42,486 nucleotides of DNA, taken from assembly GCA_020851595.1 (NCBI GenBank), contig JADZCK010000026.1, positions 1 to 42,486 of the forward strand, given 5' to 3'. Below, in pieces: positions 1-42,486 of this stretch (position 1 is its first letter; every line of letters starts with the position of its first letter). The stretch comes from Candidatus Nomurabacteria bacterium (GTDB lineage: Bacteria; Patescibacteriota; Minisyncoccia; Phycocordibacterales; UBA9973). The position numbers and the translations under genes were made by a program. The notes under the pieces were generated by a model, which saw only the letters and a program-made list of their open reading frames with translations, was not told the origin of the DNA and made no database searches.

Positions 1-21
1 AGATTAAATACAGAGAAAGAA

Positions 22-645
22 CTATTTTAGATTATTTTTTGGAAGAGACTGAAGAACAATCCATCTAATATCGTCAGCTATTTCCACCTCCCTATCTGCT
101 GGAGTTTCAAGAGTTAGAACTTCCGCATTTTTGGGAATATATCTCCTCGCACCACGAAATTTATCTTTACCCATAAATTTATGAAGCGAAGTTTCTATAA
201 TCCCCTCTTTTTTATTTGCAGCATGAACTATTGTTCCGTCACCGGTTGCTATACCAACATGACCAACGCCATTCGCGGGATCGTCATGATAGTAATCAAT
301 CCACCCAGAGACAAAAACAACATCACCCGCAATAATTTCATTAATTTTAACAACTTCACCAAGTTCTCGTTGTTGAATTGAACGCCGTGGCAACCAAATA
401 CCATGCATTCCGTAAAGCCACTTCATAAAACTAGAACAGTCAAATGTTAGAGACGCTTCGGAAAGTTTTGCTCCTCTCTGATATTTTGATGTTCCAACGC
501 ACTGTCGAGCAAGAGAAGTAATATCGACTTGTACTACACGAAACCCCTTGTTGTTTAGAATGTTTAAAATTTCTTCATGAGAAATTGGTAAGTTTAAAGA
601 ATCAAGAATCACGGCACAACGGTTTTTCACAGCTCGATATTCCAT
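22..645 (-). CDS. NlpC/P60-family cysteine peptidase (cell-wall hydrolase)
   Basis: About 207 residues. The C-terminal half has the NlpC/P60 pattern: nucleophile Cys in TFDCSSFMKW, then GDVVFVSG, then the catalytic His in GVGHVGIATGDGTIVHA. The family cleaves peptide bonds in peptidoglycan stems. The N-terminal 70 residues resemble no domain I can name, and no signal peptide is visible from this start, so export is unclear. I chose the Met at 645 because a strong Shine-Dalgarno (AAGGAG) lies about 7 nt upstream; the upstream extension runs through a terminator. The gene follows rplK on the same strand but is separated by that terminator. Confidence 0.85.
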   Translation of the reverse strand: MEYRAVKNRCAVILDSLNLPISHEEILNILNNKGFRVVQVDITSLARQCVGTSKYQRGAKLSEASLTFDCSSFMKWLYGMHGIWLPRRSIQQRELGEVVKINEIIAGDVVFVSGWIDYYHDDPANGVGHVGIATGDGTIVHAANKKEGIIETSLHKFMGKDKFRGARRYIPKNAEVLTLETPADREVEIADDIRWIVLQSLPKNNLK

Positions 646-683
646 CTTCTCTCCTTTTTGTTTTGAGTTTTTTGTAAATAGAA

Positions 684-718
684 AAAACAAAACGCCCGAA
701 ATGGGCGCCTTGTTTTTT
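684..718 (-). terminator. Intrinsic terminator of secE-nusG-rplK (possibly bidirectional)
   Basis: The stem CGCCC/GGGCG (693-697, 703-707) is extended by flanking AAAACAA/TTGTTTT tracts, giving a T-rich tail on the minus strand after the hairpin. It lies between the rplK stop and the NlpC/P60 start, so it should end the ribosomal-protein transcript. Confidence 0.7.
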
Positions 719-809
719 GAGAGTCTCAACTTACAAAGTACCCAATTAAAGTACTTTCCCTGCAAAACTAGACCAAGTTGAGATTGTTTTATTCGTAAGC
801 ATTAAAAAT

Positions 810-1232
810 TTATTTCACCTCTATCCCCATAGATCTCGCAGAGCCAGCGACGATATTGATTGCTCCTTCGTCGTCTTTTGCATTCAAATCTGCGCGTTTC
901 TTGTTTGCTATTTCGAGAGCTTGAGCTCGGGTGATTTTACCTACTTTGGTAGTAGCATTCTTTCCAGAACCCTTTTCTACTCCAGCAGCTTTCAAAATAA
1001 GACCAGTGACAGGAGGAGTTTTGACAACGAAATCATAACTGCGATCTTCGTAAACTGTGATAGATACTCCGACTTTGTCGCCAGCCATCTTTGCGGTAGC
1101 AGCATTGAATTTCGTAACGAAATCTCCGATGTTTATACCAGCCTGACCGAGCGCAGGACCTAAAGGTGGCGCAGGGGTAGCTTTAGCAGCTTGGATTTGT
1201 AATTTAATTTTTTTGGTTATCTTTTTTGACAT
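810..1232 (-). CDS. rplK: 50S ribosomal protein L11
   Basis: 140 residues, normal length for uL11. The N-terminal [26 protein letters not shown] motif (split here as [16 protein letters not shown] and [10 protein letters not shown]) is diagnostic, and the C-terminal rRNA-binding domain ends in [12 protein letters not shown]11 binds the 23S GTPase-associated centre. It follows nusG by 18 nt in the conserved secE-nusG-rplK order. The usual next gene, rplA, is absent here; NlpC/P60 follows instead. Confidence 0.98.
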
Positions 1233-1250
1233 AACAATGTATAGACTAGC

Positions 1251-1796
1251 TTAAATTTTCTTAACTTGCAAGAAGTCGAGCTCGACTGGGGTTTCGCGAC
1301 CGAACATGGATACTAATACTTTCACCTTACCTCTATCTTGATCAACTGAGTTTACTTTACCCTCAAGGTCCTTAAACGGACCGTCGTTTATGCGTACAGT
1401 CTCTCCGACAACCATATCGATATTGTGCTTGGCAGTACCAGAATCCATTTTACTAAATAAATAATCAACTTCTTCTTTTTTTAATGGCACAGGGTTCACT
1501 CCAGCTCCTACGAATCCAGTGACACGAGGAGTATTGCGAACAACATACCAAGAATCGTCGGTAACTATCATATCAACAAGAACATAACCTGGGTATATCT
1601 TCTCTTCTACTTCTACTCTCTTGCCGGCTTTTATTTTTATTTTCTTTTCAACTGGAACAATCACATTGAATATCTTATCGTTCATTCCAAGAGAATCAAT
1701 ACGCTGGCGTAAATTGCGAAGCACAACATTCTCGTACCCTGCGTACGTATGTATGGCATACCAATTTCGAACTCCTTGTGTTTCTTGTTTTGACAT
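1251..1796 (-). CDS. nusG: Transcription termination/antitermination factor NusG
   Basis: 181 residues. The NGN domain begins NWYAIHTYAGYENVVLRNL and contains the PGYVLVDM signature; a C-terminal KOW domain follows (VGETVRINDGPFKDLEGKV). NusG binds RNA polymerase at the clamp and couples it with Rho or ribosomes. It sits between secE and rplK with short spacers, as in most bacteria. No Shine-Dalgarno is evident; the start lies in an AT-rich stretch. Confidence 0.98.
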   Translation of the reverse strand: MSKQETQGVRNWYAIHTYAGYENVVLRNLRQRIDSLGMNDKIFNVIVPVEKKIKIKAGKRVEVEEKIYPGYVLVDMIVTDDSWYVVRNTPRVTGFVGAGVNPVPLKKEEVDYLFSKMDSGTAKHNIDMVVGETVRINDGPFKDLEGKVNSVDQDRGKVKVLVSMFGRETPVELDFLQVKKI

Positions 1797-1814
1797 AAAT
1801 TAAAATTACGAAAT

Positions 1815-2000
1815 TTATATAGCTATTATTTTCTGTAAACCTTGTGAAAATAGAAAATCAAAAAAACCTAAATAGTAAGATATAACCACAGACAAAAGAA
1901 TAACTATGATTGTATAGTATAAAGTCTGGTTTCTGGAAGGCCAAATTACGTGTTTCAATTCAGTTTTTGTTTCTTCAAAAAATTCAGTAATTTTTGACAT
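1815..2000 (-). CDS. secE: Preprotein translocase subunit SecE
   Basis: 61 residues with one transmembrane helix (about residues 28-50), preceded by the amphipathic EETKTELKHVIWPSRNQT segment typical of minimal one-helix bacterial SecE. It forms the translocon with SecY and SecG. It is the first gene of the secE-nusG-rplK operon. A TATACT box abuts the ATG, too close for a standard leaderless start, so the promoter is unresolved. Confidence 0.95.
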   Translation of the reverse strand: MSKITEFFEETKTELKHVIWPSRNQTLYYTIIVILLSVVISYYLGFFDFLFSQGLQKIIAI

Positions 2001-2021
2001 AGTATAATTGATTTTATCTTA

Positions 2022-2046
2022 TAAAAAAGCCCCCGGAAGGGCTCTT
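2022..2046 (-). terminator. Intrinsic terminator of the surface-protein gene
   Basis: GC-rich hairpin with arms AGCCC and GGGCT (2028-2043), followed on the minus strand by six T residues. It is downstream of the 2151-3818 gene and upstream of secE. Confidence 0.75.
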
Positions 2047-2150
2047 TTAATAATACTCTTTTTGTCTTAAATAGTCAATAAAAACACCAAAAGCCTAAGA
2101 ACACAAATTTTATTTTATTACTTTCAGAATACAATCTACCATATCTATCT

Positions 2151-3818
2151 TTAAAAACTCCTCACAGCACGAACAAGATACTGGCTGACTTTACCACCAC
2201 CACCATCAGTACCATCAAAAAAGAATCTAACATGCGCACTAGAATTATTAATCTCCGATGAACTCCAATAGAAGTAATTTAAAAATCCACCAATTGCCAT
2301 CCTATTTAAATAAAGCTTAGACAATTCATCCCTACTCGGCAAATACCAGTCAGAATATCCCCCACCAGTATAAGCTCGAGCGACACCAGCAGCATAGCTT
2401 GTGGTAACTGCCCCTTGTGATGTAATTATCGTATCAGTATTTGTTAATCCTGTACCAATAACAGTGCCTGTTGCATTTGTTGTTATGTCACTCCCATTGT
2501 TCCAACGTATAATACTTCCTTGATCAGCCGTAGCCGCAATCAATCCATGGGTTTCTCCTGATACATATCCTAGATCTCCAGATTGTAAAATATATGCAAT
2601 AATTCCACCTTGATAACTGACACCCACAGCTAAAACTGTCTCCGGAAACACCGCTGTAATTACTCCAGAATTAATTGGATTCGTAGCACTCGTTGCTCCA
2701 GCTATGGTGAATTGATTAGCTGTTACTCCAGTTAGGGTATAACCAGCAGTTGGAGTGATGGTTATAGTAGCCGTGTAAATAGTGTTTGAAGCAAACGTTA
2801 CAGGACTTCCACTCCAAGTAACAGTACCGGTATAACCTGTGCCAGCAGTTACAGTGGTTACAGGGGTAGCTCCAGTAACCGGTGGTGTAACACCAGCAAT
2901 AGCTGCGGTATTGATTGTAGTATCCGTCACAGGAAACACCGCGCTCACTACTCCAGAATCAGCACTATTCGTAGCCGTCGCTCCAGCAACAGTAAAGAAG
3001 TTTGCTGGGACACCAGATAAGGTGTAACCGGTTTTAGGAGTGATAGTAATAGTAGCAGTGTAGATAGTATTTGATGCAAAAGTTACAGGATTTGTGTTCC
3101 AAGATATGGTAGCGGTATATTCTGTAGTATCAGCTATGGTAGCGGTAGGGGTAGCTCCAGTAACAGGAGCTGTCACTCCAGCGATAGCTGCGGTAGCGAT
3201 AGTGGGTATGAATGTAGCTGTGATTGATTTGTCATTAGTAACGTTAGTATCTGTTCTAGTAGCTGTTAGAACTCCATCACTCCAAATATCAAACACATAA
3301 CCAGTATCTGGAGTAGCGGTTACAGCAGAACCATTATTTCCACTATTAATTCGCTGAGAAGCTATCCCAGTGATAGAACCACCCGTACCGGCTGTGTACG
3401 AAAGAGAATAAGTGGTGATGTGAATTCCACCGCCTCTTTGAAAGGTTTGAGTTCTAGGTATGGATATAGTATTAGGAGTACAAGATTTACCTGTGATTGT
3501 ATTAAATAGTTCTCCTTGTGTGCAAGGTTGCTTAATTTCTTTCTTATTGAGCAAATCTCTAGTTAACTTCCCTACTATTCCATCTCCTTTTAGATTGTTT
3601 GAAGTTTGGAAAGTAATGACTGATGTTTTAGTGTTTTTACCAAACTTTCCATCTGCTGTTATGTTTAGTTTTTGTTGGAGACATTGTACTTGTTCTCCTT
3701 TCATACTTTGCTTGAGTGTTACGGTAAGAACACAATCAGTAGAAGCTTGAGAGAAAGGGGTTAAAGAAAAAAATATTAAAACTAATATTATTACGAGAAT
3801 AAAAAATTTAGATTTCAT
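2151..3818 (-). CDS. Secreted multi-domain surface protein (peptidoglycan-binding, Ig-like repeats, DUF1566/Lcl domain)
   Basis: About 555 residues from the Met at 3818. In order: a signal peptide (MKSKFFILVIILVLIFFSLT), a peptidoglycan-binding-1-like domain (MKGEQVQCLQQKLNITADGKFG, written here as one contiguous family motif in two parts MKGEQVQCLQQKL and NITADGKFG), an InlB B-repeat-like segment (TAGTGGSITG...VFDIWSDG), and two tandem repeats of about 85 residues starting AIAGVT(A/P)PVTGATP. The C-terminus is a DUF1566/Lcl-type domain with WYLPSRDEL, YWSSSE and a final VRAVRSF. This suggests a wall-anchored display or adhesion protein. A G12 tract lies in its promoter, and a -10 box ends 7 nt before the ATG, which is why I chose this start over the upstream Met. 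Confidence 0.8.
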   Translation of the reverse strand: MKSKFFILVIILVLIFFSLTPFSQASTDCVLTVTLKQSMKGEQVQCLQQKLNITADGKFGKNTKTSVITFQTSNNLKGDGIVGKLTRDLLNKKEIKQPCTQGELFNTITGKSCTPNTISIPRTQTFQRGGGIHITTYSLSYTAGTGGSITGIASQRINSGNNGSAVTATPDTGYVFDIWSDGVLTATRTDTNVTNDKSITATFIPTIATAAIAGVTAPVTGATPTATIADTTEYTATISWNTNPVTFASNTIYTATITITPKTGYTLSGVPANFFTVAGATATNSADSGVVSAVFPVTDTTINTAAIAGVTPPVTGATPVTTVTAGTGYTGTVTWSGSPVTFASNTIYTATITITPTAGYTLTGVTANQFTIAGATSATNPINSGVITAVFPETVLAVGVSYQGGIIAYILQSGDLGYVSGETHGLIAATADQGSIIRWNNGSDITTNATGTVIGTGLTNTDTIITSQGAVTTSYAAGVARAYTGGGYSDWYLPSRDELSKLYLNRMAIGGFLNYFYWSSSEINNSSAHVRFFFDGTDGGGGKVSQYLVRAVRSF

Positions 3819-3857
3819 GCTTACAATTATAACCCCCCCCCCCCGAAGATTTTGCAA
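3819..3857 (-). promoter_or_regulatory. Promoter with G12 tract in the -35/-10 spacer, leaderless start
   Basis: On the minus strand: TTGCAA (3852-3857), a 20-nt spacer containing 12 consecutive G (3833-3844 as C on plus), TATAAT (3826-3831), 7 nt, then ATG at 3818. A spacer of 20 nt is longer than the 17-nt optimum; a tract of 9 G would restore it. The arrangement matches promoters switched by slipped-strand mispairing. Confidence 0.6.
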
Positions 3858-3905
3858 ATTTTGGTGGAGATAACTTCGTGATTTTAGATCCCAAAATCTA
3901 ACAAC

Positions 3906-3939
3906 AAAAAATACCCGCAAGAAAATACGGGTATTTTTT
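3906..3939 (-). terminator. Intrinsic terminator of the FKBP-SIMPL genes
   Basis: An 11-bp stem AAAAATACCCG / CGGGTATTTTT (3907-3917, 3928-3938) with a T-run on either strand. It lies just past the SIMPL gene stop. Confidence 0.8.
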
Positions 3940-3962
3940 AATGAGAATATTTAATTTATGAC

Positions 3963-4757
3963 TTATCTTATTTCGTAAGTTATTGTTACGTTTGAGGTGA
4001 TTTTGTTCTCTCCTGTTGGAAGAGCTGGGGCTGGAGCAGTTGCGCTTTCAGCTCTGCTGTCCGCTTTCATTAGACCTGCTGCGTAGTAAGGATAATTGCC
4101 ATTTTCAGAGAAATTTACGATTCTTACAAGATTTACTCCGAGATCTTTGGCGAGAGCCTCAGCTTTGGTCTTGGCTTCTTCGATTGCCATTTTTCTAGCT
4201 TGCTCTTTCAATTGATCTTCTTTTTCTATAGAGAAATCAGGTCCTGATATTTCAGAAATACCAGCTTCACCAATTCCTTTTACTATCTCGCCTGCTTTGG
4301 CTAGATCGCGAATTTTTACGGAAACATATTCTGAAACTTCATAGCCAGTAACCTTTGGTTCTTGCCTGCAAGGCATCATATAACTATAACAAGGAGTACC
4401 GTAATCATATTTTGGATATGAATTATAGCTCTCTGTCTTAATATCTTTCTTTGCTACTCCACTTTTTTCTAAGAAAGCAAGTACGGCTGTTTCTTTTGCG
4501 GTAGCTTTAGTCTGCGCATCTTTTACATCTTTAGAAGTCTCGCGAATTGTAAAGCTTACAGTCGCCATATCTGGAGCGGCAAATACTTCTCCTTTCCCGT
4601 CAAAACTCATAGTGTTTGATGCAGTAGATCCGCCACCAATAAATCTGTAATTCTTAATTTCAGAAACGGTCTTTGCTCCAAAGTAAATAGTTACTACAAC
4701 TGCCAAAACAATCAGACTTTTTGCTAAATAAGATTTTTCGTTTGTTGAAAATTCCAT
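3963..4757 (-). CDS. SIMPL (DUF541) domain protein
   Basis: 264 residues. One N-terminal membrane anchor (about residues 10-28), then an extracytoplasmic SIMPL domain with NTMSFDGKGEVFAAPDMATV near the start and a C-terminal ITSNVTITYEIR strand. The central EEAKTKAEALAKDLGV helix is typical of the family. Function is poorly defined; relatives are envelope or periplasmic stress proteins. It starts 5 nt after the FKBP gene, so the two are probably cotranscribed. Two Cys (CYSYMMPC) could form a disulfide. Confidence 0.85.
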   Translation of the reverse strand: MEFSTNEKSYLAKSLIVLAVVVTIYFGAKTVSEIKNYRFIGGGSTASNTMSFDGKGEVFAAPDMATVSFTIRETSKDVKDAQTKATAKETAVLAFLEKSGVAKKDIKTESYNSYPKYDYGTPCYSYMMPCRQEPKVTGYEVSEYVSVKIRDLAKAGEIVKGIGEAGISEISGPDFSIEKEDQLKEQARKMAIEEAKTKAEALAKDLGVNLVRIVNFSENGNYPYYAAGLMKADSRAESATAPAPALPTGENKITSNVTITYEIR

Positions 4758-4762
4758 AAAAA

Positions 4763-5212
4763 TTATTTTTTAATTGCTAATAATTCGACATCAAATATTA
4801 ATGTTGAGTTTGGGGGTATAACTCCAGGAACTCCGTTTGCGCCATATCCGTCCTCTGGAGCTATCGTAAGAGTTTTCTTTTCCCCTACTTTCATACCAAC
4901 AATGCCCTTATCCCAACCAGCTATCACCTGTCCTGCGCCCAAGTTGAACACAAAAGGTTCTACGTGCTTAAATTTTGGATCTACGTTTGAATCAAAAACT
5001 GTGCCGTTTTCTAAACGACCAGTGTAATTCATCGAAACCACATCCCCTACTTTTGCGACTTCACCAGAATCAGTCGCTGTATTTTCTGCCACATTATTAT
5101 CTGTTGTCATATTTGTTTTATTTCTTATGCTGATAAATATTAATAATCCTACCAAAGCTAAGCAGATTATGACTGCTAGAATTGTACTCATATATTTTTT
5201 ATTTTCTTCCAT
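4763..5212 (-). CDS. Membrane-anchored FKBP-type peptidyl-prolyl isomerase
   Basis: 149 residues: a short cytoplasmic tail, one transmembrane helix (about residues 9-28), then an FKBP domain of about 95 residues with MNYTGRLENGTVFDSN, FVFNLGAGQVIAGWDKGI and GYGANGVPGVIPPNSTLIFD. The key pocket residues (Tyr, Phe, Trp, Ile) are present. The expected reaction is cis-trans isomerisation of Xaa-Pro bonds in exported proteins. It is upstream of and probably cotranscribed with the SIMPL gene. Confidence 0.93.
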   Translation of the reverse strand: MEENKKYMSTILAVIICLALVGLLIFISIRNKTNMTTDNNVAENTATDSGEVAKVGDVVSMNYTGRLENGTVFDSNVDPKFKHVEPFVFNLGAGQVIAGWDKGIVGMKVGEKKTLTIAPEDGYGANGVPGVIPPNSTLIFDVELLAIKK

Positions 5213-5285
5213 AAATCTTACCCTGCAAAAGCAGAGCTAATTACTTTTTATTTATAATAATACACATTATAGACTGTATATTTTT

Positions 5286-6299
5286 TTACACAATGTTGAC
5301 TTCTGGAGAAAGCACAAGGTCGAATTTATCTTTCACTGAAGCTATTATTTCATTTGCTAAATTCATTATTTCTTCACCAGTTGCCCCTCCATGATTCACC
5401 AATACCAAAGCCTGTTTATCGTGGACACCTACGCGGCCCACTCTTTTGCCCTTCCACCCACATTGCTCTATGAGCCAGCCTGCTGGTATTTTAATTGTTC
5501 CTTCTTCTTTAAAGAAAGGTATATCTTTGTAATTTTCTTGTAATTTATCCAGTTTATCTTGATCAATAAAAACATTTTTGAAAAAACTACCCGCATTACC
5601 TAAAACTTTTGGATCTGGCAATTTACTTTTACGTATTAAGGCAACTGCATTGCTTATATCTTTTGGGCTTTTAACTTCTATTTTGTTTTGCTCCAAATAC
5701 TCAGCCAAAATTTTATAAGACAGATTCTTTTTTTCTTTTTTGCTCAATTTGAGAGTTACAGCTGCAATAAAATATTTGCCTTTTAGTTTGTTTTTAAAAA
5801 CGCTATCTCTATATCCGAGTTCACATTCTTCTAAGCTAAAAACTTTCTTCTCCCCTCCCTCTATTGGAAAAGCTTCTACGTTAAAAAGAGAGTCTTTAAG
5901 TTCTGTGCCGTACGCACCGATATTTTGTATTGGACTTGCTCCGACTGTGCCAGGAATGAGTGCCAAGTTTTCAATTCCCCAATACCCGCGCTCTACTGTG
6001 AAATCAACAAAATCTTGCCAGCATTCTCCCCCCATAGCTCGAACCAAAACATTTTCATTGTCTTCTTCCAAAACATTTATTCCTTTTAATTTATTTACAA
6101 TAACTATCCCATCAAAATCCTTTGCAAATAAAATATTACTTCCACCACCGAGAAAAATTTTCTTATTATCCTTAAATTCTTGTAAGCCAAAAAGCTCCAC
6201 CAGATCAGCCTCTGTCTTGAGTTCTACAAAATATTTCGCATTTGCTTTTATCCCAAAAGTATTTAGTTTGGATAAATCGTAATTTTTCTCTATTGTCAT
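5286..6299 (-). CDS. murB: UDP-N-acetylenolpyruvoylglucosamine reductase
   Basis: 337 residues. FAD-binding residues appear in FLGGGSNILFAKDF and in GIENLALIPGTVGASPIQNIGAYG. The catalytic Ser is in GSFFKNV, and a C-terminal LSPEVNIV carries the conserved Glu. The enzyme reduces UDP-GlcNAc-enolpyruvate to UDP-MurNAc with NADPH in the cytoplasm, so the cell makes its own peptidoglycan. It lies 4 nt downstream of the Nramp-like gene, suggesting one transcript. Confidence 0.96.
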   Translation of the reverse strand: MTIEKNYDLSKLNTFGIKANAKYFVELKTEADLVELFGLQEFKDNKKIFLGGGSNILFAKDFDGIVIVNKLKGINVLEEDNENVLVRAMGGECWQDFVDFTVERGYWGIENLALIPGTVGASPIQNIGAYGTELKDSLFNVEAFPIEGGEKKVFSLEECELGYRDSVFKNKLKGKYFIAAVTLKLSKKEKKNLSYKILAEYLEQNKIEVKSPKDISNAVALIRKSKLPDPKVLGNAGSFFKNVFIDQDKLDKLQENYKDIPFFKEEGTIKIPAGWLIEQCGWKGKRVGRVGVHDKQALVLVNHGGATGEEIMNLANEIIASVKDKFDLVLSPEVNIV

Positions 6300-6303
6300 T
6301 TTT

Positions 6304-7674
6304 TTATATTAGAAGTGAAATAATAGCGCCTATTCCGACCAAGGAAATTAAAACAAAAGTAAGCCAGCCTATTATATTACTTATTTTTTTATTTTTAAAA
6401 TTACCCATCACACCCCTATCTCCACTCAAATGCACAATAAAAAATATCATAAACGGAGATACAATACCATTCAACACAGCAGAATAGATAAGCATTTTGA
6501 TTGGATCAAGTCCAATAAAATTTAAAAGAATTCCTAGCCCCATAGCGACGATGATAACTCCGTAGAAAGATGTCGCTTGTTTTAATTTTCTGTAAAGGCC
6601 CGTCTTCCAACCAAAAGATTCAGAGATAGCATACGAAGCAGAACCCGCTAATACTGGTATGGCGAGAAGCCCTGTCCCCAAAATTCCCAAAGCAAAAAGC
6701 ACAAATGCAAAATCTCCAGCAAAAGGACGGAGAGCAATAGCAGCATCAGAAGCAGTGGCAATATTTGTAATACCATTTGCATACAAAGTAGCGGCACATG
6801 CAGCAATAATGAAAAACATTACAATGTTTGATACAAACATCCCGGACCACACATCGATACGCATTTTATGAATTTCTTCTTTATTGTTGTCAGCGCGCCT
6901 CATAGCCACTGTCGTTTCTCCTTTTAATACTTCCTCTTCTACTTCTTGGGAGGATTGCCAGAAAAATAAATATGGACTGATAGTAGTACCCAAGGCAGCG
7001 CAAATAAGAATAATAATATCTTTAGAAAAGTGAATATTTGGAATAACAGTATTTTTAAAAACTTCCATCCAATTTATATCGACAGAAAAAGCAGATACGA
7101 CGTAAGCAAAAAGAATAAGGGTAAGATATTTTAAATATTTTGAGTATTTTCTGTATGAAATAAAAATTTGTAAAAATAAAGAAAGGACAGCAAAAAATAA
7201 AATCAGAAAAATAAAGTTTAAATATGGGAAAAGCAATTGTACTCCTTTTGCCATGGCGCCCAAGTCCGCCCCGATGTTAAAAACATTTGCAAAAAGAAGC
7301 AAAGCTGTACACAAATAAAGAATTTTTTTGGAATAATGTTTCTTTATGTTTGCTGCGAGGCCTACTCCTGTAGCGAGCCCTATACGCGCGCACATTTCTT
7401 GAATAGTTACCAGAAAAGGAAAAGAAAAAAGAGATAACCAAATAAGGCTGAAACCCTGCGAAGCCCCCATCTGCGAATAAGTAGCAATACCAGAAGGATC
7501 GTCGTCCGCTGCGCCAGTAATAAGCCCCGGACCCAAAGTTTTCCAATATTCTACCGCCTCTTTTACTGGCTCTTCTTTGGCGATATCTTGTTTGAGCTCT
7601 TTGCCAACTTCCACGCTCTTTTCGAGTATTTCTGCCGGAGCGCTAAAAAGTTTCTTCAGAATATTTTTACTCAT
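6304..7674 (-). CDS. Nramp (SLC11)-like divalent metal transporter
   Basis: 456 residues with about 11 transmembrane helices. The first helix has DDPSGIATYSQMGA where classical Nramp proteins have DPGN, and the sixth helix region reads TTISPYLFFWQSSQE with no Met-Pro-His motif. The family moves Mn2+, Fe2+ or related ions with protons; the altered site resembles that of SLC11-related Mg2+ transporters, so the substrate is uncertain. It lies between the DGR reverse transcriptase (8 nt upstream) and murB. Confidence 0.85.
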   Translation of the reverse strand: MSKNILKKLFSAPAEILEKSVEVGKELKQDIAKEEPVKEAVEYWKTLGPGLITGAADDDPSGIATYSQMGASQGFSLIWLSLFSFPFLVTIQEMCARIGLATGVGLAANIKKHYSKKILYLCTALLLFANVFNIGADLGAMAKGVQLLFPYLNFIFLILFFAVLSLFLQIFISYRKYSKYLKYLTLILFAYVVSAFSVDINWMEVFKNTVIPNIHFSKDIIILICAALGTTISPYLFFWQSSQEVEEEVLKGETTVAMRRADNNKEEIHKMRIDVWSGMFVSNIVMFFIIAACAATLYANGITNIATASDAAIALRPFAGDFAFVLFALGILGTGLLAIPVLAGSASYAISESFGWKTGLYRKLKQATSFYGVIIVAMGLGILLNFIGLDPIKMLIYSAVLNGIVSPFMIFFIVHLSGDRGVMGNFKNKKISNIIGWLTFVLISLVGIGAIISLLI

Positions 7675-7681
7675 ATTTTAA

Positions 7682-8656
7682 TTATCGCATATTTTTAGTT
7701 AGTTTATAAGTATTTCCATGCTTCAACATTCCCAAATACGACTGCTTTGTTTCTTTTCTTGAATTATCTTTCAAACTCTTCAACATTCTTCTTTTTGTCA
7801 CAGTTCTTAATACTCTATGATATGGAAATTGCACCCATCCAAGAAAATCAACTCCAGAAGCAAGAGTTTTAATAAAAACTTTATCTGGATGTATATTTAG
7901 TTTTAATTTGTTTTTTAGATAACCTATCATATATGATAGGTTAAACAAAAGCTCATTTTTGTCTTTAGACAGTATCACAAAATCATCCGCATATCGAACG
8001 TAATATTTTACTTTCAATTCCCTTTTCACAAACTGATCAAATTCATTCATGTAAATGTTTACTAAGAGTTGAGAAGTTAAGTTGCCTAGAGGTAGGCCTA
8101 CTTCCGCTAGGTCTTTCCTAGCGGAGAAGCTATCTATAACTTGTGAAAGTAACCAAATAATATTTTTGTCTTTAATATATTTTGTTAAAACTTGCTTTAA
8201 AATTTCATGATCTATATTCGCAAAAAATTTTCTGATGTCACATTTTAAAACAAAACATGTTTTTGTGTTGTTTTTTGAAACCTTACAAGCAAAATCACGA
8301 AATCTGTTTATCGCTTTATGTGTTCCTTTCATTAGTCTGCATGAATATGAATCAGCGATAAATTTAGAATCAAAATACGGATACAAAATTCTGTAAATTG
8401 CATGGTGCAGAAGTCTGTCTCGGACAGTTGCTTTATGAATATTTCGTGGCTTCGGATCGGATATATTGAAGGCATAATATCCGCCATGAATATAAGTTTT
8501 GTTTTTTAAATCCTGATGCAAAAACAAAAGATTATCTATCACATGCAATTGAAATTCTTGCAAGTCTTTTTTGTTTCGTTTACCACGGAGAAATTCGTTC
8601 CAAGCCAGAAGTAAATTATCAACCGAAATTATTTTTTCAAAAGTTATTGCATTCAT
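7682..8656 (-). CDS. DGR reverse transcriptase
   Basis: 324 residues. It has the RT palm motifs: KCDIRKFFANIDHEIL (first Asp), then GLPLGNLTSQLLVNIYMNEFD, then YVRYADDFVIL with the catalytic YADD. The GNLTSQ form (ending SQ rather than SP) is characteristic of diversity-generating retroelement RTs. A LGW motif follows (GVDFLGWVQ). It should copy TR RNA with adenine-directed errors into cDNA that replaces VR. It is divergent from avd with 14 bp between the starts. A TAGAAT box ends 6 nt before the ATG, predicting a leaderless mRNA, and a G9 tract occupies the upstream spacer. Confidence 0.95.
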   Translation of the reverse strand: MNAITFEKIISVDNLLLAWNEFLRGKRNKKDLQEFQLHVIDNLLFLHQDLKNKTYIHGGYYAFNISDPKPRNIHKATVRDRLLHHAIYRILYPYFDSKFIADSYSCRLMKGTHKAINRFRDFACKVSKNNTKTCFVLKCDIRKFFANIDHEILKQVLTKYIKDKNIIWLLSQVIDSFSARKDLAEVGLPLGNLTSQLLVNIYMNEFDQFVKRELKVKYYVRYADDFVILSKDKNELLFNLSYMIGYLKNKLKLNIHPDKVFIKTLASGVDFLGWVQFPYHRVLRTVTKRRMLKSLKDNSRKETKQSYLGMLKHGNTYKLTKNMR

Positions 8657-8695
8657 GTTATAATTCTACTATGAAGACCCCCCCCCGCAGTTAAA
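8657..8695. promoter_or_regulatory. Overlapping divergent promoters of RT and avd, with C9 tract
   Basis: Plus strand: TATAAT at 8659-8664, 6 nt, then ATG at 8671 (avd). A weak TTCAAA -35 candidate lies at 8636-8641 with a 17-nt spacer. Minus strand: TAGAAT (8663-8668), 6 nt, then ATG at 8656 (RT), with a TTAACT candidate -35 at 8689-8694 across a spacer of 20 nt that includes the C9 tract (8678-8686). The two -10 boxes overlap by 2 bp. Confidence 0.6.
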
Positions 8696-9058
8696 TTATT
8701 GCCAGTTTTGGAAATTTTAAAGTCCGCGTACCTTTTGTGGCAAAACTATTTAGCACTTGTTCCTAAGACTTCAAAATACTCTCTAGGTAAAACGATAGAT
8801 AAATATTTTATTCAGGTGATTGAGAACATCTTGATTGCTAGTTTTTTAGAGAAACAAGAAAAACAGCCATTTGTTAGAAAAGCGATTATTTCGCTGGATA
8901 CTTTGAAATTTATTTTATACATTCTTTGGGGAATTAAAGGAGCAGATGTAAAAAAGTTTACCCAACTTTCTGAAAAACTCGCTGAAGCAGGCAAACAGCT
9001 TGGCGGTTGGCATGGACAGCTCGTAAAACAAAACTCTCCCGCTAAAGGAGAGAAATGA
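8671..9058 (+). pseudogene. avd: DGR accessory variability determinant (Avd), reading frame interrupted at a C9 tract
   Basis: The ORF open from a TTG at 8699 encodes a four-helix-bundle protein of Avd type: LPVLEILKSAYLLWQNY, then PKTSKYSLGKTIDKYF, and near the end LAEAGKQLGGWHGQLV. Avd binds the RT and TR RNA and is needed for cDNA synthesis in studied DGRs. A TATAAT box points to the ATG at 8671, but from there the frame reads only eight codons (MKTPPPRS, stop at 8692) because of nine C at 8678-8686. Eight or eleven C would give one 128- or 129-residue protein. So this is either a phase-variable gene in the off state, an assembly error, or a gene that really starts at TTG. It lies opposite in orientation to RT, TR and target, which is unusual. 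Confidence 0.8.
9034..9052 (-). repeat. Hairpin at the 3' side of the DGR template repeat
   Basis: Perfect 6-bp inverted repeat CTCTCC/GGAGAG (9034-9039, 9047-9052), overlapping the last avd codons. In the TR sense (minus) it begins 12 nt after the TR ends, at the same distance as the larger hairpin next to VR. Confidence 0.5.
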
Positions 9059-9064
9059 AAAGAG

Positions 9065-9175
9065 TTGTGACGGAGACCGGGGTTGTTCGAGTTCCAGTTG
9101 TTATCGAGCCAGTTCCAGTTCAGCACCACCTTGTCGTCGTTCTCGATGAGGTACGGCACGTTGTCGTCCTGGACA
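9065..9175 (-). repeat. DGR template repeat (TR)
   Basis: 111 bp, aligned without gaps to VR at an offset of 469. The 11 mismatches are at 9068, 9092, 9099, 9101, 9113, 9114, 9119, 9132, 9140, 9152 and 9162. Every one is a T on plus, so an A in the minus-strand TR RNA. TR carries about 32 such adenines, so about a third have changed in VR. Read in the target frame, TR is rich in Asn (AAC-type) codons, which maximise replacement variety. It starts 6 nt after the avd stop and lies antisense to avd orientation. Confidence 0.95.
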
Positions 9176-9250
9176 AACGTATAGAGTGCCATCTATGCCA
9201 CCACCCCTTGAAATCTTTTGTAGATAGCTTGGAGTTGAATATTATTTCGC

Positions 9251-9278
9251 ATCATAATGCGTCAGCATTCTATACCAA
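9251..9278 (-). promoter_or_regulatory. Candidate promoter for the TR RNA
   Basis: On the minus strand TTGGTA (9273-9278), a 16-nt spacer and TATGAT (9251-9256) would start RNA near 9244, about 70 nt before TR. A 5-bp hairpin (CGCAT/ATGCG, 9248-9261) overlaps the -10. The match is moderate, and no other clear promoter lies between TR and the target terminator. Confidence 0.35.
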
Positions 9279-9320
9279 GTATTTTCATTTTTTATGAAGT
9301 TTCTGCATACACCACTCTAT

Positions 9321-9392
9321 CCGAAACCTTGATCTCAGATATTCTCGATGCATGGATACTGGTTTCGGTTGCAAGCATCCGTGAACGCTTGC
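9321..9392. other. Structured intergenic segment between TR and VR
   Basis: Holds two perfect inverted repeats: CCGAAACC/GGTTTCGG (9321-9328, 9361-9368) and GCAAGC/GCTTGC (9371-9376, 9387-9392). No coding signal is convincing. The 470-bp stretch from avd to the target gene contains TR, this segment, a terminator and the VR hairpin. Confidence 0.4.
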
Positions 9393-9426
9393 AGATTAAC
9401 CTACTCCCATTTGAATTTTATCAAAA

Positions 9427-9453
9427 GAAAAACCGTCCTCCAAGCGGTTTTTC
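9427..9453 (-). terminator. Terminator of the DGR target gene (bidirectional shape)
   Basis: Stem AAAAACCG/CGGTTTTT (9428-9435, 9445-9452) with T-runs in either direction. It sits about 75 bp past the target stop codon and would also stop any plus-strand transcript coming through avd. Confidence 0.75.
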
Positions 9454-9480
9454 TTGCTTGTGAGAACGGTTGATATGAAA

Positions 9481-9522
9481 GGCTAAGGCCAGAGGATCCG
9501 AGAGATCCAAGTGGCCAAAGCC
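9481..9522 (-). repeat. Large imperfect hairpin just past the VR
   Basis: Three stacked stems separated by symmetric 3-nt bulges: GGC/GCC (9481-9483, 9520-9522), GGCCA/TGGCC (9487-9491, 9512-9516) and GGATC/GATCC (9494-9498, 9504-9508), with a 5-nt loop. It begins 12 nt beyond the VR end on the minus strand. A hairpin or cruciform at this position is known to be needed for target recognition in the Bordetella phage DGR. Confidence 0.75.
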
Positions 9523-9529
9523 CGAGGAC

Positions 9530-10012
9530 TTACTTGCGACGGAGACCGGGGTTGTTCGAGCTCCAGTGGCTATCGAGCCAGCGCCAGATCAGCACCACCT
9601 CGTCGTCGCTCTCGATGAGGCACGGCACGTAGTCGTCCTGGACACCTCGCCACCCGAAGACGACCTTTCCGGCAAAATGCCACCGGAAAAAGTCGATGTC
9701 CTTGGCCTTCACAGCCTCGAGCTCAGCGAGGTCAGCGAAGCTCGAGAGGAGGCCGGTCTCCTGGAGGTGTGCGTAGATCACGCACCCCCGGACGTACCTG
9801 GAACCCTGCTGCTTCTCGTGGAGCCACAGCTCTGTCCGACCCTCGACGATCGCGGTGACGATGTCGCCACCGCGCCGCAGGGAATCCCGGATCCCAATCA
9901 GTCGATCCCGTCCGGCCTGACCGAAGAGAGTGACGTCCTCTGGTGTCCAGTCGGCCGCCGTGAGGGAGTTACCGAGCTGACGCAACTGTCCTGCGGAAAG
10001 AGGTGAAGACAT
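9530..10012 (-). CDS. DGR target protein with C-terminal variable domain
   Basis: 160 residues from the Met at 10012, chosen because AAGGAG lies 7 nt upstream. The N-terminal part (LSAGQLRQLGNSLTAADWTP) resembles a family I recall from many CPR genomes. The C-terminal segment (WRGVQDDYVPCL ... LDSHWSSNNPGLRRK) is the VR and likely forms a C-type-lectin-like binding surface. Residues differing from the TR translation are Y, C, S, E, I, R, S, H, S and R, mostly where TR encodes Asn. No signal peptide is visible, so the protein may act in the cytoplasm or be exported unconventionally. GC content is far above that of its neighbours, which suggests recent transfer. Confidence 0.9.
   Translation of the reverse strand: MSSPLSAGQLRQLGNSLTAADWTPEDVTLFGQAGRDRLIGIRDSLRRGGDIVTAIVEGRTELWLHEKQQGSRYVRGCVIYAHLQETGLLSSFADLAELEAVKAKDIDFFRWHFAGKVVFGWRGVQDDYVPCLIESDDEVVLIWRWLDSHWSSNNPGLRRK
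9534..9644 (-). repeat. DGR variable repeat (VR)
   Basis: The 3'-terminal 111 bp of the target gene, matching TR at 100 of 111 positions. Homology stops within a few bases of the stop codon on one side and at 9644 on the other. In the 40 bp next to the stop codon there are only two substitutions, consistent with a less variable initiation-of-mutagenic-homing end. Confidence 0.95.
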
Positions 10013-10024
10013 GTCTTTCTCCTT

Positions 10025-10040
10025 GTGACACATGTGCCAC
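10025..10040. promoter_or_regulatory. Near-perfect palindrome upstream of the DGR target
   Basis: GTGACACATGTGCCAC pairs at 7 of 8 positions about its centre and abuts the Shine-Dalgarno of the target gene. It could be an operator or a small mRNA hairpin. Confidence 0.4.
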
Positions 10041-10062
10041 TTCGCTGTTTGATTTTGGCTTT

Positions 10063-10112
10063 CGCCACAGCTTTTAACTTACAAAATTATTTATATGCTA
10101 AAAGCTATGGCG
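10063..10112. repeat. Inverted repeat around the putative target promoter
   Basis: Arms CGCCACAGCTTTTA (10063-10076) and TAAAAGCTATGGCG (10099-10112) match at 13 of 14. The AT-rich 22-nt loop holds TATAAA-like boxes on the minus strand. There is no T-run after either arm, so it is not a normal terminator. Confidence 0.5.
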
Positions 10113-10167
10113 AGTTTCTATTTTCACAACAATTTAAAAGAACAAATTTAATTCCCGTATTAAACAC

Positions 10168-10671
10168 CTAATTTCTTAAAATGTCAATACTTCCATCACT
10201 ATTTAATTTAATTATTCTTGAAGCTTTGCCAGATATTTCTCCCCCATCTAAATAAAAATCGATTGAATCACCAAAATATTCTTTAGCTTGAGAAATATTT
10301 TCTGCTGGAGGTAAACCTTCGGGGTTTGCAGATGGAGCTACAAGTGGGCCTGTTTTTAAAAGTAATTTACGAAGTTCTGGCACATTAGGAAACCTAAAAG
10401 AAACTCCTTTAATTATATAAGTAGTTGGTTCTGTATTTTCTGGAATTTTATATTGAGAAGCCTCAATTCCAAATTTTCTTGTCTCACTCCAATCACCGAT
10501 AAGAGTGATAAATGGCTTACCTAGGGATCTTTTTTTTATTTTATTTATTCGTTCTACGGTTTTTTCATTTAATGCAAGCCCCACAATGCCATAAATAGTG
10601 TCAGTAGGCATTATAGCCACACCGCCTTTTGCTAAGCAATCAATTAAATTTTTATCTTTAAAATCTGGCAT
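10168..10671 (-). CDS. tsaC: Threonylcarbamoyl-AMP synthase (YrdC/Sua5 family)
   Basis: 167 residues covering a single YrdC domain: GGVAIMPTDTIYGIVGLA at the start, KKRSLGKPFITLI, and GPLVAPSANPEGLPPAE with the conserved SAN motif. The enzyme makes threonylcarbamoyl-AMP from Thr, bicarbonate and ATP, the first step of the tRNA t6A37 modification. Length fits bacterial TsaC without the Sua5 tail. It starts 1 nt after tsaE, so the two form an operon with linked function. Confidence 0.94.
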   Translation of the reverse strand: MPDFKDKNLIDCLAKGGVAIMPTDTIYGIVGLALNEKTVERINKIKKRSLGKPFITLIGDWSETRKFGIEASQYKIPENTEPTTYIIKGVSFRFPNVPELRKLLLKTGPLVAPSANPEGLPPAENISQAKEYFGDSIDFYLDGGEISGKASRIIKLNSDGSIDILRN

Positions 10672-10672
10672 T

Positions 10673-11110
10673 TTATTTTAAATTAAAATTTCTTTCTTCC
10701 TCCCCCAAATGCTCTATCTCTATAAAACGCGAATCTTTTGGAATAATATTTTTTACATTTTCCGGCCATTCGATAAAAACCAAGTGTTCTTTGTTGTTTA
10801 TAATTTCATCCCAACCCAAAAGCAATAATTCTTTTTCATCTTTAAGACGATACGCGTCTATATGAAAAAAGAATTTATAACCTTCTAAATTTATTGGGTA
10901 TCTTTTCATAATCACAAAAGTAGGGCTATTCACTTTTTCTTTTATTCCCAAAATTTCAGCAACTGCTTTTGTGAAAGCAGTCTTACCTGCGCCCAAATCA
11001 CCAGACAAAGCGACGATTTTAGCATTCTCTCGCGTATCTTTTTTATGCAAGATTCTGCCAATAAAATCTTTTGCTATTTTGAATGTTTCTTCCACACTTT
11101 TTGAAATCAT
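10673..11110 (-). CDS. tsaE: tRNA threonylcarbamoyladenosine biosynthesis ATPase TsaE
   Basis: 145 residues. The Walker A is SGDLGAGKTAFTKAVA, followed by VNSPTFVIMKRY and FFHIDAYRLKD, all typical of TsaE. It is an ATPase that recycles the TsaBD complex in t6A synthesis. Its start codon is separated from the divergent 11221 gene by 110 bp holding promoters for both directions. Confidence 0.95.
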   Translation of the reverse strand: MISKSVEETFKIAKDFIGRILHKKDTRENAKIVALSGDLGAGKTAFTKAVAEILGIKEKVNSPTFVIMKRYPINLEGYKFFFHIDAYRLKDEKELLLLGWDEIINNKEHLVFIEWPENVKNIIPKDSRFIEIEHLGEEERNFNLK

Positions 11111-11154
11111 ACTGTCATGTTAGCATATTTTAGTGTATTATTAAGTCATACTTG

Positions 11155-11220
11155 TCCCGTACCAAATTTTTGATTACGGGATATAAAGATTAAAATTAAT
11201 ATTAAAATTTTGGTACTGGG
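11155..11220 (+). promoter_or_regulatory. Alternative-pairing leader or operator before the 11221 gene
   Basis: CCCGTACCAAA (11156-11166) can pair either with TACGGG (11175-11180) or with TTTTGGTACTGGG (11208-11220), which abuts the ATG. A TATAAA box at 11182-11187 would start RNA inside the element, so it may be a DNA operator rather than an RNA switch. Confidence 0.3.
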
Positions 11221-11613
11221 ATGATAATAAAGAAAATTGTAAAATTATTCGACAAATTAGAAGATAAAATACGCGGCAAATTGAGCCATTATCCTATTTT
11301 ATACGCTATCATTGGAGGTATTGGAGTAGTTCTTTTCTGGCGAGGAGTGTGGCACACTGCAGACGATATGAATTTAGGAAGTATTATGTCTTTAGTCTTG
11401 GGAACAGTGATTCTTTTGCTCATCGGGGTTTTTGTTTCAGCATTTATCGGTAATCGTCTTATAATATCTGGGCTTGTCGGAGAGAAAAAACTTGAAGAAA
11501 AAGAGGAAGCTGAGATAGAATCCGAAGAAACTCAAATAAAAAATATTCAAAATAGTTTGAATAGAGTAGAAAAAAAACTTGAAACGCTAGAAGAGGAAAT
11601 CGAGAAAAAATAA
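11221..11613 (+). CDS. Small membrane protein with C-terminal coiled coil
   Basis: 130 residues. Two transmembrane helices (about residues 25-40 and 55-80), then a charged, heptad-like tail rich in Glu and Lys (EKEEAEIESEETQIKNIQ...). I cannot name a family. It is convergent with the next gene, with stops 1 nt apart. AT-rich and host-like in composition. Confidence 0.75.
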   Translation: MIIKKIVKLFDKLEDKIRGKLSHYPILYAIIGGIGVVLFWRGVWHTADDMNLGSIMSLVLGTVILLLIGVFVSAFIGNRLIISGLVGEKKLEEKEEAEIESEETQIKNIQNSLNRVEKKLETLEEEIEKK

Positions 11614-11614
11614 A

Positions 11615-11998
11615 TTAAAATTTTTCTGAAATTTTAAAAGTTGCATACCCTAGCAAGCCGAGCTGTATTGTCGGCGTTATTCCTGTTTCTAAAATTGGAA
11701 TAATTGGCATAAGTGCATTGTAAGCCCAACGGCTAGTATTCAAACCATACCACTCATTCAAGATAGCAATAACAGTGCCAAAAACAAGTATCAACCAGCT
11801 TTTGTTTTTCAAGAAATACAAATATAAAAAGGGTAATGAAATAAGAGTAATGAGCAAAGCATCAAAAAGAGAAGCTCGTAGCAAAATAAATTCTGTAATC
11901 TTGCCACCCATATAGTTATCATAAAGAAAAGAATGCAAATTTTCCCAAATTGCATTCAAAACAAAAGCTGTAATAAATATAAAAATTATTTTTTTCAT
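11615..11998 (-). CDS. Four-helix integral membrane protein, unknown function
   Basis: 127 residues with about four hydrophobic helices and a conserved-looking AILNEWYGLNTSRWAYNALMP segment. Small polytopic proteins of this shape occur in several CPR genomes; the function is unknown. The gene is AT-rich like the host backbone. It is the last host-like gene before the island. Confidence 0.7.
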   Translation of the reverse strand: MKKIIFIFITAFVLNAIWENLHSFLYDNYMGGKITEFILLRASLFDALLITLISLPFLYLYFLKNKSWLILVFGTVIAILNEWYGLNTSRWAYNALMPIIPILETGITPTIQLGLLGYATFKISEKF

Positions 11999-12087
11999 AT
12001 TTTATTGGGTCGCGTGGTCGCGCGCGTTAGGACGATATTCGAGCGAATCGACGATGCAACGATTTACATCCCGAGCTTCAAAGATTG

Positions 12088-12125
12088 TTACCCCACACCT
12101 GCTCTCACTACATCTAGTAAATAAT
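12088..12125. repeat. Dispersed TACCCCACA box, left copy
   Basis: TTACCCCACAC followed by TGCTCTCACTACATCTAG, matching copies at 20525, 20662 and 20741 inside the island. The 12001-12140 stretch holds no gene; it also has a GC-rich region with the inverted repeat ATTCG/CGAAT near 12036. Confidence 0.55.
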
Positions 12126-12144
12126 CTAGGCTATAAAAAGAAAG

Positions 12145-13338
12145 TTATAAACTGTCTTGAAATTCACCCTTCGTCGCTTGAAAGTTGTTTATTTCTGTCT
12201 GAGACACAGCTTCGCCACGAGGAAAATCTGTAGTTAGAGGATTAATAGGTGACCCGTTTTCAAACATGGCATATTGAAGATGGGGACCGGTAGAAATCCC
12301 TGTTGATCCTACATATCCGATCACGTCACCTTGCTCAACCGTTGCTCCGGTCTCTACGTCTTTGGCAATCTTTGAAAGATGAGCATACTGAGTAAGGTAG
12401 TTCCCGTGTTTAACTTCAACTGTGATGCCCAAACCTCCCTTTGATCCTGCAACGGTCACTTTGCCATCAGCAGTAGCAATAACTGGTGTGCCTGAGTCAG
12501 CCGCATAATCAATCGCTCGGTGTGGTGTGACTTGCTTAGTCACAGGATTGGTACGCTTGTAACTAAATCCGGAGCTTATACGAGCGTAATTAAGTGGCGA
12601 TTTAAGAAACTGGCGAGCAAGAGACTTTCCCTCAGAATCATAAAATTTATCATTGTAACGAAAAGCGGTATATGTTTTGTCGCCGTTTGTGAATTTTGTA
12701 GCCAGTATTCTTCCTGCGCCTGCGTCCTTGCCATCAAGAGTTCGCTTTTCATACACAACAGAAAAAGAATCTCCCTCGCGTATGTCAGTTGCGAAATCAA
12801 TATCGCTTGAAAAGACATCTGCAATTCCCATAGTTGTCTTGTCTTCGAGTCCTACAGATTGTGCCGCTAAAAACAGAGAGTCGGTAATCGTTCCTTTGGC
12901 TGTCGCATTCTCAATCACATAAGGAATTTCTTCCTCCGTAGCAACGAAAGCATCTTCCTGCTTTTTTACATGAACCACCGTATCACTATTTAATGGATAC
13001 TCCATCGCTGCAAATGCTTCTTGGACAAACACGAGCTTGAGGACCTTTCCGGCGTTCATTTTTGTAAAATCAAAAACATCCTTCGAGGAGCTAAGGATGG
13101 AGTACGCTTGCTCATGGGGAACATTCATACCAGTCATTACCTCGGCGAAGGTATCTCCTGGTTCAATTTTATACTCTTTTACTATACCCTGAGGTAGATC
13201 GCTCTGAGGCAGTAATTGAAGCGCCTCACCTTGCTTTGATACTGCTTTTACATTCTCCGATGCTCCAATTTTGATGCTGACGAGGGGGATGGTCGCTACA
13301 AGCGCGAGCCCAAATCCCCACAGGGCAAATTTCTTCAT
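12145..13338 (-). CDS. Secreted M23-family peptidoglycan endopeptidase-like protein
   Basis: 397 residues. N-terminal signal or anchor helix, an OapA/LysM-like segment (KEYKIEPGDTFAEVMTGMNV), a middle M23-associated domain (IADVFSSDIDFATDIREGDSF), then the M23 domain with HRAIDYAA, which supplies the His and Asp zinc ligands, and GPHLQYAMFENG. The usual HxH is HLQ here, so one zinc ligand is replaced and activity is uncertain. A TACAAT box ends 9 nt before the ATG. It is the last gene of the island cargo run. Confidence 0.9.
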   Translation of the reverse strand: MKKFALWGFGLALVATIPLVSIKIGASENVKAVSKQGEALQLLPQSDLPQGIVKEYKIEPGDTFAEVMTGMNVPHEQAYSILSSSKDVFDFTKMNAGKVLKLVFVQEAFAAMEYPLNSDTVVHVKKQEDAFVATEEEIPYVIENATAKGTITDSLFLAAQSVGLEDKTTMGIADVFSSDIDFATDIREGDSFSVVYEKRTLDGKDAGAGRILATKFTNGDKTYTAFRYNDKFYDSEGKSLARQFLKSPLNYARISSGFSYKRTNPVTKQVTPHRAIDYAADSGTPVIATADGKVTVAGSKGGLGITVEVKHGNYLTQYAHLSKIAKDVETGATVEQGDVIGYVGSTGISTGPHLQYAMFENGSPINPLTTDFPRGEAVSQTEINNFQATKGEFQDSL

Positions 13339-13395
13339 AGGTTATATATTGTAGCGAAAAATGCCGAGCTTATCAAGCTCCTAAAAGCCCTTATT

Positions 13396-15333
13396 CTATG
13401 AGGTTTTAAACAATCTTAGTCCGTTAAGTATTACCAGAATCGCCACTCCGGTATCGGCAGCAATGGCAATGCCGAGGTTCGATATACCAAAGACGGCAAG
13501 GACGATGAAGGCGAGCTTGGAAATGAGTGCTGCGGTCACGTTCTGTTTGACTGTACGGAGTGCTTTCTTTGAAAGTCCTACGGCATATGGGATGTTCAGG
13601 ATGTTGTCATTCATGAGAGCAATGTCAGCCGTTTCAATTGCCACATCAGACCCTTTTGCTCCCATAGCAATACCGACATTTGAAAGTGCCAAAGAGGGGG
13701 CGTCATTGACTCCGTCCCCGACCATCGCCACCGATCCGTATTTGTCTTTGAGCATCTGAATCTTCTTCACCTTTTCATCGGGAAGAAGAGACCCGTGTGC
13801 TTCCTTGATGCCGAGAGTTTCTGCAACGTATGAAGCAGTGTGCTGATTGTCCCCCGTAAGCATAATAGAAGCCACTCCCATTGCAGTAAGTTTCTCAATA
13901 GTCTGCTTAGCTTCATCTTTTATCCTGTCTGAAATGGCAAGAGCACCCATGATTTTGTCGCCTTCGCTTACAAGGACCACGGTCTTGCCTTCACGCTCAA
14001 GCTTTTCTGTCTTTTCCAGAATTTCCTTGGTTGTGACACCATGGGCATCCATGAGCTTTAAATTGCCGACGCAGTGCTCCAGATCGTCGCAAACCATGCA
14101 GGTTGCCTTTCCACCTTTTCCCGCAATATTCTGATAATCCTGCATAGAGTGAGGATTGATCCCTTTTTCTTTTGCATAGGCGAGAATACTTTTCGAGAGC
14201 GGATGTGAAGAAAACTGCTCAACACCTGCAGCATCTTCAAGGACGTCTTTTTCTGTGAAGCCATTGAAAGCGATCACATCTGATATGTATGGCTCCCCGA
14301 GAGTGAGCGTGCCGGTTTTGTCGAACGCAACAGCCCTGACATTCTTGAGCTCCTCAAGATGCTTACCTCCTTTGATGAGCACACCTCGATGCGATGCTCC
14401 ACCGATCGCCGACGTGATGGCGACGGGAGTGGAAATGACAAGAGCACATGGGCATGCGATGACGAGAAGCGTGATCGCCCTCTCAAGCCATATTGCAAAA
14501 GGTTCACCGGTTATGAGAGGTAAGGCAGCAGCAAGGATGAGAGCGATTACAACCACTGCTGGTGTATAGTATTTCGCAAAACTATCGATAAATTCCTGCG
14601 TAGGAGCTTTTGCCTTCTGTGCCTGCTCGACAAGGGCTATGATTTTTGAAAAAGTGGAATTCTTGCTCTCCTTAGTCACCTCAATTTCTAAATATCCATT
14701 TTCATTCAGGGTTCCCGCAAAAACAGTGTCACCTTCTCGCTTGTCCTTCGGAATAGATTCACCGGTGATAGTTGCTTCATTTACCGCTGATAGACCTTTA
14801 ACAACTTTGCCGTCGAGTGGTATGAGTTCTCCGGGCTTTACCTGCACCTTCTGTCCGACAAGCACTTCGCTTACTGGAATAGTCTTTCCATCAAGAAGCG
14901 TTGCAGTCTGTGGCGACTTATGAAGAAGTGCTTGGAGTGCCCTGCGGGACCTGTCTATACCATAATCCTCAAATGCTTCCGCGAGTGAGAAAAAGAATAT
15001 TACAGCTGCTGCTTCGGGTAGCTCTCCAAGATATATCGCACCGAGCGAAGCAATCACCACGAGAAAATCAATGTTGAGAAATTTCTGTTTTGTGAGTCCA
15101 CGCCATGCGCCCTTGATTACATAGATGCCCCCTGAAGCAATGGCGAGGGAGTAGACCGCTGTCACTATCTCTGGATTGAATCCGGAGAGATTGAGAAAAA
15201 AACCTACAACAACGGAAATCCCCGCGACCCAGGTAAGGAGTTTTTTCCAATTCACACTCAATGACGAAACCGCAGACTTATCTGTCTCGGGTTCGCAATG
15301 GTCACATGTGTTGTTTTGGATTTGGCTTGGCAT
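13396..15333 (-). CDS. P1B-type heavy-metal ATPase, Zn/Cd/Pb type
   Basis: 645 residues. No HMA domain; the N-terminus has NTCDHCEPE instead. Motifs: TGESIP, the metal-site CPCALVISTP (zinc-type rather than copper-type), DKTGTLT with the phosphorylated Asp, SSHPLSKS and [10 protein letters not shown]. It exports Zn2+, Cd2+ or Pb2+ from the cytoplasm using ATP. The nucleotide domain carries an unusual Cys cluster CMVCDDLEHC. It starts 3 nt after the small 15337 gene. No divergent metal regulator is adjacent. Confidence 0.93.
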   Translation of the reverse strand: MPSQIQNNTCDHCEPETDKSAVSSLSVNWKKLLTWVAGISVVVGFFLNLSGFNPEIVTAVYSLAIASGGIYVIKGAWRGLTKQKFLNIDFLVVIASLGAIYLGELPEAAAVIFFFSLAEAFEDYGIDRSRRALQALLHKSPQTATLLDGKTIPVSEVLVGQKVQVKPGELIPLDGKVVKGLSAVNEATITGESIPKDKREGDTVFAGTLNENGYLEIEVTKESKNSTFSKIIALVEQAQKAKAPTQEFIDSFAKYYTPAVVVIALILAAALPLITGEPFAIWLERAITLLVIACPCALVISTPVAITSAIGGASHRGVLIKGGKHLEELKNVRAVAFDKTGTLTLGEPYISDVIAFNGFTEKDVLEDAAGVEQFSSHPLSKSILAYAKEKGINPHSMQDYQNIAGKGGKATCMVCDDLEHCVGNLKLMDAHGVTTKEILEKTEKLEREGKTVVLVSEGDKIMGALAISDRIKDEAKQTIEKLTAMGVASIMLTGDNQHTASYVAETLGIKEAHGSLLPDEKVKKIQMLKDKYGSVAMVGDGVNDAPSLALSNVGIAMGAKGSDVAIETADIALMNDNILNIPYAVGLSKKALRTVKQNVTAALISKLAFIVLAVFGISNLGIAIAADTGVAILVILNGLRLFKTS

Positions 15334-15336
15334 TGA

Positions 15337-15534
15337 TTATTTGTTACCGCTCTTGCTCTTTGCGGCAGCCTTTAACTCTTTCCAAAAAGCTTTGTGTATC
15401 GACATTGTATCTTTCAGATGTTTTCTGACCAACTTCTTAACGTCGGTTTTCGCATCAGTGAATACCTCTTTGTGAATACGTACCTCTTCGTTAGTGTGAT
15501 CTTTTAAAGATTTCAATATTTTTTGAATGTTCAT
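15337..15534 (-). CDS. Small charged protein upstream of the zinc-type ATPase
   Basis: 65 residues, highly charged and probably helical (NEEVRIHKEVFTDAKTDVKK, ending KAAAKSKSGNK). Three His are spread through the helix. No family recognised. The tight spacing (3 nt) to the ATPase gene suggests cotranslation. Confidence 0.6.
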   Translation of the reverse strand: MNIQKILKSLKDHTNEEVRIHKEVFTDAKTDVKKLVRKHLKDTMSIHKAFWKELKAAAKSKSGNK

Positions 15535-15548
15535 GAATTTAAATTAGA

Positions 15549-16211
15549 TTAATAGCTAACATAATACTTAATTTTAGCATTTGTCGTGAGGTCAGACACC
15601 CATTGCTGTGCTTCAGACTGGAATTTCTGTTGCTTTAGTTGCTCGCTGATCTGCTTTCTGAAATCCTCCATTTTCACATCTTTCGGAAGAGTAGCTTTTG
15701 AATCTTTGATGTATGCATCTATTTCTGCCTCGCTTACAGCCACTTTGTCAGCAAGCAATTTTTCAAGCTTCTTCTGAATGGTGATCTGCTCTCTTAATTT
15801 TTCTTCTGTAAGTCCTTGTTGAGCAAGCGCAGCTTCAAGTGTGCCTCCTTGGCTTGCTACCTGGGCTTTTATTTTCTCAATTTCTGCATCAATTTCTTCT
15901 TTTGAGACATCTATTTTCTGCTTGTTTAATTCGGTCTCGATAAGTTTTTTATCGATGATAGCCTCAAGAGCCTGCTTGCCACCTTGCTTCTCCAGTTCCT
16001 TGATAACTGAAAGACGGCTGATCGGACTGCCGTTTACCGTTGCGGCCACAAAGACACCTTTAGCAAAGAACAATGCAATGAGGATAAGAACAACTGCGAC
16101 ACCGATCGCAATAACGAGCGGTTTGGGCTTCTTAAATTTCAAGTTTACATACCCTGATTTGTGTTCTTGCGGGAAGTTCTGTGTTTCTAATTTATTTATG
16201 TCCTGTTCCAT
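15549..16211 (-). CDS. Membrane-anchored SurA/PrsA-like chaperone lacking a PPIase domain
   Basis: 220 residues. One transmembrane helix (about residues 32-52), then a SurA N-terminal-like domain: VNGSPISRLSVIKELEKQGG, ALEAIIDKKLIETELNK and a helical tail. No parvulin domain follows, so it would act as a holdase for exported proteins. It lies between DsbA-like genes and the zinc-type ATPase in one direction, fitting an envelope-folding role. A TATAAAAATATG start context precedes it. Confidence 0.85.
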   Translation of the reverse strand: MEQDINKLETQNFPQEHKSGYVNLKFKKPKPLVIAIGVAVVLILIALFFAKGVFVAATVNGSPISRLSVIKELEKQGGKQALEAIIDKKLIETELNKQKIDVSKEEIDAEIEKIKAQVASQGGTLEAALAQQGLTEEKLREQITIQKKLEKLLADKVAVSEAEIDAYIKDSKATLPKDVKMEDFRKQISEQLKQQKFQSEAQQWVSDLTTNAKIKYYVSY

Positions 16212-16222
16212 ATTTTTATATC

Positions 16223-16972
16223 TTAATTATTAATTTTAAGAGCATCGTCTAACATTTTTTTGAATTCCTCATATCCTCTTGGATTCTCAATCTTTTTGCC
16301 GTTGAGGAAGAAGGTTGGGGTACCTTGAATGCCTAATTTTGTTCCAGTATTTTTATCACGTTCAATGCGATTATTAACCTCTTGCGAAGTTACATCTTGT
16401 TGAAATTTGGTGAGGTCGAGGCCAAGCTGTTTCGCATATCCTTCAAAAATCTCAGGGGTAGCGTTTTGCTTTTCTCCCCAATCTCTCTGGTTTTCAAAGA
16501 CAATATCGTGCATCTCCCAGTATTTTCCTTGTTTGCCGGCGGCTTCAACGGCAGATGCTGATGTCATGCTGTTTTTGTGTCCGGGGAGCGGAAAGTATCT
16601 TACAACAAATTTCACCCTATCTTTATATTCTTCAGACAAGCGTTTTACCACAGGATAGTACGCGCCACATGCTTCACATTCGAAATCAAGATATTCAACA
16701 AGCGTGACTGTCCCTTCTTTATTCCCCTTAACCCAATCATCCGATGCAACCGTGAGAAGTTCACTAGTTGGAACAGTCGGTCGGGTCGCTCCATACCAGA
16801 AAAGTCCGCCAATTGCTCCGGCAATGACGAGTATCACCGCGAACCTTTTTGTCCATTTTTTAACTTTATTTGAGTTTTGATGCGACTGTTCTTCTTTGGC
16901 TCTTTCTTGCCGCCTTAGTTCTTTTCGCTCTTTTTTGGTGAGAGGTTTATTATTTTGTTCATTTAATTCCAT
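16223..16972 (-). CDS. Membrane-anchored DsbA-like thiol oxidoreductase
   Basis: 249 residues. Lys/Arg-rich cytoplasmic tail, one transmembrane helix (about residues 43-62), then a thioredoxin-fold DsbA domain with FECEACGAYYPVVKR (active-site CEAC) and the cis-Pro loop GIQGTPTFFLNGKKI. The family introduces or isomerises disulfides in secreted proteins. It is one of three such genes in the island. Confidence 0.92.
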   Translation of the reverse strand: MELNEQNNKPLTKKERKELRRQERAKEEQSHQNSNKVKKWTKRFAVILVIAGAIGGLFWYGATRPTVPTSELLTVASDDWVKGNKEGTVTLVEYLDFECEACGAYYPVVKRLSEEYKDRVKFVVRYFPLPGHKNSMTSASAVEAAGKQGKYWEMHDIVFENQRDWGEKQNATPEIFEGYAKQLGLDLTKFQQDVTSQEVNNRIERDKNTGTKLGIQGTPTFFLNGKKIENPRGYEEFKKMLDDALKINN

Positions 16973-16995
16973 AATGGTATATAAATTAATGTTAA

Positions 16996-18072
16996 TTACT
17001 TAACGAGCTTTTCTGGTCCCACTGCCCGATCATATCTTCTGCCATCAAACATAATTGTGGGTATTTTGATCGTTTTTATTCTGTTCTCTACAATCTCTTT
17101 TTGACTAGCTAATCTTGTTTGTATTTCGCCTGAATTGACAGCTTGCTGTATCTTGTTGCGATCATCTTCTGAGTACCCAAAATCAGTAAGCCACGAAAGG
17201 ATTTTATCTTCGGCCTCCTTTGCGGTATACATCGTGTTGAATTTTATCTGATAGTCCACATTGTCTGTATCTTTGCCAGTGAACATCCTTTCCAAAATCT
17301 GCCAATCAGCTGGTGTTTTTGCCGAAGGTAATGGATAGAGCTTCACCGCCTCCAGATATGAGGCAATCATTTTAGAATGTGGAAAGCGATAACCACCCGA
17401 CTGTTTATTGTCCGGTATTGGGTATACCAGGTAGGTTAGGTTGTAGCGGTCGGCAAAATCAGTCTCCTTAATATTACCAAACAACTTGGCGCAGAATTTA
17501 CAGCTTGGATCGATTATCTCAAGAGCGACAGATTTGCTAGAGTCATATGGTTTGTAGTAGGTGTTGGACTCGGAAATAAATTCGTTCGGGTTCCACTCTT
17601 TAAATCGGTTTGGGATCATTGTGATCGTCTCGCCCAAGGTAAGCACTCCGTCTTTAGCCCACATGAGCACTTGTCCTTCTTTAACTGACACCCAGAATCC
17701 TGGTTTTCCAGAGTTTATTCCACAACCCCCACCACCCAATGAACAGGACTCTGGATTATTTGGGTTACAAGTGTCATAGACGAACAAATTGAGACCACTA
17801 TTAAGCACCACTAAAAGACTCCACATGCTTAGAATCACAAAAACCGAAGCCATGACCCCGATCCATCGGTCAAGAAACCTGGCCAAGCGTGGCTTGGTGA
17901 TAATAAATTTACCCAAAAGCTTGGCCTTGGCTTCTTCCTGAAAATTAATATCACATGGCCGGAAAGTCATTTTCCTCAGTGTGCATTTCCAGGCTTTCTT
18001 TGCCAAAGATCGGTAGCTGGCTGAAAATATTCCCAAGATTGCGAAGATGATAAATGCTGCAATGCAAAACAT
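16996..18072 (-). CDS. Membrane protein with DsbA-like thioredoxin domain
   Basis: 358 residues. Two hydrophobic helices (residues 1-20 and about 72-96) flank a basic stretch; a Cys-rich loop follows (CNPNNPESCSLGGGGCG), then a thioredoxin-like domain with DPSCKFCAKLFGN (CKFC) and the cis-Pro TIKIPTIMFDGRRY. It probably works with the other Dsb proteins; the extra Cys loop could be a second redox site or a metal site. It starts 5 nt after the 18078 gene stop. Confidence 0.82.
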   Translation of the reverse strand: MFCIAAFIIFAILGIFSASYRSLAKKAWKCTLRKMTFRPCDINFQEEAKAKLLGKFIITKPRLARFLDRWIGVMASVFVILSMWSLLVVLNSGLNLFVYDTCNPNNPESCSLGGGGCGINSGKPGFWVSVKEGQVLMWAKDGVLTLGETITMIPNRFKEWNPNEFISESNTYYKPYDSSKSVALEIIDPSCKFCAKLFGNIKETDFADRYNLTYLVYPIPDNKQSGGYRFPHSKMIASYLEAVKLYPLPSAKTPADWQILERMFTGKDTDNVDYQIKFNTMYTAKEAEDKILSWLTDFGYSEDDRNKIQQAVNSGEIQTRLASQKEIVENRIKTIKIPTIMFDGRRYDRAVGPEKLVK

Positions 18073-18077
18073 ATTTT

Positions 18078-19274
18078 TTATGAGTTAATGATAATTGTTT
18101 TAAGTGTCTTCACAAAGAACTCGACTTGTTCTTGAGTATTATTTAGACCGAGCGATACTCTCACCAAAGGCGGATATTTTTTCAGATTTTTCAAGTAATA
18201 GTGACAACAGAAATAGCCACTTCGAACCATGATGTTCTGTGTGGAGAGAAAAATTGCCAGACGATGAGCATCGATCTTGTCGGACCAGAAGCTCAAGATG
18301 GGACTCGGGGAACTATTAATGAGCTTAAGTGTCGGAATTTGAGATAGCTCATTAAAAAGAAACTGTGCGAGGTTTTTTTGGTGAGTATTCGTAGATACTC
18401 CTTCAGGCTTGTAACTTTTGAGCCAGTCGATACAAGTATTTAACCCAACTATTCCGGCAAAATCCTGAAGACCAATTTCCAGTCGACTACTCAAATCATC
18501 AGAATCAGATATTAGTCGGTATGTTTCGATTTCCACGTCTTCCACCATACCACCGCCGATAAATCCAATATCGAGTGTTGTGAGAAGTGATTTCTTAATG
18601 ACAATCACCCCAATGCTGGGGCCGTACATTTTGTGTCCGGAAAAAAATAGTGCGTCAAAATCACTCTTTGAGATGATGTCCCAATTATGACTTATACCTT
18701 GGGCGGCATCAATGAGAATAATGCCACCTGTCTTGTGGAGATCATTTGCAATTTCCTTCAGATTCACAAGTTCCCTACCATCAATGTTTGACATGCTGTT
18801 TAAGACAGCAATCGCATTTGAAATTTTCTCCTTGTCATAAGACAATGATCCATTTTCTGAACGTTCCAAAACAACTCGTGGAATATTGAGCCTTTTCGCA
18901 AATGCCATGGTTGGCAGAAATACCGAGTTATGCTCAATGTCCGAGGTAATGATTTTCGCAAATCTCCGCGGTAGCTGACCGAGAACCAGATTTATACCGT
19001 AGGTGGTATTAAGTGTGAATGCTACTGCATATTCGGAAGGCGACTTACCTACAAAGGCCAGCACTTTTTTTCTTGTTTCTTGTATTTTCTCGTCCAATTT
19101 TATACCCCAGTCATACTTTACCCGCCCACCACAAGAGTTATATTCTTGATAATACTCCGCCATAGCATCAATAACCTGCTGTGGACGCATTGTTTGGCAC
19201 GCTGAATCAAGATAGATAGTTTCTTTACGGAGATATTCGAAATTCTGAATATTATTTGTTAATTGTTGATTCAT
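18078..19274 (-). CDS. Class V aminotransferase, cysteine desulfurase-like (SufS/Csd type)
   Basis: 398 residues from the Met at 19274, 2 nt after the preceding DsbA gene; the longer upstream ORF reads through that gene. The PLP fold has IDAAQGISHNWDI and the Schiff-base Lys in FFSGHKMYGPSIGV. The catalytic-loop region reads VRSGYFCCHYYL with two adjacent Cys. The expected reaction is sulfur transfer from cysteine for Fe-S or thiolation pathways. No SufU, IscU or tRNA thiolase is adjacent, so its partner is unknown; other class V activities are possible. Confidence 0.85.
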   Translation of the reverse strand: MNQQLTNNIQNFEYLRKETIYLDSACQTMRPQQVIDAMAEYYQEYNSCGGRVKYDWGIKLDEKIQETRKKVLAFVGKSPSEYAVAFTLNTTYGINLVLGQLPRRFAKIITSDIEHNSVFLPTMAFAKRLNIPRVVLERSENGSLSYDKEKISNAIAVLNSMSNIDGRELVNLKEIANDLHKTGGIILIDAAQGISHNWDIISKSDFDALFFSGHKMYGPSIGVIVIKKSLLTTLDIGFIGGGMVEDVEIETYRLISDSDDLSSRLEIGLQDFAGIVGLNTCIDWLKSYKPEGVSTNTHQKNLAQFLFNELSQIPTLKLINSSPSPILSFWSDKIDAHRLAIFLSTQNIMVRSGYFCCHYYLKNLKKYPPLVRVSLGLNNTQEQVEFFVKTLKTIIINS

Positions 19275-19276
19275 GA

Positions 19277-20020
19277 CTATTTTTCTTGTAATGCCTGCTC
19301 GACGATTTGTTTTATTGAAGCATATGGCTGTGCGCCAGAGAGTGGATATTTTTTGCCATTTTTGGCAACAACAATACTCCACGGTGTGCCATTGCCACCA
19401 GTTGCTTGAGCATTTTGCACCTCGTCTTCTATGTGTTTATCGTATTTAGTACTTGCAAGACATGTGCTAAATTTCGTCTTATCTAAACCGACATACTCTG
19501 CGATCTTTGGTAGCTCTGCAAGGTCGAGTCCGTTGTTTGCAGGAGTGACTTCATAGAGGCGATCAGCATATTCCCAGAATTTGTCGTTTCCTCCCTGGTC
19601 GTTTGCACACTCAAGCGCAACAGCTTCTTTTCGCGCTTTAGAGTGAAGCTGATCAAGTGGAAAATGTCTGTACACCCAAGCTACTTTTCCGTCTTTGCCG
19701 TAGGTATCGATTACTTCTTTCATTGTTGTATGAAATCTCTTACAGAACGGGCATTCGGTATCCGAGTATTCGACTATCTTCACAGGTGCGTTTATATCAC
19801 CTCGGATGTGATCTTTAGATGTGACAGGTGTCATCTGTTCTAGGTCACCTGTTTGCTGAGCCACTTGCTGTTGTTGTGGCTGATTTGCAGTACCGGCCGT
19901 AGGTGCTTTTCCACCACTGTAAATTACTGCTCCTGCAATGATTACTCCAGCAATAACTACAGCTATGGGCATTGCCAGCGGATGTGTATTTTTTTGTGTT
20001 TGTTGATTATTTTCTTCCAT
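19277..20020 (-). CDS. DsbA-like thiol oxidoreductase, membrane-anchored
   Basis: 247 residues. One transmembrane helix (about residues 18-36), a Gln-rich linker, and a DsbA domain with SDTECPFCKRFHTTM (CPFC) and the cis-Pro GGNGTPWSIVVA. This is the most canonical of the three DsbA-like proteins in the island. It is probably the first gene of the block running to the desulfurase. Confidence 0.93.
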   Translation of the reverse strand: MEENNQQTQKNTHPLAMPIAVVIAGVIIAGAVIYSGGKAPTAGTANQPQQQQVAQQTGDLEQMTPVTSKDHIRGDINAPVKIVEYSDTECPFCKRFHTTMKEVIDTYGKDGKVAWVYRHFPLDQLHSKARKEAVALECANDQGGNDKFWEYADRLYEVTPANNGLDLAELPKIAEYVGLDKTKFSTCLASTKYDKHIEDEVQNAQATGGNGTPWSIVVAKNGKKYPLSGAQPYASIKQIVEQALQEK

Positions 20021-20084
20021 AGCGACATAAAGTTAATAGTAAAAGCCGCAGTCCGAAAAACTGACGGCCAGCATTTCTTTGCCG

Positions 20085-20489
20085 CTAGAAAAGTTTAGGG
20101 TTTAGAATACCCCTTGAGAAAGCTTCCTTTAGAGGATTCGGGATGGAGATCCTGTTTTTTAGGAAAAAGTTTCTGTATAAATTTGAAAGAGGCGGATTGG
20201 ATGTATAAAAGATTTCACGCACGCCAAGCAATGCAAGCAGAGCGAGTAGAGAAAAGACGAGAGAAAGTGCTTCCTTTGCCGGAAGGACAGTAAACATATT
20301 TTGCCATGCCTGTATGTGCTCCATTGGCGACATTTTACAGATAGAGCTGTGGCCCGGCATGAACGGACAGTTGACCATCTTAGGTCCATAGTGACCCGAC
20401 ATTCCAAAGTGAGATAACCCAAAAAAAACCGTAAAGAGAGTGAGTCCTACAATAGCGAAAGTTAGGATTTTGAAGATTTTTGATCGCAC
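20085..20489 (-). CDS. Small metal-ligand-rich membrane protein (paralogue of the 24251-24868 product)
   Basis: 134 residues with a GTG start, chosen because TATAAT (20497-20502) ends 7 nt upstream. An N-terminal helix is followed by an external loop rich in Cys, Met and His (HFGMSGHYGPKMVNCPFMPG), then MSPMEHIQAWQNMFTVLPA and a second helix. The tail ends FSRGILNPKLF. A similar layout with HIQAF..FFSVVPS occurs in the gene at 24251. The residues suit copper binding, but no named family comes to mind. Confidence 0.7.
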   Translation of the reverse strand: MRSKIFKILTFAIVGLTLFTVFFGLSHFGMSGHYGPKMVNCPFMPGHSSICKMSPMEHIQAWQNMFTVLPAKEALSLVFSLLALLALLGVREIFYTSNPPLSNLYRNFFLKNRISIPNPLKEAFSRGILNPKLF

Positions 20490-20496
20490 GTTGTTA

Positions 20497-20502
20497 ATTA
20501 TA
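20497..20502 (-). promoter_or_regulatory. TATAAT box 7 nt before a GTG start
   Basis: Predicts a second, leaderless promoter inside the island cargo run, downstream of the repeat array. No convincing -35 is seen. Confidence 0.4.
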
Positions 20503-20524
20503 TATTTTTATTGGCTAATCGTCA

Positions 20525-20770
20525 TTACCCCACACTTGCGCTCACTATATCTAAAAAATAACCCTGAACCTCCATTTTGTCTGTAAATGCAGGTGACCAC
20601 CATTTTCCACCCTTTTTAAATGGGGGTTGACCACCGTTTTTTCACCGTTTTTAAACGGTGCTACCCCACACTCTCACTCGATATATCGCACAAAAAGAGG
20701 TTCCCGTTAATTTCCCGTTATTACGGGAACTTGGAAAGGCCTACCCCACAGTCTCATTCACTATTTCGAG
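20525..20770. repeat. TACCCCACA boxes (three copies)
   Basis: Copies begin near 20525, 20662 and 20742: TACCCCACA, 0-5 nt, CTCACT or TCATTCACT, then an AT-rich tail. With the copy at 12088 there are four. The copy at 20525 and the one at 12088 also share the TCTA..AAATAA tail. They alternate with the hairpin units. Confidence 0.6.
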
Positions 20771-20877
20771 CCACTTCACCGATAACCGTAATCACCGTAA
20801 TTTTGGACCGGACCAGCCCACCTGTTATTCTCCTGTTCTATCAGGTGAGTGCCCGCTAATTCACCGCTAATACGGGT
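20597..20877. repeat. Array of direct-plus-inverted repeat units
   Basis: At least five units. Each has a core repeated directly, usually at 11-nt spacing, then an inverted copy: CCATTT...AAATGG (20600-20623); CACCG twice then CACCGTTT/AAACGGTG (20632-20660); TTCCCGTTA twice then TTCCCGT/ACGGGAA (20701-20729); CCTGTT twice inside CACCTG/CAGGTG (20819-20847); CCGCTAAT twice inside CCCG/CGGG (20852-20876). A weak sixth lies at 20778-20810. The cores differ between units while pairing is kept. No ORF here looks real. Confidence 0.6.
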
Positions 20878-20942
20878 AGGAGAAACAGGTGCTTATCAGG
20901 AGTTACAGGCTGCGAGGTTTTACCGTAAATGACAGCTTGCGA

Positions 20943-21464
20943 TTATTTCACCCCACCTTGCTCCTCACTATTTCCAAGAACCTCTTTAACTTTCTGTGCG
21001 AGGTCACTCGGATCGAAGCGTCCATGATTGCCCAATCTCAAGAGCGGCACACCGACTGATTTGAGAATACGCTCGACTTCATGGTCCCGATCTTGTCTGT
21101 CGGAACGCTCATGCGTTTGGTCATCAAGCTCAATGGCGAGCTTCGGAGCGATGTACGCCCGGTCGCAGAGCACGAAATCTACCGACTTACCGTTGATGTG
21201 GCTGAACGCACCGCGCCAGTTCTGGCCGGTTACCTTATGGTCAACGATGGTTGGGAGATGCACTTGGGCGAAAATCAGATAGTCCTTGCCGACAGTCTGG
21301 ACCAAAGCGTCATGGCACTCATGCTCTGCCCGGGAGAGGAAGAAAGGCTTTCGTTTGTAGAGGTAGCCTTTGGGACCAATTGGACCAGTGCCACCTTTTC
21401 TAAAAAACTCAATGAGTGCGATAGCTGCGATAATTATGACTAATAAAATAATAAGTTTTGTCAT
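20943..21464 (-). CDS. DUF2726-type membrane-anchored nuclease-fold protein
   Basis: 173 residues. N-terminal transmembrane helix (residues 3-20), then FFLSRAEHECHDALVQTV, VDFVLCDRAYIAPKLAIELDD and ERILKSVGVPLLRLG, matching the DUF2726 pattern, whose fold is restriction-endonuclease-like (PD-(D/E)XK). The Asp and Glu-Leu-Asp-Asp are in the expected places. Nuclease activity is unproven for the family. Its 3' end contains a partial match to the TACCCCACA box. Confidence 0.75.
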   Translation of the reverse strand: MTKLIILLVIIIAAIALIEFFRKGGTGPIGPKGYLYKRKPFFLSRAEHECHDALVQTVGKDYLIFAQVHLPTIVDHKVTGQNWRGAFSHINGKSVDFVLCDRAYIAPKLAIELDDQTHERSDRQDRDHEVERILKSVGVPLLRLGNHGRFDPSDLAQKVKEVLGNSEEQGGVK

Positions 21465-21468
21465 TGAT

Positions 21469-21807
21469 TTATTTTTGAATCTGCTCGTAGTCTTCCTTAT
21501 TTCCGATCATGCGAATATATCCCTCAGTACCGTCTACAGAAATAGCGCCGCATGCACATGGAGTCATTTTCTTATGCGTATTCCAGTAAATCTCTGTGCC
21601 ACACTTTTTACACCTGATGTATGCCTCTTTCTTATTTTTCTTGTTGTAAGCATCAAACTCGTCTTTGGTGATTGGCCGATAGACTTTATCCATGATCGTC
21701 AAAAGTGCCGTCGCCTCGTCCATAGCGGTTTGATCATCGATATCCTGACCGGGATTCTCTTTACGCCAGATTGCTTTGTATTCTTCTAGTGCTTGTTTTG
21801 AAATCAT
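21469..21807 (-). CDS. Helical module plus zinc-ribbon protein, unknown function
   Basis: 112 residues from the Met at 21807. The N-terminal helical module (LEEYKAIWRKENPGQDIDDQ, then LLTIMDKVYRPITKDEF) is similar to the protein at 28589. The C-terminus has CKKCGTEIYWNTHKKMTPCACG, split here as CKKCG and CACG, a four-Cys zinc ribbon. It may bind nucleic acid or protein. It lies 4 nt upstream of the DUF2726 gene. Confidence 0.7.
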   Translation of the reverse strand: MISKQALEEYKAIWRKENPGQDIDDQTAMDEATALLTIMDKVYRPITKDEFDAYNKKNKKEAYIRCKKCGTEIYWNTHKKMTPCACGAISVDGTEGYIRMIGNKEDYEQIQK

Positions 21808-21903
21808 ATAATTTGGGGTTAGTTTGGTTATTCCTCGAATACTTGCCGAAAAGCGTACACGAGGGCAAACAGGTGGCAAGAAGGCCTAAGATAAAGGGGT
21901 GGT

Positions 21904-22293
21904 TTAACTCTGAAACTCCACCTCAAACGGATACATTCCCATTCCGCATGAACCTTGAAGCGTGCCGAGTTTTCCTTCGCCAATATCAATATCCGTTGCT
22001 CCTGACTGCGGTAAAGACTTGCTTATATTCAAGCTCGGAATACGAACTGATGACGAGCAGTCGAAGGTTCCTTTTGTGTTGAATCGAATGATTGTTGGAA
22101 TGCCTGCCTTGGCAATACTCTTTCGTGGCTGATATCCGCCTTTAGCACTTATCTCTATAATTTGTTTTCCATCAACAATGGTGACATTGTTTGCATTTGC
22201 TACCTGTCCGGCATTACCACCACTTCGGGTGAGCATAAAAGCACCTCCAATGAGGACGACTGCAGCGATGATTGAAATGGTAGTTGCTTTCAT
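21904..22293 (-). CDS. Membrane-anchored cupredoxin-like protein
   Basis: 129 residues. An N-terminal signal anchor (MKATTISIIAAVVLIGGAFM), then a cupredoxin-like beta domain with QIIEISAKGGYQPRKSIAKA, FDCSSSVRIPSLN and the ligand-like CGMGMYPFEVEF. Copper binding outside the membrane fits the neighbours. I chose the Met at 22293 because TATAAT (22301-22306) ends 7 nt upstream and the hydrophobic segment starts there. Confidence 0.82.
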   Translation of the reverse strand: MKATTISIIAAVVLIGGAFMLTRSGGNAGQVANANNVTIVDGKQIIEISAKGGYQPRKSIAKAGIPTIIRFNTKGTFDCSSSVRIPSLNISKSLPQSGATDIDIGEGKLGTLQGSCGMGMYPFEVEFQS

Positions 22294-22306
22294 AAGGACA
22301 ATTATA

Positions 22307-23326
22307 CTAGAAATTAAAGACTGGCGGTATAACCCCAATCACGACCAAGCTATTAATAAGATTGAAGAGTGCGAACATGATGACGATCAGTCCGGCCGTC
22401 TTGAAGAATACTCCGGCCTTTGAACTCTTTTGAATACTGAACGAGCTGAAGCTGATCAAAGCCAGGACTGGCAGTGTACCCAATGCGAATGAAAGCATCG
22501 TAAGTCCACCACTGAGGAAACTCCCCGTTGTTAGGGTGTAGAGCTGCATCGATTGCGTAAAGCCACACGGCAGGAAGAATGTTGCCACACCCACAAGAAG
22601 CGGAGTGAGAGTATGGTTGAACTTTGAAACCCCGTGCGCATGCTTTGCGATAAACTTTGGCATTGATGGCTGAAGTTTCTTGGCCCAATGGAAGGTATCA
22701 AGAAGATTGATACCGAGGATAAGCATTACGATGCCAATGATTAGACTCAAGATAAATGTAGCTGAGGTGTTCAGAGTAAAGGCTGAACCAATAGCACCAA
22801 TTACTCCACCGAGAATAAAGAACGCTACTATTCGGCCACCATGGAACATGAGCTGAGGTCGTATCTTATCGCCCTCTTTTGCAAACGTTGCAGACATAGA
22901 GAGGACCAAGCCACCAACAACGGCCATACACGTTGAGAGCGACGCAATGATTCCGATCACAAAAGCTGTTCCGTAGGTTACGTTACCAGCACTCACAAGA
23001 TTTACGATTCCCATTTTCTGCAGAACGACAAAGAGTACGGCAAAGCCGAGAGCGATCGGGACCGCAATCTTGAAGTCCCCCCATTTGGCATTATGTTGAT
23101 GTTTCTCGATTGAAACTGTGTAGCCATGAGGCTTTAGCGGGATAGTCAGCTCTTCCGCAATTTGCTCTTCCGTCTTGTCACCGAACTCTCCGGTAACTTC
23201 TACCGAATGATTTTTAAGGCTTGATTTAACATGAGTGATATTGGGCAGGTCCCCAAGCTCGCTTTCTGTCATGAGCACACAAGCATTGCAGTGCATGCCG
23301 TGTACGTGAAAGGTTAATGTTTTCAT
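22307..23326 (-). CDS. HMA domain fused to a DsbD/UreH-like membrane transporter
   Basis: 339 residues from the Met at 23326. The N-terminal HMA domain has VHGMHCNACVLM; then about six transmembrane helices of the DsbD_2/TauE-like type with IASLSTCMAVVGGL and FFLPCGFTQSMQ, each holding a conserved Cys. Such fusions are linked to copper handling or export and transmembrane electron transfer. It overlaps the start of the 23349 gene by a few codons if the longer ORF is used; TATTAT ends 6 nt before this ATG. Confidence 0.87.
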   Translation of the reverse strand: MKTLTFHVHGMHCNACVLMTESELGDLPNITHVKSSLKNHSVEVTGEFGDKTEEQIAEELTIPLKPHGYTVSIEKHQHNAKWGDFKIAVPIALGFAVLFVVLQKMGIVNLVSAGNVTYGTAFVIGIIASLSTCMAVVGGLVLSMSATFAKEGDKIRPQLMFHGGRIVAFFILGGVIGAIGSAFTLNTSATFILSLIIGIVMLILGINLLDTFHWAKKLQPSMPKFIAKHAHGVSKFNHTLTPLLVGVATFFLPCGFTQSMQLYTLTTGSFLSGGLTMLSFALGTLPVLALISFSSFSIQKSSKAGVFFKTAGLIVIMFALFNLINSLVVIGVIPPVFNF

Positions 23327-23348
23327 GATTTGATAATATTTCTCAGGA

Positions 23349-23570
23349 TTATATAACCTCTCCTTTTTTCTCAAGCATCATGTGATGGATGGTTGCAATC
23401 TGAAGCCATATTGCGATGAGGATAAGAATTGCCGAACATGCTAATGCATCCATTTTTGTAATTCCGAACACTAGATTGTCACCACCACCGATGAGTGTCC
23501 CCACAAATGCGATTACTCCAATAAAACCCGTGATAACACTTCCTACATGCATTACTTTTGATAGTTTCAT
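23349..23570 (-). CDS. Small two-helix membrane protein
   Basis: 73 residues with two hydrophobic helices (about residues 9-27 and 42-62) and an IHHMMLEKKG tail carrying two His and two Met after the second helix. Unknown family. It lies between DUF305 and the HMA-DsbD fusion in the copper run. The start follows a CATAAAAATATATG context. Confidence 0.65.
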   Translation of the reverse strand: MKLSKVMHVGSVITGFIGVIAFVGTLIGGGDNLVFGITKMDALACSAILILIAIWLQIATIHHMMLEKKGEVI

Positions 23571-23600
23571 ATATTTTTATGTTTAATTATTTTAATAAGT

Positions 23601-24209
23601 TTATTTATACCAAGTTGCGTACCAGCCCTGCATTTGCTGAATCTCTTTTGCCTGGGAGCTAATAATGTTTTTTGCGAGCTGCTGCATTTCGGGCTGATTG
23701 CTTCCAGGTTCAAGCATGTTCGCCATCATGATTGCCATTTGATGATGTGGAATCATCTGCTCTATGAATGCCTTATCGAAGTCTTGTGCATTTCTAAGAG
23801 CAGTAAGGTCTTCTGACCCACCCATGTGCATACCACCTTGCGACATCATTCCGCCCATAATCGCACTACCTTTTGGCACATCTTTTCCAAACCAGTTCTT
23901 ATACCAGCTTTTCATCTGCTGATTCTCAGATTCTTGTGCGCCTATAATCGCCTGAGCCAATGCTTTTATTTCAGGTCGCTTTGCTTTTTCTAAAGCAAGA
24001 TTAGCCATAGCGATTGCCCCTTCGTGGTGAGGAATCATCTGTTCGATAAAGTGCTTATCAAGCGCATTTGCAGTTACAGCATTATTGGTTGAATCTTGAA
24101 CAGTATTTGTGACAGTCGAGCCGCCACGCATCATTGGGCTGATAAACATCCCAAGAATGAGACCGACCACAATTCCTCCTATAACGAATCCAATTTTATT
24201 ATTGTTCAT
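23601..24209 (-). CDS. DUF305 family metal-associated protein
   Basis: 202 residues. N-terminal transmembrane anchor, then two DUF305 repeats, each with HFIEQMIPHHEGAI or AFIEQMIPHHQMAI, and a Met/Gly/His-rich linker (IMGGMMSQGGMHMGG). DUF305 has a ferritin-like helical fold and often occurs in copper-resistance clusters. The paired His and the Met-rich linker suggest extracytoplasmic Cu(I) binding. Confidence 0.9.
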   Translation of the reverse strand: MNNNKIGFVIGGIVVGLILGMFISPMMRGGSTVTNTVQDSTNNAVTANALDKHFIEQMIPHHEGAIAMANLALEKAKRPEIKALAQAIIGAQESENQQMKSWYKNWFGKDVPKGSAIMGGMMSQGGMHMGGSEDLTALRNAQDFDKAFIEQMIPHHQMAIMMANMLEPGSNQPEMQQLAKNIISSQAKEIQQMQGWYATWYK

Positions 24210-24233
24210 ATATTTTTATAGTTAAGTTAATAG

Positions 24234-24434
24234 TTACTCTCCGGCATACTTCACAGGATCGGCTGTAAAGTGATTCTTGCAGTGGATAGCGCAAAAGTAG
24301 TAGGTTTTACCTTTGTAGTCTGCAGTTGCCTTAATGCTGTCTGCATCAAGCTCCATGCCGCAGACGAGATCGAAAGCCACGTCTGGGTCAGCAGGGTTAT
24401 GGTTTTTATTATGTTTGTGATTTTTTGTTTGCAT
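24234..24434 (-). CDS. YHS-domain protein
   Basis: 66 residues. The His-rich start (NHKHNKNHNP) precedes a YHS domain: DLVCGMELDADS and YYFCAIHCKNHFTADPVKY. YHS domains bind metal and are common in or beside heavy-metal ATPases. The whole gene except its last codons overlaps another frame of the 24251 ORF. Confidence 0.88.
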   Translation of the reverse strand: MQTKNHKHNKNHNPADPDVAFDLVCGMELDADSIKATADYKGKTYYFCAIHCKNHFTADPVKYAGE

Positions 24435-24868
24435 AGATTTTTAAGATTAGAAATAGTAATAGAAGCTCTATGCAACGAAGGACTGTTTTCAAATAACGAA
24501 AGCCAACGGGTAATTTTCCGAGGACGACTGAGCTGGCGTTCCGGATCATGCCGGACTCGCCAAGATACCAGATTGGTTAAAAGTAAACCCCGATGTTTTA
24601 TATAGATAAATCCTACGCTTAGAAATAGGGCCAAGAGTAATGCAAGGAGAAAAATAAACGGAATTGACGGGACCACGCTGAAGAATGAAATGAATGCCTG
24701 GATGTGATGGACCGACATCGCCGCAATGTTTTCCGGACATGGAGTATTGTCTACGGATGATGCAATACAACCTGTGGAGTGACCAATTCCATGATTCATT
24801 GAGGTAAAGCCAAACACCCCTATTACTAGGACACTTGTGATTATTAGTAATGAGAGGAGTTTTTTCAT
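24251..24868 (-). CDS. Metal-ligand-rich membrane protein with C-terminus overlapping the YHS gene
   Basis: 205 residues. A signal-like helix, an external segment with HGIGHSTGCIASSVDNTPCP and MSVHHIQAFISFFSVVPS, and a second helix. It resembles the 20085-20489 product up to about residue 143. The last 62 residues run across the YHS gene in another frame and have no counterpart in the paralogue, so the true end may be near 24440 with a lost stop, or a frameshift occurred. The ATG overlaps the copA stop by 1 nt (TAATG), indicating coupling. Confidence 0.65.
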   Translation of the reverse strand: MKKLLSLLIITSVLVIGVFGFTSMNHGIGHSTGCIASSVDNTPCPENIAAMSVHHIQAFISFFSVVPSIPFIFLLALLLALFLSVGFIYIKHRGLLLTNLVSWRVRHDPERQLSRPRKITRWLSLFENSPSLHRASITISNLKNLCKQKITNIIKTITLLTQTWLSISSAAWSLMQTALRQLQTTKVKPTTFALSTARITLQPIL

Positions 24869-27195
24869 TATAGTTTTTTAGCTTTAATGCGAAGCGAGTT
24901 CGACACGACTGACACTGACGACATGGCCATAGCAAATCCTGCAAAGACTGGATTCAAGAGCCATCCGAAAACCGGATACAAAGCTCCTGCTGCAAGCGGT
25001 ATTCCTACAATGTTATAGATAAAGGCCCAGAAGAGATTCTGCTTGATGCCACGCATAGTGATCTTTGAAAGCTTGATTGCTTTCACAAGCTTTGAAATAT
25101 CTCCACCAAGAAGCGTGATGCCAGCCGATTCGATCGCCACATCTGTTCCAGTCCCCATGGCGATACCCACATCTGCCTGAGCGAGTGCAGGAGCATCGTT
25201 TACGCCATCACCAGCCATAGCAACCACTCGACCTTGTGACTGTAGTTCTTGAATCTTTTTCAGCTTATCTTCTGGAAGCACATGAGCGACTACGTCATCG
25301 ATTCCCACTAGAGAAGCAATATATTTAGCTGCCTTTTCATCATCTCCGGTAAGCATGACTACTTTGATTCCGAGAGCATGGAGATTTTTTACTGCCTCGA
25401 CCGACTCTGCTTTTATTTCATCAGCTACCATAACAAAACCGAGAACCTTCTCTTTGATAGAAAGAATGACTGGCGTTTTACCCTGGGAAGTGAACTCGTT
25501 AAGTTTTGCGGTATCAAAGGAAACCTTAAGATCGCTTACGAGCTTAGCGTTGCCTACAAAGTATTCAGTACCTTTAACTATTCCCTTGAGACCCTTGCCT
25601 TGTATACCCTCGAAATTTGAAATGTCTGATGTTGAAATGTTTTTCTCTTGGGCGTAATTTACAATCGCATGAGCAATTGGATGCTCTGATTTTTTCTCAA
25701 GTGAAGCGAGAATTGAAACAAGTTCATCGTCTTTTAAATCAGAAAGGTTTTGTATATCAACGAGTGTTGGCTTGCCCTTGGTAATGGTCCCTGTTTTATC
25801 AACCACAACTGTATTTACTTTATGGAGCTTTTCAAGTGTTGCTGCATCTTTAATGAGAATGCCTTCTTTTGCACCTTTACCAACTCCAACGATAATTGCC
25901 GTGGGAGTGGCGAGACCAAGAGCACAGGGGCATGCAATGACTAAGATTCCCACAAATGATACGAGGCCGAATGAGAGAGCTTGAGAAAAACCAAGATACT
26001 GTGAACCGATAATAAGCCATGCTCCCAGGGTCAGGAATGCGATTACCAAAACTATTGGCACAAAGATTGATGATATTTTGTCAGCGAGTGCTTGAATTGG
26101 AGCTTTACTGCCTTGGGCGTCTTCCACCATCTTTATGATCTGAGCCAGGAGAGTTTCGGACCCGACTTTTGTGGCTTTGAATGTGAATGACCCACTTGTG
26201 TTTATGGTTCCAGAAACAACACTGTCTCCAGTCTTCTTTTGTGCTGGCATCGGCTCTCCGGTAACCATAGATTCATCTACGAATGATGAGCCTTCAGTAA
26301 TCACACCGTCTACAGGAATCTTTGCGCCTGGCTTAACGATAATGAGATCGCCATGCTTTACGTCATTCACTGAAATCTCCATTTCTTTTCCGTCACGAAT
26401 CACCAATGCTGTTTTGGCTTGGAGATTAAGGAGCTTTTCTATAGCATCACCGGTCTTTATCTTTGATCGAGCTTCAAGATATTTACCGAGCGCGATAAAG
26501 GTGATAACCACGATCGTCACATCGTAGTATTGATACTCAACATTAATAAAAGGCCGGAGAACGTCTTCAAATGCGGTGACTGCAAAGCTGTATAAAAAGG
26601 CGGCACTCGTTCCGATACCGATCAATGTATCCATGTTTGCCTTGCCGTATCGTAGGAACCTGTAAAAACCAAGGAGGTAAGGCTTACCAACTACAAAGAG
26701 TATATATGTTGCAAATATTGGAAGAAGATGGTGAAAAAACTCTTTGATCGTATAGCTCATTTCTCCGACGACACCATATTGAGCAAGAATGTCCCATCCC
26801 ATAACGATAGCCGCAAAAATTGCCAAAGGTATTGCCGAGATCACCTTTGTTCTCATATCAGCTACCTCGGCAAGTTTCTCTTTCTTTGACTGATTGAGTC
26901 CAAGGTGTGCAGCATGTTCATCTGCCGACATACCCATATCCTTAGCTGATTGATCACCATGCTCGTGTGACATCTCCTGGTCCAGAGCAAGAGAGTAACC
27001 AAGCGGTTCTATCTTCTTTGAAAGTTCTTGTGCGCTTATTTTTGATTCATCAAAAGCTACCTTTGCTTTTTCGGTCCCATAGTTTACTTCAGCAGAGTGA
27101 ACTCCTTCGGTTTTCTTAAAGGTTTTCTCAATGATGCCAGCACAGGAGGCGCAATGCATTCCTTTTATTCTGTAAGTTTTGGTGGGATGATTCAT
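24868..27195 (-). CDS. copA: Copper-exporting P1B-1 ATPase
   Basis: 775 residues from the Met at 27195 (4 nt after the csoR stop). An N-terminal HMA domain ([14 protein letters not shown]), a His-rich linker ([15 protein letters not shown]), then the ATPase core: [18 protein letters not shown] (copper-type site), [28 protein letters not shown]. It exports Cu(I) from the cytoplasm. The upstream Met gives an N-terminal extension that overlaps csoR and lacks family similarity. It is under the CsoR-type promoter. Confidence 0.96.
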
Positions 27196-27199
27196 ATTT

Positions 27200-27466
27200 T
27201 TATTTACGCTTAAGCTTATAAACCTTAAGAATCTCATCGACCGCTTTCTTTTCGCTCCCATGCTTCATTTGATGAACAACGTGTGTGGAAAGGTGGTTTT
27301 CAAGAACCAGGCCTTCAATTCCAGTAAGCGCCTCTTTAATTGCCGACGCTTGAGTAATAATGTCGATGCAATACTTCTCATCCTCAACCATTTTCTGGAG
27401 GCCCCTAATCTGTCCCTCAACAATTTTTAATCGACGAATAGCTTTTGTTTTGATATCTTGTCTCAT
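27200..27466 (-). CDS. csoR: CsoR/RcnR-family metal-sensing repressor
   Basis: About 88-90 residues, all-helical. The family signature is [21 protein letters not shown]. The ligand positions read Cys (KYCIDII), His and His (ENHLSTHVV), i.e. Cys-His-His rather than the Cys-His-Cys of classical CsoR; RcnR also has His at the last position. Genomic position and operator suggest copper control of copA. I start it at 27466 (MRQD) because the promoter places RNA start there; the next Met, at 27472, is the alternative. Confidence 0.9.
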
Positions 27467-27474
27467 ATACATAC

Positions 27475-27504
27475 ATAATACCCCCTAGGGGTATAGACTG
27501 TCAA
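27475..27504 (-). promoter_or_regulatory. csoR-copA promoter with CsoR-type operator in the spacer
   Basis: Minus strand: TTGACA (27499-27504, perfect), an 18-nt spacer, TATTAT (27475-27480). The palindrome ATACCCC-CTA-GGGGTAT (27478-27494) fills the spacer and touches the -10. It has the C-run/G-run form of known CsoR operators. Predicted RNA start is about 27468, within a few nt of the ATG at 27466. Confidence 0.85.
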
Positions 27505-27570
27505 ATCAGTAAATGCAAACATTGGAAAAAAGGCGAATTCGTTGTAGATTTGTAGCAAATTACTATTACC

Positions 27571-28212
27571 ATGACTCCAGCTGCCAAAATCAGGTTTGTG
27601 AAAAACCGAATTGAAGATCAGGTCGCCATAAGCCCGAAAGGGCCTATTGTTCTGCCTGTGCATGATATTTTCACTAATTCTTTTACCTTTCTGGCCAAGG
27701 AGCAATATTTGATACTCAAAAAACTTCAGGAGGACGGCTACATAAAAGGCCTCTTTCCTCTTGAGAAAAAGGAGGTCTGGTTTGAAATGACCGGCAAGCC
27801 TCTCGATCCGTTCGGCCTCATCGCCATGAATGCTGCCAAAGGCAGGAAGCCCGCGCGAGTGGCTGTAAAAGATACTCTGCTCATGACCAAGGAGCTTGAG
27901 CCCGACTTCGAGGTGAGCGGTCTTGCCTCATATTCTGACGGGACCATTCGCTACAAAGACACGATCGTCCCTCTCCGTGGCCAGATCAAGGATTTGTGCC
28001 GCCTGTTCATGCGCAATCCGAAACGGCTTATTACCCGCGAGGACATCAAGGAGAACATCATCGCCGCCGACAAGCGCAAATCTGTTCCGAAAATCACCAT
28101 TTCCAAATATGTAAGCGAGCTTCGTAATTCATTGAGAGTTCATTTCAAGAAAGACGTGATCTACAGCCAGAAAGATGAGGGCTGGTACTTCGACCCGAGC
28201 AAAAAGAGCTAG
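27571..28212 (+). CDS. Winged-helix (OmpR/PhoB-type) DNA-binding protein without receiver
   Basis: 213 residues. The C-terminal 80 residues match a Trans_reg_C winged helix: GQIKDLCRLFMRNPKRLITR, ITISKYVSELRNSL, VIYSQKDEGWYF. The N-terminal part has no receiver Asp pattern and is unassigned. It is divergent from csoR, and leads the recombination and replication arm, so it may regulate excision or maintenance of the island. Confidence 0.75.
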   Translation: MTPAAKIRFVKNRIEDQVAISPKGPIVLPVHDIFTNSFTFLAKEQYLILKKLQEDGYIKGLFPLEKKEVWFEMTGKPLDPFGLIAMNAAKGRKPARVAVKDTLLMTKELEPDFEVSGLASYSDGTIRYKDTIVPLRGQIKDLCRLFMRNPKRLITREDIKENIIAADKRKSVPKITISKYVSELRNSLRVHFKKDVIYSQKDEGWYFDPSKKS

Positions 28213-28243
28213 AAATCCGATTCATTTCTGAATATTGAATGAG

Positions 28244-28272
28244 CGCACTCACCGAAACTGTGAGTGCGTTTT
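28244..28272 (+). terminator. Intrinsic terminator after the winged-helix gene
   Basis: Perfect 9-bp stem CGCACTCAC/GTGAGTGCG (28244-28252, 28260-28268) followed by TTTTC. Confidence 0.8.
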
Positions 28273-28313
28273 CATATTGAATACGCGCATTACTAATCTA
28301 GCGAAATTACTCT

Positions 28314-28586
28314 ATGACAAGAAAATTAAAGCCTCGGTCCCACCAGGACGACGAGGCATCAGTGTTTACTACTTACGACCTTGGAGTATCGGCGGCACTC
28401 TTGTGCCTCGGGTACAAGCTTATTCGCTTGGACCGTAACGATCCTCGCAAGGCTCTTTTCGTATTCAAAAAAGATGCCGAAATCGATAGCCACGCCAATC
28501 AATACTTTTCAGATCAACTGAAAGTCAAAGCTCGGTCGTTCTTTGACAGCATCAAAGCATTGAAGAATAAGCTTTACTCCGAATAG
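28314..28586 (+). CDS. DUF5659-like small protein
   Basis: 90 residues. The VFTTYDLGVSAALLCLGYKL start and the RNDPRKALFVFKKDAEIDSH stretch fit DUF5659, a domain frequent in CPR mobile and accessory regions. Function unknown. The stop is 2 nt before the next gene. Confidence 0.7.
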   Translation: MTRKLKPRSHQDDEASVFTTYDLGVSAALLCLGYKLIRLDRNDPRKALFVFKKDAEIDSHANQYFSDQLKVKARSFFDSIKALKNKLYSE

Positions 28587-28588
28587 CC

Positions 28589-28855
28589 ATGCTGCTTTTG
28601 GACGTGGACATCAGGAAGTTCCAGGAGCTCTACAAGGCTCGTTTTGGAATGGATATAAGCAAAGAAGAAGCCCTGGCAAAAGGCACTCAGCTTGTGCGCC
28701 TGATGGAGCTTGTCTATAAGCCGATGTCCGAAGAAGAACACGAGCAGATCCACAAGCGACGGCTCGAAACGCTTCCCTTACTAGCACATAAATTACAAAA
28801 TCATGAATCAGAATCTAGAGTCACTTACGATCAAAGAGGAACTCAACAAAATTAA
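28589..28855 (+). CDS. Small helical protein, module shared with the 21469 gene
   Basis: 88 residues. The DIRKFQELYKARFGMDISKE and LVRLMELVYKPMSEEE segments match the first half of the protein at 21469-21807 in spacing and residues. No zinc ribbon here. The last 53 nt overlap the ATPase gene, so the final residues may not be conserved. Confidence 0.65.
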   Translation: MLLLDVDIRKFQELYKARFGMDISKEEALAKGTQLVRLMELVYKPMSEEEHEQIHKRRLETLPLLAHKLQNHESESRVTYDQRGTQQN

Positions 28856-30164
28856 GGAACGCATTACTCCACCCGAACCGATCACCCTCGATCAGGTTCG
28901 CCAAGTGTTGGACCTTACCATCAAAAAAGATGATGGAAATAAAATCATTACGTTTCTCGCCATGCTCGCCGCTTACACCGACAACGCGCAATTCAATATC
29001 AGTTTTAATGCTCCATCGTCATCAGGTAAGAGTTTTATTCCCCTCGAGATCTCGAATCTTTTTCCGCAAGAGGATGTAATGAAGCTCGCCGGAGCATCGC
29101 CTACGTCATTTCTCCACGAGAGTGGCGTGTACAAAAAGGAAACGAATGAACGTTTTATCGACCTCTCGAGGAAAATTATTATCTTCCTCGATATGCCACA
29201 TGCGACCCTTTTAACAAAACTTCGATCTCTCTTATCTCACGACGAGAAAGAGACGAGACATAAGATCACCGACAAAACAGAGAAAGGCGGTACACGCACA
29301 AAGACCGCTGTCATCAGAGGCTTCCCGTCGGTTATATTCTGTTCGGCCAATGCCAAAATGGACCAGCAGGAAATGACCCGCTTCCTGCTTCTCAGTCCTG
29401 AAATAAATCAGGAGAAGATCCTTGCCGGTATTCATCAGTCCTCTCGCAAGGAATCCGACAAAAAGAAATATTATAAAGAGCTCAATGAGAATCCCTTGCG
29501 TAAAGCTCTGATCGAGCGCATCGCTTTAATCAAAGCTGCCGGTGTCGATGAGATTATCATCGAGAATGAGAAAGCTGTTCAGCAGAGATTCCTCTCTCAC
29601 ATACAAAATCCTCAACCAAGAAATCAGCGCGACATCAAACGTATCTATTCGATCATCAAGGCGGTTGCGCTTTTGAATGTCTGGCATCGTAAGCGCGAAG
29701 GCACTACGCTCTACGCATCCGAACTAGACATTGATACCGGCTTTGAGATTTGGGATAAGATATCGCTCTTTCAGGAGCTCGAGATATCGCCCTACCTCTA
29801 CGAATTCTACTCGCAGATTATTCTTCCCCTTTGGAACCGGGACCAGATCGATGGGTTTGGCGATCCTGTATCTGAAGAAAAGAAAATAGGTGTTAGCCGA
29901 CAAGATATTCTCAAGAAATATGCCCACGTCTATGGCGGTAACCTCGGCATGTTCAGACTTCGCTATGACTACCTGCCGAACATCGAATCGGCTGGCCTCA
30001 TCTTCCAGGAACCGGACCCGAATGACCGTCGGCAACTCCTGACGTATCCAACAACTGCCATAAGAAAGCTTGAGAAAGCTGAGGAAATAAATAGTGCGTA
30101 CGAGTCGGGGGTAGACAATGCCAAGCCTGAATCTGAGATAAAAGCCGAAGATGTTCCGTTCTAA
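28803..30164 (+). CDS. P-loop ATPase of island maintenance or replication
   Basis: 453 residues. Walker A NAPSSSGKSF near residue 71, Walker B KIIIFLDMPH near 124, a polar residue near SVIFCSANAK that could be sensor 1, and C-terminal predicted winged-helix content (VSRQDILKKYAHVYGG). This layout fits AAA+-like or helicase-type plasmid and phage ATPases; the exact family is not recognised. No primase domain is visible. It precedes the recombinase. Confidence 0.65.
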   Translation: MNQNLESLTIKEELNKIKERITPPEPITLDQVRQVLDLTIKKDDGNKIITFLAMLAAYTDNAQFNISFNAPSSSGKSFIPLEISNLFPQEDVMKLAGASPTSFLHESGVYKKETNERFIDLSRKIIIFLDMPHATLLTKLRSLLSHDEKETRHKITDKTEKGGTRTKTAVIRGFPSVIFCSANAKMDQQEMTRFLLLSPEINQEKILAGIHQSSRKESDKKKYYKELNENPLRKALIERIALIKAAGVDEIIIENEKAVQQRFLSHIQNPQPRNQRDIKRIYSIIKAVALLNVWHRKREGTTLYASELDIDTGFEIWDKISLFQELEISPYLYEFYSQIILPLWNRDQIDGFGDPVSEEKKIGVSRQDILKKYAHVYGGNLGMFRLRYDYLPNIESAGLIFQEPDPNDRRQLLTYPTTAIRKLEKAEEINSAYESGVDNAKPESEIKAEDVPF

Positions 30165-30233
30165 GGGACTTGCAATTACCTCACGAAGAAGGTAACACAG
30201 CAACACCCTTTAGCATTAACATTACCCAATTAT

Positions 30234-31841
30234 ATGGCTACAAACGTTGAATATTTCATGTACGCCCGCAAGTCCTCTGAGTCCGAGGATCGGCAGGAGC
30301 AGTCCATCGAGGACCAGATAAACCGCCTCAAAGAGCGGGCTAATTCCCTTGGCATTTCAGTCAAAGAAATCTTGACCGAAGCTAAGTCGGCCAAACAGCC
30401 AGGACGACCTGTATTCAACGATATGTTGAACCGAATCAAGAAAGGTGAAGCTCAAGGAATTCTCTGTTGGCAGATAAACCGCCTCTCACGTAATCCAATT
30501 GATAGTGGCGCGCTCTCGTGGATGCTTCAGCAGGGTGCTTTGAAGGCTATACAGACGATGGAACGAGAGTACTTACCGGAGGACAATGTACTTCTCTTTA
30601 GCGTTGAAAGCGGAATGGCGAATCAGTTCATCATCGAGCTCCGCAAAAACACAAAGCGAGGCATGCATGGTAAAGCTGATCGTGGATGGTTCCCTTCCAA
30701 AGCTCCAGCTGGTTACATCAATGAGAGACTCGAACATACAATTCAACCTGATCCCGAGCGCTTCGATCTCATCCGAAAGATGTGGGACCTTATGCTTACC
30801 GGAAATTACACACCGGTATCGATAGCTGAAATCGCAAGCAAGGAATGGGGCTATCGGTCTCTGAAAAGTAAGCGGAGCGGTGGAGTCGAGATGGCTCCGA
30901 GCGTAATCTACAAAATGTTTAAGAATATTTTCTATACCGGTAACTTTGAATGGGGTAAGAAAATCTACAGAGGCAATCACAAGCCCATGATTACTCTTGA
31001 AGAATATGATCGGGTCCAGGCTATCTTCGGCAGGACCGGAAAGCCTAGAGGTCAGACACACGAGTTTGCATTCACCGGACTCATACGCTGCGGTCTATGC
31101 GGTGCTATGTATACCGGCACTGAAAAAACTAAGACGATAAAGAAAACTGGCAACCTGAAAACTTATACTTACTACCACTGTTCCGGCCACAAGAAAGGCG
31201 TGCCATGTCCTAAGCGGAATCCAATTAACCTCATTGACCTCGAACAGCAGATCGAGCTTCTGCTTGAGGAGTACACAATACTCCCAGAGTTTCAGACGTG
31301 GGCTATCGAGGCTTTGAATCGTAACAACGATAAAGAGATCGAGGAGCGTACTAAGATTTATGAAATGCAGCACAAGACCGTAGTCGAGTCGCAGACTGAG
31401 CTCGATAACCTGACCAAGATGCGCTACCGCGATCTTATCGATGACGACATGTTCGTAAAGGAACGCGATACTCTCAAAGAGAAAATTACCCGCTTACAAG
31501 CAAAACTCCGGGAAACCGAGGGACGTGCCTCAAAGTGGCTGGACCTTACGGAACAGGTATTCAGCTTCGCATGCTTTGCTCGAAAGGAGTTCGTTATGGG
31601 TAATCTCCAGCGAAAGCGCGAGATATTCTCGGCACTTGGCCAAAACTTCTACATCAAAAACGGGAAAGTTTTCATCACAGCCAACGAATGGCTCCAGCCA
31701 ATCAAAGAAGCATACCCTGAATTTAGGGCTGAATTTGAGAGGTTAGGACTGAGAGAATACACTTCTGTTGAGGCGCGAAATGTCGCTTTTCAACAACTGA
31801 TTCTCGAATGGGGTGCCTACAGGGATTCGAACCCTGACTAA
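30234..31841 (+). CDS. Large serine recombinase (integrase)
   Basis: 535 residues. The resolvase N-terminal domain has the nucleophile Ser in YARKSSESEDRQEQSIEDQ and later WQINRLSRNP; a recombinase domain and zinc ribbon (CGLCGAMYTG, then YYHCSGHKKGVPC) follow, with a coiled-coil segment after residue 370. Large serine integrases join attP and attB and need a separate directionality factor to reverse. The last 11 codons (WGAYRDSNPD) run over the 3' end of the opposite-strand tRNA-His, marking the attachment site. Confidence 0.94.
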   Translation: MATNVEYFMYARKSSESEDRQEQSIEDQINRLKERANSLGISVKEILTEAKSAKQPGRPVFNDMLNRIKKGEAQGILCWQINRLSRNPIDSGALSWMLQQGALKAIQTMEREYLPEDNVLLFSVESGMANQFIIELRKNTKRGMHGKADRGWFPSKAPAGYINERLEHTIQPDPERFDLIRKMWDLMLTGNYTPVSIAEIASKEWGYRSLKSKRSGGVEMAPSVIYKMFKNIFYTGNFEWGKKIYRGNHKPMITLEEYDRVQAIFGRTGKPRGQTHEFAFTGLIRCGLCGAMYTGTEKTKTIKKTGNLKTYTYYHCSGHKKGVPCPKRNPINLIDLEQQIELLLEEYTILPEFQTWAIEALNRNNDKEIEERTKIYEMQHKTVVESQTELDNLTKMRYRDLIDDDMFVKERDTLKEKITRLQAKLRETEGRASKWLDLTEQVFSFACFARKEFVMGNLQRKREIFSALGQNFYIKNGKVFITANEWLQPIKEAYPEFRAEFERLGLREYTSVEARNVAFQQLILEWGAYRDSNPD

Positions 31842-31884
31842 GAGCTCCACAAGCTCTGGTGCTAACCATTACACTATAGGCACC
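31809..31884 (-). tRNA. tRNA-His (GTG)
   Basis: Full cloverleaf with anticodon loop TTGTGGA, the extra 5' G paired with discriminator C typical of tRNA-His, and an encoded CCA. Its 3' end overlaps the recombinase stop region by 33 nt. The 5' side is host sequence. Confidence 0.95.
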
Positions 31885-31964
31885 ATGTGTAATCTGAACA
31901 TATTATTTATAGCAATAAATGAGGAGCATATGCAAGTTTATTTGCATAATGTCCGAATGCCATT

Positions 31965-31986
31965 GTTATATGGTAATCCATATAAC
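31965..31986. repeat. Perfect inverted repeat upstream of tRNA-His
   Basis: GTTATATGG/CCATATAAC with a 4-nt loop. A second one, ATGCAA/TTGCAT, lies at 31929-31946. Neither has the T-run expected for a minus-strand terminator of the 32010 gene. The 125 bp between the tRNA and the ATPase gene hold nothing else. Confidence 0.5.
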
Positions 31987-32009
31987 AAAAAAAGTTGTAA
32001 AATGCTACT

Positions 32010-34613
32010 TTATATTGTGCGTTTACGCAAAACATATTTTGCTCCTTCTACCAAGATAACATTCAAAACCAACCACAAAAAAATAAAAGGGATAGCCCAC
32101 AATGGTAATTTTGCAATCTTAAACACATCTCTCATAAAAGGAATAGTCATCGTAAGGGTAAGTAAGGTCGTGGCAATGACAATACTCCAAGTCAATTTCT
32201 TGTTTGAAAAAATATTGTAAGAAAAAATCGGTAATCTTAAGCTACGGAAAGAAAAAGCGATAATAAGAATATAAGAAGAGAAACACACAAAGAAAATAGA
32301 ACGAGCGACAGACAGTTCAAGACCTATCTTGATCATAAAATAATACAAAACAAAAAGTAAAACAGAACTCAAAACTCCAATACCAAAAGTTAGCAACTTA
32401 ACCTCTTTAGAAAAGATTAACTTTAATTCCTTGCCAGCGAATCTTTCGCCATCTATATCTTGATCGAAAGCAAATGCCAATGATGGGAGAGAACCAGTGA
32501 AAAGATTTACCCAGATTATTTGAAGAGCAGTCAAAGGTATCGGCAAAGAAAATATCAAACTTCCTCCAATTATAAAAACTTCATCAAGAGAATTCGACAT
32601 TAAATAAACAAAGGTTTTCCTTATATTCCCCAGTATTTTACGCCCCTCATCGATAGCAAGGCTAATAGTTTCAAAATTATCATCAAGCAATACGAGATCT
32701 GCTGCGGATTTTGCCACATCACTTCCTGACCCCAAAGAAATACCAATATCTGCAGCTTTTAAGGCTGGAGCATCATTCACACCATCTCCCGTCATAGCTA
32801 CTATCTCCCCTAATTTTTGATAAAGTTTGCCAATACGCAATTTATCTTCTGGGGTAACGCGAGCAAAAATTTTAATTTTTGGAATTATCTCAACAAGTTC
32901 TTCGTCAGACAATGCTCGCACATCTCCCCCGGACAAAACTTCATCTTCTTTCACATGCCAATTCAGATCTTTTGCTACAGACAAAGCGGTACCTACCAAG
33001 TCTCCCGTCACCAATACCATTTTTATGCCGTGTAACTCTATGTTTAAGATAGCCTTAGGAACTTCTGGCCTGATAGGATCTACAAAAGTTAACATGCCGA
33101 GAAATTCTATATTTTCCACTTCAGAAATTGAAAAATCTTTTCTAGAATGCTTTTTTTCTATTCTACCCATTCCTATTATTCTTTTCCCTTCTCTGCTTTC
33201 TTTTTCTATCCAATCTTCTATTTTTAAATATTCCTCTTTAGATAAGTTTGATTTCTTTAAAAGAATATCTGGAGCTCCCATTAAAGTATAAACTTCATCT
33301 TTTAGAGCGACTGAAAATTTATTTGTAGAATTGAAAGGCAAAACTAAATGTGATACAGGAGAAGAAAGAAAATTGATAGGAATATTATGAAGACGACAAG
33401 CTTTTGCTATATTCACTTCAAATGCGCGTCCTTTAAAAGACCATTTTTCTTTATCTTCATTTGGATTCTCAACAGAAACATCTACATTACGTAATGCTAA
33501 TTCTAGTAAAGACTTCTGCTCACCAGTAAACCCCTGTTCTTGTTTTAAAGGATCACTCGAATTTAATAAATGGTGAGTCCCATAAATACCCGTAAGTTTC
33601 ATGTCTGCCAATGTAAGTGTCCCGGTCTTGTCTGTCATAATTAAAGTGGTAGAACCCAGAGTCTCCGAGGCAGAAAGCTGCCTCACCACTCCTCTTTTTT
33701 TTGCAATACGCAAAGACCCTATGGCTAAAATAACAGTAAGAGCGATGGGCAAAGATTCTGGAACAGCTCCGATGGCTACAGCAGAAGACAACAATAGCAT
33801 TTCTATAAAAGATTCCCCGCGAATAATTCCTAAAAACAAAATAAAGGAAACTATTATCATCACGACAAAGAAGATGAGCCAAGCCAAACGATCTACGCCT
33901 TTTTGAAGCGGAGTTTTTGTTTTGTTTGTTTTGGAAACTATTCCAGCAATTTGTCCTATTTCAGTATCGTTCCCTGTCGCCACGACGACAGCGATAGCAT
34001 ATCCTTGTACGACGAGAGTACCGGCGTGAGCAATATTTTTCCTCTCAGCTACAAGAGCGCTAATATTTAAAACCTCTTCGTTTTTTTCTACAGGCAAAGC
34101 TTCCCCCGTCAATATAGCCTCATCAACTCTGAAATTGTTTACAGATAAAATCCTTGCATCAGCAGGGACACGAGAACCGTATGAAAGTTTGATGACATCT
34201 CCTTGTACGATTAATTCAGAATCTATTTCTTGCTCTATCCCATTTCTTATCACTCGCGCCCTATCTTTTATATATGTTTTTAATTTATCTAAAGTATTTT
34301 CTGCATTATATTCATGAAAAAATCCAAGAACAGCGTTCAAAATAACTGCAAATAAAATGACACTCATATCTAGCCACTCATGCAAAACAGCAGTAAGAGT
34401 CACAGAACCTAAAAGTAAAAATATTAACGGACTTAAAAATTGTTTTAAAAATAAAAGTATTGGGTTTGTTTTACCCTTACCATGAAAAACATTTTTGCCA
34501 TATTGACTAATTCTATCCTCCGCTTCTTTTTCAGTGATCCCCTTTTCAGAAGTTTTTAATAAATCAAATACCTCGGGTAAAGACAAGGACCAAGCTTGTT
34601 TAATTTTTTGCAT
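32010..34613 (-). CDS. P2-type (Ca2+ or other cation) ATPase
   Basis: 867 residues with the full P2 layout: an N-terminal cation-ATPase domain (WSLSLPEVFDLLKTSEKG), TGEALPVEKNEE, VGAVPESLPIALTV (PESLP where many Ca2+ pumps have PEGLP), [26 protein letters not shown] and six C-terminal helices. The likely substrate is Ca2+ or another cation. A 12-bp inverted repeat covers its start codon and -10 (34608-34636). It belongs to the host side of the island. Confidence 0.92.
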   Translation of the reverse strand: MQKIKQAWSLSLPEVFDLLKTSEKGITEKEAEDRISQYGKNVFHGKGKTNPILLFLKQFLSPLIFLLLGSVTLTAVLHEWLDMSVILFAVILNAVLGFFHEYNAENTLDKLKTYIKDRARVIRNGIEQEIDSELIVQGDVIKLSYGSRVPADARILSVNNFRVDEAILTGEALPVEKNEEVLNISALVAERKNIAHAGTLVVQGYAIAVVVATGNDTEIGQIAGIVSKTNKTKTPLQKGVDRLAWLIFFVVMIIVSFILFLGIIRGESFIEMLLLSSAVAIGAVPESLPIALTVILAIGSLRIAKKRGVVRQLSASETLGSTTLIMTDKTGTLTLADMKLTGIYGTHHLLNSSDPLKQEQGFTGEQKSLLELALRNVDVSVENPNEDKEKWSFKGRAFEVNIAKACRLHNIPINFLSSPVSHLVLPFNSTNKFSVALKDEVYTLMGAPDILLKKSNLSKEEYLKIEDWIEKESREGKRIIGMGRIEKKHSRKDFSISEVENIEFLGMLTFVDPIRPEVPKAILNIELHGIKMVLVTGDLVGTALSVAKDLNWHVKEDEVLSGGDVRALSDEELVEIIPKIKIFARVTPEDKLRIGKLYQKLGEIVAMTGDGVNDAPALKAADIGISLGSGSDVAKSAADLVLLDDNFETISLAIDEGRKILGNIRKTFVYLMSNSLDEVFIIGGSLIFSLPIPLTALQIIWVNLFTGSLPSLAFAFDQDIDGERFAGKELKLIFSKEVKLLTFGIGVLSSVLLFVLYYFMIKIGLELSVARSIFFVCFSSYILIIAFSFRSLRLPIFSYNIFSNKKLTWSIVIATTLLTLTMTIPFMRDVFKIAKLPLWAIPFIFLWLVLNVILVEGAKYVLRKRTI

Positions 34614-34636
34614 GTTAAATTTATTTTAACATGCAA
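34608..34636. promoter_or_regulatory. Perfect 12-bp inverted repeat over the P2 ATPase start codon
   Basis: TTGCATGTTAAA (34608-34619), 5-nt loop, TTTAACATGCAA (34625-34636). It includes the ATG (34611-34613) and the TAAAAT -10 candidate (34623-34628). Operator or start-site hairpin. Confidence 0.65.
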
Positions 34637-34657
34637 ATGTGCCTTTTTGTAAATTCG

Positions 34658-34691
34658 TTGCTTAAGCAAAGCAAAGTTATATAATAATCTC
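34658..34691 (+). promoter_or_regulatory. Promoter with palindromic -35 region, leaderless start
   Basis: The perfect palindrome TTGCTTAAGCAA (34658-34669) supplies TTGCTT as -35; TATAAT (34680-34685) follows after 16 nt and ends 6 nt before the ATG at 34692. Confidence 0.6.
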
Positions 34692-34994
34692 ATGGGCAAA
34701 ATTTTTGCATTGCTGTCTGGATGGCTTCTTACCCTTATATACATAGGTATTTTTTCTATGATCAACATTTTCGCAAGCGGAGGAATAGTCAACAATAAAA
34801 ATCTTTCTGAATTTACTCAAGGCGTGCTTAATGCTTCAATTTTTATAATACCAGTAATCTGTATTATCTCTGCAATGCTGATGACAATCGGATATTTCCA
34901 CAATTCGCAAATCGTTTATCGATGGCTTCTCTTGCCACCGGCTGTTTTTATTATTTGGATAATAATCCTTCTTCTTTTCTCTAAATTTTCCTAA
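34692..34994 (+). CDS. Small three-helix membrane protein
   Basis: 100 residues, with hydrophobic helices at about 6-28, 48-68 and 76-97. No family recognised. It is divergent from the P2 ATPase with a shared 78-bp regulatory region, which hints at linked regulation. Predicted leaderless. Confidence 0.7.
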   Translation: MGKIFALLSGWLLTLIYIGIFSMINIFASGGIVNNKNLSEFTQGVLNASIFIIPVICIISAMLMTIGYFHNSQIVYRWLLLPPAVFIIWIIILLLFSKFS

Positions 34995-35004
34995 ATTTCC
35001 TTAC

Positions 35005-35091
35005 TGGTGCGCGGGAGAGGATTCGCACCTCCACGCCCTTAACGGGCACCAACACCTCAAGCTGGCGAGTCTACTGTTTCTCCACCCGCGC
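35005..35091 (-). tRNA. tRNA-Leu (GAG)
   Basis: Class II tRNA with a long variable arm, anticodon loop TTGAGGT, acceptor GCGCGGG and encoded CCA. The LAGLIDADG gene ends 2 nt upstream of its 5' end on the same strand. Confidence 0.93.
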
Positions 35092-35093
35092 AT

Positions 35094-35768
35094 TTATTTA
35101 TATTTTTTCTGTTGTTGTGCTTCCACCTCTAAAGCTTTTTTTATTTTAACCCTCTTTCGAGACAAACAAACAACACTAGGGTTATAATACATTTTTTTAA
35201 TAATTTGTATAGCCTCTCTTTTAGCATATTTTAATTGAAAAGTAGAATTCTTTCCGTTTTTACCAATATGCCCAAAAACGCTAATTGTATTTTTTAAATG
35301 TTCTCTTAGCCAATCAATATGTTTTTTACTCGCAGAAACAAATTCTAAATAAAACACATGACTGGATTTCCATCTTTTATCCCAATAAGAATAAAAGGTT
35401 CCGTCCCCATCGAAACACCCCCGCAAGAAATCAAAAAAATATTTATCTGGTATTCTTAATTTACCCATAGTCAATGATTTTTTAGGAGTTAATCCAATAG
35501 ACAAAAGGAAATTGTAGAATATTTTATTTTTAAACTGAATCCTTGAACAAATACCTTTATTACCATTCCTTTTCTTACCAATACTAAAATTTACACCGAC
35601 ACATTTAGAAAAATTTAATAATTGCTCTTTGTCTTTGGAGGTTAAATCAATTAATAAACCGTCACCGACCAAACACCCGTCCGTAGTAATTAAACCAATT
35701 GCATAGGCTAAATTTTCATTCCAGGTTTCACCTATAATTCTTTTTGGTTTTGGTCCCCTCTTGCTCAT
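35094..35768 (-). CDS. LAGLIDADG homing endonuclease
   Basis: 224 residues with both dodecapeptide motifs: YAIGLITTDGCLV near residue 22 and FLRGCFDGDGTF near 117. The catalytic Asp residues are present. Such enzymes cut long sites and spread their own gene. It is free-standing; no intron or intein junction is visible. It stops 2 nt before tRNA-Leu in the same direction, so they may be cotranscribed. TACAAT ends 6 nt before the ATG. Confidence 0.92.
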   Translation of the reverse strand: MSKRGPKPKRIIGETWNENLAYAIGLITTDGCLVGDGLLIDLTSKDKEQLLNFSKCVGVNFSIGKKRNGNKGICSRIQFKNKIFYNFLLSIGLTPKKSLTMGKLRIPDKYFFDFLRGCFDGDGTFYSYWDKRWKSSHVFYLEFVSASKKHIDWLREHLKNTISVFGHIGKNGKNSTFQLKYAKREAIQIIKKMYYNPSVVCLSRKRVKIKKALEVEAQQQKKYK

Positions 35769-35818
35769 ACCTACATTGTATCACCTCAAGGTAGTAGCGT
35801 CTACTAATTATATACAAA

Positions 35819-35847
35819 CAAAAAAACTCCATTTAGGAGCTTTTTGT
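35819..35847 (-). terminator. Intrinsic terminator of rplS
   Basis: Stem AAAAAGCTCC / GGAGTTTTTT read on minus (35821-35846) with T-rich tail, 17 bp past the rplS stop. Confidence 0.8.
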
Positions 35848-35862
35848 TTATTGTTTTTAAAT

Positions 35863-36267
35863 TTATTCTGCAGACTTTTCTTCTTCTACCTCCTCTACAT
35901 TAGTAACAGAACGCATTTTATTGCGAACGTCTTTGACGGCTTTTGTACGAATATAATAGAGCTTTGATCTTCGCGCGCGAGCTCTTTTTGTTATTTCAAT
36001 TTTTCCTATCATTGGAGAGTAAAGCGGGAAAATTCTTTCAACACCCACACCAGAAGCCACCTTGCGAACAGTAAAAGTAGCACCAGCTTCGGTGCCATGT
36101 TTTCTAGCAAGCACAATTCCTTCGAAAGCCTGCAAACGATACTTACCTTTTTCATCTAAAATCTTAGATGAAACGTTTACAGTGTCGCCAGCTTTGAAAT
36201 CAAGCTTCTTTCGCTCTTCGATATCTACTGGACTAAACTTTATTTTGTTGATTTTATTTCCTGCCAT
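35863..36267 (-). CDS. rplS: 50S ribosomal protein L19
   Basis: 134 residues. Matches bL19: FKAGDTVNVSSKILDEKGKY, FEGIVLARKHG, VGVERIFPLYSPMIGKIEI and RARRSKLYYIR. An acidic C-terminal extension (EEVEEEKSAE) is added. It binds near the 30S-50S interface. It follows the pseudouridine synthase on the same strand. Confidence 0.97.
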   Translation of the reverse strand: MAGNKINKIKFSPVDIEERKKLDFKAGDTVNVSSKILDEKGKYRLQAFEGIVLARKHGTEAGATFTVRKVASGVGVERIFPLYSPMIGKIEITKRARARRSKLYYIRTKAVKDVRNKMRSVTNVEEVEEEKSAE

Positions 36268-36293
36268 AGTGGCCTTAATTTAACACAAACTAT

Positions 36294-37025
36294 TTATTTT
36301 TGCAATTTTATGAATTCTTTTGGCACTGATGATTCTATTTTTAGAGTATTTCCTTTTAGGTCTTTGAATTCAATAGACTTCGCGTGTAATGCCATACGCT
36401 TGATACCTTTTGGGCAAGGATTGTCGGGATTATAAAGTGAATCACATACAACAGGATGATTGAGGTATTTCATATGCACACGTATCTGATGTGTGCGACC
36501 AGTCTTTGGATATATTTCCAAATAAGTAAATTTACTATGCTCCGCTTCAAATCTTTTTAAAACTTTATATTGAGTTGTAGCTTCCCTCATCTCTCCCCTA
36601 GCTCCACGACCAGCAGAATATCTACGAAAATCAGTTGGACTTCGACCTATCGGTTTGTTTATAATTCCACGATCATTTTTAACAGAACCAGAAACTATTG
36701 CCACATAAGTTTTTTTTATTTCTTTGTTTTGAAATTGATTTTTCAAAAATTTATAAGCTTTTTGATTTTTTGCCAAAAGCAAAACTCCGGAAGTTTCCCT
36801 GTCTAATCTGTGTACAATGCCTGGCTTTTTTATGTTTGTTTTAATGTTTTTATTTTCGTACACTTCATCCTCGCCAACATTTTTCATTTTTGGATATTTT
36901 TCTAAAACCCAATCAGCTATCGTTTTTTCCTTGCTTTTACCATCAAAGTGCACAGAAATACCTGAAGGCTTTTCTATGGCCAAAATATTTGAATCTTCGT
37001 ATAAAATTTTAATTTTTGTAGGCAT
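36294..37025 (-). CDS. RluA-family 23S rRNA pseudouridine synthase
   Basis: 243 residues, no S4 domain. NILAIEKPSGISVHF and the catalytic Asp in GIVHRLDRETSGVLL, then KTGRTHQIRVHMKYLNHPVV. It isomerises uridine in rRNA or tRNA. Which site (RluA, RluC or RluD type) cannot be told. The start is 26 nt upstream of rplS order, with a divergent neighbour at 37170. Confidence 0.93.
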   Translation of the reverse strand: MPTKIKILYEDSNILAIEKPSGISVHFDGKSKEKTIADWVLEKYPKMKNVGEDEVYENKNIKTNIKKPGIVHRLDRETSGVLLLAKNQKAYKFLKNQFQNKEIKKTYVAIVSGSVKNDRGIINKPIGRSPTDFRRYSAGRGARGEMREATTQYKVLKRFEAEHSKFTYLEIYPKTGRTHQIRVHMKYLNHPVVCDSLYNPDNPCPKGIKRMALHAKSIEFKDLKGNTLKIESSVPKEFIKLQK

Positions 37026-37169
37026 TTATTTTTCTTAAGTTATACAACTCTATTATACATTAGAAACAAAAGCAAAATGAAAATTGACAAAGCTTCAAAT
37101 TTAGTAATAATCAATTCTAGACAAACCAAACAACTTTTGTTTGGAAATAGAACAAAAAAAGGAGAAGAA

Positions 37170-37589
37170 ATGGGACAACATCTTTTGGATCTGAGAAAGG
37201 TCCAGCCAGAAGATATGATCAACGTGTCTTTCCATGACACCAAAGAGAAAAAACAAATAGAAGCCTCTTTGGTTGTAATGGAGTGTCAACCTGGGAAAAC
37301 TATCATGTTGATGGAGTATCCCAAACAAGACCACAGGGTGGTAAAAATCTATCTCAAAAAAACACGTTTTGATACAACAAACCTACCCTGCCATCTGATC
37401 ACGGGTGGTAAACTTGTTTTTTGGCAAATTTCGACAACAACAGAAGACGGCTCAGCCTCTCTTTTAAAAGAATTTGAGGTTGAGTGTTTCTATGTAACCC
37501 GCAACCCGTTTGGCGTTAGACAGATCGAGGCTAGATACAACCTGTCTGACCTGACAGAACGTGGGTCAATATTCTCCCGACTTTGCTAA
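37170..37589 (+). CDS. Hypothetical protein, unknown function
   Basis: 139 residues from the Met at 37170, which has a strong Shine-Dalgarno (AAGGAG) 5 nt upstream; a longer frame begins at 37077. The sequence has alternating hydrophobic and charged strands (KLVFWQISTTTEDGSASLLK), suggesting a beta-rich fold. No signal peptide, membrane helix or family motif is visible. A strong terminator follows, so it is a single-gene unit. Confidence 0.65.
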   Translation: MGQHLLDLRKVQPEDMINVSFHDTKEKKQIEASLVVMECQPGKTIMLMEYPKQDHRVVKIYLKKTRFDTTNLPCHLITGGKLVFWQISTTTEDGSASLLKEFEVECFYVTRNPFGVRQIEARYNLSDLTERGSIFSRLC

Positions 37590-37606
37590 TCTAGTAAAGA
37601 TCATCC

Positions 37607-37640
37607 CCCGCCCCAATACAGGGCGGGTTTTTGTTTTTTG
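37607..37640 (+). terminator. Intrinsic terminator of the 37170 gene
   Basis: Stem CCCGCCC/GGGCGGG (37607-37613, 37621-37627) followed by TTTTTGTTTTTT. Confidence 0.9.
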
Positions 37641-37650
37641 AAATAGGTTA

Positions 37651-37736
37651 GGTCGCAAATATTTTTCTGTTGAAAAATTTCGCGACCCGCTCCTCGCGCC
37701 GTCGCGCTGCGGACTCACAAAACTTACAGTTTTGTG
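37651..37736. repeat. Two inverted repeats between the 37170 gene and tRNA-Arg
   Basis: GGTCGC/GCGACC (37651-37656, 37682-37687) encloses a TTTTTC/GAAAAA inner stem. CACAAAAC/GTTTTGTG (37716-37723, 37729-37736) touches the tRNA-Arg 3' end. A GC-rich stretch lies between. No gene seen. Confidence 0.5.
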
Positions 37737-37806
37737 CCCTTGGTAGGAATCGAACCTACATCAAGGCCTTAGAAGAGCCTCGTTCTATCCATTGAACTAC
37801 AAGGGC
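37735..37806 (-). tRNA. tRNA-Arg (TCT)
   Basis: Cloverleaf with acceptor GCCCTTG/CAAGGGC, anticodon loop CTTCTAA, T-loop TTCGATT. No CCA is encoded, unlike the neighbouring tRNAs. Confidence 0.93.
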
Positions 37807-37831
37807 TAGCTTCCCCGCTCTATGGCGTGGG

Positions 37832-37907
37832 TGGTGCGCGGTGTAGGACTCGAACCTACGACCTTCCCGGTGTAAACGGGTTGCTCTACCAACTGAGCTA
37901 ACCGCGC
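37832..37907 (-). tRNA. tRNA-Val (TAC)
   Basis: Cloverleaf with acceptor GCGCGGT, anticodon loop TTTACAC and encoded CCA. Confidence 0.95.
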
Positions 37908-37959
37908 AAATATTATTTTTATATCAAAAAAGAACGATATTACTTCAACTAGGTTAACG

Positions 37960-37987
37960 ACCTACCAAAACAGCTAACCGCGCAAAT
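37960..37987 (-). pseudogene. tRNA-Val 5'-end fragment
   Basis: CAGCTAACCGCGCAAATA and the preceding CTACCAA repeat the 5' D-arm and acceptor strand of the tRNA-Val 75 bp away, with small changes. The rest of a tRNA is missing, so it is a remnant of a duplicate. Confidence 0.65.
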
Positions 37988-38039
37988 ACAAAACAATAAA
38001 CTACATATTTATAACAAATACCTACTTAAATTAGCATTT

Positions 38040-38348
38040 TTATAACGAAGGGTCAACGACCGGGGCTCTTGAATTAATTATTTGTAAAGATTTTTCTTCT
38101 TTTCCAGAAAAAATATTTAATACTTTTTCAAGCTTTTCTTTATTTACTGTAGGACTCTGACCCCCAGCACTACTGTCAGGCAAAATCGTCTCTTTATTGA
38201 TTTGTACAAACAAATTATAACCAAAAAAGAAAACTAAAATTATCATTAAAAATCCACTAATTACCGCAATTTTCCAATAAAAACTAGTATTGAAATTAAA
38301 ATCTCTTTTTTTAAAACTATTCTTTTTTGTAAAAAAATTTATTTTCAT
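38040..38348 (-). CDS. Small membrane-anchored protein of the pilus operon
   Basis: 102 residues: basic N-terminus, one transmembrane helix (about residues 27-50) and a short external tail. It follows the PilO-like gene by 7 nt; the position suits a PilP-like part, but there is no sequence motif to prove it. Confidence 0.6.
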   Translation of the reverse strand: MKINFFTKKNSFKKRDFNFNTSFYWKIAVISGFLMIILVFFFGYNLFVQINKETILPDSSAGGQSPTVNKEKLEKVLNIFSGKEEKSLQIINSRAPVVDPSL

Positions 38349-38355
38349 ATTTTGT

Positions 38356-38877
38356 TTAAGGTATAAAACTTAAAAGTTGCATTTTAAAAACAGCTTCCCA
38401 TTTTGTATTTTTTATATCACCCGATGACTTATGAAAATCTACCGAAAGAAAAGCAAGCTCATATGGGGAATTTTCCAAAAGCAATAAAAATTTATAAAGT
38501 GATTCAAATTTACCAGTAGCTTTTAATTGAACTATAAATTTATCATTGGAAGCCCCCGTATTGAGCGAATCCACCATTGCAGTAGCCCCCACTTTTGTAG
38601 CCAATTTTTCGGTTGTGTCTAAAAATGGTACAACATCTGAACTTTTAGCAAAATGATTTTCTAGATTTATTCTTTTATCCTTAACTTCTTCAAGGGTGCG
38701 ATTTAAATTTATGATATTTTCTCTCCTGTTCATTTCTTTTTGCCAAATAATAGTAATCTCTTCTGTCTCTTTATTTATGTTATTTATTTTCTGATAAAGA
38801 AAAACAGAAAAAAAAGAAAAAGCTATAAAAAATATAATAGATAATATAAGCGGTATTTTTAAAGGATTGTTTTTCAT
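38356..38877 (-). CDS. pilO: Type IV pilus assembly protein PilO-like
   Basis: 173 residues: N-terminal transmembrane helix (residues 8-30), a coiled-coil stretch (NINKETEEITIIWQKEMNRR), then a ferredoxin-like domain with KATGKFESLYKFLLLLENSP, the PilO-type core. It would bridge PilN in the inner-membrane alignment complex. Position after pilM and pilN supports this. Confidence 0.8.
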   Translation of the reverse strand: MKNNPLKIPLILSIIFFIAFSFFSVFLYQKINNINKETEEITIIWQKEMNRRENIINLNRTLEEVKDKRINLENHFAKSSDVVPFLDTTEKLATKVGATAMVDSLNTGASNDKFIVQLKATGKFESLYKFLLLLENSPYELAFLSVDFHKSSGDIKNTKWEAVFKMQLLSFIP

Positions 38878-38890
38878 AAAATGAAATAAA

Positions 38891-39433
38891 TCAAGAAGGT
38901 ATCAAATTTAAATAAAATTGTATATTTGAACCCTTCACGAAATTCGAAATTGGTAGATCGACCTTTTTAAATAAACCGCTATCTTCAAGAGCAACACGAA
39001 ACAAAAGCAATACTTCGCGAGAAGGAGCCAAGCCAGTAATACTTATCTTTTTACCTTTTATTTCGTCATTTTCATACAAAATTTGGGTTATCTTTATATC
39101 TGATCTTTTATTTAATAAAATTGCATTTATAACATTATTCGAAGGTAAAAATCTGTTTTTTTCTGAATTTTCAATTAAACTAATTTTTTTATTTATATCT
39201 TTTACTGAAGCCATTGCTTGTTCCCCTCCTTGAGGTAATGGTTCATTTTTTTGAAACTCTAATTTAGAATTAATTTCTGATAATTTAACAGAGGAAATAA
39301 AATAGGAAGGAAAAAGAGAAATAATGGCTATTAAAATACAAAGATCCAGGGTTGTAAAAAACAAAACAGCAAGTTTATAGTAGAAATTTGCAACCATTAT
39401 TTTCTTATCTTCTTTTGGAATTAAATTTATCAC
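38891..39433 (-). CDS. pilN: Type IV pilus assembly protein PilN-like
   Basis: 180 residues starting MINLIPKEDKK, the conserved PilN tail that docks in PilM, then a transmembrane helix (about residues 18-45) and a ferredoxin-like region (KISITGLAPSREVLLLFRVA). It lies 9 nt after pilM. Confidence 0.85.
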   Translation of the reverse strand: MINLIPKEDKKIMVANFYYKLAVLFFTTLDLCILIAIISLFPSYFISSVKLSEINSKLEFQKNEPLPQGGEQAMASVKDINKKISLIENSEKNRFLPSNNVINAILLNKRSDIKITQILYENDEIKGKKISITGLAPSREVLLLFRVALEDSGLFKKVDLPISNFVKGSNIQFYLNLIPS

Positions 39434-39442
39434 TTTAATCTT

Positions 39443-40537
39443 TTAATTATTTGTAAAATCTCCCAAAGCAAGGCCTAAAGCTGTAGCAAAAGCAAGCGCC
39501 TGTCTAAAACTCATTTCTGGAACTGAATTTGAAGTGTCCAGTATGTTTACCCAAACATTTGCCATGTCTACAGGCGTTTTCATACTTACAGAAATATAAT
39601 CTGAAAGACCTGTAAGATTAGAATCACCGCCACAAAATATTATTTTTTCAATTGGTGTATTATTTTTACCATCTTCATCTTTATGTGTTTGCCAATATAA
39701 AAAATGCCTTACTATTTCGTCACGCAACACGGAAACACTGTTTAGTAAAACAGGGAATATTTCTTGATTCTCAGTGTTGCGTTGAAGACCGTATTTTTGC
39801 TTCATTCTATCTGCTTCTTCAAAGCTAACATTAAAGGTTTTCTTTATCATGTTTGTAAGCATTACTCCACCAACATCAAGAGTAAAAGTAAACATAACAA
39901 TACCCTTAGACACAATGAAAATACCAGTTCGCTTTTTACCAAAATCAACAATCATATAAGTATCAAGGTCGCCATTTTTCACAACAGCTCTAGATATAGC
40001 TTGCGCTTCTAATTCAAAAGATTTAACCTTCATGCCGGAGTTTTTAAAAACACACATATAACTTTCTATGACATTTTTTTGCATTGCTGTAACTTGGATC
40101 TCTAGACTTTGTGAATTTTCTTCAACTAAATCATAATCAAAAATGGCATCTTCTGCTAATATTGGGATATGTTCTTCAAGAACTAGTTCTATGCCCTCTT
40201 TTATGCTTCGCAAACCGGCTTTATCCAATTTAAGATGAAAAAGGTAAACTTGTTCTTCGGGTAATGAAACACGGACAGATTTTATCCCCTCTTCTTTTTT
40301 TAAAGTTGATAAAATTTCTTCCATTTTTTTAGTATTTTGTATTTTCCCAGCCTCTACTATTCCTGGTGGAATTATTTTTTCACCATAACGGCCAAGTTTT
40401 AGACCATTTTTTGTCATCAAAAGCTCTACATATTTTATCGATTCATCAGAGATATCAACACCAAAAGAAGGCTCCGTTAAAAATTCTGGAGGAGGAAAAA
40501 AATTTAAGAGAAATCTATTAAACGAATTTCCAAACAT
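39443..40537 (-). CDS. pilM: Type IV pilus assembly protein PilM
   Basis: 364 residues, actin/FtsA-like fold: FGVDISDESIKYVELL, VDFGKKRTGIFIVSKGIV, IEKIIFCGGDSNLTGL. PilM is the cytoplasmic ATP-binding partner of PilN. It starts the pilM-N-O operon; TATAAT (40544-40549) ends 6 nt before the ATG, predicting a leaderless mRNA. No pilin or motor gene is in the window. Confidence 0.93.
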   Translation of the reverse strand: MFGNSFNRFLLNFFPPPEFLTEPSFGVDISDESIKYVELLMTKNGLKLGRYGEKIIPPGIVEAGKIQNTKKMEEILSTLKKEEGIKSVRVSLPEEQVYLFHLKLDKAGLRSIKEGIELVLEEHIPILAEDAIFDYDLVEENSQSLEIQVTAMQKNVIESYMCVFKNSGMKVKSFELEAQAISRAVVKNGDLDTYMIVDFGKKRTGIFIVSKGIVMFTFTLDVGGVMLTNMIKKTFNVSFEEADRMKQKYGLQRNTENQEIFPVLLNSVSVLRDEIVRHFLYWQTHKDEDGKNNTPIEKIIFCGGDSNLTGLSDYISVSMKTPVDMANVWVNILDTSNSVPEMSFRQALAFATALGLALGDFTNN

Positions 40538-40572
40538 AATAATATTATACGATATTTAAATTCTTATCGCTA

Positions 40573-40902
40573 TTATTTTGTGTGAGTTCCGGTTGGAATT
40601 TCTTGATTTGGTTCTAAAAGAGAAAATTTACCGTCTTCGGTAGACACTGCCAGTATCATTCCGTTACTTTCTAGTCCACGAATTGTTCTTGGTTCCAAAT
40701 TTGCGACAAACATACACTTTTTACCAATCAAAACAGAACAGTCTGGAAAATATAAAGAAATTCCCGAAACAATCTGTCTTGGATTTTCTTCTCCAAGATC
40801 GACAGACAGCTTTAAAAGTTTGTCTGTTTCTGGGACTTTTTCTGCAGATAATATTTTACCTACAACAATATCAACTTTTTTAAAATCTTCTATGTTTATC
40901 AT
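40573..40902 (-). CDS. Stand-alone tRNA-binding (MetRS C-terminal / CsaA / Trbp111-type) domain
   Basis: 109 residues: KKVDIVVGKILSAEKVPETD, KLLKLSVDLGE, RQIVSGISLYF, MFVANLEPRTIRGLESNGMI. This OB-fold domain binds tRNA and, in MetRS, improves Met-tRNA charging. Its start overlaps the ruvX end by 4 nt (ATGA), so they are coupled. Confidence 0.92.
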   Translation of the reverse strand: MINIEDFKKVDIVVGKILSAEKVPETDKLLKLSVDLGEENPRQIVSGISLYFPDCSVLIGKKCMFVANLEPRTIRGLESNGMILAVSTEDGKFSLLEPNQEIPTGTHTK

Positions 40903-41372
40903 GATTTTTTGTTATTTATTTTATCTAAATATCTTTGCAAGATTAGGGCCGCAGCTGATGCATCTACCCTGCCCGACTTTATTTGTTTTATTTTACTATG
41001 AGATTGCGAAGGGTTAGAATCTTTTTTTGTGATTCCAGACTTTCGCGCTTGCCCGCCATGATTGGAATATCGGCGGGCTTCTACTGAAGTAAGAAATTCT
41101 TTTTGTTTGTGTACCGGTAAATTAAACTTCTCTTTTAACTCTAAAATAAAAACTTCTATCCTTCCAGACAAAGCGTTTAGCTTACCAGAAAAATCTACAG
41201 ACTCACCGATTATTATTTCTGAAACTTTTTCCTTTTTTAAAATCTCACCAATGTATGAAATTTCATTTCCATCATTTTTTATGATTTCTTTTGGGAAGGC
41301 CAAGGTTCCATTTTCATCAGAAATCGCCACACCGATCCTTTTTGTTCCATAATCTATTCCTAGAAATCTCAT
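40899..41372 (-). CDS. ruvX: Putative pre-16S rRNA nuclease / Holliday-junction resolvase YqgF
   Basis: 157 residues, RNase H fold: FLGIDYGTKRIGVAISDENG with the first Asp, IIGESVDFSG, and VDASAAALILQRYL with the last catalytic Asp. About 20 residues (SGITKKDSNPSQSHSKIK) extend the usual loop. TATATT ends 7 nt before the ATG. Confidence 0.9.
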   Translation of the reverse strand: MRFLGIDYGTKRIGVAISDENGTLAFPKEIIKNDGNEISYIGEILKKEKVSEIIIGESVDFSGKLNALSGRIEVFILELKEKFNLPVHKQKEFLTSVEARRYSNHGGQARKSGITKKDSNPSQSHSKIKQIKSGRVDASAAALILQRYLDKINNKKS

Positions 41373-41443
41373 AATAATGAATATATCACATGTTTGGTAT
41401 TTATAAAAGTGACTGGTTTAAGGGAAAATGCTATAATACTCCT

Positions 41444-42148
41444 ATGAATAAGAAGTGCGCACGGTGTAAGATTGAGTTCGATAATAAGTATCCTAAACAA
41501 AAATTCTGCTCAATTTTATGTTCTAATAGACATAATCTCAATCATAAAAATATATTTAAAAAACCATCCAGGTATTCCAATGAGCTTGCAGAACTTTTTG
41601 GCATATTGCTCGGAGACGGAAGTGTTGAAAAATATTACGTAAAAATATATTTAAATATGATTGCCGACAAAGGATATACACGAAATATTACCAGATTAAT
41701 TACGAGCGCTCTGCCTGGGGTAAAACCATCAATACACATCAGGAAAGAACGCGGCACAGAAGAAGTTCAAATTTCATGCACAGATGTTTGTGATTATTTT
41801 AAATCCCTGGGGTTTAACCCACAAAAGAGGATTGTGCCAGGGTGGATTACAGAAAACCAAACTTTTACCAAAAGAACACTAAGAGGTCTTTTTGATACAG
41901 AAGGATCAATTGGTATTAAACGTTTTGTAGGGAAAAATAATTTACATATATATAAACAGTTGACGTTTACAAACAAAAATAAGGACATCCTGCAGTTCGT
42001 CGTGAACAGTTTGTCAAATCTTGGGTTTTCTCCAACGAAGACTTCAAGATACAATATCTACATAAGCAACAGAAAAGACATAGAAAGATATTTTAATCTT
42101 ATTGGAACAAGCAACCCAAAACTTGAGAAAAAGATGAAAATAAAGTAA
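41444..42148 (+). CDS. LAGLIDADG homing endonuclease with N-terminal zinc finger
   Basis: 234 residues from the Met at 41444, set by TATAAT (41432-41437) ending 6 nt upstream with a GTGACT -35 at 41409. A zinc finger (KCARCKIEF ... FCSILC) precedes the LAGLIDADG motifs LAELFGILLGDGSVE and LRGLFDTEGSIG. No host intron is visible. It ends 12 nt before tRNA-Ser on the same strand, mirroring the endonuclease next to tRNA-Leu. Confidence 0.92.
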   Translation: MNKKCARCKIEFDNKYPKQKFCSILCSNRHNLNHKNIFKKPSRYSNELAELFGILLGDGSVEKYYVKIYLNMIADKGYTRNITRLITSALPGVKPSIHIRKERGTEEVQISCTDVCDYFKSLGFNPQKRIVPGWITENQTFTKRTLRGLFDTEGSIGIKRFVGKNNLHIYKQLTFTNKNKDILQFVVNSLSNLGFSPTKTSRYNIYISNRKDIERYFNLIGTSNPKLEKKMKIK

Positions 42149-42160
42149 TGTTACAGGCAA

Positions 42161-42250
42161 GGAGGCGTGTCCGAGTGGTCTATGGAGATAGTCTTGAAAA
42201 CTATTAAGGGTTTACACCCTTCGTGAGTTCGAATCTCACCGCCTCCGCCA
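42161..42250 (+). tRNA. tRNA-Ser (TGA)
   Basis: Class II tRNA with long variable arm, acceptor GGAGGCG/CGCCTCC, anticodon loop CTTGAAA and encoded CCA. Confidence 0.95.
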
Positions 42251-42283
42251 GAAATCGAAATCGCATTTTGAAGCCGAATCGGG

Positions 42284-42302
42284 GTCGGCACGAAGTGCCG
42301 AC
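42284..42302. repeat. Perfect 8-bp hairpin after tRNA-Ser
   Basis: GTCGGCAC-GAA-GTGCCGAC, 33 bp past the tRNA. It has no T-run; it may be a processing or termination structure. Confidence 0.5.
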
Positions 42303-42412
42303 ACAAACGCATTCCCGCCAAAAATTCCCGAATCCAAAAGGTTTTTCCACGCTCCGCGCGGCTCAAAAAGTACGGTTCGATCCTTAATTTGAAAGTTCGA
42401 ACCGACTTTTTT

Positions 42413-42441
42413 GAACAAATGAAGTTTTTCTTCATTTGTTC
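42413..42441. repeat. Perfect 12-bp hairpin near the window end
   Basis: GAACAAATGAAG-TTTTT-CTTCATTTGTTC. No terminator tail. The 42251-42486 stretch has short minus-strand ORFs that run across or into tRNA-like sequence and are not convincing genes. Confidence 0.5.
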
Positions 42442-42486
42442 CCTCGTTTGCCAATTCCATATTGTATTTCAAAAACTTTTCGGTAA

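What the first reader, a model, noticed from the sequence alone, without database searches (positions are those of the whole stretch)
3819..3857. G12 tract in the -35/-10 spacer of a surface-protein gene
TTGCAA - 20 nt containing G12 - TATAAT - 7 nt - ATG. Changing the tract to G9 would give the optimal 17-nt spacer. This is the design of known phase-variable promoters such as those of neisserial surface antigens, here before a wall-associated multi-domain protein.
Basis: partly seen in the sequence, partly recalled or inferred. Interest (0 to 1): 0.78.

Follow-up and report, generated by a model that had tools for sequence, protein, structure and literature searches.

The report
On/off DNA switches controlling a hypermutator
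A run of twelve Gs sits inside the promoter of a bacterial surface-protein gene like the adjustable spacer of known on/off switches, and the same kind of slippery repeat sits at the start of the avd gene of nearly every related gene-hypermutating element examined in this large group of tiny bacteria, which suggests that these cells randomly switch hypermutation itself on and off.

Summary
The porA-like reading is well supported by sequence. A paralogous promoter elsewhere in the genome is the same over about 60 nt except two substitutions and G10 instead of G12. Across the genus G tracts lie, strand-specifically, right before a −10 box (18/31 against 2/31 on the control side). Length variation in a population could not be tested.

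Following the tracts led to something larger. The window holds a diversity-generating retroelement (DGR): RT 7682–8656, TR 9065–9175, VR 9534–9644. Its other long tract (C9, 8678–8686) lies just after the start codon of a divergent avd gene and puts it out of frame. Of 116 evaluable avd genes from Patescibacteria, 107 carry a slippery repeat there: C7–14, but also (CT)n, (CA)n or (CCAG)n. Only 27 are readable in frame, against 9/9 repeat-less ones, while the sampled avd bodies are under strong purifying selection. I found no report of either in the open literature held.

The parts
3852..3857 (-). -35 element TTGCAA of the surface-protein promoter
   Evidence: sequence; conserved in the paralogous promoter
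3833..3844 (-). G12 tract in the 20-nt -35/-10 spacer (candidate transcriptional phase-variation tract)
   Evidence: G10 in the paralogue
3826..3831 (-). -10 element TATAAT, 7 nt from ATG (leaderless geometry)
2151..3818 (-). surface-type protein: signal peptide (by eye), PG_binding_1, InlB-B-like repeat, Lcl_C/DUF1566 C-terminus
3905..3940 (.). strong intrinsic-terminator-like hairpin separating the promoter from the upstream gene
8678..8686 (+). C9 tract at codons 3-5 of avd (candidate translational phase-variation tract); read as G9 on the RT strand it lies upstream of the RT -10
8659..8664 (+). avd -10 TATAAT, 6 nt from ATG (scan: TTCAAA-17-TATAAT, extended TG)
8671..9058 (+). avd: ATG 8671, tract, conserved body 8687-9055, stop 9056-9058; out of frame with its ATG in this assembly
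   Evidence: fold of the in-frame paralogue
8663..8668 (-). RT -10-like TAGAAT, 6 nt from the RT ATG, 9 nt downstream of G9
7682..8656 (-). DGR reverse transcriptase (LGNLTSQ motif)
9065..9175 (-). template repeat (TR)
9534..9644 (-). variable repeat (VR); 11 of 11 differences from TR are at TR adenines
9530..10033 (-). DGR target gene, 62% GC, no Pfam/NCBIfam match

Best explanation
The G12 is the variable spacer of a porA-type phase-variable promoter: slippage during replication changes the -35/-10 distance (20 nt here, probably weak; 17-18 nt with G9-G10, probably strong) and so switches a surface-protein gene between cells. It is one of a genome-wide set of contingency tracts. The same set includes a tract inside the 5' end of avd in each of this genome's three DGRs, where a length change by one base switches Avd, and so mutagenic retrohoming, on or off through the reading frame. 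SHOWN by sequence: geometry, strand specificity, recurrence, length difference between near-identical paralogous promoters, replacement of the avd tract by other repeat units at the same place, disrupted frames with a conserved avd body. INFERRED: slippage in living populations, effect of length on transcription, dependence of DGR activity on Avd in these bacteria.
For: Promoter; non-avd tracts of at least 9 G in this genome and 20 congeners have TANNNT within 0-3 nt on the 3' side in 18/31 against 2/31 on the control side (p = 2e-5). Avd: three DGRs in this genome with 11/11, 15/15 and 20/20 differences at TR adenines, each with a C8-C9 tract at the avd start, one in frame and two out of frame. 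Over Patescibacteria, 107 of 116 evaluable avd genes have C7-14 (93), (CT)n/(CA)n (13) or (CCAG)n (1) there; 27 of 107 are readable in frame against 9/9 repeat-less genes (p = 1e-5; 27/107 is not distinguishable from 1/3, p = 0.08). 61 of 62 C/G tracts of 8 or more in 413 kb of DGR loci lie at the avd start. dN/dS of the body is 0.02-0.12 although several copies are out of frame. The RT and Avd identities hold by sequence and fold. Precedents: porA, fetA and tp0126 (PMC5320596; PMC7864442).
Against: No read-level or strain-level length data: one assembly per species. Homopolymer lengths in metagenome assemblies can be wrong by a base, although dinucleotide and tetranucleotide replacements cannot be explained that way. 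-35 elements are weak in several members. The surface gene has no close orthologue in the genus, so its tract could be compared only with the paralogue. The true avd start codon is not mapped. dS is near saturation.
Confidence: 0.82

Rival explanations
1. Transcriptional slippage or programmed ribosomal frameshifting on the C tract lets every cell make some Avd from any tract length; the tract sets a level, not a genetic switch.
For: Long homopolymers do promote RNA-polymerase slippage (general knowledge); tracts are kept in nearly all avd genes although most are out of frame.
Against: (CT)n, (CA)n and (CCAG)n replace the C tract at the same place; such repeats support replication slippage but are poor substrates for polymerase slippage.
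Confidence: 0.1
2. The G tracts are fixed structural or protein-binding promoter elements (for example G-quadruplex or regulator site) without length switching.
For: They abut the -10 in a regular geometry; G runs can form unusual DNA structures (general knowledge).
Against: Lengths differ (G8-G13) with spacer lengths 15-21; near-identical paralogous promoters differ by two Gs; at avd other repeat units replace G/C. A binding site would keep its sequence, not its repetitiveness.
Confidence: 0.07
3. Chance or assembly artefact: homopolymers arose by error or mutation bias and mean nothing.
For: Some G8 tracts elsewhere are clearly incidental (inside long genes, in an odd GT-rich contig).
Against: 61 of 62 tracts in the DGR loci lie at one position; strong strand asymmetry at promoters; none in 100 shuffles for G12.
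Confidence: 0.01

Closest known systems
porA and fetA promoters of Neisseria; tp0126 of Treponema pallidum (poly-G/poly-C in the -35/-10 spacer)
   Same: Homopolymer between -35 and -10, lengths near 8-13, surface-protein gene, optimum expected at 17 nt (PMC7864442; PMC5320596).
   Different: Here the ATG lies only 7 nt after the -10 (leaderless geometry), in a Patescibacterium; switching is not shown. The tract lies directly against the -10 box in most members.
Translational contingency loci (frame switches by repeats near the start codon, as in Neisseria)
   Same: Repeat within the first codons, mixed in-frame and out-of-frame states, several repeat units at one site, conserved body.
   Different: The switched gene is avd of a diversity-generating retroelement, not a surface antigen or restriction-modification gene.
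Diversity-generating retroelements, BPP-1 type; DGR clade 2 restricted to Patescibacteria (PMC8144416)
   Same: RT best matched by 8ub7 (a DGR RT structure), TR/VR with adenine-specific differences, Avd four-helix bundle.
   Different: avd lies antisense between TR and RT, divergent from RT in every locus scored, and carries a repeat at its 5' end; the more distant DGRs checked in viral contigs have co-directional avd-like hits without a tract.

Membership tests
Spacer-type phase-variable promoter (porA/fetA/tp0126) | Homopolymer of about 8 or more between -35 and -10 | tested here: met
   G12 within a 20-nt spacer
Spacer-type phase-variable promoter (porA/fetA/tp0126) | Tract length differs while the promoter stays the same | tested here: inconclusive
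   Met between paralogous promoters (G12 vs G10, two substitutions in about 60 nt); the same locus in other strains is not available
Spacer-type phase-variable promoter (porA/fetA/tp0126) | Length heterogeneity within a population | not testable with these tools
   no reads held
Spacer-type phase-variable promoter (porA/fetA/tp0126) | Expression depends on tract length | not testable with these tools
   needs a reporter assay
Diversity-generating retroelement | Reverse transcriptase of the DGR kind | tested here: met
   best solved match 8ub7_A, E 8e-56, against 3e-32 for the best group II RT; LGNLTSQ motif
Diversity-generating retroelement | TR/VR pair with adenine-specific differences, VR at the 3' end of a target gene | tested here: met
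   11/11 at A, VR 9534-9644 in ORF 9530-10033; 1830/1897 over 110 loci (pairs were picked for A bias of at least 85%)
Avd (NF033474, PF22296) | Curated score cut-off reached | tested here: not met
   45.3 and 56.1 bits against 80; PF22296 29-36 against 40, although E-values are 1e-6 to 4e-15
Avd (NF033474, PF22296) | Four-helix bundle like BPP-1 Avd | tested here: met
   pLDDT 86.6; matches 4dwl (TM 0.73/0.89) and the Avd chains of 8ub7. 2gsc and the S23-like 2rld have the same fold and score similarly or better, so the fold alone is not decisive; the position in the DGR adds to it
Translational contingency locus | Short tandem repeat near the start codon whose unit is not a multiple of three | tested here: met
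   C9 at codons 3-5; 107/116 relatives
Translational contingency locus | Both in-frame and out-of-frame alleles, body kept intact by selection | tested here: met
   27 vs 80 against 9/9 repeat-less in frame; dN/dS 0.02-0.12 in close copies. Alleles are from different species or paralogues, not from one population
Translational contingency locus | Repeat number varies within a clonal population | not testable with these tools
   no reads held

The most novel reading that the evidence does not exclude
One tract does two jobs in Patescibacterial DGRs: on one strand it lies in the -35/-10 spacer of the RT promoter, on the other it is in the first codons of avd, so a single slippage event resets RT transcription and the Avd reading frame together. 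A phase-variable hypermutator, alongside phase-variable surface genes, would let only a few cells at a time diversify.
Probability: 0.4. Interest if true: 0.93.

Novelty: new variant of a known kind. Interest (0 to 1): 0.86.

Why it matters
How DGRs are controlled in cells, and why they do not mutate all the time, is, to my knowledge, an open question. A frame switch in avd gives a simple heritable answer for one of the largest DGR groups and can be read from existing metagenomes by counting tract lengths. It would also be, as far as the open literature searched shows, the first repeat-based phase variation of this kind described for Patescibacteria, organisms thought to live on other microbes. 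It warns annotators that avd genes called absent or broken may be in an OFF phase.

Tried and rejected
Surface gene as a remote DGR target: rejected, each of the three TRs has a single VR in the genome, in its own cassette. Orthologues of the surface gene for tract comparison: none close in 80 congeners, only the C2 paralogue at 69%. A small ORF through C12 on the plus strand: by reading, not conserved in frame in the paralogue, dropped. Strain-level copies in viral contigs: only 17 relatives, none near. Avd by sequence against solved structures: no match; the fold search was needed. Literature: no paper found on phase variation of DGRs; only open-licence papers were searchable.

Full report
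OBSERVATION. G12 is absent from 100 shuffles. A terminator-like hairpin (3905-3940) separates this promoter from the gene upstream. The protein has a signal peptide by eye, a peptidoglycan-binding domain, an InlB-B-like repeat and an Lcl_C/DUF1566 C-terminus (Lcl_C just under its cut-off).

GENOME-WIDE VIEW. The 725,713-base genome has eight tracts of at least 8 G. Three (G12, G10, G10) lie directly before TATAAT in front of signal-peptide-type proteins. Three lie between avd and RT of DGRs (L002, L005, L007). The last two are at the stop of an infA-like gene and in one arm of an inverted repeat. The C2 paralogue of the surface gene has the same promoter over about 60 nt with two substitutions and G10 instead of G12, while the sequence further upstream is unrelated and the N-terminal 203 residues are 69% identical.

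PROMOTER CLASS. In this genome and 20 congeners I classified 82 distinct tracts. Outside avd, tracts of at least 9 G have a TANNNT within 3 nt on the 3' side in 18 of 31 cases against 2 of 31 on the other side (p = 2e-5). Many have a clear -35 such as TTGACA or TTGCCA 17-19 nt upstream, for example L043, L110, L148, L152, L161, L165, L171, L172 and L181. The genes behind them are surface-type or small proteins of unknown function. The 20 congeners were picked mostly because they hold avd genes, and not every tract they hold was fetched, so the frequency should not be read as a genus average.

THE DGR. ORF 7682-8656 is a reverse transcriptase whose best solved match is the DGR RT 8ub7. TR 9065-9175 and VR 9534-9644 differ at 11 positions, all adenines of the TR. 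The genome has two more DGRs (C16, 20/20; C38, 15/15). On the strand opposite to RT, between TR and RT, lies avd: NF033474 and PF22296 match with significant E-values but below the curated cut-offs, and the model of the in-frame C38 copy is a four-helix bundle matching BPP-1 Avd, 4dwl and 8ub7.

THE AVD TRACT. In the window avd begins ATGAAGA-C9-GCAGTTAAA and the conserved body is one base out of frame with that ATG. The C38 copy has C8 and is in frame, the C16 copy has C9 and is out of frame. I then collected avd loci from the family and genus and from 80 named Patescibacteria loci found with an RT alignment (Nomurabacteria, Zambryskibacteria, Harrisonbacteria, Moranbacteria, Levybacteria, Woesebacteria, Uhrbacteria and others). 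After removing duplicates 121 loci remain, 116 evaluable: 93 with C7-14, 13 with (CT)n or (CA)n, 1 with (CCAG)n, 9 without repeat. Of the repeat-bearing genes 27 can be read in frame from an upstream ATG, 79 only out of frame, and one has no ATG; all 9 repeat-less genes are in frame. The in-frame share does not differ from one third. The body is nevertheless under purifying selection (dN/dS 0.02-0.12 in close copies, dS near saturation). In 413 kb of these loci 61 of 62 C/G tracts of at least 8 and 9 of 10 dinucleotide repeats of at least 6 copies lie at the avd start. Replacement of the C tract by other repeats at the same place means that repetitiveness, not base composition or the encoded residues, is what is kept. 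That is the signature of a contingency locus.

TWO-STRAND TRACT. On the RT strand the same tract often lies just upstream of a -10-like box 5-8 nt from the RT ATG (33 of 77 against 9 of 77 at a control distance; it abuts the box in 14). A single tract may therefore set RT promoter spacing and the avd frame. This is weaker and stays a hypothesis; in the window the RT -10 (8668-8663) is 9 nt from the tract.

CONTROLS. Among DGR-like loci in viral contigs, those with co-directional avd-like hits (weak scores) have no tract, and three divergent, CPR-like ones also lack it, so the tract is not a general feature of avd. 110 of 136 loci (some held twice) show a TR/VR pair, with 1830 of 1897 differences at adenines (the pairs were selected for A bias, so the percentage is not an independent measure).

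MECHANISM AND LIMITS. Shown by sequence: geometry, recurrence, strand bias, length difference between paralogues, frame states, conserved body. Inferred: slippage in populations, effect on expression, and that loss of Avd stops retrohoming here; that Avd is essential is reported for known DGRs (PMC10053308). Every genome is one assembly per species, so within-population variation, the defining test, could not be run.

LITERATURE. Spacer-type switching has good precedents: porA, fetA and tp0126. Roux et al. 2021 describe a DGR clade restricted to Patescibacteria (PMC8144416). I found nothing on repeats in avd, on phase variation of DGRs, or on phase variation of this kind in Patescibacteria; only open-licence papers were searched.

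Noticed in passing
window 9530-10033: The DGR target gene is 62% GC in a roughly 33% GC neighbourhood and matches no Pfam or NCBIfam family; it may have been acquired horizontally.
   Followed up: partly
window 8671-9058; L188-L267: avd lies antisense between TR and RT, divergent from RT, in every Patescibacterial DGR scored, unlike the co-directional order known from phage DGRs.
   Followed up: yes
L022 (G000:C2) 9575 onward: The paralogue of the surface protein shares promoter and N-terminus but has a FISUMP-like C-terminus (by eye) instead of Lcl_C, which suggests C-terminal domain exchange.
   Followed up: partly
L003 1500-1508: A G9 tract begins at the stop codon of an infA-like gene; purpose unknown.
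   Followed up: no
L008 1475-1510: G8 tract forms part of a CCCCCCTGG/CCAGGGGGG inverted repeat near a contig end.
   Followed up: no
L173-L176 (G003:C7): GT-rich contig with eight G8+ tracts and a poly-G end; probably an assembly artefact.
   Followed up: no
L110, L148, L149, L161, L165, L172, L181: Small proteins of unknown function (about 100-200 aa) behind TTGAC-N-G8..10-TANNNT promoters; a possible class of phase-variable small genes.
   Followed up: partly
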